Positions 1 to 64,000 of a stretch of DNA of 64,000 nt are shown piece by piece (position 1 is the stretch's first letter; each line of letters opens with the position of its first letter). The notes below the pieces were generated by a model. The model had not been told where the DNA came from. It ran no database searches and saw nothing but the letters and a program-made list of their open reading frames with translations. This DNA is from Platycnemis pennipes (lineage: Eukaryota; Arthropoda; Insecta; Odonata; Platycnemididae). A program made the translations under genes and the position numbers. The stretch lies in contig OW121855.1 of assembly GCA_933228895.1 (NCBI GenBank), positions 48,932,698 to 48,996,697 on the forward strand, read 5' to 3'.

Positions 1-128
1 AATTTTTACGAAGGATGATAAGCCACATTTTTCCACCGACACTTTTCAGCACTTGTTTTCCGTGTCCTAATTTAACTCTAAAACGGCATTGATCCTTCTA
101 AAATTCTATTTGGATACGGGAATTCTGG

Positions 129-200
129 GTAGCGGGGTGGTCTTTAAATTGCTCCGGCAATAAAGAGGTTTGAATCCCGGTCCAAGAAGCCTTTTTTTGA
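129..200 (+). repeat. tRNA-like fragment with B box (SINE-like)
   Basis: A GTGGTC-containing A-box-like stretch near 137 is followed by a pol III B-box-like motif (GGTTTGAATCCC, about 168-179) and a T-rich tail after GGTCCAAGAAGCC. The same order of B box, GGTCCAgGAAaCC and T-rich tail recurs at 5399-5475 and in the arms of the inverted dimer at 5032-5177. I read it as a short tRNA-derived element and not a functional tRNA, because no full cloverleaf closes. Family membership rests on motif order, not on an alignment. Confidence 0.4.
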
Positions 201-1695
201 AACAGCACCTATGCCATTTAATTAATTTTAATGCATGTAATGTATGCCGTTTTATTTATTTAAGTGGTAAATTTCAACACAATAACGTGTTTTGATCATG
301 ATTCTGAATTTCGCAGTCAAATTGAAGGAGTAGCTTTACTTGGGCTTCGTTTACAAGTGTGTCTTTTTATCTCTGGGACAAAAGCTACGACTTTAGGCAA
401 TAATATTTTTAAGTAGTTATTAGAGTATATTTTAAATAGACTGATACTTTTACGAGAACGGATAGCAGCAATCGTATCAAATAGGTATCACGGGGTTGTT
501 TATTTCATTCAATTGAGTTAATAACATGCTCATGCATAACACGTCATCTTGCTCACCCGTGTTTGGAAATAATTTTTGTCCCCTAGACAAGCGTTTCTCG
601 TGAACCCATTTCTCATTCGGGGAAACACTGCACAATATTGAATTAATTATGTGTAAATATCATTTAGAGAAACAGGAACTTCCTGTATAATTTTAATAGC
701 ATTTAAATCTGATGATAGGGGTAGGTTACGTCAATTACGTGTATTATGAAAGAAATTGTTTCAAATGACTAACAGATAATGCCGTAAACTTACTCCATAT
801 ATTATTTGTAAGATGCTATGAATATATATGAACTTAATTGTTCGGGTCATCAGTTCCCGAGCACAGCGATAAAAAAAAAACCTTTTGCTAGAATATACGT
901 ATATACTACGAAACAAAATTTATATTAATTTAAAATGAAACTGACTACATGTGAAAATAACGAACACTCTGGAATTTATCAACAAAGGTATTTACCATTT
1001 ATGCAAATGGAAAGATTCTATCCAAAATACATATAAGTATAAGAAAGGTAAATTGAAAATAAAGACAGCACCCAAGGTAGTAAGCAAGAAGGGTTAATAT
1101 TTGACATGGAGTGAAAGTTACTCATACTAATTCGAAGTGCCAGTTCAGAAGGCTAATTTAAAACAAGTTTTTTATGCGGCGATGCAGAAAATGGAGAAAA
1201 TATTTTACATGAAATGAATTCATTTTATTTAATGTAATTCAAGTATTCACTGATCTAGTTACCAAAAAATATCACCTACAGTCCAAGAGCAGTAAACATT
1301 AACACTTTATAATATTGAAAACTTGAAAAATTTGAATTTCTGAAGGGAAAGCGAACATATATAACATAGAAATCACGATAGTCTGACCGTGATCGAAAGC
1401 AAAAAAACCGCCTTCCCACCACTGCAACTGAAAATCATAGCTCATTTGTTCCCGGTACTTTTTTTCGCCGTAGATGTCTCTGGGAGTCTCTCCCCAAGTG
1501 CGCACTAGGGCCCTTGAGACCCCTAGGCCCTCGGCCCTTCCGTTTCGGACACGGACGAGCACCGAAAGAGTGAATCTGCGTGAATGAAAAGTGCGTGCGC
1601 ACGTACCATAAAGCAGGTTCAAACAGTTCAGTCTGCTGGGGAATCAAAGGATTTCCTGGAAGACATTCGTAAAAGTTTAAGTTAGATAACATGTC
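201..1695. other. Unassigned AT-rich stretch
   Basis: No recognisable gene or repeat. A small GC-richer patch lies around 1440-1620 with overlapping short minus-strand open frames, but these run into the neighbouring MITE and show no protein-family signature. Confidence 0.5.
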
Positions 1696-1698
1696 TAA

Positions 1699-1924
1699 AG
1701 GCCGCTTTACACGATACAATTTTTTGTACAATTTCTTGCACAAACTCTTGTATGAGGAAATTGTACCGTGTAAAGCGGCAAATTGTACGAACGCTTGTGC
1801 GATTGTCTGAATGACTGAACGGGAAATAGAACCTGTTCTAATTCCATTCAGACAAACGTACAATTTTGTTCAGGTTATACAAGCGTTTGTACCGTGTAAA
1901 AAATTGTATCGTGTAAAGCGGCCT
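1699..1924. mobile_element. PIF/Harbinger-type MITE, TAA target duplication
   Basis: A 226-bp element with inverted ends: it starts AGGCCGCTTTACACGATACA and ends with the complementary TGTATCGTGTAAAGCGGCCT. It is flanked by TAA at 1696-1698 and 1925-1927. A 3-bp TWA duplication with TIRs of this kind is the hallmark of PIF/Harbinger elements. It has no coding capacity, so it would need a transposase in trans. An internal copy of the terminal motif (CCGTGTAAAGCGGC, near 1766) lies about 65 bp inside the left end, so the element may be a partial dimer or carry subterminal repeats. Confidence 0.8.
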
Positions 1925-2035
1925 TAACACAGAGGAAGGGGGCTTTTATTTCCATCCTCAGACAAAACGCTCCTATTGTTCTTTAGCACAAATCTGACAC
2001 GATTTCTCTCCTTTGAAATCCAGGACCTCCTGGGT

Positions 2036-2337
2036 ATGGGATTGGTGTAATTACTAGAGTACTGGCCTCCCATTTCGAGGGCAAGGGTTCGAATCCCGAC
2101 AGTGGCAGATTTTTCGTTGGTATACTGGTCCCAACCCGAGTTCCGGGCGGACAGTATCTCAAGTGCAGAACTCCGTCCGTCGGAGTGGACGTTAAGACGC
2201 CCTCTCGGCGCCTTTTCGTTGGGAGTAGGCTAATGCCGACGCTGGGTTTTTCTCCATCCTTCCAGCTTATCCTTCCATACTCATCCTTGTACCTTTCCTC
2301 CCGCTTTGAAGCGCCTAATAATGCGGAGACAGACTTG
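2036..2337 (+). mobile_element. tRNA-derived SINE (main family), near full length
   Basis: The head carries an A-box-like tRNA sequence (TTACTAGAGTACTGGCC) and a B box (GGGTTCGAATCCC, about 2086-2098). The body has landmarks shared with other copies: TCCGTCgGa, GACGTTAAG, GGCGCC, GGCTAATgCCGACG and GGGTTTtTCTCCA. The 3' part ends in a decayed form of the tail seen intact in the 51445-51780 copy. There is no coding content, and mobility would depend on a LINE partner. ORFs overlapping this stretch are translations of the repeat. Confidence 0.85.
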
Positions 2338-3590
2338 AAAACACAGATGAGACACGGGGCGATCACAGATCCTCATGGGGTACTCTTGTTCTATAATTTT
2401 GTGATGCGCTATGGAGAGTGGAAAAGTGATCATGGTTCATAGGAATTCGCGTGGCTCCTGAAATTGTTAGATCTGGTTTGTTAAGCGGGTTTCAAGATCG
2501 GTGATAGCGGATAGTTTGCTATTTCTATTTTTCGTGGGGCGGTGTAACTCTTTTTGGATGGACCATTTTGCATGAGGTGGCATAGTGAAACCAATGATCA
2601 AGGAGCCAGAATTGCAACTGACAAGATGAAGCAACGCGGATATTCATCGTATTTTTTTCGAGGAATCTTGAACTGAAATGTATTTTTCAATTGAGAGGTT
2701 GCATTTCTGGGCTGTAGAGCATTCCTTTGGATAATCAAGAAAATTAGTTGGGAATGGTTGCAATCTTAACAAAACCCTTGATCATTCGTCTGCCGACATC
2801 ACTAATCGTTTGCGATGGCGAAGTAGGCCATAATTACGTAACCCCCTGCGCCAATCTCCAATACTTCTGCTGGCAGGGGAATTCTCTCTGTTGAGCCGAT
2901 GGATTTCTGAATTGCAGATAATTCATATCCCTCACCATTGCATGATGAGAACCCTTCTGTGGTGGCAAGCCCTCTCATCCCATATTCTGTACCACAAGAG
3001 AATATTTCGGATGATTAACCATTCAATTTTTTGTTTTCGCAATGAATCCGTCGATGCTCGTCGTCATTTGATTCCTTCCTATTTACGCTGCCCCTGCTGG
3101 TTCATAATTACCGTTTGTCGTCATCCTTCCCCAGCTCTGTTTCTTTCTAACTTTCCTGAATTTAATGCCAGTTATTCGAAGGGGGCGCTCTGGCATTTGA
3201 TCCATAAAGGATAAGTGGGTATTTGGGAACAAATTGGGACCAAAGAAGTGTGTAAAGAAACTCAGCGTCAGTATAGATGGTGATGATAAGTTGGTCTGAT
3301 TTCACTGCTGATGTTTTATATATTCAAGACGAAGGCGCAAAGCTGGATTTTTTAAAGAATACTTCGAAATTTTGTCATATATCATGGTGAATGATTGGAA
3401 TGTTTTCGTGCAATCAACCCAACCTACTACTTTCCCAACCCCCTAATCCCTCAATTTGAGGGGGTATATATTAAGAGTTCGCAGGGGGGGAGGATTCCAT
3501 ACTTTGGAATTTCATTGTACATAACTTTACCTTGAAAATGACATGAGAACGGCGAAACTGTTTGATACTGAGCACAGCGTTTACCTAGAG
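2338..3590. other. Unassigned stretch
   Basis: No gene or repeat recognised. An open frame at 2891-3214 (+) lacks any recognised domain and shows no convincing splice context. A G-run (about 3485-3491) is the only low-complexity mark. Confidence 0.45.
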
Positions 3591-3727
3591 TCAAAATGAC
3601 GATTAACCACGGACCCTTTCGCGTCGTTATTCGAAGGCTAGTACTAGCGTCGGGTTCATCTTCACCTTAAATTCCCACCTCAAATGACGCAAATGACCTT
3701 AGTTTTCGGTCACCTGCCTTAATAATG
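3591..3727 (+). mobile_element. 5'-truncated SINE (main family)
   Basis: Only the 3' half of the SINE is left. The order of landmarks matches the complete copies: a decayed GACGTTAAGCCGTGGTCCCC block (3598-3612), an equivalent of GGCTAATACCGACGTCGGGTT (about 3637-3655), and AAATGACCTTAGTTTTCGG in place of AATGGCCTCAGTTGTCGG (near 3690). There is no tRNA-like head. The copy is strongly diverged and therefore old. Confidence 0.65.
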
Positions 3728-4172
3728 AGACCAGAATTCCGGTGAACTTCATGTTATTTGAGATATATCGTATTTAAACTGTTAATGAAAATTAAACCAT
3801 GATTTTCAGAATTCCATAGCTAATGGGTTTGAGGTAAATGATCAGAAAAAGCTGTCGAGATGTCCCAAGTACGGATGATGCTGAGCACAAACATTTGTGA
3901 ACGATGTTAACTCGCTTGCATTGTGCGTCATCAAATTTTTGACATCGTTTGGCAGGCGTGGAATGTGACGCACAACCACTCCCAGCAACTTGCATTGCGC
4001 GTGAATTCTCTACCTATACTTCGGGAGTGGAGTAAGTTTGTTAGTGAACTTCAAACGTTCGCAGTAAGCCGGGGTTCAAGTTATGTTTGTGGATCCTGAA
4101 GAGAGTTCGGTTGAGGAATTTACAAAAGCATCTGGAGGATCGGGTTGAGGTGGTGGCTAGAGTGGGCCAAGG
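3728..4172. other. Unassigned stretch
   Basis: No gene or repeat recognised. A short minus-strand open frame at 3792-3995 has no protein signature. Confidence 0.45.
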
Positions 4173-4180
4173 GTCCGAAG

Positions 4181-4606
4181 CAGTGGCGTAGCCAGGTATT
4201 CCGTTCGGGGGGGGTCCAAAACCAGGGGGGTCCATGGGAAAATTTTTGAAAAACAGGGTACTAATTGCAAGTAGAGGGTTTTTAACTAATTTTAAAACTT
4301 TTCATAATCGAAAAAACTTCATTTTTCAATGTGGCTGGAGTGCGAACTAGGTATAGTAGACAGTCCACAGTTGAAACTCGGCCAGCTATACAAACACCGC
4401 CATTACACTACCCGAACGGCCGAGCCATAACGTATCGTTTGATAATTTATTATTTAAACAAAAGGACAAACCTTTTTTTAACAACGGTATGATAATTTAT
4501 TATTTGTAGACTTTCCCCTGCTCCTTGCTTAATTAATTTTTTTATATGTCTTAATATTTCGGGGGGGGTCCGGACCCCCCGGACCTCCCCCCTCGCTACG
4601 CCACTG
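4181..4606. mobile_element. hAT-type MITE with 8-bp target duplication
   Basis: A 426-bp element with inverted ends, CAGTGGCGTAGCCAGG on the left and the complement of CAGTGGCGTAGCGAGG on the right. Both ends continue into G/C homopolymer-like runs around GGTCCGGACC. It is flanked by a perfect 8-bp direct repeat, GTCCGAAG, at 4173-4180 and 4607-4614. Eight-base duplications and CAG..CTG termini are typical of the hAT superfamily. The interior is AT-rich and non-coding, so the element is non-autonomous. The perfect duplication suggests a relatively recent insertion. Confidence 0.88.
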
Positions 4607-4614
4607 GTCCGAAG

Positions 4615-5031
4615 GCGCCTTGTGTGTACTTGAACTTCAGCAGAAACTATGAGAAAGTCGTTTAATGGCTAGTTAATGAAATACATTAACTAAAATTTGA
4701 GTATGAATACTTCAAAATATAATATATATTACAGAGCTTTACCCTGGGCCACCTGCGATTTCTTCCGGTGCTTAGTATATAGAATAAGTTATGACGTGAA
4801 GAAAATCGAACCACGAGAATTTTTTGGTGGGATAGGCCCCTCTTAGCTAACTATTGACAAATATACTCTTTCTCCATATGGAGTTAATTCATAATTGGCT
4901 TTTATTGGTAGCAACTCAAATTATAAGATTATGCGGTAAAAGTAAAAATTTGACTTTTTAAAATAATATATCTGAATCGAAATTGATTACAAATTTTTGC
5001 AATAGGATTTTTTAAGTGGCTATCAGTAGAG
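4615..5031. other. Unassigned AT-rich stretch
   Basis: No gene, repeat or structured site recognised. Confidence 0.5.
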
Positions 5032-5177
5032 GCATCGAAAATTGCCAAAGGGAAAAGCTCTTCTGGACCGGGAATCAAACGAAGATCTCTTGGTCTGCCG
5101 GGCCAAAACGCAGACTACCACGATACCTGTTCGATTCCCAGTCCCGAAAACTATTTTCCTTTGGCATCTTTCAATGC
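5032..5177. repeat. Head-to-head inverted dimer of tRNA-like units
   Basis: The two halves are inverted copies. The left arm starts GCATCGAAAATTGCCAAAGG; the right arm read on the minus strand starts GCATTGAAAGATGCCAAAGG. Each arm carries an outward-pointing B-box-like motif (GTTTGATTCCC on minus in the left arm, GTTCGATTCCC on plus in the right arm) and an outward T-rich tail. So two tRNA-derived units lie head to head, meeting near 5103. No target duplication was found. It could be a foldback element or an inverted double insertion of a small SINE. It has no coding potential. Confidence 0.7.
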
Positions 5178-5398
5178 ACTTACTTGACAATGGTATTGTC
5201 AGAATTAAAATCTGGCAGCGTTTCGACTATCATGAGTTGCAATAGACATAGGATCAATCCTCGTGGATAGTGGCTTTTTTGACGCCTGTTTCTGACGTAC
5301 GGGTGCTGTTCTTGATGGATAATAATGGCAACAGAGTGCTGGTTCTTATAAATACTCATAAAAATTCCCTGTCGTATCTGATATCCTGGGAAGCTCGG

Positions 5399-5475
5399 TG
5401 TCTGTGAATTATCCCGGCAAGTCAAAGGTCTATGGTACGATTCCTGGTCCAGGAAACCTTCTTTTTCAATCCACT
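5399..5475 (+). repeat. tRNA-like fragment related to 129-200
   Basis: It carries a B-box-like GGTACGATTCCTGG followed by TCCAGGAAACC and a T-rich tail, the same order as at 129-200 and in the arms of 5032-5177. A single unit on the plus strand without an inverted partner. Low divergence between these tails suggests one small tRNA-derived family. Confidence 0.4.
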
Positions 5476-8400
5476 CGCTTCACGATCATATCTTCAGAAA
5501 TCTAACAATAAGAGGAAGATACTTTTCAAATACTTCCTCGCTAATTGGAAGTTCGTGACCTTTTCTTTGAGTGAATGCTTAATCCTAGGAGTGTGAATGA
5601 TTGTTTATATCACCAGCTTACATAATGGTCATTCTGAATTCATTTCCCTTTACACAAAAAGCTAATTACCCCATTTGTGTTAAATACATGTTGTAAATAT
5701 GTATCCTCTTGCGTATCGTGGTGCGTTTAATAACAGCACTCAGGCAGCTGAGGAAAGCGCTTCCGTGCAGTTGAGTGCACGCTGGTGGCATAAAGAATGA
5801 ATATAAATTAAAGGCTTTAGATAAGCAATAGAGATGAGTGGAGAAAGTAACGAGAGTAAAAATGATCAAAATGTGCCATGGAAAGGGGAAAATAATTTAC
5901 CACAGAAAATTCGATCGAATAAAATGCGTGGATATAAGACATGATGAGATAATATGCGACGTGGAAGACGTTATAAAAATGAAAATGGCTGGGAAGGTGG
6001 TCAATAAGGGTAGACATCCCAAAAGATAGAAGAGATTGTACCCAACTAAGTACTGAAACAGCTTACGATATTTTAAGCTCATCTATTCTTGCGTTTAAAA
6101 TAACCTTTGAACATACTTTTAATCAGCGATCGCTATTACAGGCTAATACAGCGATCGCAAACTGTTCCTCTATTGTACAAATGTATAGCTGTAGAAATGC
6201 AATGAATAACATTTTAAAATCATCAAAAACCTTAAAAAATGAATACAACTTTTTTTCAGTTAATTCCACATTTTGGTCTTCATTTCAAAAATCTAGGATA
6301 GAGTATATTCATAGTGGTGTACGTACTGCAGATGGGCGATAGATGCCGTGGCAACACTAGATGTGGGGCAGTCTCTCGTCATGGTGCCTCAAATTAAGCA
6401 CAAAAAGCAGAAGATCCATTGCCTCGTCCTCCACTTGGCTACTATGCGGTGAGTCATGTGAAACCTTATATCACTACCCGCATCTATATTACCCCCTCTG
6501 GCTGTAATGCTCAGCGACCAAAATATGCTGGGTCTAATGAAGAGGAGCTATACGCGTTCGCGCATCCCCGACATTTCTAGACCTGGAAAGACTTCCGCTG
6601 TCGTGGACAATTTACATCACCCTCAGCCCTGGGAAGGGGGCGAAGGAGTTGCTCACGAGCAGGGGTACAGCTTTTGAGGCTAGTGTATTCGTGGGCGCGT
6701 GTTTGCTCAATGCAACATTGCATAAAACTATTTTCACTGACTAATGGTTATTCCAGTGTGCATTGCGTATATAAATTAGCAGTTGAAATAGACGCCCCGA
6801 GACAGAGCGGCGTTAGAAAAGAGAAGCGGACAGTTACCTCCTAACGGAAGCGGCAGGTATTAATTTTTAAAAGATAAAATAAATTAATTCATCTCAAGTT
6901 ATTCTATCTTTTAAATGTCTCTCGGCGGGAGGGAAGTTAATTCCTTCATAACTACCAGTCTACCTGCCACTGACCCTTAGTGCGGTTGTTGCCTCAGAAC
7001 TGAGTTTTCTTTGCTCAGCCCTTTTTCCTACTGAAAGTCTTCCGAACGTGAATAGCTTCGGGCATCGAGGGAGACTTTTTCTGCACTGTGTCATTCGAAA
7101 GCTCGCCGGCAGTGCCCAATGCAATTTCGCCCTATCTTCCTCGCACTGGGGAGACTCGAAGGAATCTGCCGAGTCAGCAACGGCGCGGCGGTCGTATTTC
7201 GTGATATCGTATTTGAATGGAATATACTCAACTCTTCTTTTAGCGAGACGAGGAACCGAGTGCTGTTAAAGAACACCTTTAGCTTTGGGAATGGTAGCAG
7301 CTGTGGCGAATCTACACAGTTGCAATTAAGTTTTAATTATCCAAGAAAACTATAAGAATCTATTTGTAAATTATCTTTCTCATAATAGTCTCTTCATGGC
7401 GAGGCATAAAATTTCTCCTTGTTTTATCGTTTCAATTTGACGGCAGTAACGAAATTGATTCTAACTGTACTTTAATTGTCCTTGAGACTGAAAAGTAGAG
7501 TAGCATCTCATCATTCGAACGGACATCGAGCAATGTCAGAAAATGACTTAAGAAAACTGATATCCTCAATGTTTGCCTCCCGAATCTCTTTGAAACCATT
7601 TAACTTAGGAAATCGTTCTTTTAAAATAGTAGAAACTGAAGGTTTTACTTAGACAATATTAAAAACGATCATTTATTTTTATATTTTTCTTGCTCGCTGA
7701 AATTCATTCTACCCAATGTGGTATGCATGTTACTGGGGCGGAAGGAATGCAAGCATTAATTTTTCGGTTATTTTGAATGAACGGACTGAGGTTGAGTACG
7801 GCACGGTAATACGACATTTATGTGTGTAGTGTGAGAGATCGTGGTAGAGTGAGAAAGTCACGGGCGAATTCGGTCGAGCATGCGCGCTCTCATGAGAAGG
7901 GTGCCTAGAAGGTGCCTTGGGGTCCTAGAAGCAGCGAGAGAGCACGAAGTAAGCAACGCATGATTGCGTTGCGAGGTTTATGCTGGGAAAGGGGGATGAT
8001 GGAAGAAATTAGTGAAACAGAGTCAATTGTTGTTCATTAATTATGTACTTTTAATCATTCATCGGACTTTATTCTTAAGTAAGTGTGTCCATAAAGGGAA
8101 TTAAATGAAACGTACTAATGTATGATGCACTTACTCTGATTTTTTAAAGATTTTTTCTTCCCCAGTCATTTGCTTACATACTAGGCTGGCTTCTTTCTCT
8201 TCGCACCTGTAGGATTAAGGCTCCCACTAGGACTTCCACGTACTTTCTTATTCAGAGACTCATTTACCGAGTGTACGGAGCGCTGGAAAGAAAAATGACA
8301 CATTTGCTTCGACCCTAATCGTGTCCTCAAGCGCTGGTTACTTCCTACCGTATTAGGCGAATGGCTGCTAATGGATTATGCTCATCAGCGAGTTTACTGC

Positions 8401-10117
8401 TTCACCATAAGAGTGTGTACAAATGCAAGGAAGCCACTTATGAGATCAATCAAATAAAATAACGCAGAAAAAAGGTACACTTAAAACAGAATCATGCTGT
8501 ATATTCGGCATCTAACAGGCAATATAATTTTGAAAATATATATAGGAAAAATAAGTTTCCGTTCAGGAGATAATTTGTAAGGCAATAATAGAAAAACGTT
8601 CATTTCGAGAAAGACGCGATGAAGTAAAATTTGAGCTATTTCAAAGGTAAGATACCGAATCCAGTTTCATGCCAAGACGTCGCTGAATCTCATTGCTAGT
8701 TATTTTTAGGCCTAGTTTGATACTGATATTGACCAAATTAGATGGATGGCGATTTTCCTTGAGTTTCTTTGGGAGTAAACCACCGTAATATTTGCAAGAT
8801 AAGATGGTAACATTTAAGTTTTTTTTGAGTTCTCTGGCACTAGTAACACCTGTAGCTCCATTACATTTTTATACTAAGTTCCTACCAATGAAGCGTTGCT
8901 CTATCTAGAAAATATTTGTCTCGAATAGTTAGCTCCATAAGCTTATAGATGCCTCGACATAATATAAGTCTAAACGCAGAATGGCAAAAGAGTCGTAAGT
9001 TTTTTTTTTCAATTTTAAGACGTAAAAATGTGAAAACTATCAATAATTCAATTTTACGCATTCCAATTCCCTGAATCTTTTCACGAATCCGACATTTTGT
9101 GGCACAATTATCCTCCCCTTTTTTTTCAGAGAATCACTGCGGCAAACAAGATAATGTTTTGTTTGTGACCTTTACTTTCTAACTTCCTGATAACTGCCCC
9201 CTCCTGCCCAGATTAGGAAGCCTTCATTTTATCAGATCATCCACTAAATGATGCCGTATTGGAAAGCGCTCTTGTAAAAATATTTTATTCTTGTGTTCTT
9301 GGAAGCGGAAATAATCTTTTGATAGTATTTATGTCGTCGTAGTGAATAAATTGTGTCACAAATGCGTTGACTCATTGACTGGTATATAAATAAGTAAAAT
9401 AAACTTTTAACAAAAACATACGTAACCAAATTGCGATACTTTCTGGGATTAACAATCGAAAAGAAGCACGAAACTTAAAATAGTATTAATACCTATATTC
9501 TCAAATAATCTCAAATTAATCATTGTATAAGACCTTTTTTTTAAATATTTTTTCCAAGTTTTATTTGCTGTGTGAAAATATTGTTTTGATTTTAATGTTC
9601 AGAATTATTATTTGAATATTACCAACGCTTAATATGTACAAACTGTAATTATGCGTAACCATACCTGAATTATTATTCCGAACAATATTTCACCCAATGA
9701 TTATGGAATAAATATAATCAATTATGAATTTATCCCAAAAAAATATATTTTCGTACGCTCTTTCGGCGATTCAACCACTACCATAGTGGTCGTCCTGGTT
9801 TTTCCCCATTAGGAATATAAAGAAGTTAGTCTAAACCCATATATGTCACAATTTTTGCGGGTGTGTTTACGCACAGCCAGTGGAATGACAGAGCTAATGT
9901 TTTGAAAGAGTTCGTTCGAGAAGTGTTGGATCTGCATTTTTTAAACAAAACACTAGGGGAGGAAGCGAGACAGCAGAAATGTGGTTTCGGCAACCATTGT
10001 TGAAAGCTTGCACTTTGCCCGAAATCTATTCTTATGTCAAATATTCTCCCTTGGAGTCCCAGCCCTGAGTTGTTACCTTGAGTGACAGTGAGCTTTAGCC
10101 TTCCCATCGTTCACCAG
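5476..10117. other. Unassigned 4.6-kb stretch
   Basis: No supported gene. Things seen: an open frame at 5838-6029 (+, Lys-rich, unrecognised); a doubled CAGCGATCGC-type motif near 6124-6160; a good GT-AG donor context (GCG|GTGAGT) near 6450 without a convincing upstream acceptor; a GC-richer patch at 6500-7200. The stretch 9826-10107 has TE-like texture but I cannot name a family. Confidence 0.4.
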
Positions 10118-10244
10118 GTGTTCTTCACTGAGGCCGAAAAGGAATTAACGGTAGTGCAACGGGCTGACGGGCGGGACAACACCAACGGTCATCTCCTGTG
10201 GAGAAGCGTCAGACAACTTACGGATTCTGGAGGAGTAGAAAAAA
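10118..10244 (+). CDS. Orphan internal exon candidate, product unknown
   Basis: A 127-nt segment is bounded by an acceptor-like pyrimidine stretch ending TTCACCAG and by a donor AAA|GTGAGT, close to consensus. Only one of three frames is open. It begins VFFTEAEKEL and ends in a Gly/Val/Glu-rich turn before the donor, with a charged, protein-like composition (E, K, R, D). The exon starts in phase 0 and ends one base into a codon. I do not recognise the protein, and no neighbouring exons could be found in this window, so it may be a chance match. If real, it implies a plus-strand gene with long introns. Confidence 0.3.
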
Positions 10245-13200
10245 GTGAGTTCTATTTGTACGAGGAAATTTTTATTTCTTTTCCGAAGCGTTGGAATCCC
10301 TACTTGCGCGAGCAATTTATGTGACCGAGAAATAATTTCCATCATGTGCTGCGCTCTGATACTACAATCAGTCATGGGATAGGGGATGAGAGGGTCATAC
10401 AGCTGCATCTGCCCCAGGTAAAATAAACAAAATATCAAATCACCATAGCAAGTTCTTCTCTCAATCGGGAAAAATGTTGCATTCCAGGCCGAAAATTTAA
10501 ATAAACATTAAGCTTAATCCTGATCCTCGTTGAATGATTTTTGAAAATCTAGTTTATATTTGGTTCCTTCACTGTTATTATTACAAGATATAAGGATTTC
10601 ATTATCGAGATAAATTGTTATTACCTAGTTTATCGATGTTTTATCGACCCAAATCTCGCGATATTTGACATCTAGGACTGTGTGAATATCCAAGAAAGCT
10701 GTTAACCAAAATAAGTGACGAAATCGATAATCTCTCCCCGAAAAAGATACTTATATTTCTGGAGATGTATTCACTTATCGTAGACTTCACTGGTTTGTTT
10801 CGTACCAAAATGTTCGTACACTTTCTTAAGTGAAATTAAGTACGAGATTAGTGGAATGGTGTGTATCCTGCATAGTTCGATCGATTAAATGCGGAACAGG
10901 GTTTGATAGAGTACGTGACTAAATAGGTAGAGTCAACTTAGTAGATTCACTATTAAATTAAATGTAAATCGAAATGGAGATCTTTGACGAAGAGAATTAG
11001 GCAATAATGGGTTCCTAATTTCAAATAAATAATACTTTATCGTTCCATCTCTTTTAATATATGCCTTAATACAACTAATTTCGCAACTCTGTAACATCTA
11101 TTGGTAATTATATAGTGTAGCGAGACTAGTTGTAATAAATAATATGTTAAAAGAAGCGGAGCGGTGAAGTATTTATTAGTTACCTACTCCAAATGGATTT
11201 TCATTGAGTATCGGCCTCATTTATCAATTAAATAAATAGAATTTATCCGGTATTTTTAACAGGCTAAAGTCATATATTTTAGTAAAAATTACTACAAAAT
11301 ATCGAAATCGCGAGTAAGTCCCCTTTTCGTTGGCATCTGTAACTACCCACCATGGCGCAAAGGATTCGTTATATGTGCATTAACCTTGTTTTAGACGATG
11401 GGGATGTTATAGCATGTTCTTTCGACTTAAGCTAGCGCATTGATTCTCTTTGTGGCATTTTATTTCAGTTAAAACATGATAGAAACGGCCGATTCGAACC
11501 ATAGATGAAGCCAGCGACAACTTCTCTCCACAGAGGTTGCGGGGTGACCGTTAGAAGATTAAAGTAATTCAAATTCCAACAGGCCAGATTATCGGTTCTG
11601 CTTTCCAGCCAGGCCGGTACCTACCTACTCAGTAACCTAGCTGGAAGGGATTATTAGGGTCTATTGACCTTTTGTTTTTACGAGGCTTGATGGAAATTCT
11701 AAAAATACTCTTTTGAGAATATTGAAGACCGGAAAGTATTCCTAAACCTACCTTACTTAGAAGATTATCGGGTACTTCAAATCATTAAAGTCGGGCTTCA
11801 AGGTGGAGTGATAGTTTTCTCTTTTTGCGTTATAATCAATGCATTCCCTTAAAATGGGCTTATTTTATCCGATAAATATCGTAATTTTATGCTGTTTACC
11901 AATGGGAACCCGTTTATGCACCATTAACCTAACTTCATCTAGCTGCGCTTCATCTTGGCATAGCACTTTTATTCCATCGGGATGGCCTTCAATTTCAACT
12001 ATTTCCTCCTTAATAAGCGAAGTTTATCAATATTTCAGTGAAAAAATGAAGATTTGCGAAACTAAGCCGAAGTATTAACTTAAATAGGCCGTCGTTTTAT
12101 CAGGGTTTAATAAGGAAATTTCAGAGAAGACGAAATGGTAAGCTTTAGTCTTTCAGAAATCCTGCATCCTTACTTAGATTTGATTCACTCAACTGTTCGA
12201 AAAATATAACCAGTATGAGCATTTTTGCTCTGCTTAATGTTTGAAATTGATACAATGAAAAGTTTCATCTTATTTTCTTCGTAAGAGTTCTTGTATTATA
12301 TAATGAAGGAATCAACAACAGACTTGACTTTTTTCGGTCACGTTTTTGGTATTAGTCAAAATCTGCCGATTTTGGAGGGGGACAAAAATTATTCGACTCG
12401 GCTGAAATGTGAGCACCATATCCGAAAATTGCCGCCCCAAAGGAATTGAGCCCATCCAACTGGTGGTTGGAAAACCTGGTCGCGTTTGAACATACTTTTT
12501 TATTTTCCGCTCACAAGACAAGCGAGCCTCAATTTGTACGTTAATCTTTGCTTCCAGGCATGAATTTCAGTAACTTGAGGTAGGTGCCAGATTGACCGTA
12601 TCATAAAAAGCTTCCTCTAAACATTACAATATTTAAGTTAACAGCATTTACAATGATCGGTTGATACTAGATATGATCTTATTTTCATGATTTATCGCGG
12701 AATTGAAGCTCAAACAACAATTTTGAATAGGATTAAACTCCATTAAACATACTGTCTTAGGCTCCACTCAGTGGGATTCCTTCATGATAATGGTAAATGC
12801 AATAACGCAAGAAATATTTTTTAAAATTTTAAAAACCAAATCATATGACACGATCATAATTTCGATGCTAGGCATAATCATCAAGTGATGATGTTTCCTA
12901 GCATTTACCCGTGATAATGTAACGAACAAATCTTTACCAATTACAATGATTGTTTGATCTTCAATTTTTGTCATGCCATTTAGTAGCTGGCCACGCTATA
13001 CATTTAGATGAAGAATTCTCAGCTCTATGAAAATACTCTAAACGAGTTAATTTGTAAGGTAAATAGGTCTCACCAAATAACACCGCCGTATGTATAGTGT
13101 CAGAAACTGAAATTTCTAATTCCGTCAACTTTCACTTCATACGGTAGAGCATCCCTCCATCTAAGAAGAGTATACTTAGAGTCCGTTTCATGCTCCTTGT

Positions 13201-13754
13201 CCACTTTCTAGTCGTCAAGATGCAGATGAAGGCCTTGTATGAACGCATTTCTTCATGATCATACTCGTGACTCCAATGGTCGAGAGAATTTAGAGCCATA
13301 TTGGGAGAATTGAGAGTGACCTTTGACTGTCCGAGACGGTACAGCTGTGCTTAAATTGCAGCTGAAATTATCTTTAGTTGCAACTGATATATTTTCTTGG
13401 GAGCTACATGATGTCTTAAGAGTAATCTTCGAGTGAAAAATCTATTCTTTAAACAGATTATCAACGAAAAAAAAATACTATCTAACCTGATTTCTGTTTT
13501 TCCCTGTATGCATTTCTGAGAATCCAGTCAATATCTGTGGGGAATTATGAGATATCTTATGTGACGATGAATATCTGTTGCTGGTATTCTCCCGCTTATC
13601 TTTATTTTTAAACGAATCTGAAAAGTATTGCGAATCCGTTTTAACTCGCAAAAACCTCCGGAAAATTATGCATTTTGCCCCGCACTATTTTCTTTTTGTC
13701 CCTCGCATTTTCCCCCCTCTTCCCTTCAAATATTCCAAAACTTACGAAAGAGAA
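10245..13754. other. Unassigned 3.5-kb stretch
   Basis: AT-rich, with only short open frames and no protein-family signature. If the exon at 10118-10244 is real this could be intron. A GC-richer patch at 11480-11640 holds no recognisable repeat. Confidence 0.4.
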
Positions 13755-13905
13755 TCGGTTGAGTGTGGTATCTAGAGTCGGTACTAGCTTCCCACCCCAA
13801 AAGACTAGGTTCGAATACCGTCTGTGGAAGAAATTTTTCATTGGTATACCGGGCGTTGTGTGTCGAGCGCCAGTCCAGTACTCCGTGAGTCGGATGGCTC
13901 ATTCT
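13755..13905 (+). mobile_element. SINE (main family), 5' part, diverged
   Basis: A tRNA-like head (GTGGTATCTAGAGTCGGTAC...CTTCCCACCCC) and a B box (AGGTTCGAATACC, about 13807) are followed by ATTTTTCATTGGTATACC, matching the post-head segment of the 2036 copy, and by TCCGTGAGTCGGATGG. The 3' half is missing. Repeat R follows about 70 bp downstream, so repeats are stacked here. Confidence 0.7.
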
Positions 13906-13971
13906 CAGAATGATGAACAGGAAGAGGCTTAAAGAAGACTCTAGTGAACCTGGAAACGACCGTGGCAAGAG

Positions 13972-14315
13972 ATCATCTACATCTACATAATATCCTACAA
14001 GCCACCTCAGAGGTGTGTGGCAGGGGATGAATTCTTACCAAACATGCACTACATATCATGCATTTAAAAGGATTAGTCTAGACTGTAATATTTAAAAAGA
14101 TAAAAATAGCAAACTATGCATGCAAAAACGTGCTGTAAGTTGGGTTACCTTCAAGTCCTAACACCAACATGCAACTACCTATGCTATCCATTTCTACACT
14201 CGTATTGGATATATTTACCGTTATTCATATCTCTAATTGTACGAGGAATAAAGGACATTTTGAATCTGTCAGTTCGGCAATCAATTTCTCTAATTTTGCA
14301 ATTATGGTCCAGTCT
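13972..14315 (+). repeat. Dispersed repeat R, longest copy
   Basis: It opens ATCTACATCTACATAATATCC, then CAAGCCACCTcagaGGTGTGTGGCAGGGG, followed by AAACATGCACTACATATCATG, AAAAAGATAAAAATAGC and CCAACaTGCAACTACCTA. The copy at 37041-37285 shares all of these in the same order. Diverged heads are found at 34899-34965 and on the minus strand at 62812-62890. The portion after about 14225 is included because it runs on without a visible break; it is not supported by the second copy. Family class is unknown; I see no TIRs and no coding. Confidence 0.6.
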
Positions 14316-14384
14316 ACCGTAGTAAATCAATCAGGATCAAATGAAGCTCAACAAAGAGAAAAACAAGTGGTACGCAGTAGGAGA

Positions 14385-14962
14385 TAAGAGGCCAAGACAA
14401 ACGTTAAACCAGGAAAACAAAAGTAATGGACGAAAGAAGAAAGAAATAGTCAGCAGAACAGCGTAGGCGAAGAGAGCATTCTACGAAAAGGAGAATTCAC
14501 TTACAGATGGAAATACTAGCGTGGATGTGAGGAAAAACTTGATTAGAACATACATCTGGAGCAGGTTTCTTTGTGACAAAGAGGCATGGACGGTAACTGT
14601 AGCAAAGAGGTCAAGGCTGGAAGCATTTGAAATGTGGTACTGCAGAAGAATGATGAAAATAAAGTGGATTGACCGAGTGACAAACGAAGAAGTCCCAGGA
14701 AGAGTGGGAGAAAAGAGAAGTTTGCTGAAAACTTTGAAAAAAAGATGGGACAACTCAATCAGTCATATCATGAGACATGATGGCCTGATGAAGACAATCC
14801 TCGAGGTAAAAGTGAATGGGAAAATGGAAAAGGAAGGCAGATGAGAAATAGGGTGTAATAAGTGAAGGACGTGAAAGAGAAGAATTATGTGAATATGAAG
14901 AGACTATCCGATAGGAACATAGAGTTGAGAGCTGCGTCAGAACAATCTGTTTGTTGACTGAT
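14385..14962 (+). pseudogene. LINE endonuclease-reverse transcriptase 3' end, decayed
   Basis: This encodes the C-terminal end of a non-LTR retrotransposon ORF2. The frame runs through KRAFYEKENSLT, VRKNLIRTYIWS, EAWTVT, FEMWYCRRMMKIKWIDRV and MRHDGLMKTI, a known C-terminal signature of insect RTE/CR1-like endonuclease-RT proteins. The upstream part is in the same frame but broken by TAG at 14464-14466, probably an old CAG. Related 3' ends occur at 18770/20359 (-), 25262-25621 (-) and 55905-55990 (+), so this is one family. The 5' truncation is typical of LINE insertion. The RT catalytic core is absent. Confidence 0.85.
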
Positions 14963-17304
14963 ATTGATTAAAAGAATTCGATGAAATAATTTAATATCTC
15001 CCGTGAGAGGTCGGCACAAGTCCATTGAAATTAGCTTCTTTCACTCTATAAGCTCTATATTGGATGTGGCTTCTCACGTGTGAGATTTTTGGTAGCTTTC
15101 CACATTTTGTATCCTGATTTCACTCAGGAAGTTCGAACTTTCAGGGAGAAATTATCAGTTTCTTGGTGTGTATTTAATATTGAATAGCCATCCTAAGGTG
15201 GGGTCAAATCCGTAGAAAAATTGTCCTCATAGTTTGCCATGGACTGGACTGTTACACTTTTCTTTCAGCGGTTACGCAAAGCCCTCCACACTCACGGAAG
15301 CTATCGACAAATATAAAATGGAACTCGTGAAAATCTCCAATTGATTTAAATATCTTCCTTTTCGAGTCGATGCCAGGATCCATTTACTAATTCACGAATG
15401 CTAGACGACGCTGGTGGAGATACAAGGTGGAACACCATAATTGCAATTGCCGAGCAGAGGGCTGAGGGAAGGTAGGGAAGAAATGCGTGCGTTTCGCATG
15501 AAGCGTGTTAACGACCATGAATGGTCTCACTCGCAAGTGAATGATTGCTCCGGAACGATACGCCCTCGATCCTCTGGACTTTTTAATGGGCCGCAGGAAT
15601 TTATGAGCCAAGTTCGGGTGTGTGGGCCAGTCGTGTGAGGTGGCATAAGCAAATGCTCGTCAGAAGAGTTCGCATCCTCGCTTATAAGCAATCGCCCACC
15701 CATATCCTCCGTTTGAATCGCTCTGAATAGCTCGTGTGTAATTCTATTCGATTGCCATCCTATTAGCTCCAAACGGTTGGAAAATAGTCCGCCTTCTCAT
15801 TTCCACCCATTTCCATGAGCAAACGTAGGCGCGTCTCTTCCCTCGTTCTTTAAGAGGGTGCGCTGGAAAAAATCATCGGCTGGAGGTGAAAATATCTTTT
15901 GGCGGCTATTGCCATTTTTTTAACTTTCTCGTCGCCCAGAGAAACTATTCTTTCCTCATCAAAAAAAATATATTGCGACTATTACAGTGAACGTTTTAGG
16001 TCTCCTGGACTCATTCTGGTCGCGCTGGGAAGGGAGTGGGAAATCAGACCGTCTTTAGTTACTTGGTTACCCAGGCATAGTTACTAGTTAGTTTGCTCTA
16101 AATCTTAGGAACATTCCACATTGATCACGTTAAGGGCGGAAGTGCATTCAAGCAGCTGAGCTTCAAGTTGGTTGAGATAGGGTAGCCTGAATTTCACGTG
16201 AAGTTTGTTGTAGCACGCCAAATGACCTCGAGCCCAGTGCCTTCAAATCGATTCTTGTCTCGCCAACGATTTTTCTAGGTCTATTCTCATTTTAGAATTA
16301 CCTTGCGTCATTTATTGGTAGTGGTCAACCCTTCCTCGGCAAAAGCCTCAAGCAGCGTTCATAATTATTTCACACATTAAGGAACAGGGTACATACTTTC
16401 ATTTTAAGAACTTTATTCGGATATTTTAATACGACAAGTTTCAAGCGTTTTTTTAAGAACCTCCTTTCATGAATCTGCATGAACGTTAACGTTTCACTCG
16501 ATGCTGGCGTGACAAATAGTGAAGAGTTGTCGAAATTCCTTTTTGAAAACTCAGTAACTAAAGCAGTTGTTCACAATTTTTACTCAGTATCCATACGAGA
16601 CTCTCGCAATATGCGTTTCATTTCTCTAGAGATAATCGTGGCATCTTTTTGGATAGTCAATTGGTAAAAATCTAGCGGTAAAATTGACAATGAAGCCATT
16701 CTACTAAATCCAATGCGTCGGACAGATTACTATGTTGAGTAAAGATAGCTAATTTAGCTATTCAGCTACCGTGAGAGCTTTCCCATCTGCAAGGATATCA
16801 TTGCTGCCGCCGGAAATAGTTGTACATATCACTCGAAGTGTGAGCTGTATTCGTTGAGCCGCACCACAAATATATCGCATAGAAAGTACATAGCACTTTT
16901 TTATTTTGCCAATATATTATAGAAATTGAATGAATGAAATTTGTTATCACAGGAAGTTATAAGAAAATCGCAGACTCCGAGGAAAATGGTTGCATTTGTT
17001 TTTATTCGTCGTTTCTCATTAAGGAGTCTTGCCAATTTCAGTTTGTCTTTGGAAATAATGTGGTTCGTCCAATAGGAGTTTTCAGCATGGAATAATTTTT
17101 TATCAATACTTATTAATATCTTAATTATTGGTGTATACCGAATAATAGATAAGTGAATTGGAAAAAATTGAGTATACTGGAAAACTGAAGCATACACATT
17201 TTCTTTTGTTTCTTTGAGATTCTGCTATTGGAACCTATCGGGAAGCTAGCTTTCAATTCACTAGTTCATGCTATTATGTACGTTCTGTTTCTTCTTTACA
17301 CCTT
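14963..17304. other. Unassigned 2.3-kb stretch
   Basis: No gene or named repeat. A GC-richer patch at 15380-15860 gives overlapping open frames on both strands without a family signature. Confidence 0.4.
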
Positions 17305-17460
17305 ACCGGCCGTGGTAGCCAGGTCATAGGTTCTTAGCAACCCAAAGGTCACGGGTTCAATGCCTTCTCGGGCTTGGATGTTGTGTTTGCCCTAGCATGA
17401 AGTTTAGCATTACATTAGGTTGAATTGTACGGTATAATATAGTAAATGGAGTATCTGAAA
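17305..17460 (+). mobile_element. Second SINE-like family, copy 1
   Basis: A tRNA-like head (GGCCGTGGTAGCCAGGTC) and a B box (CGGGTTCAATGCC, near 17353) are followed by GGATGTTGTGTTTGCC. The copy at 44172-44340 has the equivalent GCGGTAGCCAGATCGG, ACGAGTTTGACTTCACC and GGATTTTGTGTTTGCT in the same order and spacing. It differs clearly from the main SINE family. Ends are not defined; no target duplication seen. Confidence 0.6.
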
Positions 17461-18769
17461 ACCTAATGCTATAATTAATAGTACTAACCTTGGAAAGTAG
17501 AGCAGTATGGTAATGATAATACTTATTGCTCAACGTAAAAGATGCATACATTAAATGAACAATTCGTATGTTTTTGGTATCCTTGAAGGAGGACCTGTAT
17601 TAAGGCTACAATCAAGAGGTCGTTGGTTATGCTTTATAACTCAACATACAGTAGGTACATATAGGGAATTTATAAAATTACTTAATGATTTCAGTACGAA
17701 CATTGTAAAAAACGAAATGTCATAATGGCAGTTTGCGGGACTTCCGCTAGTCATCTCGCGACGGCGAATATATTTTTAACGCGGAAGCGACATGTGATTG
17801 GCACATTTACGAGGTTTAAATATTTCTTGGCAGTTTACGAATCTTTCATATGAGCGACATAAGTTTGTGGTTAAGGTAAACCTTTGAGCTCCTTGAATAG
17901 ATCTGCGAGCATGCGAAGTGATTAATAATATTAGTTCTCCTTTTGGGTAAATGAAAATTGATGACTCAGTGGCTGTTCTCGTATTACTTTCCCCTGCTCG
18001 ACACTCCACTGCCGGTCATTCCCTTCTCCTCCTACCCAAAGATGGTCATCAGTTCCCCTTCTCCCTCCCTAATCCTTATCCACTCCCACCCTTCCAAGGG
18101 GTAATTAACCATGATATTGTTGTACCTGAGGTTGACTTAAGTGGTTAAACTAATTGCACAATTAAACGATGATTTGCAGAGGTAACAAAGAGTATTTCAT
18201 TTCCTCTTGATGATATCTTTCTTAAAGCTTCGTAAACCGTCAACATCCCGTATCTTTCTGAGGGTTTCATTTTGCATTCAAGAGTTAATTTTATTCTTTC
18301 TCTCTATTAAAATCCCTGTTTCCTTAAGGTGTACCTACTAGTAGTTTAAGGCCGGCGATTCACAGTAATGTGAGCGTATAGAAGAAGAAAGACGCTTCCT
18401 TATAGTGTTAAATTCGTCAGCAGTGGCGTCGATTCATCTTATTTTATGCATGCATTGATGCATATTTTGCCGATATATATATATAAATGAGAATCAAATA
18501 TCACTTAGGTCTCCTCTAAATATTGAAAAAATATTTGTTCCTCATTCTATCGGCATGGATTAAATAAGATCGATTCAAATACTACTTGACTATTCATTTG
18601 ATTTTATTCCATTATTTCGAAATAATATCGAAAAATAAAGCAGTAAACGCCCATTTTTTTGTAGGCTTTCCGAGATCTTCATCCGGAATCGGCTGCTGAA
18701 GCAATTTGCATAGGTATTCCGTGATTACTCGGTCCACGTAGAAGCATCGCTGAACATCATCGTCTCTAG
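17461..18769. other. Unassigned stretch
   Basis: No gene or named repeat. A short TA microsatellite lies at about 18473-18486. Confidence 0.45.
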
Positions 18770-18921
18770 TCATCAGTCCTAAGATTGGTATGTATCGGCT
18801 AACCTCTTCATATTCATATAATTATTCTCTTTCACTTCCTTTCCTATTTACTCCATATATCTCAAGCGAGACCTTCCTTTGCCACTCTCCCCATTCACTT
18901 TTCCCTCGATGACTGTCTTAA
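18770..18921 (-). pseudogene. LINE 3' end, part A (split by TTAA element)
   Basis: On the minus strand this reads KTVIEGKVNGESGKGRSRLR, then YMNMKRLADTYQS and a GAT-rich 3' end, the same 3' terminus as the LINE copies at 14385 and 25262. It stops abruptly at the TTAA at 18918-18921, where the piggyBac-like element begins. The missing upstream LINE sequence resumes at 20359, beyond that element. Confidence 0.85.
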
Positions 18922-20358
18922 CCCTTTCGCTACGAACGCCGTTTATAAACGCCGCTGATTTTTCACTCCTGTGAACGAAGGCCGTTTATAAACGCCGCAG
19001 ATTTTTCTACGCAAGCGAACGAAGGGCGTCTTAAAACGTCGCTAGGGCCAGGTAGGCAGAAAAGATCCAAGGTGTCATAAAGGACCCTTCCTCGCGGCTC
19101 TGAAGACCCTTCCTCGGCTTAGAGGCGGGGATTATCTCGACCCTTCTTCGCAGCGCGAGCCTCACACTCGGCAGTTGTTCGCGGTCACTTGTTTGTTTAT
19201 GCAGTGGGAAAACCAAAATAATATTTGTTCCTAATTCGCATTATTGAGTTCCAGAAGTTAATTCCTTATGTTTTTTTGAATCTCTAGAAATTTTAAACGG
19301 AACTCTAACGTTATTATTAACAGAGTTCACCTGTCAATGAGATTCAAACCGATTTGGGAGAATTTTTCATTGCAGTGAGGAACTAAGACGTATGTTTTTT
19401 TATGATTTGACAATAAGGTAGTACCGATATTTTTCTCTCCGTTTTACTTGTTTATGAACATATATTGGAAAACAACTGTAATGGTAATACCACGCAACAT
19501 ACCGCGAAATCTAATACATCTACATTATAGGTTGAAAATCCCGCTGAAGGGTGTGGTTTACGTTAATTCATTAGCAGTCAATAAACTTTACTTTCTTGTA
19601 ACTGAATCTTTTTGGTGTAACTGCCATTCAGCTATAAAAAGTATCTTTCAAGCTGAAAAGCATTCAAATTTGTTCTGTGTAATGCGGCTAAGAGTGATCA
19701 TTATGTTGTAATCATTTATATTAAAACTAGAAGAAAACCGCATGCGCGCGTGATGGAATATTTGGAGGTACAATATATAATTTCTAGGCAGAAAAATCTA
19801 TCTCGCGCTACCATTGCGAACATATTTACATAAAAATGTTTCCTGATGAAGGTATAGCACCAAAAAAAGTGCATGTGCTTTTATATAAAACACGAGTATG
19901 GTTGGATTATGCGCGGACGTCTTCTATTGCGAAACAACAGAAATAATTATTATTGTAACCATTGATTTTATGTCTGTTGTGCTAAATATCTTAATATTAA
20001 CATTAGAATTTCGTTTAAAATCTCTAAATGGTATTTATAACAACAGGAATTTATTTGTGTATTAACCCCCACTTAAAGTCTTACTATTATTTATTTAACA
20101 AAAATCACTGTATTAAAAATAGTTGACCGCGGACACAGGCCGAGGTGGGTTCTCATTTGGAAAAGGGCGAAGATAATCTCTGGTCAGTGTCCGAGGAAAG
20201 GGTCGGGAACCCCGCTGGGTCCGGACCCAAAGCGGGGGAAAGAAATACCTGCCCGATGCCTTGCTTCAAGAGAGCTCCGTACACGGAGTGGAAAAATATT
20301 CTAGAGGAACCCGTGAGAAGGAAAGCATTTTCCTGCGTAGGACTCCGGCGCGAAAGGG
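18922..20358. mobile_element. Non-autonomous piggyBac-like element, TTAA duplication
   Basis: A 1437-bp element begins CCCTTTCGC and ends with the complement GCGAAAGGG, flanked on both sides by TTAA (18918-18921 and 20359-20362). The flanks form one continuous LINE fragment once the element and one TTAA are removed, which fixes the borders. TTAA duplication and CCC-starting inverted ends are diagnostic of the piggyBac superfamily. No transposase is encoded; the only internal open frame of size (19448-19711) is unrecognised. The left end has subterminal tandem repeats (18931-19048). The right 200 bp is GC-rich. Confidence 0.85.
18931..19048. repeat. Subterminal tandem repeat, about 43-bp unit
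   Basis: Between two and three units. Each has GAACG, then CCGTTTATAAACGCCGC, then A/T-GATTTTT and a diverged spacer. The third unit is decayed (GGGCGTCTTAAAACGTCGC). Each unit has an internal GGCGTTTATAAACGCC-like palindrome. Its location just inside the left terminus fits a transposase-binding array, which is inference. Confidence 0.65.
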
Positions 20359-20435
20359 TTAATGAGACCATCATGCCTCAAGATACGTATGGCCGATTGG
20401 GTTGTCCCGACTTTTTTTTCAAGTTATCCTCAAAT
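20359..20435 (-). pseudogene. LINE 3' end, part B (split by TTAA element)
   Basis: This continues part A across the piggyBac-like insertion. The plus-strand sequence after the second TTAA (GAGACCATCATGCCTCAAGA) matches the LINE copy at 25440-25500 (CAGGCCATCGTGTCTTAAGA) and goes on through TTGTCCCGACTTTTTTTTCAAG. The encoded minus-strand peptide is the decayed LRHDGLxKT segment. The upstream limit is approximate. Confidence 0.75.
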
Positions 20436-20467
20436 GGGAGCATATTTTCCTTGTGTCTCGGATCAGA

Positions 20468-20521
20468 TCAGGGAATCGCTCCACGGAAGGGTCGATCGTG
20501 GGTTCGAGCCCGTGTTCCTGA
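20468..20521 (+). repeat. tRNA-like relic with 7-bp terminal stem
   Basis: The ends TCAGGGA and TTCCTGA can pair over seven positions, and GGGTTCGAGCCC sits where a T arm would be. At 54 nt it is too short to fold a full cloverleaf, so it is a tRNA-derived fragment and not a tRNA gene. Confidence 0.3.
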
Positions 20522-20860
20522 ACCATTTAGGGAATGTATCTCCCGCCTCTTTCCTCGCTCGCGATTCCGTCGAGGGGGCGCTCTGCCATTCTCGCCGTTC
20601 GTCTTCTTTTTTTTTCTTCGCACGTCCGCCGAGATCTCTCGCGTTGAGAGGGGAAAGTGACGAAAAAAGCACACACGTCGCTCTCCCGCGGGCATGTTTT
20701 CGAGCGCGCTCCTCGGACTGAAGAGTGTACAGACTACCTTCCCGTGTGGGCCGGGGGAGGAGACGATTGTGTTGTGACCACAAAAAGAGGTGCCGCGGGG
20801 CGGGCACAGGTGGTCGTGGGGAGGGGGGCTGACCGGGGAGAAAGTAGGGAGTCGGCCGCC

Positions 20861-21061
20861 ATGGTGACGGATATGCCCGATGCCGCCGCTCACTCGTCCC
20901 AATTCCCTGGGCTCCAGTACCCTCGAAAAGAAAAGAAGACGTGCCCAATAGACGGGAGGGAGCATAGCTTCAGCCACTCAGCCGTCGCGACTGTAACATT
21001 TAATCGGACGCCCGTCAAGGACGCGCGCACAAGTTATTCTCCCCCACTAAACAACCCTTGA
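20861..21061 (+). CDS. Hypothetical 66-aa ORF with perfect Kozak start
   Basis: It begins MVTDMPDAAAHSSQFPGLQY. The start codon sits in GCCGCCATGG, the strongest vertebrate/insect-type initiation context in the window, inside a CpG-rich block. I recognise no domain. The middle is Lys/Arg-rich (RKEKK), with no signal peptide or membrane segment. No clear splice donor follows, so it is either a short ORF in a leader exon or a chance frame. An upstream in-frame extension to 20657 exists without an ATG advantage. Confidence 0.2.
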   Translation: MVTDMPDAAAHSSQFPGLQYPRKEKKTCPIDGREHSFSHSAVATVTFNRTPVKDARTSYSPPLNNP

Positions 21062-21070
21062 CTGCTCCCT

Positions 21071-24000
21071 CCCCACCCTTATCTTCCACATCGAAGGGGG
21101 GAATTGCCGTCAATGATCTTCTGGGTGCATCAGCGAAGTTAAATAATTGGGAAAAATTTGAGATTTGAATCACTCGGCAGTCGAGAGCGTCCATCAACTG
21201 CTTTATCAGTTTAGAATGTATTCTTTTAATATTTCCAGACAAGAATACGATACGAAGAGGAATTTAAAAATCAAGTTTTTAATTTCCGAGAAAGATAGCA
21301 CCTCTGCGTCTTCTATCTTTTATTTATGATGGCGAATCTCCTCATGAAGACTCCTCAAACGATCCTTGATGTTTCCATCACAATTGGCCTATATATATTG
21401 GACTAAATATTGGTCTACCCGTGTTGGAAATAGCGAAAAAACGCAGATTCTGATTTGATCACGGTCTTAGCAAGACATTCCCAACAGGATATCCGACACA
21501 ATATTGAAAAAACTCTTGTTGTCATGGTAAAAAATACAACCTTTTGTGTAAATACTCAATCAAGTATTCTAATGTTAGTGCTGTGTACTATTTTCACGTT
21601 TGCCACCCATCTTCTGCTGGGGATGCCTCTATAATGCAGTACTATGTTAAAGGTATCCGAACCAACAAAATACTACGTTATGCACGTTTCGGCAGCATAT
21701 TCTTTCGCTGTCGTCTTCACGAAGCCATGTATGGTTATTTAAAATATAAATACATACGTACATGTATAAAAATTATTACGCTTTCCATGCTACATTTTTT
21801 ACCTTTGTCGTAATCCGGTGTAGGTCATGGCAAAAACAGCTGTAAATCGCGACTGGCTAAGACCGCTTCAATGATGTCTCTTTTCTTACAAGAATTTCAG
21901 TGATTTAATAGCAGAAATGAATGTGTAGCTCATATTCTAAACTTCTTGTGAGATTTTATTGTATATTCTTTGCGTCACATTGAATAAAATACAATGTTTT
22001 TTTTCCTGGCTTAGCTTATGAGTACATCCTGGAATTTCCTTACCACCATTTCATCTCCAGCATGTTACCGATTTGACCCTTTTAAATCTTCAAATGCGAG
22101 TTGAGAGACGATCCTGAAGAAACATTCGAGAGATGAGCTGAAACTCTTGGGGGCTCATGATCGAAAAGGATCAAACTTTTTAAAACGTTTCGAGCGGCGA
22201 AGACTTTTTTCGCTCAAGAGCATAAAAAGCTATCGCTGTAACTAAAGCTCATTATCTATTTACTCAGTGACTAATTTTGCGGCCGAATGCTCGACCTGGG
22301 CACTGGCTTTACGTAACTGAGTGTTTAGGTGCCGTGTAACCGCCGATAGAAATCTATCCCAAGGGGATTGAACGCCGAAATCAAAAGTGGACGTAATTTT
22401 TCAAGTTTCAAGAACCTGTTTTGCCGAAATTGAAAGTCGTTCGTCAGCTGAAATTACGAGTGCCCATTTTTTCCTTTGCCGCGTGAGATCGTATCCAGAG
22501 GTTGATTTGTTACATCTGCTTCTGCGATGCCATAATCAGCCCATTTCTCATCCGCGCATCGATAACAGGTATAGGCTTGGACGTTTTCAGTGGTAGTTTT
22601 CTCATGAACATAGAGTGGTGTAACAAGTGGGAAGCATCCATTTCCCTTTCACAATTGCGAATGATGATGAGTATGATAATTAAATTATATACAGCAATAT
22701 CCCGAAACTACATACACGTGGGCCTTGGTTTTAATGATACTATCTTTTGTAATAATAATATCTATATGAAAATCCGAGCATGAAACCGTCTTTTGAAAGC
22801 AGAGCCCCTATCTATAGATCATCATTACATCGGTATCGTACTATACCGAGAAATCGGCAAACACGAGTGAGAGATTAATAAAAATATACCGTTTATTACA
22901 CTTCTGCAGCAATCAACAAATAAGCGATCATATGCAATGTCGTTTTGAGTATATTGCATATCAAATTATAATGAAAATTGATATGCAATACAATATTTCT
23001 CAAAAAATATTATGTGTATTATATTTTATATTCACATAGTCACATATTTAATGTGGTCTGCATTATGAAAAGTAATCTAATCCATGGCAAATGTACTAAC
23101 CAAACAACGGAGCTATTTTTTGTATCGAATTAATTCTATAATTAAAAAATATTACTATGGAAATTTTATTAATATATTTATCGTGCAAAGAGCCTATTTT
23201 TCCTCCTTCACAGTGATTAAAAATTTGATATTAGTATTTGTGAGGAGGTGTGAGAACAATTTTTGTCAACTCAAGGATTTTCAGTTGCTGAAACGGTTCA
23301 AAACCACTAGTCTTCAGTGTCGAGCTCTTCCTGTTTGAGGTCCACGGAATGAAAAGGAAAATGTATTTTTGAATATTAGCGCTTCACTCTAAAGGTGATT
23401 TAAGTGTTAATGGTGCCTGAAAAAAAGAATCCTTGAACCTAACTCTTCCGATGTTAACGGCATTGTCTTATCTACCGTTGTAATGTGATTTTATACTCGG
23501 AGTCACGAGTAATAATGACGAAATTATCTGTGATAATTTAATATGCCTTTGAATTATCGCGCCCCTTTGGGTGCCATTCCCAGATCTCAAGTGATTGTTA
23601 TTGTTACGCTTTTTTGTTATTTTGTTTCAGTTTTTGCGAAGTGTGTTTTTTTCAGCTAATTAATCTTATGTTTCTGGGATGCTGTCCCAATTAGATATTA
23701 ACAGCGCATTCGACCTGGTGTCCAGCTAAAAACTAAGGGGAGAATATTACAGAGTGGAACAAGGAAAATATCATCGTTCGTTCATCAATCAAGATTTTTA
23801 CGAGAATTTGATGGTAAACTTTTTAAATTTCCTTGGAGAAAATTTCGCCGAGACAGTTTAGGTCGTGTTATTTTCAGCCTTTACCAGGTGGACAAGGCAT
23901 AGATTTTGAAATGTACAAAAAATTATGAAACTGAAGCGAATATGTGGTGACTAATCTCCGTGGTATCGGGTATCAGGAAGGTTGGTTTGGTCTTTTTCGA

Positions 24001-25261
24001 GCGAAGGGTGGAGATGGCATCACTCCCGTCTGCGGAAATTTAAAATGTTTCCCCAAAATCGTTGAGCGGTTCCGGCTGAACTGTTATTCAATAACTCCCC
24101 ACATTTTCGCTGGGTCATGAGAATCGAGTGGAATTTAGGAAAAAAGCTTTTGGAAAATATTTAATGGAGTATAGATAGGCTTTTGCAGTATAGCGAGCGC
24201 GTAGAATAGAGTCCGGCAGTAGGTCATGGCCATTTCGATCGCACTCCCCAATCGGCGAAAGGGGATCTACGAAAAACGTTTTTCGGACGGCACAGTTTAT
24301 TTTTTTCTGTTTTGAACTCGGTGATGGTCTCTATTGTTCCCCGGCGTGTAATTTGACAGAGTAAATGCTCCGAAATGGGAGAGTAAAAAAAAAGGCTAGG
24401 ACAGAGCGTGTGTCAACCTAAATTCCATGAAAGATTTCAAGTAACTTTATTGTATTCCTAGTTTACTTTTTACAAAGGTGAATTTATTTTCTTTCCTTGA
24501 GCACAATTATGGCGTTGCAATATCCGGAGTTGTTTGGGGGTTTAAAGTAAATGATCCTAGAAATTACTTTCTAGTGCTATAAGACTTTACTTGATATTGG
24601 GATGAAAAATCAGTATCTTATCACTAATCAAGTTTTCACATTTCAAACGTAATAGAAAGTTTTTAAATAGAGATGAAAGAAGTTTAATATATTAATCATC
24701 TCTTAAAATCATATAATACAACAGTAATAATACTCCGACGATCATTATATAATCATGCTTCCCAGGAAATTATCAGAAATTTTTCCTTCGCTCTTGAATT
24801 TAGATGTATGCAATTAGAATTTCATTAATTTTATTTTATCCATAAAAATAATTCTTACTCACTATGAACAACTTATGGTTTATCTGTTATTCCTATTGAT
24901 ACGTACCAGAGGAAAGGCATCGGTTTCACGGAAGTGGATGAGCGAATCACGTCCCGAATACCGTTATTTACACACGCGAAAATTGATGTCATGATGCCAC
25001 AAAGTTGCAACTGTCATCGTATTCTCACACACAGAGCCCTTCGAATTCCGCGGTCTTCACTCTTCTGCGCTCGTAAAAACAGCCTTCACATGCCATGTCA
25101 ATTTCCAGTTTCACTGACTGAGCCGTCGATTGGCACTAAAATTCACGTTTTCAACGACATATAAGAATGAATTGATGCACTACGCGATTAATACGCTTTC
25201 TTCACACATTATCTCTCGTTTTTGTATGTACGTTCCTCAGCGGAGTCCATCAATAGTCATC
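21071..25261. other. Unassigned 4.2-kb stretch
   Basis: AT-rich, no supported gene. Items seen: near 21690 and 22140 motifs of the type CGAAACGT next to GAAGACG-like sequence, which recall termini of other retroelements but are too short to name; a hairpin at 22952-22990 (separate entry); no repeats shared with the rest of the window. Confidence 0.4.
22952..22990. repeat. Perfect 13-bp stem hairpin
   Basis: TATTGCATATCAA at 22952-22964 is complementary to TTGATATGCAATA at 22978-22990 with a 13-nt AT-rich loop. It lies in AT-rich DNA, so function cannot be claimed. It could be a relic of a small foldback element. Confidence 0.5.
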
Positions 25262-25621
25262 ATCGATGAACAATCCTAGGATTGGTTTGACGCAGCCCTC
25301 CACTCGATTCTTCTATCGACCAGCCTCTTCATATTTAGTTAGGTCCTCTCTTTTACATCCTTCACAACTTGCTCCATATACCTACCTCATACGAGGCCTG
25401 CCTTTTCCATTCTCACCGTTCATTTTTCGCTCGACGATTGTCTTCATCAGGCCATCGTGTCTTAAGATGTGGCCTATTAAGTAGTCCCGTCTCCTTTTTA
25501 AGGTTTTCAGTAGACATCTCTTCTCTCCCACTCTTCTTAAGACTTCTTCGTTTTTCACTCGATCGATCCATTTTATCTTCATCATTCTTCGGTAGCACCA
25601 CATTTCAAATGTTTCAAAGCA
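25262..25621 (-). pseudogene. LINE endonuclease-reverse transcriptase 3' end
   Basis: On the minus strand the open frame 25603-25382 reads MWCYRRMMKIKWIDRV, then RRVGEKRCLLKTLKRR, GHILRHDGLMKTI and a basic GKGRPRMR. It continues as YMEQVVKDVKERT, a stop, then MKRLVDRRIEWRAASNQS and a GATGATGA-type tail at 25262-25270. It is the same family as 14385-14962 and better preserved in this part. It is 5'-truncated just upstream of the FEMW motif. The RT core and endonuclease are missing, so it is a dead insertion. Confidence 0.85.
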
Positions 25622-26305
25622 TAGAAAACCACGTCTCGGAATGGTTACTAAATAACAGAATGGCTTAATGTAAATGACAATGGAGAAAATCGTGATGGCT
25701 CACTAGCTGCCTCCCTGTCTTCCACGATGATGTTGCTCTGAGTAATTAATTGGTATCCTCAATAGTTCTGTCATTTTAAAGAAATGATTCCTTTAGAATA
25801 TTTCTGATAATTACCAATATTTATAACTCTGGTAAGTGTTTTAGAGTCACCTCAGAGCGGAAGTTGTGATCATGGAATCGGATGCTAATGGAAGAAGGTT
25901 GGAGAGAAACTAGGTGTCTGCATTAGCCTGTCCTTTGCAAAAGGGGCTGAGCGTTCTACAGTTTTACTTCGCTTCCGACTGAACTAGGAATACTCTTTAA
26001 CACAATATCCAGGAAGGCATCAAATTCAATATCTACTGGGGTTTGAATCCGGTACCTTTATCTCTCACTCCAGTAGAGGCGGCAGAATAGATTTTACCCG
26101 CTGTCCACATCTAGTCCTTTTGTCTTTAGCTATTTCTGGACACATGTACGTTATTGTTCAAAAATGAAGCCCGTTAGATTGGACGCAAACTTTGGATCAT
26201 CACACTTTGTCGAATCCCCCCGCCCTCCAAAAGTATGCAGTGTTATAATTTCTGGTTTTGAGGTAAATACCGTATTCCAACGGTAAATAAAACCAATTAT
26301 ACTGT
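25622..26305. other. Unassigned stretch
   Basis: No gene. A tRNA-like motif (GGGTTTGAATCCGG, near 26040) lies without a recognisable head. The 12-bp repeat at 26294-26305 is discussed with the palindrome. Confidence 0.4.
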
Positions 26306-26381
26306 TAACACAGAAAGAAAAACACGAGCCAAATCCACAAAAATTTTTGTGGATTTGGCTCGTGTTTTTCTTTCTGTGTTA
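26306..26381. repeat. Perfect 76-bp palindrome, zero spacer
   Basis: The sequence from TAACACAGAAAG to CTTTCTGTGTTA is exactly self-complementary over 38 bp per arm, with no spacer, centred between 26343 and 26344. The left arm is preceded directly by CAATTATACTGT (26294-26305), and the same 12 bases recur at 26429-26440. This may be a target duplication around a 123-bp insertion. Perfect spacerless palindromes of this length are unstable, so it is either recent or an assembly or amplification artefact. Confidence 0.9.
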
Positions 26382-26440
26382 TCATGTTTCGCTTCCACTC
26401 TATATCGCCTGAATCTTCAGAATTTGGTCAATTATACTGT

Positions 26441-28262
26441 ATTCGTCTAGTGGCAATGATTGTCTTTGAGGAATCAACGCTAAACAAAATTGCTTTTAGA
26501 ATCGATAGCTCCGTCTGGATATGTTGGAGAGGCCGTGGTGTGGAAACTGATAACAGGAATTTACCAAAGGTATTAGTGCCCAAAGTTAATTTGTCCATTT
26601 AATCAGTTACATGTTTGAACAGCCTGTTGTCCAATTTTATTTTCTTGTGAAAAAGACGAGCAAACAATAAGCATTCGTCCAAGTGGCCATCGGGTGGCCT
26701 AAAACGATTTTTATGTGTTGACACTTCGTTACTTGACGTTTACTCTAATGATTTGAGTAAATCATTTGAGATAATATTTTTTGTGAGGACGAGTGTCAAA
26801 GAACATACTAAGGATTCCTTTCACTTTCCATTCTTTTTCCTACCAAGTTAAGTGGTCAACACTGAACATTCCTCTGCATGGAAAAAAAACTACCCCTTCA
26901 TTCTCGTTTCTTGACTAAAAATAACGTGCTAACCACGATCGATCTCGAGGCTGATGTAACATATTTCGAGGTTCCTTCATTAACCACTCACTTAATGAAC
27001 TCACTTTAGTCAATATTTCTGGCAAATTGTTTTAACATTTGATATGATAAGTGACTTCATCATGATAACATATGAATGGCTGAGAATAAGATGCATTCTT
27101 AGTAGGCAAGTCCAATGTATCTGATTTAGCCTCAAGAACACTCGCAAGGTAAATTCGCTGCCCAGAATCGATTGAGCAAATCGAATTCCAGGAAATGAGG
27201 TAACCTATCCAAATTAACAAAATTATAGCTTGTTTGCATACGGATGTAGTCGAAAAAATTGAATTTGGATTGATGAATGAACTATGAAGTAGGATTTTTA
27301 TTAAAATTTGACAAAATATAACGGAGGTGTCCTTGTTGTGATTAGAATAATTTTGCTTAAGTTATTATTAATACCATTCGTCAAATCGTACTACATCACG
27401 ATATTGGGAAGAAAGAGGCATTAACTTAAAGAAAAACCAACGAGGGATGGGAACTTTAAATTAGGACGTCAGGAATAGGCTGGAATTCAGAATTACGTTA
27501 CCTGGCCTTGAAACCTTGCGGAGAGAGGGCGGATATAAATAGGGGTCGGTAAAATATGGGTCTGTAGTAGGCTGGAGAAAATATGATAGTTATAATAGAG
27601 GATGATAGGATTGATGACATGAAGTAAGATGATAAGAAGACAAACGAAGTTCTTGGTGTGGCAAAACCGGATGAGGTTTGCCCCGGATGACATAAAGAGC
27701 CCGAATCAGAGGAATTAGGGGCTATGGATTCTTTGAGGGCCGCGCTATCAGGAAGCAAATTACGTAAGTAAAAAGATGGATAAAAATGATACGATTTTTG
27801 AATTAACTGGAAGGTGATGGCGAGAATTTCCTACCGAAGAACGAAGTATTTGTGGAGGGAGTGCATTTGTTTTCATCCAACCCTTTTTTCATTGGCTGAG
27901 CACTCGTATAAGTTGTAACCTCACTGGGTGCAGCAAGACTTAAACACGATCAATTTTGGGAGCAAATAGTATTGATAGATCCTGAGTTCAGAGGCGAATG
28001 CCAAGCACAATGCCAGGGGACCTTGAAGCTCGGAGAGCGAGATTCGCTGTCGACAGCTGTTCCTGAATTTAAGCAGCAAGCCCAGTTTTAAGAGTGATCG
28101 GTTGTTTCCTGAGGCTCAATCACGGATCTTTGTAAGCGTTCGCGTTATCTTTATTATTTAATTCCACCCCAGGAAGGAATGGGTGATAGTTTTCCTTTAA
28201 ATTGTTCTGGTGCTTCAACTCGCTAGCTATAATTTGCCGAGGTGTTTGCTGGAATGGCTTCT
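26441..28262. other. Unassigned 1.8-kb stretch
   Basis: No gene or named repeat. Overlapping minus-strand open frames at 27493-27758 have no protein signature. Confidence 0.4.
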
Positions 28263-28297
28263 GTGATAATTAATTATTTATTAATTAGGACTATTAT

Positions 28298-28348
28298 CCA
28301 TATATAATAATAGTCCATAATAATTATTATGGACTATTATTTATATGG
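28298..28348. repeat. AT-rich palindrome
   Basis: Positions 28306-28341 are a perfect 36-bp spacerless palindrome centred at 28323/28324 around AGTCCATAATAATTATTATG. Pairing extends to CCAT/ATGG at 28298-28348 with one bulge. A further GGACTATTAT at 28288-28297 lies in direct orientation with the right arm. It could be a remnant of a small foldback element. Confidence 0.7.
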
Positions 28349-28479
28349 AATTCCATCCAGTTTCTGTGGACAGCCTGCTCAAATACTGAGCCGATGCTCG
28401 GTTTGTGGCGTTTATACACCGGAAAATTAAATTAATGAGAATCCGGATCCATTACCCGTTGAAAGAAAAATTATGGGCG

Positions 28480-28950
28480 ATTTTGGCGTTGTTTCAAGGC
28501 CATCTCGCCCCTCCCCCTCTTACACCCATTTCCCCATCAACTATTTGTCCTAAAGACCTCCATACATCTTTCACTTGCTCGCTCGACTGAAGAAAGATCT
28601 CTGCGGGCATCACAGCACTCGTAATGGAATGGACTTGTAATTGCTGTCCGTTGCGAGTTTCTTTCTTTTTCGGGAACGGTTTTCGCGGTCCCCTGCTCAT
28701 TTCGGTGACTTGGCGTGGGCACTCTCCTCCCACACCCAACGCCTCCCATTCCTCGCACCACGCATGCCCTTCCTTGCCCGCTTCCCACGGCGGGGGCGGT
28801 CTTCCGTACAAGGGTGCTCGGAGGAGACTCCATGGCCGCGCAATTAGTCCGCTCTTCCGAAATGAGCAAAGGGAACGGAGAGCACTTTCATCTCTTCCCT
28901 CCCTCTCGCGCCCTTCCACTAGATTTCACTCTTCGGGTTTTCCATCGTAA
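28480..28950. other. GC-rich block with frames open on both strands
   Basis: The composition is C-rich on plus, with long overlapping frames on both strands (for example 28494-28919 minus and 28715-29194 plus). None resembles a known domain, and the overlap is expected from low stop frequency in GC-rich DNA. It could be a promoter-proximal region of a gene outside or around this window. No TATA box or splice donor is convincing. Confidence 0.35.
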
Positions 28951-28986
28951 TTCATCGTATTGGCCTTCAGCCAAGCAGCGATCAGC

Positions 28987-29272
28987 CTATTTTCTGACTT
29001 GGACATACTGCCTACTGAAGGCTTTTATGAGCTCATTGGTGCTTGTCCATTGGTTGGCCAGTAATGTGCCTACGATTGAAAACGCGACCTTTTCTGCATC
29101 AATAAAAAAAACTGTATTCAGACGAATGTGCATTTTCACTTTCTGCCATTTGGTGAGGGGTTTTGGTCTTTCTTTGTCTTTCTCGCTATCATGACCATTC
29201 GACTTTTTCCTTTCTTCAACTTTCCGAGCAATCAGACAGATTACCCCAACAATAGGATAATTAATGAAATTT
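28987..29272 (-). CDS. Possible exon, Lys-rich product with short hydrophobic stretch
   Basis: On the minus strand an acceptor-like tract (CTAATTCTCTTTAG) is followed by an open frame of about 95 codons ending at TAG. It begins NFINYPIVGVICLIARKVEE, a short hydrophobic segment followed by a charged Lys/Glu-rich part, then KPLTKWQKVKMHIRLNTVFF and GTLLANQWTSTNE. Codon use looks protein-like but I recognise no family. The frame is open further upstream to 29433, so the acceptor is not certain. A frame of this length can arise by chance in a window this size. No partner exon identified. Confidence 0.22.
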
Positions 29273-29433
29273 CTAAAGAGAATTAGATAGTGGAAGGTTT
29301 CTACGCTGATATCAAATCTATGATCCAATACACCAGTAACACTAAGGCACATATTCCTTAAGTAGATTGATGGTGCCAGATAAATTAGTTGTACTTGTAA
29401 AGAAATCTTAAAACACGACCGCTTTCTATTCAT

Positions 29434-29826
29434 CTATCCCACATTTCCATGTGTTCACCAACCTCCATCACAGAGAAAAGTCATTTGCCCAAGAAATAAC
29501 TTATCAAGAAAAATTTTGTAGATGCCTATAATTTAGTTGTCTCCGACGGGAATCAATTTATTCACTCAAAATATAAGGAAGTCGCAAATATGCTATTTGT
29601 GAAAATTATTTACCAGAAAAAGGCTCAATGGAAAAAAGTAAATGATAATTCTATTTTTTAAAAAAGGAATGGATATAAATGCGAGGAGAGTTAATAGTAT
29701 AATAAAATGGAGTGGGGTGAGCAAGCCTTAGGTGAATGTAGACATCATATTATTGGAATCAGCGGAACTTGAGATTATATAAAGAATGCCAACTGTGGCG
29801 TGTTACGGAAACATGGATGGGTAAAC
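29434..29826. other. Unassigned stretch
   Basis: AT-rich, nothing recognised. Confidence 0.5.
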
Positions 29827-30055
29827 GGGCCGGTGTGGTTACTAGAGTACTGGCCTCCCATCTTGAGAGTTTGGATTTGAATCTTTGCATGGACGGAGGT
29901 TATTTAGTTGAATCCAGGACCTATCTGGAAGGTGTGAGGAGAGCACTTCAAGTACTTCAGTTCAGTCATTCGACTGCTCCGTCAGTCGTATGGGACGTCA
30001 AATAATTGACCCCTTGGTACCTTTTTTCAAGAGTGGGGTAATTCGGACGCGGAAC
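29827..30055 (+). mobile_element. SINE (main family), subfamily with GCATGGAC insert
   Basis: The head CGGTGTGGTTACTAGAGTAC and TGGCCTCCCATCTTGAG matches the main family, but the segment after the B box reads GCATGGACGGAGGTTATTTA, as in the copy at 41566, in place of the GGCAGTGGCGAATTATTC type. The body has GGACGTCAA and CCCCTTGGTACC (for GGCGCC). The 3' part is truncated or decayed. Confidence 0.75.
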
Positions 30056-30278
30056 TTCAATGTTATAACAGCACTTCTTAAATAGAAGTAACATTTATTA
30101 AATGCCATCTCTATCGAATAAATGCTACCTTTCTAAACCTTTCAGTGAAAGCTGAAACTTCAGGATTTTATCTTATACTGATATTTTCGCGGATATTTTC
30201 GAATACTTTTTATCACATTTTAATTATTTCGATTTTTTCCAAATCTTTTAATTACGGTGACAAAGATTGGCTTTTATT

Positions 30279-30297
30279 CATCATCATCATCATCATT
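30279..30297. repeat. Trinucleotide microsatellite (TCA)n
   Basis: About six tandem TCA units, directly followed by an AT-rich tail. The LINE family here ends in GAT-type repeats (complement of ATC/TCA), so this might be the relic of a LINE tail, but no LINE sequence is recognisable beside it. Confidence 0.7.
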
Positions 30298-31119
30298 ATT
30301 TTTTAATCTTAAGTTCTGTTAACTGCAGCCGTACTTTCCTAACAATTCATTGCGATAGGTAGGTGCTTCTTCTGCCCATGTAATAAACCCTTGGTTTTCT
30401 TTGTGGGAACCTTCCTTCTTGTTTTTCCTCAATTATGTATGCCCTTGGTGCATCTATTATAACTCAGGGTGTCTAAGCCACTGGATTATTCCCTATAGTA
30501 CTGAGCTCCGCACAGACGTTTTCCCTCGGCTCATGTGTATACTTCACTTTTCAATTTATTTGTCCATTTAATCTTTATGGTGCTGCGCCAACGCCAGTGC
30601 ATTAACGTTATAAGGTTAATATATTAAGCTGAATCCATTGTTGTAGACCCCAAGAATTCATGTACATTTTGGAGGCATGTTAGTATTGTGGTAGAAATGA
30701 ACTCGTAATGCAAAAATAATATTTTGGATTTTTCTATCAGAGCAAGGAAAAATGAGTTGCTTCCTTCTTCATTCTCGATTAAATCCAAAATATAACAGTT
30801 CAAAGCTATTTTTTCCCTTCTCTCCATCACTGGTGTTATTATAATGCTTTAAGAAGTTTCTTCATTTAGTCTGTATTTCTTATTTGATGCCGATTTGCAA
30901 AATGATCACTTTCATAAATGCTTCCAGCCGAAATTACATCAGTCCAGAATTCGATGTTGATCATGCAAATAAGTATCAATTTCGGTGGCTTTCGAGCTAT
31001 TACTTTTAATTGAGTATGCACTGCCGAAGCGAGAGTGCGGGTCCGCTCCTTAGAAAACTTGGATTTCTCCACTGTCTCACTCTCTCTTTCTTCGGGCACT
31101 TGAAAAATCTAACACACAA

Positions 31120-31136
31120 CTCTCTCTCTCTCTCTT
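31120..31136. repeat. Dinucleotide microsatellite (CT)n
   Basis: A short CT tract of about eight units in a GC-richer patch. Confidence 0.7.
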
Positions 31137-31455
31137 CGCCCGGGTCCACAATCGAGTGCATTTTATGCGCGAACCCTCGAGGTTTACGGGCAGGCAAACA
31201 CGCCGCTCCTCCTGGAATTAGCTGAGCAAACTTTATAGACGACCTCGAGAGGCGAACTTGTGTCGGCGGCAATCGGTAGCGGCGTCAGAAGTTTAAAATT
31301 TAAAAAGAAAACTAAGCGGCGCACAAAGAACCAGGTGGAATGCTCCCCTTGGATTTCCATTGTGCTGGAGACCTCACGTCAGAACTCTTACCTTTCCCTT
31401 CCTCTTCCCATCTCGGTCTTTCGCGACGTCTGTAAATAAGTCCGAACAAATACAC

Positions 31456-31491
31456 GTATATATATATATAATATATATGTATATATACACA
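31456..31491. repeat. Dinucleotide microsatellite (TA)n, interrupted
   Basis: TA repeats with one AA and one TGTA interruption. Confidence 0.8.
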
Positions 31492-33507
31492 TGAAAACTC
31501 ACGTCTCCTCCACCTCGATGAGCTGTTCTTAATCGCGAATGCGGGATCCGAGGGGAAAGGGGAAGACGAGGAGGGTGCGGCGGCAAGGAGAGAAAGGGTT
31601 TTTACCCTATGGAGGGGAGAGGATGAGGCGGAGGAAAATGACGACGGCGTCTTGCTACTGCTATCTAGGGCGAGTTGAGGTTCTTTTGTGCGTCTGGAAG
31701 ACGGGACGGATGGGGGAGTAAGCTGAACATCAGACTCGACTGCCATGTCCCTGGGCTCAAGAAGAATCGAAACGGGAAAACCCACGGTTCTCGCTGTGCC
31801 GACGGGAAGTTACCCATGATAGAATTGCGAACACTGCGCTTAATTGCGCTTGGACTGTAAACGGCTGGCGAGTAATTTAGCGGAATAGCAGGAATGAAAA
31901 GTTGCGGAGAATAGTTTTGATTGACATAACAGGAAATGCAAAATTGTGGGTTTGAGCGCAATGCCAGGAACTTACTACTGTCATAGTCATACCGATCGAT
32001 TTCATCTCGGGTAATCAATAGTTCGTTGATGATCATAATGGCGGTTGACATTCTCTCTACTCATTCCACACACACCGCACACGTGGACGAGTGCTCTATC
32101 TGGTAGATCTGCAACAACCAAAGTCATTAGGTAAATTGGGGTCCATTGAGTAATAGAGCAATGTTGCGAACTAGGATGAAGAAGAGGGTAAACATATCTT
32201 CAGTTCAATCTCGTTTTCTAATACAGGCATAGTGGCAACAAATTTGAACGCCCTTTCAACAGTGGAGCAATCAGACTTCAAAGGCAATAGTTAGATGCCC
32301 AGCCAAGAACTCTGAAACAATCATCTCTCATATCCTATCTGAAAGCAAAGCCTTTTGCGTTGGGAACCCACTAACTGCCATTTAAAAAAAAGTTATATAG
32401 TTTCGTCACACTGTTTTTTTGTATTTGTTGCACGAAAAAGGTTGTACTTATAAAGGTCTCACGACGTCCTGCATTATTGGATGTATTTTTCATAAATGCG
32501 TACCTTATTTTTAAAGGAAAGGAGCATCGGGTCGTCATTCAAGCATCGGATTTGAAGTAAACATTAGAATCAGGATTTATTGCCCATTCCATGCGAATCC
32601 TGTAAAAAAGTTAAAATTTCGTAGTCCACTTTTATATGCTAATTGCAACAGGATGTTTTGAGAAATTTGATGCTCTTTTTCGGACAATAAGTCAAGAACC
32701 CATTTTTTTCAGCTCTTGAAATCGGTAGATGTTTGCAATACGCTTAGGCACGGATATATTGATCGAGTAGGCGGTTATTTATACATTTTATTTTCTCTAT
32801 TTTTCCAAAACTTTCTTATATTTTTATTGAAATTGGGAGCATTAATGTTTTACTTCCCCAGATGCAAAATTTCCATTGCAATCGTAACTTCTGAGGTGAA
32901 AAATCTTCACTTTTTTCCTTTGGGAAATCTGTTTTCAGCATTTCCCACAGCTAAATAGGGCACAACTCAGGGTTTGAGTGCTTGTTTATTTAATTCGGTG
33001 TATTAAGCATTTTGCTCTGCATTTTTTTAGCGACATGAGATGCAGTATTATTTGACCTTGTTTTTTTTTCAACGGCAACGCTGTCTTCAGCGTTTTTGGA
33101 GCAGGATTTTTCGAGATGTGACTGCCGGCACGCAATTCGTGTCGTCACGGAGAAGAAAATCAGTCGGAGAAATGCCTTTCGGCCGGTGAAAGGGCCGAGG
33201 GTGATGACGCGGGAGGTGGAAAAATTTTTACGCACGATTACCTTACTGAACTGTTGTCGTCTGTTTTTCCGAGAGAGGAACAATCGCGGTTTGGTCCGAT
33301 CGACAAGTGGAATTGAAAAATAGCTTCGCAACAATGGGGCAGCCACGCATTCCACGTCCTCCCATTGGATGAGGTGCTAACGAGTCAAGGGGCGGGATCA
33401 TGAATTCTTCTTCCGCGTCGTCGCTGTCGTTAACGACGAAGCAAACTTCTCTAGAACTGCTTTGCTCGAAGTAAAGATCCGTTCTTCTAATTGATATCAT
33501 TGACTTT

Positions 33508-33646
33508 GAGCGCTAAACAATATTTGTAGAATGGCAATAATGTTTTAGCGCTCTGAGGGGCAATTAAAACATAATGATAACCTGCGCGAAATCGCAGTGT
33601 ATCATGGAGCCCTCTTTCGCGTTATTGCAATCGGTAGCAATAACGC
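33508..33646. repeat. Cluster of two inverted motif pairs
   Basis: GAGCGCTAAACA (33508-33519) faces TGTTTTAGCGCTC (33541-33553), differing by one base in length. GCGTTATTGC (33619-33628) faces GCAATAACGC (33637-33646) with an 8-nt loop. Two separate hairpin-capable sites within 140 bp; function unknown. Confidence 0.6.
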
Positions 33647-34898
33647 AACCCCCTCTAAAAGAGAACTACCCACAGTAATCGTCATAATGGGTTCCTAAAC
33701 CAATTGAGATTGGCGAAGCACCAGGAATTTTTTGAAGAACTGGGAATGTGTTTCTGCTCTCCTAAAAAGAAAGTACTTAACAAACAACGATGATGGGAGC
33801 GAGAGGATTATGAAGGTCCTTGGTTGAACCCCTGGCTCGTTTCGTGGAGGGAAGATGTGTTTTCCAAAATAACATCGCTGTTTTAGCGAAGAATGGTCGA
33901 AATCAGTCACTGAGTTGCTACTTCAGCATAAAACTGACATTCACGAATTTGTGAGTCTTATTGGCGCATTCGTGCATATGCACTTAATGCGAATTCGCGG
34001 AGACGAGGGTGCTTCTTCTTCCAGAATTAATATGGACGCAAATTCCCTTTGTATATTTTTTGTTAAATACGCGAAATATCTTAGCTATACTTTTATTGGT
34101 ATGTTGTAAATGTTAGTACTGATTTGAAGGTTACATTCCTTAATGTCTACATCTAAATTTACTCGTCCTCATCTTGGAACAGTAGTTTTAATATCCTTTG
34201 TTTTTAGCTTACTTTTATCCCAATAGTTTCATTGCGAAATTTGTGGGCCGTCATTGAGTTTTCTAGGTCATTATCAACACTCTTCTAATAATAATTTTTA
34301 ATTGTAAGACTATCTATGCGTGTTCTATCTCCTCACATCAAAGCCATTTCTGTCACGTTACAAGACTATTAATGTCCTATACTGCATTTCTCTTAAACCC
34401 GTCCTATAGTCCTCATTTCTTATGCTGTTTAGAATTCCTAGAGGAACGCTTCCTTCCTCTTTCACTTGGTATTTCCATACTTTTTGGAAGTATGAAGAAG
34501 TATTTTAAAACAATTGTCATCAAGATAATTGCCGTTTTATGACATTTTAGTTACTACGGTCTGGTTTTCTCTCCAGTGCATTGAATTTACGGCAATATCA
34601 TTCATTGGTGTTTTTTGAGTTACCTATTGCAAAACTGGTACCTCATTCTCCGAGTGATAGTTTTTAACTCGGTGAATACTCTGTCAGATTTGAATATTAT
34701 TTCCGCGATTATTCGCCCTTATTTGGACTTCATATACCGTGCATATCCCACTTGACAACACCCAATTATTGTAGCTTGTTCATTAAGCCATTTGAACCCG
34801 ACTAGATTCACTTTGTCATACTGTAGCCAAATTCCATTGAATCGCATCATGCTCGCCAGGTCGCCTTTAGACCGTCTTCATCTGCTGAAAATCTTATA

Positions 34899-34965
34899 TT
34901 CATATCTATATCTACGTTTCACCCTGTGAGCTGCCACAAGGGCGTATGACGGGGCGGAGGTCACC
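34899..34965 (+). repeat. Dispersed repeat R, diverged head
   Basis: It reads ATATCTATATCTACGTTTCA, then CCCTGTGAGCTGCCACAAGG and GCGTATGACGGGG, aligning with the R head (ATCTACATCTACATAATACC, CTGCaAGCCACCTcaAGGGTG, TGTGGCAGGGG). Only the first 65 bp are recognisable. Confidence 0.5.
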
Positions 34966-36295
34966 AGCCGTAAAGTTGAGCTTTGCTGAAAAAAAACTTT
35001 GTTTATTAATGATGTAACGTGTGTTTGAAAAATTACTTTGTTTGAATTGATTTAAGGCGATCGTTGAAAGTCACGTTCCTCTAATCTCTACGAAATCGTG
35101 AGTCCCAATGGAAATTCATGTGGACTAATCACAGAAAAACATGCGTAGCAGTCATTAAAATGTGTACATTCCTCGCTGTCAAAAGGTACGCTAATACACG
35201 GTAGCCTCATGCGACACGACCAGCTCTTTATTATACTTGGAAGCCTGTCGTGTTAGACGACTACGAACTCAGGTGCTTAATTGCTCGGTAGTTACTCCAT
35301 CCTTTTAGGTGATTACTGCCTTGTCCAGTCAGTAACTAAAAGTCAAGGTCTTCGCTAGTGGTTTCATATGGTTGTAACGAGATTTCTTAGCCATAAAAAA
35401 CGACAAATTATAAATGTGGGTAAGAGAACGCCATGTTTGAGGTGAAGAAATAATGAATTATAATATGATGTCGCAGGAAAAGTGCTCCAAATGCAGATTA
35501 GAAACGGAACAGCATCAATTCAATAAGTTTACTTCGCACCGTAGGATTTTAATCTATAAAGTATTTTTATCACAGTGGGCAAATTTATGGGGTCCAAGAT
35601 GTTGGTTCGGTGTCGATTCCAGTCACTTATTCACTTCTTGGAATGGAAAATATCAATTTCATCCTTGGGACGACCTCATGCATTTAATATAGTATTGAAA
35701 TTTGAGCGGAAGGCAAGCCGTTCTTAACGTTACTTTATCAAGCATGGCCATCAGGAGGAAAACGCTTTCTCTCCATCGTCTTAAATTCTTCCTCCTGCCC
35801 CCTCACCTGATTCTCGAAACCCCATTATATCCAGCCTCCGTAAGCTCATTCAGTTTCTCTCGCCATTGTTATCCTGGCGCTCTCCCCTGATCCCTCATTC
35901 CCAGATTTCATTTCGTCTTCGATATAAACATTACGATGCTGAATTTTCGGATGTATTCGCACTTATGCGTGCGTTCACAAGAATACTATTCAAGTCTTAC
36001 GAAAAAGCCGGGTAGAAAAGTGGAAATGGGGGTCAATAGTTCAAAAATACCATGTGTAGCTCTCAGGCGACTTGATTACCCCACCACTCCGTTGTTTCTC
36101 GTGTTCAATTGCAAGTGTTCACCGCCCTCCGCACCTTTGCGTCTAGTCTTTTATAGAAAATTTCTAGTGCTGCCTTAAAATCACATGGCGCATGAGAAAT
36201 TGCTGTGAATAAACACTAAATTTTCAGGTGTTACTTAGAGGAACTGCATGCTTAAAATAGCCCATAATTTGATTCAGTTATTAGTTCGAGATCAG
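34966..36295. other. Unassigned stretch
   Basis: No gene. A tRNA-like B-box motif (GGTGTCGATTCCAG, near 35610) lies inside an open frame 35453-35692 and argues that the frame is repeat-derived. Confidence 0.4.
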
Positions 36296-36490
36296 TTACT
36301 GTTCGAACCGGGTTTCTACTTACACAGTCGTTTTCAAGGTACACACCAAAGTACAGGTCTCTTAGCTGCCAGTATTTATGCAAGTCTACCAGTTGAGGGA
36401 GCATGTATAAATACTGGGAGCTGAGAGACCTGCACCTCCTCTTGTGTGTACCTTGAAAATGACTGTGGAAGTCGAAACCCAGTTCAGTAA
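36296..36490. mobile_element. Foldback MITE, about 80-bp arms
   Basis: The left arm has TTACTG, GGGTTTCTACTTACACAGTC, TTTTCAAGGTACACAC, CAGGTCTC and CAGTATTTATGCA. The right arm read on minus has TTACTG, GGGTTTCGACTTCCACAGTC, ATTTTCAAGGTACACAC, CAGGTCTCTCAGCTC and CAGTATTTATACA in the same order. The 195-bp element would fold into one long hairpin with about a 25-nt loop. No target duplication is visible and the superfamily is undetermined. It has no coding. Confidence 0.8.
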
Positions 36491-37040
36491 ATAAATTAAA
36501 ACTATGGACAATACCAAGTTATTGTAGTTATTTCTATGGCGATGAATATCTTGTAAAACATGATGGTATGTATTTATCTCGCAGGCTCTGAAATATTCTC
36601 AATAATCTCTATTTAAAATTTTTCGTAGATAATACTAATGTTGAATGGATGTAACAATAGGAAACATGAATTTACTGCCTCTAATTAGTATAACATGAGC
36701 TGTATCATCAACTGAAAGATGCCAGTCGCGTACGATTGTTATTTGTTATATTTCCAAATAAAATCCTTTCCGGTCACAGTAATTGACAGATGGATGGTAT
36801 TACCGCAAACCGAGTTTCAGGCTGAGAATGGCAACCTCAGCAGTCGACCAGCTACAAAACTCCGTAATATGTTCTGTTACACGTGTCTATAGCTAGAGAG
36901 CCAATAACTCCTGCGCATCATAATCCCCTAAACAAAAAAACATTTAGCATGCATAAAAAAATCAGCAAATCGAGAGATTTGGGTGAAATTAAAGAAACGA
37001 AAGAATTCAGAGCTCATGACTAGTTTATCTTGTGTATTTA
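36491..37040. other. Unassigned stretch
   Basis: Nothing recognised. Confidence 0.45.
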
Positions 37041-37285
37041 ATCTACATTTACATAATACCCTGCGAGTCACCATAAAGGTGTGTGGCAGAGGGTAAATTC
37101 ACACCAAACATGCATTACATATCATGTATAAAAAAGATAAGTAATTATATTGTAGCCTAAAATTCATAATTTAAAAAAGATAAAAATAGCGAAGCAAGCA
37201 CGCAAAAACATGCTGTTAGTTGGGTTAGCTTAAATTTCTTATACCAACGTGCAACTACCTATTCCATACATTGATACACTTGTAT
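37041..37285 (+). repeat. Dispersed repeat R, second long copy
   Basis: Starts ATCTACATTTACATAATACC and shares with 13972-14225 the blocks GGTGTGTGGCAGaGG, CACCAAACATGCATTACATA, AAAAAAGATAAAAATAGCGA, AAACATGCTGTtAGTTGGGT and CCAACGTGCAACTACCTA. Between blocks the copies differ by small indels, so both are old. Class unknown. Confidence 0.8.
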
Positions 37286-39298
37286 TTATACAAGTATATA
37301 ATCATTCCAGAGCCGAAGTTTTCACCTTGGTTTACCGGTTTTTATTTGATTTTTGGAAGTTGAACGATATATAAAGGTAAACCATACTCTACAGTACCAT
37401 TCGCCAGGTGCTTTTCCCAGTGCATCTTTTTTCGTTAAAATAAGGGAGCTTCCCCTTTGTCGCTGCCTCATGCCTATCTACTCTCTGTGCGACAAGACGA
37501 GAACTTGACCCTGACTTTCAGAAGGAGAGGCAAGGCCACTGAGATATGGTGACCAATGCCATTCATTGATGGAGACAACATTTTTGCCCCCAGTGGCACA
37601 TTCCAAAGCAAGGGCTAACTAAGAAGGAAATCAGGTGAGCTGGAGCGAAGTCAAAGATCTTTTGAGGGATAGAAATAGGAAAGGAAGTCCCGCGCGAGTC
37701 TGATGTGCTTTTTGCTTCGATTTCCCTTCAAGAGTCCACTGCACCGCAAGTAGGAATACACTTTCACTTGCCGTCGATCTACCGGAAAGATGACGTTGGT
37801 GTCGAGGAAATTCGATGAATTGGTGCGGACTTCAACCCGTGCTTGCCACTTCGGAATTCACGCCAGCGGATTCTTGTGCACGTGCGGGAAAACAAACTTG
37901 CGTCAATTTGGTAGTTTCACAGATGGGAGCGAAAGTTTTGAAAGTATAGGTACCTTCACCTTCAGGAGATCTACATAACCAAGGAATAGGTAGATGTTTG
38001 AGTAATTTTACCAAGATTTTTTTACGGCTTTCCACGTGCTTTGTTCGAGATGGTTGGGAAATGGAGACCTTTGTTCCATATCATCCGTTAAATATGACTC
38101 ACTTGGCGCTCTTTCCGTCAGGGACGATAAAATTTTCATGCCTGAATCCGGAAGGAAGATGGCGAGAACGCGAGTACAGGTGGAGAGAGTTGAAAGAGGC
38201 GAATGTTAATATTTTTATTGCTTGTTCTCCGAAAGCTGAGCAGATACTTATTCATTGGGATTCATCCGGGTCTAGGCACGAGGAATATCAGAAAGAGGAT
38301 GCTGGTACGGGCGTGCCTTGCTCATATACTTGTAATAAATATATAAAATTGTCACTGTCAAAGTTCATCCTTCCCTTTATTGGGCTCTTCCTTGGCTTGC
38401 CATTCTCTATCGTTTGCAAATCAGATTTGCACATTTGATAGCAAAAAATATGATTGACTCCTGGTACACTCCTGCTCTGAAAACGAATTTATCGTCAGAT
38501 AAATAACCAAGCGCTTAATTTACACCGCAGAGTCATAGTAGAAGTCTTACATGATTTAATCTTTACTTTTCATTGTTATGGGTGATAAAATCATCTAGGT
38601 ATCTAAATATTTTTTTGATTTTTAGTTACTCTATCTTCTACATTTCCCCAACGCGTGATGCAGATTTGCTTTGCCTTTAGTAGCCGAAATATTCAGTTAA
38701 TTTACTTAAAAGCTACATTCCTTTCTCAAAGTAAGACGGTAGTAGTTTTCCTCACTAGAGTTGGCGAATTTGGTTGCTTATTTTTTTGAAAGTTTAGATG
38801 TTTTTATTCAGTTGCTCACAGAATTCTATTTGTACTAGATATACGATGTTCTAGCCTATACTGGATTGATTTCTATCGACTTTTCTGACACACTGTCGCT
38901 CACATGAAGAATCAACACTCTGTGATTACGTAATTATGTTCATCTGATGCATTAGCAATGAAATTTCGAGGTGTGAAAAGGATTCCAATAGTGTTTTTCA
39001 CGGTGAAGACCGTAAAAATCATAGCGCTTTAGGTCACGCTTCATATTACATTCTTCACCAAACCCCCCTGACATTGATTCCCTCTTGCCTTTGAAAGCAT
39101 TGACTCTTTTTCCAGAGTGACTCTCCTTCGAATATCCGGGAATTATGCCCAGTTGCCTCCAACGCATGTAATAACTAAGTAGTTGAACTGGTTCAACTGC
39201 TGTAACTAATTTTGGCCCACTTTAATGTTTTCCTTATCTTCTTTTATCTTGAAATTGTCATTATTAAATTTTCTTATGTTTTTATTCAATCCAATAGT
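37286..39298. other. Unassigned 2-kb stretch
   Basis: No supported gene. The open frame 37998-38438 (+, no ATG start) has no recognisable domain and is about as long as chance frames elsewhere in the window. Confidence 0.4.
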
Positions 39299-39362
39299 AG
39301 TCCGTTTGGTAGAACGTCGAGCTACCTATCGGCGGTGCCGGGTTCGAATCCTGGAGTGGACT
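39299..39362 (+). tRNA. tRNA-like pseudogene or armless tRNA relic
   Basis: The ends AGTCCGT and GTGGACT pair over seven positions (two G-T wobbles). CCGGG-TTCGAAT-CCTGG forms a five-pair T arm one base before the acceptor strand, as in real tRNAs. GGTAG/CTACC could make a D-like stem. At 64 nt there is no room for a normal anticodon arm and I cannot name an anticodon. It is most likely a truncated tRNA-derived sequence. Confidence 0.3.
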
Positions 39363-41182
39363 TTGGAAATTTTTTAACTCAAAATTATGTGATTTTCTAG
39401 GTGCCACTAGCGCAAGGGAAGGAGCTTCACCCCATGTAAGATGCGTGAAGTTTACTTCCTATCGTGCTTAGTATTTCACTAGGCTGTGCGCTCACCCCTT
39501 AGATCGGTCATCTGGTTGAATACTTATTTAACAGTAGTTTCGTGAAACTACCGGTGAATCTAGTACAAACTTGCAGCCCTTTAGTACCAACTGGCGAACT
39601 AGTGCTTTATCGTTCTTAATCCGTAGCAAATTTATCAACTTTCCTTCTATCTTTATTTCCGCATTAAGCTCATCTTTCTCTTCTTTCACTATTTCTTTGG
39701 CAAATGCATAAAAATACCGTTGATATAGGGCAGCTCCCTAAAAACTCCCATCCTGTTATCGCTCACGTGGATTCTCGACCCGCTGCCTTCACGCCTTTTA
39801 TGTCAAGTTTAAATTCCGTTTTCCTCCTATTCCTCCTCCATATGATTACAGTTTCAACATACCTTCGAATAATTTAGCTCTTTCGCTGCTATCAACGCAT
39901 ATATATGAGTTTGATACGTAATTTGTTAACTAGTGTACATAAACAAGTATTACAGAAATTGGCAAGCGTGGTCATGTTGACCTGCTTCATAAGACCACTT
40001 CCCTTATAATTCCTAACTATTGGCATCGTAGCTAATATTTATTTTGGAATGAAAGGTGTAATGTTGTTACTTCGCTCAATGTCCGAAACTGATAGACCGG
40101 TTGTTGGAATATTTTGGAATGAAATGAGATTAAGTTTCTATTGAAAGTATGAGGTGATCTGGCCAAGCCTTACATCTCTTTACCGAGTGAAAATAACAGA
40201 TTACGTGCGTTCTCTGGAGATCGAACTGAGCAACAATTCGGAAAGAGAAGGAAAAGTGGAGGAGGTGAAGGAGTCAGTGAAGGGGAGGGGAATTTTGAGG
40301 GTGTAGAAAATAGAAATACTTTGTGGGCGGGGTCTACTGCGGGGGTGGGTGATCGGGGAAGATAAAAAGAGTGAAGTTTGGTCTCTCGAGGGGAAATATG
40401 TATTTGGTTTTTTTTTGTGATGCCCTTTTTTCTTGTTACGATCTCTTGGAGATCAGCCATCCGGTCCACCTTTTCCTTTCCCGAAATTCCCTTGGTTCGT
40501 TCCAAATACCCAATACCCAATACCGTTCCTATACCCAAAATTCCGATCGGAATCGTCACACCATTGAGTTGAACTCAAAGAACCAAGAGGAGAGGGGCTG
40601 CCAATCCAGTTGAAGGCGATGAAACGGATGACGAAACAAGTAGAAGCGGATGTGCAGTGGCACCTTGCCGATAATACTTGCTGCAAAAAGCGATTCTTTG
40701 ATAGATTCAGATGGATACAGATGGTATTCATGGTTCAATGATGCAGTTATGTCCCGCCGCTGTCCCATGGAACATCCCGGGAGTAACAAAAACGAGATTA
40801 ACGGAACCACGACACCATCATTTTTTGCAATTATGATTGTTTTGAAACTGAGACCCGACCCAGGGTTCACGTCACCCTCTCGCCCTCTTCTTCCACGATC
40901 GTGAGGGAATGAAGGCGAAGTGGCCATGCAGTGCAGTGGTCTTGGATCAGGACTCAGAGCCATAATACCAACCCAGGATAAGGGACAAGGGCAGAAGGCG
41001 TCCAAACATTTAATTCGAGTGACCAGATCGCAAAATACCCGAGAATTGGCGGGTAAATTGTTTTACACACTGTAATGAATATACACAATATTTTTACTGG
41101 ACGATATTCAAATAATAAAGTCAAGCTTGTTAACTAGCCTCAAAAAACCTTAACGGAGTTACCCACTGTTCTGCACAACAGT
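39363..41182. other. Unassigned 1.8-kb stretch
   Basis: No supported gene. A purine-rich, G-rich patch at 40220-40400 and short AATACCC-type tandem units at about 40503-40535 are the only marks. Open frames on both strands around 40170-41005 overlap and lack domains. Confidence 0.4.
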
Positions 41183-41390
41183 AGATTTTCCACTGAGGAA
41201 AAAAACAATTCGCCTCAGCCGGGACTCGAACCCGAAACAACCTTATTTTTGCCATATGCTTTGAACATTTTATTACGGAGGACTTGGTAGTTTAAATAGT
41301 TATGACACCTGGCCGGTATCAGGGGATTTCGAGTTCGAGTCCCGATCAAGGTGAATTATTGTTTTCACAGGGAAAAATCTTCGAATAACT
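41183..41390. repeat. Second head-to-head inverted dimer of tRNA-like units
   Basis: The left arm AGATTTTCCACTGAGG, AAACAATTCGCC, CGGGACTCGAACCC is matched on minus by the right arm: AGATTTTTCCCTGTG, AAACAATAATTCACC, CGGGACTCGAACTC. Each arm thus has an outward-facing B box (GGGTTCGAGTCCCGG on minus, GAGTTCGAGTCCCGA on plus) and an outward T-rich tail. The right arm also has an A-box-like TTGGTAGTTTAAATAG. The arrangement is the same as at 5032-5177 although the sequence differs. Confidence 0.7.
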
Positions 41391-41565
41391 TGTGATTAAT
41401 GTAATTGAATTTGAAGTTGGCGGTTTGAACTTATTTTCGTAAAAAATACAGGTTAAAAAATAATGATATGACTTATGCTGAATGTATTCGCGGCACAGTT
41501 AAATTGTGCAGAGGGAAGGATCTGGCCCCTAGTCCGTAGTTTGGACCCCGCTGAATTAGGGCTCC

Positions 41566-41865
41566 AGGTTGATGTCGTATCTAAAGTAAAGGTCTGCCAT
41601 CTCGAGGGCTCTGTTAAGGATACTGGCATGGACAGAGGTTGTTCAGTTAAATCCCAGTTCCTTATTGAGTGTTGTGTCAAGACCAAGATCAGGTTCTTGG
41701 TCCGTCGGATGGAATGATAATTCGTTGACCCCTTGGCGCCTTCCGTAAAGAGCAGGCTAATGGCGACGCTGGGTTTCCCTCTGCCCTCCGAGCTCCGTAA
41801 AACTCCAATCTCTACCTAATTATCCCCTTATCCTCAATGGCACAAATGACCTTAAGTGTTGGTCT
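41566..41865 (+). mobile_element. SINE (main family), GCATGGAC subfamily
   Basis: A decayed head (CCATCTCGAGGGCTCTG) is followed by GCATGGACAGAGGTTGTTCA, as in the 29827 copy. Then come GGTCCGTCGGATGGAATGAT, GACCCCTTGGCGCCTTCCGT, AGGCTAATGGCGACGCTGGG and AAATGACCTTAAGTGTTGG. The 3' end runs into a C homopolymer (41866-41883). Confidence 0.85.
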
Positions 41866-41883
41866 CCCCCCCCCCCCCCCCCC
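41866..41883. repeat. Homopolymer C18
   Basis: An uninterrupted run of 18 C directly after the SINE 3' region. Length is likely to be polymorphic or mis-called. Confidence 0.9.
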
Positions 41884-44171
41884 ACCCTCCCTTCCTTTCC
41901 CCCGGTTACTGACTGAATCGATAAAAGTGGAAAACATAGGAAGCAGGGTATTATCAATATCTACATTAATGTCGATGATACATTGGGATACCGGAATAAG
42001 GAACTTCTCAGGAAGAAAAAGGTTTGTCGTTGAGTAGGAAATAATTTTAGTCATTATTATTCGTTTCCACTGATCTAATCTCTTCAACTATCTAATTTAT
42101 CCATCCTAATTAATCTTTTCTAATGTTTCTCATTCTATTTCAAAGTCAGGATGATTTAAGCTGTTATGAAGACTAATGACGTGACCTGCCATGTATATCG
42201 TAGGCAACCTTTCCTGGGACAAACACAGTGCCACCACCTGTAGCATAATAGTCTTTAAAATCTCATTGCTCACTTCTGATGACTCAAGTGGCACCCGTTG
42301 AAAATTGGGCCGACTCAAATGCTGGGCTGTCCGCAACATTCTGACGGTAACGCGCTGGCCTGTTGACCCAGATCCCTCTTCAGGCGTGAAACTTGTGTTC
42401 ATCCTAGGATTGGTTATCTATGACGCATGTATCCTTATTCTTCGCATTGAGTGTTCGACGAAGAACAACTACCGCCAACCAACTAACTAGACGCCAAAGG
42501 CAGTCTAGTAGGAACTCCTTTGAATGAACAAACCAATTGAAATGGCTTTTGAAGCAAATCAGCATCACTGTCATGCACGACAATTTTAACAACGCTAATT
42601 CTGGCCAAGTTTAATGGAGATACAACTTGCAGTAACATCGTTAATATGAAATTATATTCATGCAAGCCAAAGAAAATTGAGTAGGATAATCTTAATCTAT
42701 CAAGACTCGACCGTTATTAATGACAACAAATTGGATAACACAATTAAGATATTGATCATCAATCAGTAATATATTCCATTATAAATAGCATTTATTGTTA
42801 TTAACTCCTTTGGTCTACCCTTGATGAACAACTCGAATTCTATTTCTTGCTGCTAGATAAAACCCTAAAGGGTCCTCATTTCTTCTTCTCTCTGGAGACT
42901 ATCCATCTCATCAAATTCATCTTCCCCAAGGTTTCTGTACCTCCTTTCTTTCTCTCTTAATTTTTTGTTTCTATATTAATTTTAACTCAAGAAACAACTG
43001 ACTACCGCATGATTGCACCATTAGGAGGAAAAACTTTATTTTGCCCTTATTAGTCGGCAATACTATCCTTTTGTTCATGAGAATATGTAAGGAGCGGATG
43101 AAATATACTCTTAGAATCTTGGTTTAAAGAACTGAGTAGTCGTATATTCGGGAAGGGCATGAGGACAATTGCCCACTTGTTATATTAGAATTTTCTTTCA
43201 AAAATTATACAGGCGAGCTGCTGCGAAAATATGGAATATATATTTTTTGATTTTAAAATAATTAACTTTCAGAGAACTTTAGACCATTAAGGAGCTTAAG
43301 ATGTTATCATCTCTGAGGAAAACGAGACTCCTCCAATGAAAACAGTAACATCTGTTTCAAAGAGGCCGGATATTCACGTGTTGAAGCAGGATTCAATGCA
43401 TAAGTCCGTCGGTGTTCACGGACGCATCTTACCAGGTAAACTTGAAAGATCTGATGCCGTTTTTCAAAATCCATTTTGACCAAGTTGGATATGCTGGTAG
43501 TAACACACAAAAGTTGGACTTAAATGTTGTTATTTTTTCGAGCAATCGTCAGTTAAAAAATTCCTTCCAAATAGATACCTTCTTGTCTCGCTGACTTTTC
43601 GTTACTATTTATATAGAAAAGTAGTTAAAGCGTCTACTGTGTATTCACCCCTATGCCATCACTTTCCTACGATAACCGATGGAGACTTTGAATGTAATTA
43701 ATTTTGTATTAAAACACAATTTTCAGCAGTAAATTACAAGCTACAAGTTAAAATTTAGTATAAATTAATATTCTATTAAATTCATCTATTAAACTCCTGT
43801 TTTTATATTTCATGGATAGCATTCTTTAATTATTGTTTTTCTCACTGTGGTAAAATAATAACCTTAAATGACGGAGGAAAGAGTGTATCATTTATGATTG
43901 CATTAATTAGTGATTCTTCGTGCAATATTAACGACAGATTTTTGACGACCAGAGAGAAAAATATCGCCACTGCTGTAAATATCAAAGAGGATATCGAATG
44001 TAGGAAAAAGCTGGTGCTATTGCGATGAATGCTACATCACTCATGCCTCTCTTTCACATGTTTTCTGCAAGGAGGGGTTAACATTCCTGCATAATATTGG
44101 TTGTCGAATTGCTATCACTTGCCTAAGTAGTTATGCACGATGATTTAGCCAATATTATGATTTTAATAATA
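41884..44171. other. Unassigned 2.3-kb stretch
   Basis: No supported gene. The stretch 42130-42500 has TE-like texture: a minus-strand 90-codon frame and the sequence ATCCTAGGATTGGTT (42404-42418), which matches the LINE 3' end at 25273-25287 but is too short to call. CCAACCAACTAACTAG near 42475 resembles the AACT-type tail of the 51445 SINE. Confidence 0.35.
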
Positions 44172-44340
44172 GCTGACTGCGGTAGCCAGATCGGTTAAGT
44201 GCTACTTGGAAACCCACATCCACGAGTTTGACTTCACCTGAGTCGAGGATTTTGTGTTTGCTTGAATAAGGTAGGGCGGTTCGATGTAACCGGCACTGTT
44301 GGAGTACTTAAGGGATTCTGCGACTACTACTTGAATCTCG
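44172..44340 (+). mobile_element. Second SINE-like family, copy 2
   Basis: It aligns with 17305-17460 through GCGGTAGCCAGATCGG, a B-box-like ACGAGTTTGACTTCACC, GGATTTTGTGTTTGCT and GGTTCGATGTAACC..GGAGTA. Ends are undefined. Confidence 0.6.
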
Positions 44341-45674
44341 ACATTTAAATACTTATATTTTGTTAAAAACTGCTGTTCGCTGAGTGAAATAGATAAAACT
44401 GATTATGGACGTATTTTAAGGATGGAGGGAAAACATGATACATGTATGAAATCTATTCGTGATAACTTCAATATCATTTTTAAATTTTATTTTCAGACAA
44501 GGTATATTTTGAACGTTCTTTTTCAAATTAAATATTCATTGAATTTGCCAAAGTGGAAATAGAATATTTCACAAATCTGTGCCTTCATTATCTCATCTGC
44601 ATTTATACGGTGACGGAGCGTATTGATTGGAGTTATAATAATATTTTGCCAGAGAAGAGTGGATTGCTGCCATACCCATTTTAGAGAAACTTTTCCTCTG
44701 GTTTTACTGCAAGAGAATGTGGACAGATTTCTATAATAATTAATGGTCTTTGGTGTGAGAAAAAATGGGCAAAAATGTTAACTTGGACTGTTCAATGAAA
44801 TGATCTGATAGGGGATTATATATGTATTTCCTTGTCATATATTTGCACTCGAGGGACGAACAAGCTCAAGTGACATGTTGTCGAAGTTGTAGTTAAAGTA
44901 TTGTACCCTCAGGTGTGACTTATAAATGAACACGGTGTGAAATTTTCGTGAATCGGGACACGGACTTAAAGAGCTTGACGTATCTAAACGCTGAGATAAA
45001 TAATGCGTACTTCCAAATCTATGGGTGGACTTCATCTCGCCCCCAAATCACGAGGATTTATCGTTCACCCACATTTTACCGAGTAAATTTGCGGGTTTTC
45101 TCGGCAAACTTAAAATTACACGTTTCATTAATCAATGGCTATGCCGTCATTGGGGTCGCGACATGGGTCGATGAAAACTCGAGTGTTTTAACCTGATATA
45201 CAGGGAACCTTGTGGCGACTCACTTTTCTCCTCAGTACATATCTGGACTCTCGATAGGCTTGGCGCAGTGTACGATTTAAATTATTAGAAATGCAAAAGT
45301 TTATAAAAATTTTACACGTGCAAAAGCTTGGTATCCTATAAATAATCACGAGTACCTTTCCAGGATAATTGTGGGAAATGTATTGGTTCATGGATTAATA
45401 TGTCGAATTTTTTTTACTTTCTCGCGTGGACTTGCAGTATATTTTATATTTTGCCTATTAATATCTCCGGTCCCTTCATTTCGGCTATTTTTAGTTATAC
45501 TAAGAGTACCGTGAACAGGGTAAGTCAGCAAAAGTGAGTGCTGTGTCAAAACTCTCCATGGAAATTCCAGCACGAGCGAATTAAAATCCTATCCATTCCT
45601 CTTCTTGGCCCAAAAATGTAATGCGTCAAACTATCCCGTAATCTTCATGGCCATGCAAGAAATGTATACAAGTC
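44341..45674. other. Unassigned stretch
   Basis: AT-rich, nothing recognised. Confidence 0.45.
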
Positions 45675-45985
45675 CTGGGGTCAGGGTTGCTAGAGTACTA
45701 GCCTCCCATCCCGAGGGCACGAGTTCGAATCCCAGCAGTAGCTGAGATATTTCATCGGCATGCCAATCCTTACCGGAGTGCTGTGTGGAGATCACTTCAG
45801 TATAGTGCTCCATTCTTCGGGTGGGGTCAGTAAACCGTGGTCCCCTTGGCGTCATCCGTTAAGAGCGGGCTAATACCGACGCCGGATTTCTTTCCACCCT
45901 TCCCCATTCCCTAAAAAATTCGTAATTTTTCCTTTTTATCCACCAATTTTAAATGCAGAAAATGGCCTCAGTTGTCGGCGAGACA
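45675..45985 (+). mobile_element. SINE (main family), near full length
   Basis: The head GGGTTGCTAGAGTACTAGCC and B box ACGAGTTCGAATCCC are followed by AGCAGTAGCTGAGATATTTC, the GGCAGTGGCGAATTATTC-type segment. Then CCGTGGTCCCCTTGGCGTCA, GGGCTAATACCGACGCCGGA, and AATGGCCTCAGTTGTCGG at the 3' end. It resembles the full-length 51445 copy most closely. No target duplication found. Confidence 0.88.
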
Positions 45986-47909
45986 TTATTATTGTGACTT
46001 GGCACATATGGCGACAAAAGCTTAATGATTGTCCAGGTATATGGTTATTTTGGGAAATATTATTGCTAAATAATATTTCCCAAATTGGGAGATATTATTT
46101 AGCAGCGAAATTGGGAGTTATTTTCCTGGATGTGGAGATCTAAAGGAGGCTGAATCAAAGCGGGTACGAGAGGAGAAGAGGGGGTAAATGTTGCGTAGGC
46201 GGCCGCCTTTGATCACGCCTGCCGCACCCCTCGTCATTTGGGCCACTACCCACGCCTCGCTTATGCTCGAGCCCCTGTCAGCGAATTATTCTCTCAGCTC
46301 ATATTATTTACAAATGGATCACGACATATGGTCCTCAGACTACCACCGTCGTTGTCTCCGGTTCGAGTCCAGTTTGGTGGCATATTGTTTAGCTTTAATC
46401 CAATCTTTCTTTTTTCTTAGGGGGAAACTCCAGGTATAGTACTTTATTTGTCGAGAACTGTGTACATCCCTGAGTACCTTCCGTTGATAGTTCCGGCACT
46501 GGATTTATCTCAAATATTTCCCCGCTCCCTAAAAAGTCACCTCTCAAAATCACCCATTGGTCCCAAGTTCCGCGAGAGACATCAGCTATGGAACTCATTC
46601 CTTGTCTAAATGCGCTACAAATACTGTTCCCGGCACGCTACCGCAAGGGTGCTGTAACGGATGACTCCACACCATGCTCCACGTACATAAATAATAGAAA
46701 TTCATATTATTAGCGGCTGCAATGCCGATTTTAGTGTAAAAATTCATTTACTATGGGAATACGGTGAATTTACACGCAACACAGCATCATGCAGCACACT
46801 AACATTATACTGGATAGATTATGCACAATTTTTATAGTTATTTCTGGTTACGCGACAAACATCCAGTGAGATATCAAAGTTAAATAACCTTTTTTTACGT
46901 TCAGAGGTTTATGCAGACAGCAAAAGGTACATTACCTAATTATCTTCACGGTAACTTCGATTTCATCAATCATTGCCCCTTATTTTACGCGGAGATAATG
47001 CTTTTTTTAATCGCTGTCGTATTAGCTAACATCCCTAATTCCTTCTTTCTGATCTAAAGTACATTTCACACGATACTTGATCCAGCAGCAGACCTAGTAT
47101 GCTAGCCGGTACTTGATATTGAGGATGGAATCTAGCATGATCGGGACTACCCAGGTTTCAGAAATCGTTGAACTGGTGTTTGTGAGTAAACAGTGCCATA
47201 TCCTCCGTTGTGAACCCTGAAAAAATTGAACATTTCCTCAAAAGAAGGTGACATAACGTATTCGATTTTGTCATACGCCAATTGGTCCACATTATCAATT
47301 TAAAAAAAAGTGAATAGTGCACAGTAACTGTAACTGCTAACGTGATCGGTAGACGGTGAAGTGGTTCTATTAAGAGCTAGTAGCAAACTAGTACTGCATC
47401 AATTATGAAATCAAGTAGTGCTCTTGTGGGCAAAATATGATGTGGGTAGGAACATTCAGGTATCGTACTGAGATTTTTAGTGGCATGGGAGTGATTCGCT
47501 CATTCATTTAAATATTGCAGATTCATCTAAAAAAATGTTTTAACTCAAGTTAATTTGAAAATTTAGGGTCATTGATGAAAAAAGAGACAAGTCTGGCAAG
47601 GACCAAAGGGCCCCGGGTTCAAATCCAAAAGAAGGGTTGTTGGACAGTCCAAGATACATACCTCTTAGCTGCGTACTTACAACAGATCTTGTTGGGAAGC
47701 TACATGTAACTCAGGAAATGAAAATATCCCGCATAATCTGTGGCACAAAGTCACACGTCACTAGGCTTAGTAATAAGTGAGCTCTACCATCAACAATGAA
47801 ACCGGCCTCTGGTAAAAGAAACCAAAACTTAGTTTTAAAATGTGAATGGCTGTTTCCATTTCAAAGTTTGGAATCTCACTTCTTTCTCCCTCGTGGTTAT
47901 TAATATACG
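45986..47909. other. Unassigned stretch
   Basis: No gene. Contains a 15-bp-stem hairpin (46050-46083), a tRNA-like 3' half near 46333-46385 (TCCGGTTCGAGTCCAG) and another near 47607-47640 (CCCGGGTTCAAATCC). Confidence 0.4.
46050..46083. repeat. Perfect 15-bp stem, 4-nt loop hairpin
   Basis: TTGGGAAATATTATT is followed by GCTA and the exact complement AATAATATTTCCCAA. Just downstream, GATATTATTTAGCA (46091-46104) repeats part of the motif, so the site may be part of a larger decayed repeat. Confidence 0.8.
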
Positions 47910-47948
47910 CACAGTGGTCCAGATTTCAAATCTGACTGGACAAAACCT
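47910..47948 (+). other. Left RSS-like terminus (7-23-9)
   Basis: Heptamer CACAGTG (47910-47916), spacer 47917-47939 (23 bp), nonamer-like ACAAAACCT (47940-47948; RSS consensus ACAAAAACC). The spacer is itself nearly palindromic (GTCCAGATTTCAAAT..CTGGAC). Confidence 0.75.
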
Positions 47949-49018
47949 CAAAAGTCGACTTTTTAGGAATGTCTTCAGCCATTGGGTGATCAAAGTAGAA
48001 TAACCGTGGAACCATAAGATATCAATTAAATTACGTTTTGTCAAGGGAATGGCAATCATGAGAGTGTTAAACCTTGGGCTTTCGTTTGACAGTTGCGCCA
48101 TATCTTGGCGGCCGAGATTTTAGCGCTCGGCAATAATGATGATATTATGATTATTATGTGTGATTTTTTCATTTTTTGGCTTCATTATCCACCTTGAAAG
48201 TATTACTTTTATTTTGATACGAAAAAGAAGCATTTTCTCTCATGTAAGCATGGTTAAAAAATCCAGAAATGATGAGTTCAACTATAAGTCAAAGGGGAAT
48301 AAAAACAAGTATTTTCGCAAGCCTTAAATAAAAAACGCCGCGACATTCTGCGATAATTTTTCGCCCAGTGGACAATAGTACATCCGAGAGTCTTTACAAA
48401 TAATAATTAGCTGCAACCTCGCGCAACCTCTGTAGTTATTCTTACTTTTATCTGTGACGTCACAGGTTACAATGGTGGACCAAATAGTGTGACGCAGTAT
48501 GCTGATCATATGTTAAAGTTCCTTAGAGCATATTTCATTTATATTTCAATAATATGTACAGATACATATTCGAATGCCTTATACGTTGACTCTGGTCTTG
48601 AATGGGTAATGGTTATTAGGGCTAGAAGCTGAGTGAAGAGGATAAAAATATGGGAGAAAACTAGCGGTCAGTTTATGGATGGGGGAAGCAGCAGAGAATG
48701 GGCGAGGAAAGAGAGAGGGAGACCTTTCTTATATCCGTCTTCACTTCTTATCTACCCTTCTGCTCCCTCTGACCCAATGTGCATACTCCCACATATGGTC
48801 CCCTAGTTCTTCGTACCAAGGAAAAATCTCCCCAGTTGTGCGTCTCTTGTGCGTCACCTTTGGACGTGTTCGAGTGTTGTGTCTAGTGTTCCGTTGCTGA
48901 AATATTGTGCATTGCAATTTTTCCCTCATTCATTACACATTGTAACTGCTCTCAATCGTGGTTTTGTTTGCGCTTCCTTGATAGTCAACGCTCAACTGAA
49001 ATTTGCATTATTTTGGGC

Positions 49019-50119
49019 ATGGAGATCGCAGATGCAGGTATGATATACTTATATTGATTTCCTCAGTAAGAAATGATTGTCTCATGACATGATGTTAGTT
49101 TCGCATTATCAAACGGGAAAAATGGGAATTTTTTTCAATTAGGTCATAGGTTACCTTAAGGTAACATGAGTTGACAATTGGCTGAAAATGATGGACACCA
49201 CTTAAGCATCCTTTTATGTTTTCAGGAATCATTTCTCGTCAAGATTTATTTGAGGTTTGGCGAAGTGAATCGGATACAATTAGAAGAAACTCCTGTGTGC
49301 TAGAGTATATTTTGAATCTTTATAACTAAAAAGAGTGTAGTGACGATGTGAGAGCTTCTGTGAAAAGAATTAGCGATGATTTTTGTTTGAAAGTTAAGAA
49401 GAGATGGTAATCTAATTTTCGTGTACGGTCTAAATTCATGCCAAAGAACTCAACTTCAAGGGGTATTGAAATTTCCAGATATTGTGAATAATGCAATCGC
49501 TGGTGGTCGACAATCATCTCGAAGTACCCCAAGCTTGTCTGATTCACCCTGTAATCCTTCTGGTCGCCCGAAAAAGGTTTTTGAGGAAAGCAGTGCTAGA
49601 ACTAAAAAAAGGAGGGTTGAGTCTTTAATATCAAATACAACATGCAAAGAACTGGTTTTTGCCACTGAGGTTAGCTTACGATCAAAGGGAAGAAGATGTG
49701 CAGCTGAAATTGTGAATCAGGTGTCGAATCTCTCCCTGTAGAGGGCCACAAGAATTAAGAAAGCCTTCACTTCGTCTAGTGTTAAACTTCCGATTAAACT
49801 TACACCTCAACAAGCTCTGGCGACGTATGTTGATAATAGGCTAACGAAAAAGCAATACCTCTCAAGACGCCATGAAGCTTAAAAGGCAGAATGCAGACAT
49901 ATATCCCACGTACAATTCAATTATTGAAGCAAAAAACAATGCTACCCGGAAAACATACATATCACCGAAGTGTCCGCCGAAATAGAGCTGCAATCCCTTC
50001 TAGATCACATTGTAAAACGGCTGATTTGCGTGCAATATGAAGTTCTCAAGCAGCTGAATTTGGGTACAGATACTCTCCCACAATTAACGGCAGTTTTGAC
50101 AGATTTGATTTCTGAGATG
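49019..50119 (+). pseudogene. RAG1-like/Transib-type N-terminal gene, two exons, broken
   Basis: Exon 1 from ATG (49019) encodes MEIADA, with a donor GCAG|GTATGA at 49037/49038. The intron is 49038-49225, ending TTATGTTTTCAG. Exon 2 continues in frame as GIISRQDLFEVWRSESDTIR, then DDVRASVKRISDDF. Stops lie at 49327-49329 and 49408-49410. After a frameshift near 49415-49450 the frame holds GRPKKVFEESSARTKKRR and TPQQALATYV, a stop at 49739-49741, another at 49880, then in a third frame ADIYPTYNSIIEAK, and back to CYPENIHITEVSAEIELQSL and LLDHIVKRL. These blocks follow the order I remember from invertebrate RAG1-like TE proteins; the name is an inference. Zinc and DDE catalytic parts are absent. 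Confidence 0.65.
49038..49225 (+). other. Intron in the transposon relic
   Basis: A 188-bp GT-AG intron. Removing it joins GATGCAG to GAATCATT and gives one uninterrupted frame over the junction, from the ATG to the first nonsense codon 97 codon positions... in exon 2 terms at 49327. Donor and acceptor are both close to consensus. Confidence 0.6.
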
Positions 50120-50856
50120 TAGGTAAAGAAATACTTTCTTGGACTATTGTTTGTAAATGTTTTAGCTAATGCCTTTGAATTTCTCATCCCCTTGTGCCTA
50201 AGGATAGAACACTTTCACATTTTACAATTTGATTGTTCACATAATTAAATAATATATTTTGTAGTAATATTATTCATGATTGCTAAATTTTAAAGCGTAG
50301 GTAATCTTCATGTGTGAGTGATATAAATGTTTTTAAGCGTAAAGAATACCGTGTAAATTAGGATCAATCGTTGGATTACGAACCCAAATGTTGTTATTAT
50401 TTTACTTTTTGTACTTACTTTTCTTGTGTATTGTTTACCATTTTCAATTTTATAACGCATACCTAATTCAGTTGTATAATAACTTTAAGATATTTTGTGA
50501 AATGGTCAATGAATTGGATTCTATGGTTGCATTTTATGTTCATATTCTGGTTATTTTCATCATTGCTATTATGGATATATAGCAGGTATTGTTTTTAATT
50601 TAAAGTTATGCATTTCATCCCTCAGTAGATTAACATTCTGATTTTTTAGCATAATGAAAATTTCATAAACATTGAAATCCAAACTTTTCATGGTTCCAAA
50701 TTTCTCTCGCCAGAGAGACAGCGAGTTAATGATATTGTAATAAAAAAATTAATATTTGTATAAAATTTGTAAACTTACGTCGAATGGCATTAGTAAACGT
50801 TTTCACATCATACAAGACGAGAAAAATCACTTTCCACACGCAAGGCCCTTCACAGA

Positions 50857-50895
50857 CAATTTTGTCCAGTCAGATTTGGAATCTGGACCACTGTG
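50857..50895 (-). other. Right RSS-like terminus (7-23-9)
   Basis: On minus: heptamer CACAGTG (50895-50889), spacer 50888-50866 (23 bp; one mismatch to the left spacer), nonamer-like ACAAAATTG (50865-50857). Beyond the nonamer the two ends no longer match. Confidence 0.75.
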
Positions 50896-51430
50896 AGCTA
50901 TGCATTTATCGATTGTGAAAGATAAAGTTTCAATTGAAATCAATTTTTGATCGAGATGTAATTACAGCCTCAATATTAGCTCTTCTAAAAGATTCATTAT
51001 ACGCAATCCATTTTTTCTTTTGTGCTCAAGAAGAAGAAATGACCATTTCTGAATCAGTTCTATTTTTATTCTCACCAAAAACTTGAAAATGCCTTCAACC
51101 AGGGAGCGTGTAAATTAATTTAGTATTCAACCTTGCCTGCCTTCAACCCTGAGGGAGTCAGTAAAAAATGTTTACAGAAGAATTGGACTGCTTTTTTGAT
51201 TTCCAAGAGATGACAGATAAGAATATACCTAAGTAGCAGCTAGCTAATAAGTAGGTATGAACCGTAGCAATAAATAAGTTGTAATTAACTTCGTTGAATT
51301 ATCGTAAGAGATCAAACAGTAAAATTTTAAGGATCTGTCTTTTGAAGTTTGCTTAACTTTAACTATTTTCTCAAGGCATAAAAAAAATACCGAAATATCC
51401 TCATTTAGCACTAGCCTTATCTTTTTCTGA
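50896..51430. other. Unassigned stretch
   Basis: AT-rich, nothing recognised. Confidence 0.45.
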
Positions 51431-51444
51431 AGGACGGTAAAAAG

Positions 51445-51780
51445 ATGATCGTGTTGGTGTAGTGGCTAGAATACTGGACAACCATCTTGAGGGCACGGAT
51501 TCGAGTTCCGGCAGTGGCGAATTATTCCGCGGCAAACAGGTCCCTAGTTTAGCGCCTAGTGGAGGGCATTTCAGGTTCAGTACTCTATCCGTCTGATGGG
51601 ACGTTAAGCCGTGGTCCCCTTGGCGCCTGTCGTTAGGATTAGGCTAATACCGAGGTCGGGTTTCTCTCCATTCTTCCTCTATTGCCTGAAATGTTCCTAC
51701 CATTACGCAATTACCCAAATATTCATAATGGCGCTAATGGCCTCAGCTGTCGGACGCGTCCCCTGAATAACGAACTAACT
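51445..51780 (+). mobile_element. Full-length SINE (main family) with 14-bp target duplication
   Basis: The 336-bp copy is flanked by AGGACGGTAAAAAG at 51431-51444 and 51781-51794, a perfect 14-bp duplication that fixes both ends. The head GTTGGTGTAGTGGCTAGAAT is A-box-like tRNA sequence, with B box CGGATTCGAGTTCCGG. The body has CCGTCTGATGGGACGTTAAG, CCGTGGTCCCCTTGGCGCC, AGGCTAATACCGAGGTCGGG, and AATGGCCTCAGCTGTCGGAC. The 3' end is a short AACTAACT tail, not poly-A, which points to a LINE partner with that tail. It serves as the reference copy for the family. Confidence 0.95.
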
Positions 51781-51794
51781 AGGACGGTAAAAAG

Positions 51795-53049
51795 GACCAT
51801 ATTTGAATTCAAAACATATTTCGCCCTGCCAAAAGTATACTTTCTTATATTATGCAAAGGCTCTCTGATTTGTTTAGTTGAAACGTCATTCTCTTTTCAT
51901 GACTGGTTATTGCTGAGAGTTTTCTTTCAAGAGTGAAAGAACGAAGCAATAATTTTCCGATACCTAATGCAAGGAAAATCATGACTAGAAATCAAACAGA
52001 TTGAGGAAAGGTAGGTTAGGATAAGGAAGAATGATCCTGGACGGACTAGGCATGACTTTCGCGCGATCACCTCGCCCAAAACACCGCTCAGGAATATCTG
52101 CGATTTAGTGCGCGATTGCGAACTGATTGAAGAAACCAAGCTCAATTTCTCTGAATGGTGAATCCTGAATTTGCGATTCCACTCGATTTCTAGGGCGCAT
52201 GTGAGATGAGTATAAATTGGCTGTAATTATTATCACTAGAATAAGTAATTATCTTTTGAGCAGCAATCACCTACAAGTCTCTGCCTTCCATAGATATTTT
52301 CACTCGAGATGGAACTTTTGTCGTTCGAAAGAAAGTCAAACAAAGGATCCAACCAACAGTCAATAGAATTGAATAAACTCTAATCAGCCAACCGGGAAGA
52401 ATTTAATTCATAATTCTCGTTAATCAGCAATGACGTAGTCTATGATACGAATTATTATTGAATAGCGGATAAGGAATAGATCATCATCTTTTCATTTTTA
52501 CGTACAAGTACCTGAGTTATTTTAAGAGGAAATACGAGAATATATGCAATAACAGGTAGTTCAGAAAATTTCAGTGAAACAACTGATTAAAGTCGGTATC
52601 TGGCTGGTGATTGCTTAATAATTTCTTTCAAATTGCACTTCTATTAGATATTTTTCGCTCAAATTTAGACAATACAATGGGGAGTATTCAAGTAAGCTTA
52701 AGAGCCCAATGGCAAACGGTGTTGTGTATTCATTGTCGTAGAATATTACAGTTTCTTAGCACATACGAAGGAATGTCTAGAAGACTTGGATGCGACGAAA
52801 TAAGTCACTCGGATTATCTCTTTATCTCGTACTAGCAATTTTTGTCGGATTAATTGATGATTACATTACTTTACTCGGTAACTTTACTCTTTTACATTAA
52901 AAATTATTCATTATAGAGGAAATGAGGTATCAATCATTGTCTGATTGGCTTCAATATCATGAAGGCATTCAAGAACTCTTTAAGGTCCTTTCTCCATTTA
53001 TGGTTCTGCTCGCGACAAAGAAAAGTTTTTGACCCACTCAATTTTTATT
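51795..53049. other. Unassigned stretch
   Basis: No gene or named repeat recognised. Confidence 0.45.
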
Positions 53050-54149
53050 GAGTTCTCCTTCTCCAACCACGTGTCCCAGCAGCTCTCCTAGCCGAAACAT
53101 CCACCAAAGCCCCAGCCCCCCTTCCCGATCCTCATCCCCCCCTTTCCCTGGTTGAGTTACCATCACCCACTCCACGCCGCGCTCCTATATGCATACCCCT
53201 CCCATCCCCCACTTCTCCATCCTCTCACCTGTATCCATCCCCCCACCCAACCCCCAGCGGAGACGCCTTCCGTCCCAAATACAATCCCCCTCCCCCACAG
53301 CCGCGTCCTCATCCCCCACCTCCAGTCCCCGGCCGCTACCCACTGCCCTAGCGTCTCCGAAGCATCTTCATCCCTCAGTCCTTCCGCCCTCCCCACCTCT
53401 TTCTTGTGTTTCCCCACCCATTCACCTCTCTCTCTCACACACACACACTCATCCCGTCGCCCACCACGTCACGGAAGATTCAGTACGGAGAACTGTTACA
53501 AGTTACCGTGGTAGGGATACACGGGATGGTGGTGTGGGGAGAGTATAGGAACTGTGGGGTGGGTTTTATATGGGGAGGGGGAGATGAAGTTAGGGGCGAA
53601 AGGGGGTCCTATAGTTCTCCAAGTGTTTCCGGAGACCTGGCACTCTGTGATCGGTGGTTGATGCAGGCACTGGTCCTCCGCGACCCTCAACGTCCCTCGG
53701 CTGCTGTTGCTGCCCACGCCAGGATTCGTCTGCACCCCGTCGTCAAGGTCTGTGCGCTGAGGACCGAAGACTGGGTTCCTGGTCTCGATCGCCAGGAGCG
53801 AACTGGGATACGTGAGCACGGAGTGGGAAGTCCCTTCAGTTCTATCCGTGCAGAGGGAGCCACGGGGCTGCACGGAGGCAGGAGGGCCGCCACTCACAAC
53901 GCACCAGGTGTGGATACTGTCAGGAGGAATTATCGGTTTTGCTACCTGAGGCGGATTCTGGAACATACTTACCGGTCCTGCCTCATCCAGGCTAGTTTTC
54001 CGGGCTTCGGTTTGCTTGCAGGAGCTGGGGACTTGGCCTGGATAACTATACGTTTCGGCTTCCTCTGTTTTCTTTCTGTTTGGGTTAGTATCAGATGGAT
54101 AAAGCAAGTAACTAGAGGAAATATAATGTTGATGATCGTAATGAAATGA
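53050..54149. other. C-rich to G-rich block, long frames on both strands
   Basis: From 53080 to 53450 the plus strand is extremely C-rich with few G; after 53490 it turns G-rich, then mixed GC-rich to about 54070. Frames are open on both strands over the mixed part: plus 53406-54149 (247 codons) and minus 54107-53496 (203 codons). Neither has a recognised domain. The minus frame is Pro/Ser/Thr-rich; the plus frame starts inside a microsatellite. Either could be part of a real exon or TE, but GC-rich DNA with few stops explains both. C-runs could form G-quadruplexes on the minus strand. Confidence 0.4.
53426..53450. repeat. Microsatellite (CT)n(CA)n
   Basis: A CT tract passes directly into a CA tract at the junction between the C-rich and the G-rich parts of the block. 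Confidence 0.85.
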
Positions 54150-55904
54150 AGATTCGCGGTTGTCAGGGAAGAAGAGGGAATAATTTTAGTTAGGGTGGAA
54201 GAGGTAGGAAGTATACCGAACTGAATGAAGAAATCGTATGAAGAGAAAGGTCTCCATAGTTGCAGCGTAGGATGCTAAATCACTTTGTATCAACCCAAGT
54301 CTGGGTTCACGGTTACGCCCCCTTTAGTGGGGTAGATTCTTAATTTATTAGCACTATCGCGGGCAAGGTTGCAATTGAGGAAGGTCGACTCGATGAGCCA
54401 GACACCAATGAACAACAGTCACTCATTACTGAGAAAAGTTTCAGAGATGGGATGCTGAGCCCAAACCTCAGCATCCCATCCAACGGTCTTTTTTGATGAA
54501 GCTACGTAGTACTCCTACCTAACAAAGCCAAGATAAGGAGTTGATACGTCGTCATAAGTCATGCTTACTCCGAACCAGCCGGCACAAGCTGGATGTTTAG
54601 GCAAACTTTGAGTGAACGTTAAACAAACCATATGTAAACAGCTTCTATACTTTTTGCATAATTTTAAAGTCTGCTTCACGTAAACAGTGAGTTTTATGCT
54701 TGGCAGGGAGGACCGAATGTGAGCTCATGACGCGTGTAAGCTTAGTGATGGTGTCGAACGCAGTGCTTTTGGTTCATAACTATTCGAACCTCGGAACCAG
54801 AGGATTTCACACAACATCATTAATTTCTTAAGGAATTCTATTGCATTCAAACTTTTCGCCAAAAAATTTACATTTTGAGGCTTGCAAGCTGCAAGGTAAT
54901 ATGTAATATATAGCTTGGAACGTGGGTTTACTCCTTAACTCTTGGGAACCGTCCTTTTTTTCATTGTATCAGCCTGAAGTGAACCATTCATATTATTACG
55001 ATGAAGCCCTCTCAAAAATGTATAGATAATACTATTAAAGTGAGTCACAAACATTGAATTTATTCTAATGTGCCGTAAACATTAAAAGATTCACAAAATA
55101 TTTCTAAGCTTCTCGTAAGTCGACGTAACCATAAAAAACTAGCTTAGGATCAGGAAAAAATATGTAAATCCTAGCAATTTACGCTGAAAAATACAGCGGG
55201 TTCAAAACTCACAAAATAAAACTTGAAGCAATGCCAGTTCGCTACGTTTGGAGTTCAGGGTATTTTAAAAATGCTATATGTAATTTACACTTTTCCATAT
55301 TGCGTAAGATCATTGGACGACTCTCGGAATTATAATTCTTTCCACCAAATCGTTAGCGATAAGCGATATTAAGTAGTCGTTAGCGATATAAGCGATAACA
55401 CTCGTTATCGCTCATATTCGCTTTTATTATGTTTAAATAAAGATATGGGAGCCAATAAATATGAATACGTAGTTTTGAAAAATTCTATTCTTCTTTCCAA
55501 TTTTATTAGTAATACAAGCATTTTTACTTACCATGTATCAAAGAATTTGCTGGCCAACGTTGGTTGGTTATGGCTTGGAGAGCTTTAGTTCACTGTGCAT
55601 CAACAATTAAGAAATCACGAGGAGGTTATATCACTCTGAAAATTCAAGTCTTCAGTGGGAGGAAAATTATTCAGTGAATCATTAGGGGCCTCTGCCTAGA
55701 GTTCTCAAGGCATATCGCCTAATTTCCTTCTCCCTAGTAATTAGTTGAAAGTTAAAATGACTCTTCTTCGACAAGTAGTGTCATTCTCCCCAAAAACATG
55801 TAAATTAATATGCCCCTTGCACTGTCAAAAACGTTCGAAATATATAGAAAATTAATTACGCGCTCGTATTTGTTGAATACGTTACTGCTCTATTTTCACC
55901 TGAA
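54150..55904. other. Unassigned stretch
   Basis: No gene. Contains a perfect hairpin (54446-54480) and a cluster of GCGATA motifs near 55350-55425, where CGTTAGCGATA occurs twice and is followed by GCGATAACACTCGTTATCGC, an 8-bp stem. Confidence 0.4.
54446..54480. repeat. Perfect 14-bp stem hairpin followed by T-run
   Basis: GATGGGATGCTGAG (54446-54459), loop CCCAAAC, exact complement CTCAGCATCCCATC (54467-54480), then CAACGGTCTTTTTTG. The GC-rich stem stands out from AT-rich surroundings. It resembles a terminator in shape, but that reading has no meaning in a nuclear genome unless it is a pol III unit, for which no A/B box is visible upstream. Confidence 0.85.
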
Positions 55905-55990
55905 TGGCTATTGAAGAGGCTGGTCAATAGAAGAATCGAGTGGAGGGCTGCCCCAAACCAATCCAGGGATTGTTGGCCGATGATGATGGC
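55905..55990 (+). pseudogene. LINE extreme 3' end
   Basis: Encodes LKRLVNRRIEWRAAPNQSRD, the same terminal block as MKRLVDRRIEWRAASNQS on minus at 25262-25330, and ends in GATGATGATGG. Only about 80 bp of LINE remain, as expected for a severely 5'-truncated insertion. Confidence 0.8.
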
Positions 55991-57980
55991 CATTGAAGAA
56001 TATAAGTACTGAAAAATAATGATATTTTCGCATTGCTGGGCATATTAATTCAAAAAAAGGGAAATTTAGTTTGTCTAATTTACAGCAACATATTTAGTCA
56101 CGGTAGAGTGAGTGAAATACGAAACATTTATGTAAGCAAGTCTTGTGATACTTTTGATTTTTCACAATTGGAGTGAATTGTTCACATTAGAGCGATAGGT
56201 TTACTCGTTGGCTGATGATATTCATGTATTGCTTATGAGAATCCTTTTGGTAGAGCCATGAGTTTTAGATCTGATGGATATAGTAGGCATACATAATAGG
56301 ATACATAATTTCCTGCTATTCTTCTTGACTTATTCCTTAAAAAATCAAATTCTGGGTTTTCGATTAAATTAAAACTTAAATTCTTCGCCTATAATTCGAA
56401 TTTGATTTCGTGGTAGAGATTTGAATGCGAAATATTACCCATTCATGCAGCCACACTTGGACTCATCGTTTAGAGCATATCTCAATTGAGTATCACCCTT
56501 GCCCTACGAACGAAGTCTGTGCAACACATGGGCACTAAATCTTCGTTTTCACCATGACTCCATACTTTACACTTCTTGCATTCAGCGCGAAATCATTGCC
56601 TTTGACCAACAGTTCTGCGCTCTATGTTCTAGAATTTAAGTTTAAAAAACGGCTTTCTACTTATTTTGAAAGACGTCATCATTTTGCTAAATCTCGCAAC
56701 GTCAACGGGCCATCAAGTGTGTCGAAGAGTTAAAGATGGGACTGGAGGACGAAGAGTTTTTCATAGTTAGAAATCGGTTCACTTATTGGTGAATTTTTAG
56801 GGTTTCGCGTTGAAAACAATGGAGCTTAGCTCGATTTCGTTACTATATGCAATCCTGTACAGGAGTTTCACTCCATAATTCCGAAAGGGACAAGCGTATG
56901 AGATAGTAATTATCTTCCATTTTGTGAAAGTCAAGGAAAGCGATGAGCGTAGAAATATGTTTTTATAGCTGATAACTATTGTGCAGACAAGCGAATCTCA
57001 TTCAAACAAAAGTGTATGCATGTAATGAACTAGGAATTGAAAACCACGGATGTCCTCCGATCATTCTTGATCTTCCCTTTTTGCATTCCATATATTTTCT
57101 AGGTTAATAATTAAACATTCAGTGTGGTTTTGTATCCGTTTTTTCTTTGCTATATTCAGTTGGCAGCATCCATTTATATGAGCTATGTAGCAATCGTATT
57201 CTTTTTTGTATGGCTTGGGCATCTTTCGGAGAGACCTGTTAGCTCATACATTCCATCCTGAGTTGGTTTACTTCGAAATATTACATATTTCAATGACTTT
57301 GAGAGGCATAGCCGCTAATATGACATTCATGCACTTCGTGGTTAAATATACCGTCTTGGGAAAAAATCACGTTGCCAGGATTGACCAGACTTTAGTACCT
57401 CTGAAAGACTTTTCTCAGCAAAGCAATCATCAGTATGGGATCTAAATGTAATATCTTCAATTTCCAAAATGTGTTAGGAACAATGGAATAAAAATCAAGG
57501 AGAAAATGTGCTCTCACCTGATGAAAACGTTTAATTAATTTGGTGAAATTGTTTATGTAAAAATTTAATTTCTCATTGAAAAATGGTGCCGCGCTCGCTG
57601 AACAGCTACCATTCCCACACAATAAAAAAATGTCCAACTTATGGTTTTCTTTATAGTTTAAAGTTTTCATATTTTAAGAGCATGAATAGTTTCATCGCAG
57701 CGTAAGCGTTACCGGTTGTGACCAAGAAATAATTTCACTCAATTCGTGTAAAATACACTTTTAAGTGCGTTGAAACAAATAATTCACGGCCAAACAATAG
57801 ATTATAAAAAAACGAAGTATTAGGTCCAAGTAGTTCAACAGGAGACTACCAGTTTTTGCTGGCACAAAGGGAAGGATTTATCTGATATTTTTTTCACCGA
57901 GCATAAACATTAGGTCATGTAAAGCATCGTTCCACTGATATTTATTCGACGTCCGCGCCCTCGTAGGGTGGGAAACAGAC
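55991..57980. other. Unassigned stretch
   Basis: AT-rich, nothing recognised. Confidence 0.45.
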
Positions 57981-58550
57981 TCAAAGGACAAAGAGAGAGA
58001 GAGAAAGCAACAGTGACCAATGAGATTCCAGCGGAGCTTCGTCGTAGTCCCTGAATTCCGCCCCCACGAAGGTTCGATTCATTTTCTGCCTGGCGACGAC
58101 AGCCTGCGGTTTCACATTCCTCGTCTGCAGGGATATCGAGGGGAGGACGGAATTATAGCGTGCGAAGGGCGGTGGAAGGAGAGGGGGCGAGAGACAAAGA
58201 CCTAGAGCTATGGAAACCACACTTCATCCTTCTTCCTCCCTCCCCCTTCAGATTTTCATGGCAAATTATCTACGACTCCTCCAGCCTCAAAACTCTCACC
58301 TGTGACGACTGCTCTCCACTTCTTCATAGACCGCCGGGTAATTTAGTTCCCCTTGGAGCGTATTTAGTAGCGGTCCCGTTATCCTTCGCTGTGCACGGGG
58401 AAAGGAAATCTTATTTTCAGCACGGCTCCGTCACTTTATCATTTGCAAGCGCTCCAAGGAGCTCCCTCAAGAAGAAGACTCTTCCCTGTTTTCCTCAGAT
58501 TAGAGGAATATTTGCCAGTAGGAAAACAGAAATCGGAGGGGGTTAGGTAG
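57981..58550. other. GC-richer block with overlapping frames
   Basis: GA microsatellite at 57991-58005, then a GC-richer stretch with plus-strand frames (58020-58205, 58160-58546) and a minus frame (57981-58220). No domain recognised, no clear splice pair. A first exon is possible but unsupported. Confidence 0.35.
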
Positions 58551-61500
58551 GCATGAATTAACGTTCCTATTATATTATGGCCCAATTCGCACCACTATTA
58601 TGTTACCATTATATTGTACGTGCTACTTAAAAGTCACATGCATAAAGTGCATTTTTAATGGGCACTGTCACGGCTGGTGGAGGATAGCTGGATTTTGATG
58701 GTGCATGTTAAAAAACTTTAATGTTGCACTATGATCATATTATCGAGCATCCAAATTCTGAGATGTCCAATCGGAGAAGATGTGGGGAGAGATAGTTTAG
58801 TCATACCATTAAAAGAATATTTCTACTCTCACGTCTGTTCTAGGCTAGAACTTCTAGCACCTATCAATATCGATATCTTGCTCGTTGAGAAATCCTGCAA
58901 AAATATTTTTATACTCTTCGCCTAAATATATCGTATTTAGGACAAATCTAAGTTTTGATCGATATTCATGCAATATTACTAAATAAATATGGTGCGTAAA
59001 ACTGCATAAATTGAATACTTCTCGCCTACAAATGAAATGTTGCTGTTTTGTGTGATTATATACGTACTGAATCTTTTTATTTCAGTTATTGAAAGAACCT
59101 TAGTAATATTCCACACTATTCGTTCTCTCCTCGACCGGTTTCAACGTTTTCCCGTCATTATAATTAGATAAGTGTCACTAGTTTGATCTGGACATAAGGA
59201 TTCGTGTGACCAACATTGCAGTTTTTCCCGCTGACGTTGAAGTGATGTTGTAGAGTCAATGACCGTGACATTACTATGACGAAGTAAGGTGAAAGAGCCT
59301 TCACGCTTGTTTCCCTTTTCCCATTCTTCATTATTAATTCCGCAGTTATGGTTCATTATATTACTTCGGTGATAAAATTTTCATGGTTACTCAACCTGAA
59401 CCATTTTAGCTGAGCATTTATTAAGTGAATTTGCTGGTTTTTATTACCGTGCATTTTATTCGAGCTGTTATTTATACCTTAGTTTTCCATTTAAATTTGA
59501 AGTTTAAAGTGCGGTGCCCATTTACCTGCAAGCTTACTTGTGTGGACTAAAATTGAAGGGATTTTTATCAGTGTCTGCTTGATGATTTCAACCTTAAGAT
59601 GTAATTATCGCGAATCGACTGAAAATGTTAATTTATTTTTGGAAAATATTGCGCACATGTACGAAAGTATTTCTAAAATGATTTCTATGACGCTCTTGAT
59701 GGAGTTAGGTATTGTCCCGATCGATGAGTGAATCTCTATGCACTCATTACCTGTTGTGATTCCATAAAGTGTACCTTCCTGTCGATTGTATATTGGCATG
59801 TATAATTTGAAGGACTATTCTTCGTTTCCTCGTCTCTCGCTGTCTATATAGTCTGCCTCTTCTCCCGGATACGTGTTCATTTTGAACTGGCACGTAAACC
59901 TCATACCCAGCTTTGCCAACCTACTTTCCGAGTCGATGCCATTGTTGTTGCGCCTTTGAACAGTCATCTCATCGCGTCTTTGGACTATGGCGAAAGTTGT
60001 GGCAGCGGCCAGCATCTATACGCAGATGCCTCTCGAGCGTTCGCGTGAAGCATGACCGAACAAACCGCTGGCTGCAAAAATCGGGATAAGTTGATAAATG
60101 TTTCTTGGGGACGGAGGGGGACCTCGAGAGTGAATTCTCAGATAGGATCCGAGTCGAATCGTAAAGTGCTCCGAAATCTTTTGTGGCGCTGATCGACTTC
60201 GAACAATAACAGGTTCAAACTAACTGACGTAATTGGGTTTCACGCTCCGATCCTCTTCCCTTGGCAGAAATGAAACAGCGGCGAACGATAGGCTGATGCC
60301 GATGACTCGGTCTCGGAGTAATTGTCCGGCGAACGAAAGAAGTGATACTGAGAGAAAGAGAAAAATCTAAAACTCATTTATTCCTTTTCTAAATCAGCGT
60401 CATTTTCTTTGTGAACCAAAATATGATGCTATTCCTTGAACGTTACATTTGTGACTTTGCAGAGTCTCAAATTCGAATTTTCAGTGCATGGAAAATGGCT
60501 CTTTTTTACCGCTTCCATCCTCATGGTCTCACCATGGCTTGAGTCTTTCACCCTATTGCATTAGGTCATGCTCTTTCATTCCTCGGTTTTCTTGTGTTCT
60601 TCATATTGAGTGCATTCACCCGAGCCTTTCTTGGTTCATCCCATCCTCTAAAAACTATCCGCTCCCCTCCAATTTAACTGTTTATTTGAATCGCTCAGTC
60701 TCTCGACATAGCCATGAGGACATTCTCATAATGGTTGTTATTTACCGAAGTACCCAATCTAGATTCTTTCACGGCTAACTACCTGTAGGTGTATCTTTTA
60801 AAAAGGGTAAATATGACTACTTTTTCGAGTACCATAAATCAAGACTAATTTCTTCAAATATAATTCATAGTTCTCCGAATGCCACCAACGACCTTCCTCC
60901 AGCATTCGGAAAAATTCAAGGCCGGGTGATGGATTCTTCGCTTACATTGCCGCTAACGTCATCGCTAGCGTAAGCTATTTTAGAAGCGTACAGATTTTAG
61001 TAGCCACGCTAGCAACTAGCTCGACCAATCGAGATATGAAGCTCCAGTCAAAATTTTAATCATTGAAAATCCCCTTTTATCCATTAAAAAATGATGACGC
61101 TAAACAAGTGTGTCGCGATGATCCGGAATCGAGCCCTAGTCTCTTCACCCGATAACCCGAAGTTTTTTACGAAACTTTATGAAAATTAGAGTTCTTTTTA
61201 TCAATGACTTATGGTAATTTTTTACAGGACAAAACAGAAAATCTTTTATTTCGTCCTATGAACACAGATTATTTCCACCGTGGACTCACGCTTGAATCCT
61301 CCAATGGTTCAAACGGTCGATGCGGTAGTATCATCTCTATGATAGTATTTATTTTATTTAGAGCTTTTTGTCATAGTTATATGAGTTATTCCAAATGTTA
61401 TAGTTAAAATATAGGCAATGATATCCTTTGGTCTAGATGTCCTCCTTTTTCCTTAATCCCAAAGTACAGATGCCATTCTTGTGGATATTTACTTTGTCCG

Positions 61501-62811
61501 TCGATACTGACGGGTGACAAAGTATGTATTCACATCAACTTCATTGTGAAATCTCTAAGAAGGTAACGTTTAATAATATTACCAATCGCAATCGTAATTC
61601 TAAAGAGTATGCCATCGTCTGCTGGAGCAAAAAGGGGCACATAGAGGATTTCACTGAAACAAAAGGCTGAACGCATGACTTTCCCGCAAGTGGCGCGCAA
61701 TAGTTATTTCTTTTAAACGGAGAGAACTTTTACCTTCAATCTCCTTTATCTGTGGATGAGAACGTGGTGAACCTTGACCATGCAATCACTCAGAAATTGC
61801 TACGTGGGACACATGTTCTTGAGTTGATTGAAACCACTAGGAAATCGCGCTATGAAATTGCACACAGTCACGGTGAAATCCTATTTGAGAAGCTTGCGGA
61901 AACTTAGTAATTAGGCTAGGGTAAAAACGCTTTTCCTGGATGGAGCACACGAAGTGAAAGTACAGCTTGCGTATCCATGTACCCCGCAAAAAATTAACCT
62001 AAAGGCACGCTGGAAAATCTGTAAGACACATCCGCAGATAATTCATAATTAAAATCGTACAAGAATATAGAGAGTTAACGTTTCTTTAAAAAGACTAAAG
62101 CGTCGCTGATGATTTCACTTTATAAAATAGAGTCATTTTTGGTTGCTATAATAGACGCAGAAAATAAGGAACGCTATGTCCGATTGAGAATCACTAGTGA
62201 GACACATGCGAGGACTTCATTTTGAATTAGAAAGTTAAGGCCTCAGAATTTACGCTTGTTAATGGTAGATATATTTGCGTACTAAACAGTGATTATTCTG
62301 ATATTAATGAAAATAAATGGAAAGGGTGATCAGTTTTCTAGGTGATATAACATAGGTGATAAAGCAAAGTCGGAAATGAAATTTTCATTGCAGTTTTATA
62401 TGATTCTGCTGCTAGAAAAAAATACGCGAGGATTCAGATACCAATGGCGGAAAAATAAGATTTAATCTTGTGAGATCAAAGGATTATTATTTCAAAATCA
62501 GGGCGAGGATCTTGATATTTGATTTGGATTGGATATATAATACTTTCCATTTGTGTTAATTCCAAAAAAATGCCTCTTTTCAAAATTCTAAAATTTTCCA
62601 CTAAAACCCTGGGCATGTCCTACATCGTATCGCCTGCTTTCACATAAAAGGGTTTAAATTCATGCATGCAAGGGTTTAAAGGCATGCATGGTATTCATGG
62701 GTGTGTCCTACATGATTGGGATTTGGTAGTCTTTCTTCTTCTTTCCCCAATTACTTTTAAAGGTGTAGTGTTTGCTTTGTAGTGTTCATTTTTGTTTGTT
62801 GTGTCATTGTT
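58551..62811. other. Unassigned 4.3-kb stretch
   Basis: No supported gene. A minus-strand ATG frame at 60015-59815 begins directly after a stop and has a possible donor (GGAAA|GTAGGT) after 32 codons; too weak to call. A tRNA-like B box on minus lies near 61115. A hairpin with TACTTTGTC and GACAAAGTA arms lies at 61490-61524. Confidence 0.35.
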
Positions 62812-62890
62812 CCTGGTGTGGATGCACCCCCTGCCACACACCCTCGAGGTGGCTTGCAGAGTATGTCGTAGATATAGATATAAATTCCAT
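62812..62890 (-). repeat. Dispersed repeat R head, minus strand
   Basis: On minus it reads ATATCTATATCTACGACATA, CTCTGCAAGCCACCTCGAGG and GTGTGTGGCAGGGGGTGCAT, the opening of repeat R. The sequence further left (to about 62700) is probably more of the same element but has no second copy here to prove it. The 83-codon minus frame over it is a translation of the repeat. Confidence 0.65.
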
Positions 62891-64000
62891 CCACCTTGGA
62901 ATGGACTGCATGGGTTGATTAAAAAAACCTCTCGATACTCCTCCAATACATGCCACCCAGAAAACCTTCACCGGGGCCGCTTCGATAGCTTGGGTCCGAC
63001 AAATTTTGACCACGTGAGGTAGTTAACCTCGGACAACACGTCGACCGTGACCTATATCTTAGGGGGACGATAGAACCCGGAGCTTGAGTTGAAGGTCTCG
63101 AGAGGGAAATCCCAGAGGTCGAGGGCGATCGAGATGCGTCTAGGGTGACCCAGACGGTTGGGTTTTTGGGGCTACTCGAAAGAATGTAACTCAACCCTTG
63201 GCGATTTATGGGCAGCGTAGTGAGGGAGGGGAGGAGATGATGGGCTAGTTTTCTTCTGACAGTCCCTCGTGATGATGGAGAGGCTTTTCCCCCGTGGTGA
63301 AAGATAGAATAAACAACGGGACCAGATCTACGTATGCCCGGTGAGAACCCTTTTCTTTCCCAAATGAAGAGATTTAGAGTGCTACGCTTTTTCGCCCGAT
63401 TGGCTGAATGTTACTCCACCCAAGAGGTTTTTATCTTCATTAATAGGCCTCTGAATTATGAACGGCGTGGGTAGGTCAGAATGTATAGCCTCTGTTTTTC
63501 GTCCCCTGATCTACATTTTGTCGTTTAACTCTGGTAAAATTTAAGATTCTGACATTTTTCATGCTCTTAAGAAATCCTTAATAAAACACTAAATATAATC
63601 GGTGAAAATGAGATATGTAAAAAGTAATATTTTATATTTCATTTAGTACACATGCGACGATAGCATAATTTATGGAAATTTGTCTCGGGTTATTCATCAG
63701 TTAGTCTGTCTTTCCGGTTTTACGAAATGGTAAAAAATGCGGCTAGCAAATGGAAATTTGAAAAAAAAAATGTTTGAAGACCATAATCTGCGGAAATAAT
63801 GTAAAACCACGCAATTTCATAGAGTTGTCTTGATTGCATTCTTTATATTTGGCTTCATTGTGAGTTAATATTTAATAATGCACTCGTATAAAGCTGGGCT
63901 CCTTAGAAAAATCTCCATTACTGCTACTCCATTACTACTAAGTTAGGAATCCATTGGTAATTAATCAGTATTGGAAGCGGCAATCAAATCAAATTGATCT
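62891..64000. other. Unassigned stretch, GC-richer at 62990-63300
   Basis: No gene recognised. The 62990-63300 part is GC-richer with a minus frame (62919-63194) lacking domain signatures. The rest is AT-rich up to the window edge. Confidence 0.4.

What the first reader, a model, noticed from the sequence alone, without database searches (positions are those of the whole stretch)
47910..50895. Transposon relic whose ends are V(D)J-type recombination signals with 23-bp spacers
Seen: both termini read CACAGTG, 23 bp, ACAAAA-type nonamer, in inverted orientation, with 29 of 30 matching positions across heptamer and spacer. Between them is a broken gene. Known: Transib termini resemble RSSs, and RAG1 derives from this lineage. 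Inference: a Transib/RAG1-like family in this genome. The exact CACAGTG heptamer and 23-bp spacing make it a good point for comparing RSS origin, and autonomous copies may exist elsewhere in the genome.
Basis: partly seen in the sequence, partly recalled or inferred. Interest (0 to 1): 0.82.

Follow-up and report, generated by a model that had tools for sequence, protein, structure and literature searches.

The report
Transib transposon with RSS-like ends
This is a shortened copy of a Transib jumping gene, a relative of the source of our V(D)J immune recombinase, with ends almost like V(D)J signals; its full-length sister copies carry asparagine where the recombinase needs a catalytic aspartate, yet appear to have jumped recently.

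Summary
In detail: 47910-50895 is bounded by 36-nt inverted repeats (35/36 identical), CACAGTG, 23 bp, then ACAAAACCT or ACAAAATTG. The Transib inference is right too: the broken gene matches the N-terminal part of Transib transposases; the part with the catalytic residues is missing. It is not an ancient relic. The host genome holds at least 40 copies of this end, two of them 99.6% identical to this element. Of 28 copies with both ends, 20 have identical 5-bp target duplications (CGNYG); the window copy has none. It is a non-autonomous deletion derivative. Six 4.2-kb copies keep the missing 1.2 kb, five with an unbroken 716-codon frame that models as HzTransib and RAG1. RSS-like Transib ends are published. 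The surprise is in the full-length copies: the second catalytic Asp reads Asn in 12 of 12 copies spanning it. Asn also stands there in a second family of this genome (7 of 7) and in 7 of 236 database relatives, scattered on the tree (at least 7 forced changes). D-to-N kills RAG1. Why such elements spread is open: tolerated Asn, Asn converted to Asp, or movement by another transposase.

The parts
47910..47945 (+). left terminal inverted repeat: heptamer CACAGTG 47910-47916, 23-bp spacer 47917-47939, nonamer-like ACAAAACCT 47940-47948
   Evidence: same end in at least 40 genome places, this one included
50860..50895 (-). right terminal inverted repeat: heptamer 50889-50895, spacer 50866-50888, nonamer-like ACAAAATTG 50857-50865 (read on the - strand)
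47910..50895 (+). whole element, 2986 bp, non-autonomous Transib deletion derivative; no target-site duplication at this copy
   Evidence: 99.56 and 99.60% identical to L009 and L011, which have CGACG and CGCTG duplications
49391..49738 (+). frame piece matching Transib family profile 85-148 (holds the GRP motif of the nonamer-binding-like domain)
   Evidence: E 7e-16
49742..49879 (+). frame piece matching profile 153-195
   Evidence: E 3.7e-7
49845..49982 (+). frame piece (other frame) matching profile 197-218
   Evidence: E 4.6e-4
49928..50119 (+). frame piece matching profile 214-257; homology to the transposase ends here
   Evidence: E 8.5e-17; only PDB match HzTransib, weak alone (E 0.27)
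50097..50098 (.). deletion junction: about 1.22 kb present in the 4.2-kb copies (all three catalytic positions) is absent here
   Evidence: element position 2188

Best explanation
The window holds a young, non-autonomous member of a Transib cut-and-paste transposon family. Shown: matched 23-spacer RSS-like ends, 5-bp CGNYG target duplications at 20 of 28 both-ended copies, three size classes (4.2, 2.98 and about 2.63 kb), and, among the copies fetched, a complete transposase frame only in the 4.2-kb class. Inferred: a Transib-type transposase binds the paired 36-nt ends, cuts at the CAC border by the nick-hairpin route reported for HzTransib and RAG, and pastes into CGNYG sites; the 2.98-kb class lost the catalytic region, was already frame-broken, and then spread by borrowing a transposase in trans. 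The window copy lost its duplication afterwards or inserted aberrantly. Which transposase supplies catalysis is not settled, because every copy found that spans the second catalytic position carries Asn there.
Against: 8 of 28 both-ended copies, the window copy included, lack identical duplications. The 2.98-kb class is only about 93% (left) and 87% (right) like the 4.2-kb copies, so its direct parent was not found. No transposition was observed; mobilisation in trans is inferred.
Confidence: 0.94

Rival explanations
1. The Asn-type transposase of the full-length copies is catalytically competent in the animal: Asn is tolerated directly, or is turned into Asp after transcription (A-to-I editing, AAY to GAY) or after translation (deamidation of the Asn-Gly pair, a slow timer). 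The family moves itself.
For: 12 of 12 copies of the family that span the site, decayed ones included, carry Asn, and no Asp copy of the family was found (40 of 68 candidates scored). A second family in this genome has Asn in 7 of 7 copies on a separate branch. 7 of 236 database relatives have Asn, none another letter; at least 7 changes forced on 32 rows, one clade rejected on 30 rows, p 5e-6. The first catalytic Asp never departs (233 of 233 rows with a residue). Fixed differences L027 versus the other four intact copies: 12 synonymous, 6 not, P 5.6e-5. Four of the five copies with an intact frame are 99.6-99.8% identical to each other and all five have perfect duplications.
Against: RAG1 D708N, which I recall as the equivalent change, is catalytically dead (PMC12216023 passage). 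Among the other four intact copies differences are mostly non-synonymous (3-6 against 0-2), so no constraint is visible there and the constraint signal rests on one split. No strong RNA hairpin at the site (z -1.16). No clear compensating column (post hoc). Two own-genome copies of another family read Glu.
Confidence: 0.42
2. The Asn-type transposases are dead or regulatory proteins and the copies are passengers moved in trans by an Asp-type Transib in the same genome.
For: The genome is rich in other Transib families, many with open frames, and 61 of 70 further loci read Asp, as does L054. D708N is dead in RAG1. Non-autonomous classes of this family clearly spread without their own enzyme.
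Against: The one Asp-type element whose flanks were read shows no end like these within 2.0 kb upstream and 1.3 kb downstream of its frame (best 17 of 36 mismatched; its own ends were not found); it is about 41-47% identical in protein to the Asn type. The ends of the other Asp families were not read. Passengers should not show synonymous excess on the L027 split, nor keep Asn in old and young copies alike.
Confidence: 0.43
3. The element is an old dead relic.
For: The gene is broken by stops and frame changes and lacks the catalytic part; no target duplication.
Against: 99.56 and 99.60% identity to two copies elsewhere with perfect duplications; inverted repeats 35/36.
Confidence: 0.04
4. The ends are real V(D)J signals or belong to a RAG1-RAG2-like (RAGL/ProtoRAG) transposon.
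For: Heptamer exact, 23-bp spacing, A-rich nonamer.
Against: The only PDB sequence match of the full-length protein at E 0.001 is HzTransib, not RAG1 or RAG1L; one long frame only, next largest 130 aa; symmetric 23/23 ends, which the 12/23 rule would not pair.
Confidence: 0.02

Closest known systems
Transib superfamily, HzTransib (PDB 6pqn-6pr5)
   Different: Ends here carry the exact RSS heptamer plus an A-rich nonamer at 23 bp, where HzTransib ends are reported to have little or no nonamer similarity (PMC8289069 passage); second catalytic Asp is Asn in the full-length copies
Transib ends with RSS-like heptamer and nonamer (Kapitonov and Jurka 2005, seen only through PMC8355894 and PMC6941560 passages)
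   Same: Heptamer and nonamer resemble RSS
   Different: The PMC8355894 passage gives symmetric spacers of 20-22 bp or asymmetric 12/23 (+/-1); here both are 23
RAG1 / RSS of jawed vertebrates
   Different: No RAG2 partner seen, symmetric spacers, Asn at the position that I recall as D708 of RAG1
Asn-bearing Transib relatives P0127 (Zophobas morio), P0134, P0140, P0144, P0145, P0153, P0180
   Same: Asn-Gly at the second catalytic position, other two residues kept
   Different: 43-53% identical to the L032 protein; their ends are unknown

Membership tests
Transib superfamily | Transib transposase gene | tested here: met
   relic; 4.2-kb copies with the same ends
Transib superfamily | 5-bp, GC-rich target-site duplication | tested here: met
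   family: 20 of 28 both-ended copies, G+C 77%; window copy itself: none
Transib superfamily | inverted ends starting CAC with RSS-like heptamer | tested here: met
Transib superfamily | D-D-E catalytic triad | tested here: not met
   window copy lacks the region; the long copies read D-N-E, Asn in 12 of 12 copies spanning the site. Descent is unaffected; the claim of catalysis is lowered
RAGL / ProtoRAG transposon | RAG1L plus RAG2L gene pair | tested here: inconclusive
   one long frame in L032, next largest 130 aa; no kelch/PHD search was made of the short frames, and a split second gene could be missed
V(D)J 12/23 recombination signals | pairing of a 12- with a 23-spacer signal | tested here: not met
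   both ends 23 bp
Active DNA transposon | cleavage and transposition activity | not testable with these tools
   only copy identity and duplications

The most novel reading that the evidence does not exclude
Transib transposases have repeatedly exchanged the second catalytic aspartate for an asparagine (followed by glycine in all 9 Asn-type proteins read) and such D-N-E lineages stay mobile, because Asn is converted to Asp (deamidation timer or A-to-I editing) or because this RNase H-type site works with Asn. It would be a natural throttle on a transposase and a counter-example to the fixed D-D-E rule in the RAG1 lineage.
Probability: 0.4. Interest if true: 0.87.

Novelty: new variant of a known kind. 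Interest (0 to 1): 0.6.

Why it matters
As a Transib with RSS-like ends the element is an addition to a published series. The D-N-E full-length copies matter more: RAG1 descends from this enzyme lineage, and its D-to-N mutant is used as a dead control. If lineages with Asn keep moving, either the catalytic rule bends or a hidden conversion step controls the enzyme. Ends, Asn-type and Asp-type families are all at hand in one animal genome, so the question can be tested directly.

Tried and rejected
Tried without result: the terminus in viral contigs (0 matches); the transposase profile in viral contigs and genome contigs (no confirmed relative; viral and prokaryote collections); Pfam on the single relic pieces (nothing above cut-off) and on the long protein (nothing above cut-off; two of eight relatives do pass the RAG1 cut-off); Rfam and tRNA scans of the window (0); shifted or cross-matching target duplications for the 8 copies without one (only L022 one base off and L024 fifteen bases off); an RNA hairpin at the Asn codon (z -1.16); compensating columns for Asn (none clear). 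The right end was never searched in the genome, nor was the terminus as a pattern.

Nonamer-binding-like domain: a profile of 116 of 121 relatives scores a RAG1 stretch at 18.1 bits against at most 8.7 for 2000 shuffles, but E 0.022 at PDB size; its presence in Transibs is already published (PMC9435367 passage), so no novelty is claimed.

Limits: the protein library lists 120 of 212 and 120 of 166 hits; own-genome scans score only part of the candidates (40 of 74, 40 of 68, 76 of 4532), so absence of an Asp copy is not proof. The rows of the trees were picked by me, those of 88 and 130; the AU test holds 8 Asn rows and not the second family. Parsimony counts do not tell gain from loss. That D225 of HzTransib answers to D708 of RAG1 is recalled. 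Kapitonov and Jurka 2005 is not held and was seen only through other papers. On natural Asn at this site I made three literature searches whose listings showed nothing relevant; no wider claim is made.

Full report
Observation. The two ends are as described: CACAGTG, 23 bp, ACAAAA, inverted, 29 of 30 matching over heptamer and spacer and 35 of 36 over the whole repeat. The 23-bp offset is the best of offsets 0-79 at both ends. Eight CACAGTG heptamers lie in the window on both strands and only these two have a nonamer of 6/9 or better at 23 bp. The first bases outside differ, and no target duplication flanks this copy.

Identity of the gene. Six-frame pieces of the element, cut at stops, were scored with a profile made from 121 relatives: four pieces on the + strand match in order, profile 85-148, 153-195, 197-218 and 214-257 of 656; no piece matches 258-656 with E below 1. 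Of 121 relatives, 119 hit the window by tblastn at E 1e-3, all only at 49231-50101. The relatives are Transib transposases: a profile of 25 of them finds HzTransib at E 1.4e-178 and, far behind, RAG1 and RAG1-like chains at 1e-7 to 2e-12. The piece 49928-50122 alone has one PDB match, HzTransib, weak by itself (E 0.27). HzTransib's catalytic residues are D126, D225 and E436 (PMC6941560 passage); all lie past the end of the relic's homology.

Copies in the host genome. The genome (1.79 Gb, 88 contigs, unnamed) holds at least 40 places with the left end, this one included; 40 of 74 candidates were scored. I fetched the 39 others. Of these 40, 28 have both ends, 11 the left end only, and 1 no left end at the threshold used. 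Of 28, 20 have identical 5-bp duplications: position 1 C in 18, position 2 G in 20, position 4 C in 11 and T in 9, position 5 G in 17. CACAGTG is exact at 51 of 56 ends; the left nonamer is ACAAAACCT in 26 of 28, the right ACAAAATTG in 23 and ACAAAACTG in 4 of 28. Three size classes stand out: 2.98 kb (window, L009, L011, L012, L013, L016, L019, L021), 2.61-2.63 kb (L015, L017, L022, L023, L024, L036) and 4.20 kb (L025, L027, L030, L031, L032, L033); eight both-ended copies have other lengths. The window copy is 99.56 and 99.60% identical to L009 and L011 and 94-97% to the other five of its class. L011 shows broken pieces of the same lengths. So the gene was already broken when these copies spread: the element is a non-autonomous passenger, young, not a fossil.

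The asparagine. In these copies the first catalytic site reads WGCDG and the third LSEEAQEA, as expected, but the second reads TMVNGK where most of the family has TMVDGK or TMIDGK. It aligns with D225 of HzTransib (numbering, with an offset of 17 that fits all three residues). All 12 copies found that span the site carry Asn, codon AAC: eight long copies and four small stretches of older copies 86-92% identical in DNA. Of 236 database relatives 229 have Asp and 7 Asn; the first site has Asp in 233 with 3 gaps, the third Glu in 193, Val in 1, gaps in 42. Of 38 near-invariant columns with at least four departures only 4 have a single minority letter, and this is one; the other three exchange aromatic residues. 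The Asn rows do not form a group: 7 changes on 92 rows, at least 6 forced by well-supported branches; one clade rejected at p 5e-6 on 30 rows. Sister pairs differ: P0144 Asn and P0149 Asp at 79% identity, P0145 Asn and P0154 Asp at 69%.

Other families in the same genome. A search with P0002 gave 91 matches, 76 of 4532 candidates scored, many with open frames of 650-730 codons. I fetched about 220 bases around the site at 70 loci: 61 Asp, 7 Asn, 2 Glu; 64 were read by motif and 6 by tblastn. The seven Asn loci are copies of one further family, codon AAT in the four read directly. Its one fetched copy (L127) is open except for a roughly 70-nt gap with GT...AG borders; the hits of all seven copies are split there, so it is probably an intron. 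With it the tree needs 8 changes, at least 7 forced, on 32 rows. The two Glu loci lie 25 kb apart on one contig and each has a stop. One Asp-type element was read with its flanks and shows no end like ours.

Is the Asn gene under constraint? Between L027 and the other four intact copies there are 12 synonymous and 6 non-synonymous fixed differences, P 5.6e-5 against the 22% expected synonymous share; dN 0.004-0.006, dS 0.026-0.028. Among the other four, differences are 3-6 non-synonymous to 0-2 synonymous: no constraint visible there. The signal therefore rests on one split. If departures from Asp were random single-base changes, six of six being Asn has probability 6e-5 at a transition bias of 2 and 5e-4 at 4; the two Glu copies, seen later, are an exception to that rule.

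How it works. Shown: ends, size classes, duplications, gene, Asn. Inferred from the family: a Transib dimer pairs the two ends, nicks 5' of CAC, forms hairpins on the flanks and inserts the excised element at CGNYG. RAG1 D708N, recalled as the equivalent, is catalytically dead though it binds DNA (PMC12216023 passage), so a plain reading is that the Asn proteins bind but cannot cut. Against that stand fixation in old and young copies of one family and in all seven copies of a second, repeated appearance across relatives, near-restriction to Asn and synonymous excess on one split. I hold self-mobilisation by some route and passenger status about equally likely.

Comparison with print. PMC8355894 (passages) reports Transib ends with RSS-like heptamers and nonamers, symmetric spacers of 20-22 bp and a few asymmetric 12/23 (+/-1) members; PMC6941560 (passages) says some have identical consensus heptamers and nonamers. 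PMC8289069 (passages) notes that HzTransib ends have little or no nonamer similarity. PMC9435367 (passages) describes two Transib subgroups and a GRP nonamer-binding-like domain in both. PMC7204232 and PMC4411706 were seen in passages too. So a 23/23 symmetric Transib with exact CACAGTG is a new member of a described series. On natural Asn at this site three searches listed nothing relevant (listings only).

Verdict. Finding confirmed and explained; its ends are ordinary for a Transib, if unusually RSS-like. The full-length copies turn it into an open question about catalysis in the RAG1 lineage, which sets the interest at 0.6.

Noticed in passing
G000:C11:63812050-63814300 (L127) and six further loci (L116, L118-L122): A second Transib family of the host genome has Asn at the second catalytic site in 7 of 7 copies, on a separate branch.
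   Followed up: partly
G000: The host genome holds many Transib families, many with open frames of 650-730 codons; at least ten different sequences around the catalytic site were read.
   Followed up: partly
L096 and L097 (G000:C44:149273993-149274213 and 149298956-149299176): Two Transib copies 25 kb apart read Glu at the second catalytic site; each has an in-frame stop.
   Followed up: no
47920-47934 and the matching right end: The 23-bp spacer holds a dyad CAGATTT-C-AAATCTG (6 of 7 pairs at the right end), a possible second protein contact.
   Followed up: no
47946-47967: A 22-nt near-palindrome with a perfect 14-base core lies directly inside the left end.
   Followed up: no
L014, L021, L022, L024, L029, L034, L045 and the window copy: 8 of 28 both-ended copies lack a clean duplication; in L022 and L024 the expected 5-mer lies 1 and 15 bases away from the left end.
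   Followed up: partly
47600-47640: A tRNA-like box B (GGTTCAAATCC) suggests a SINE next to the element; ARAGORN lists no tRNA.
   Followed up: no
L037 element: A copy of the long class carries a nested insertion with an open frame of 649 codons.
   Followed up: no
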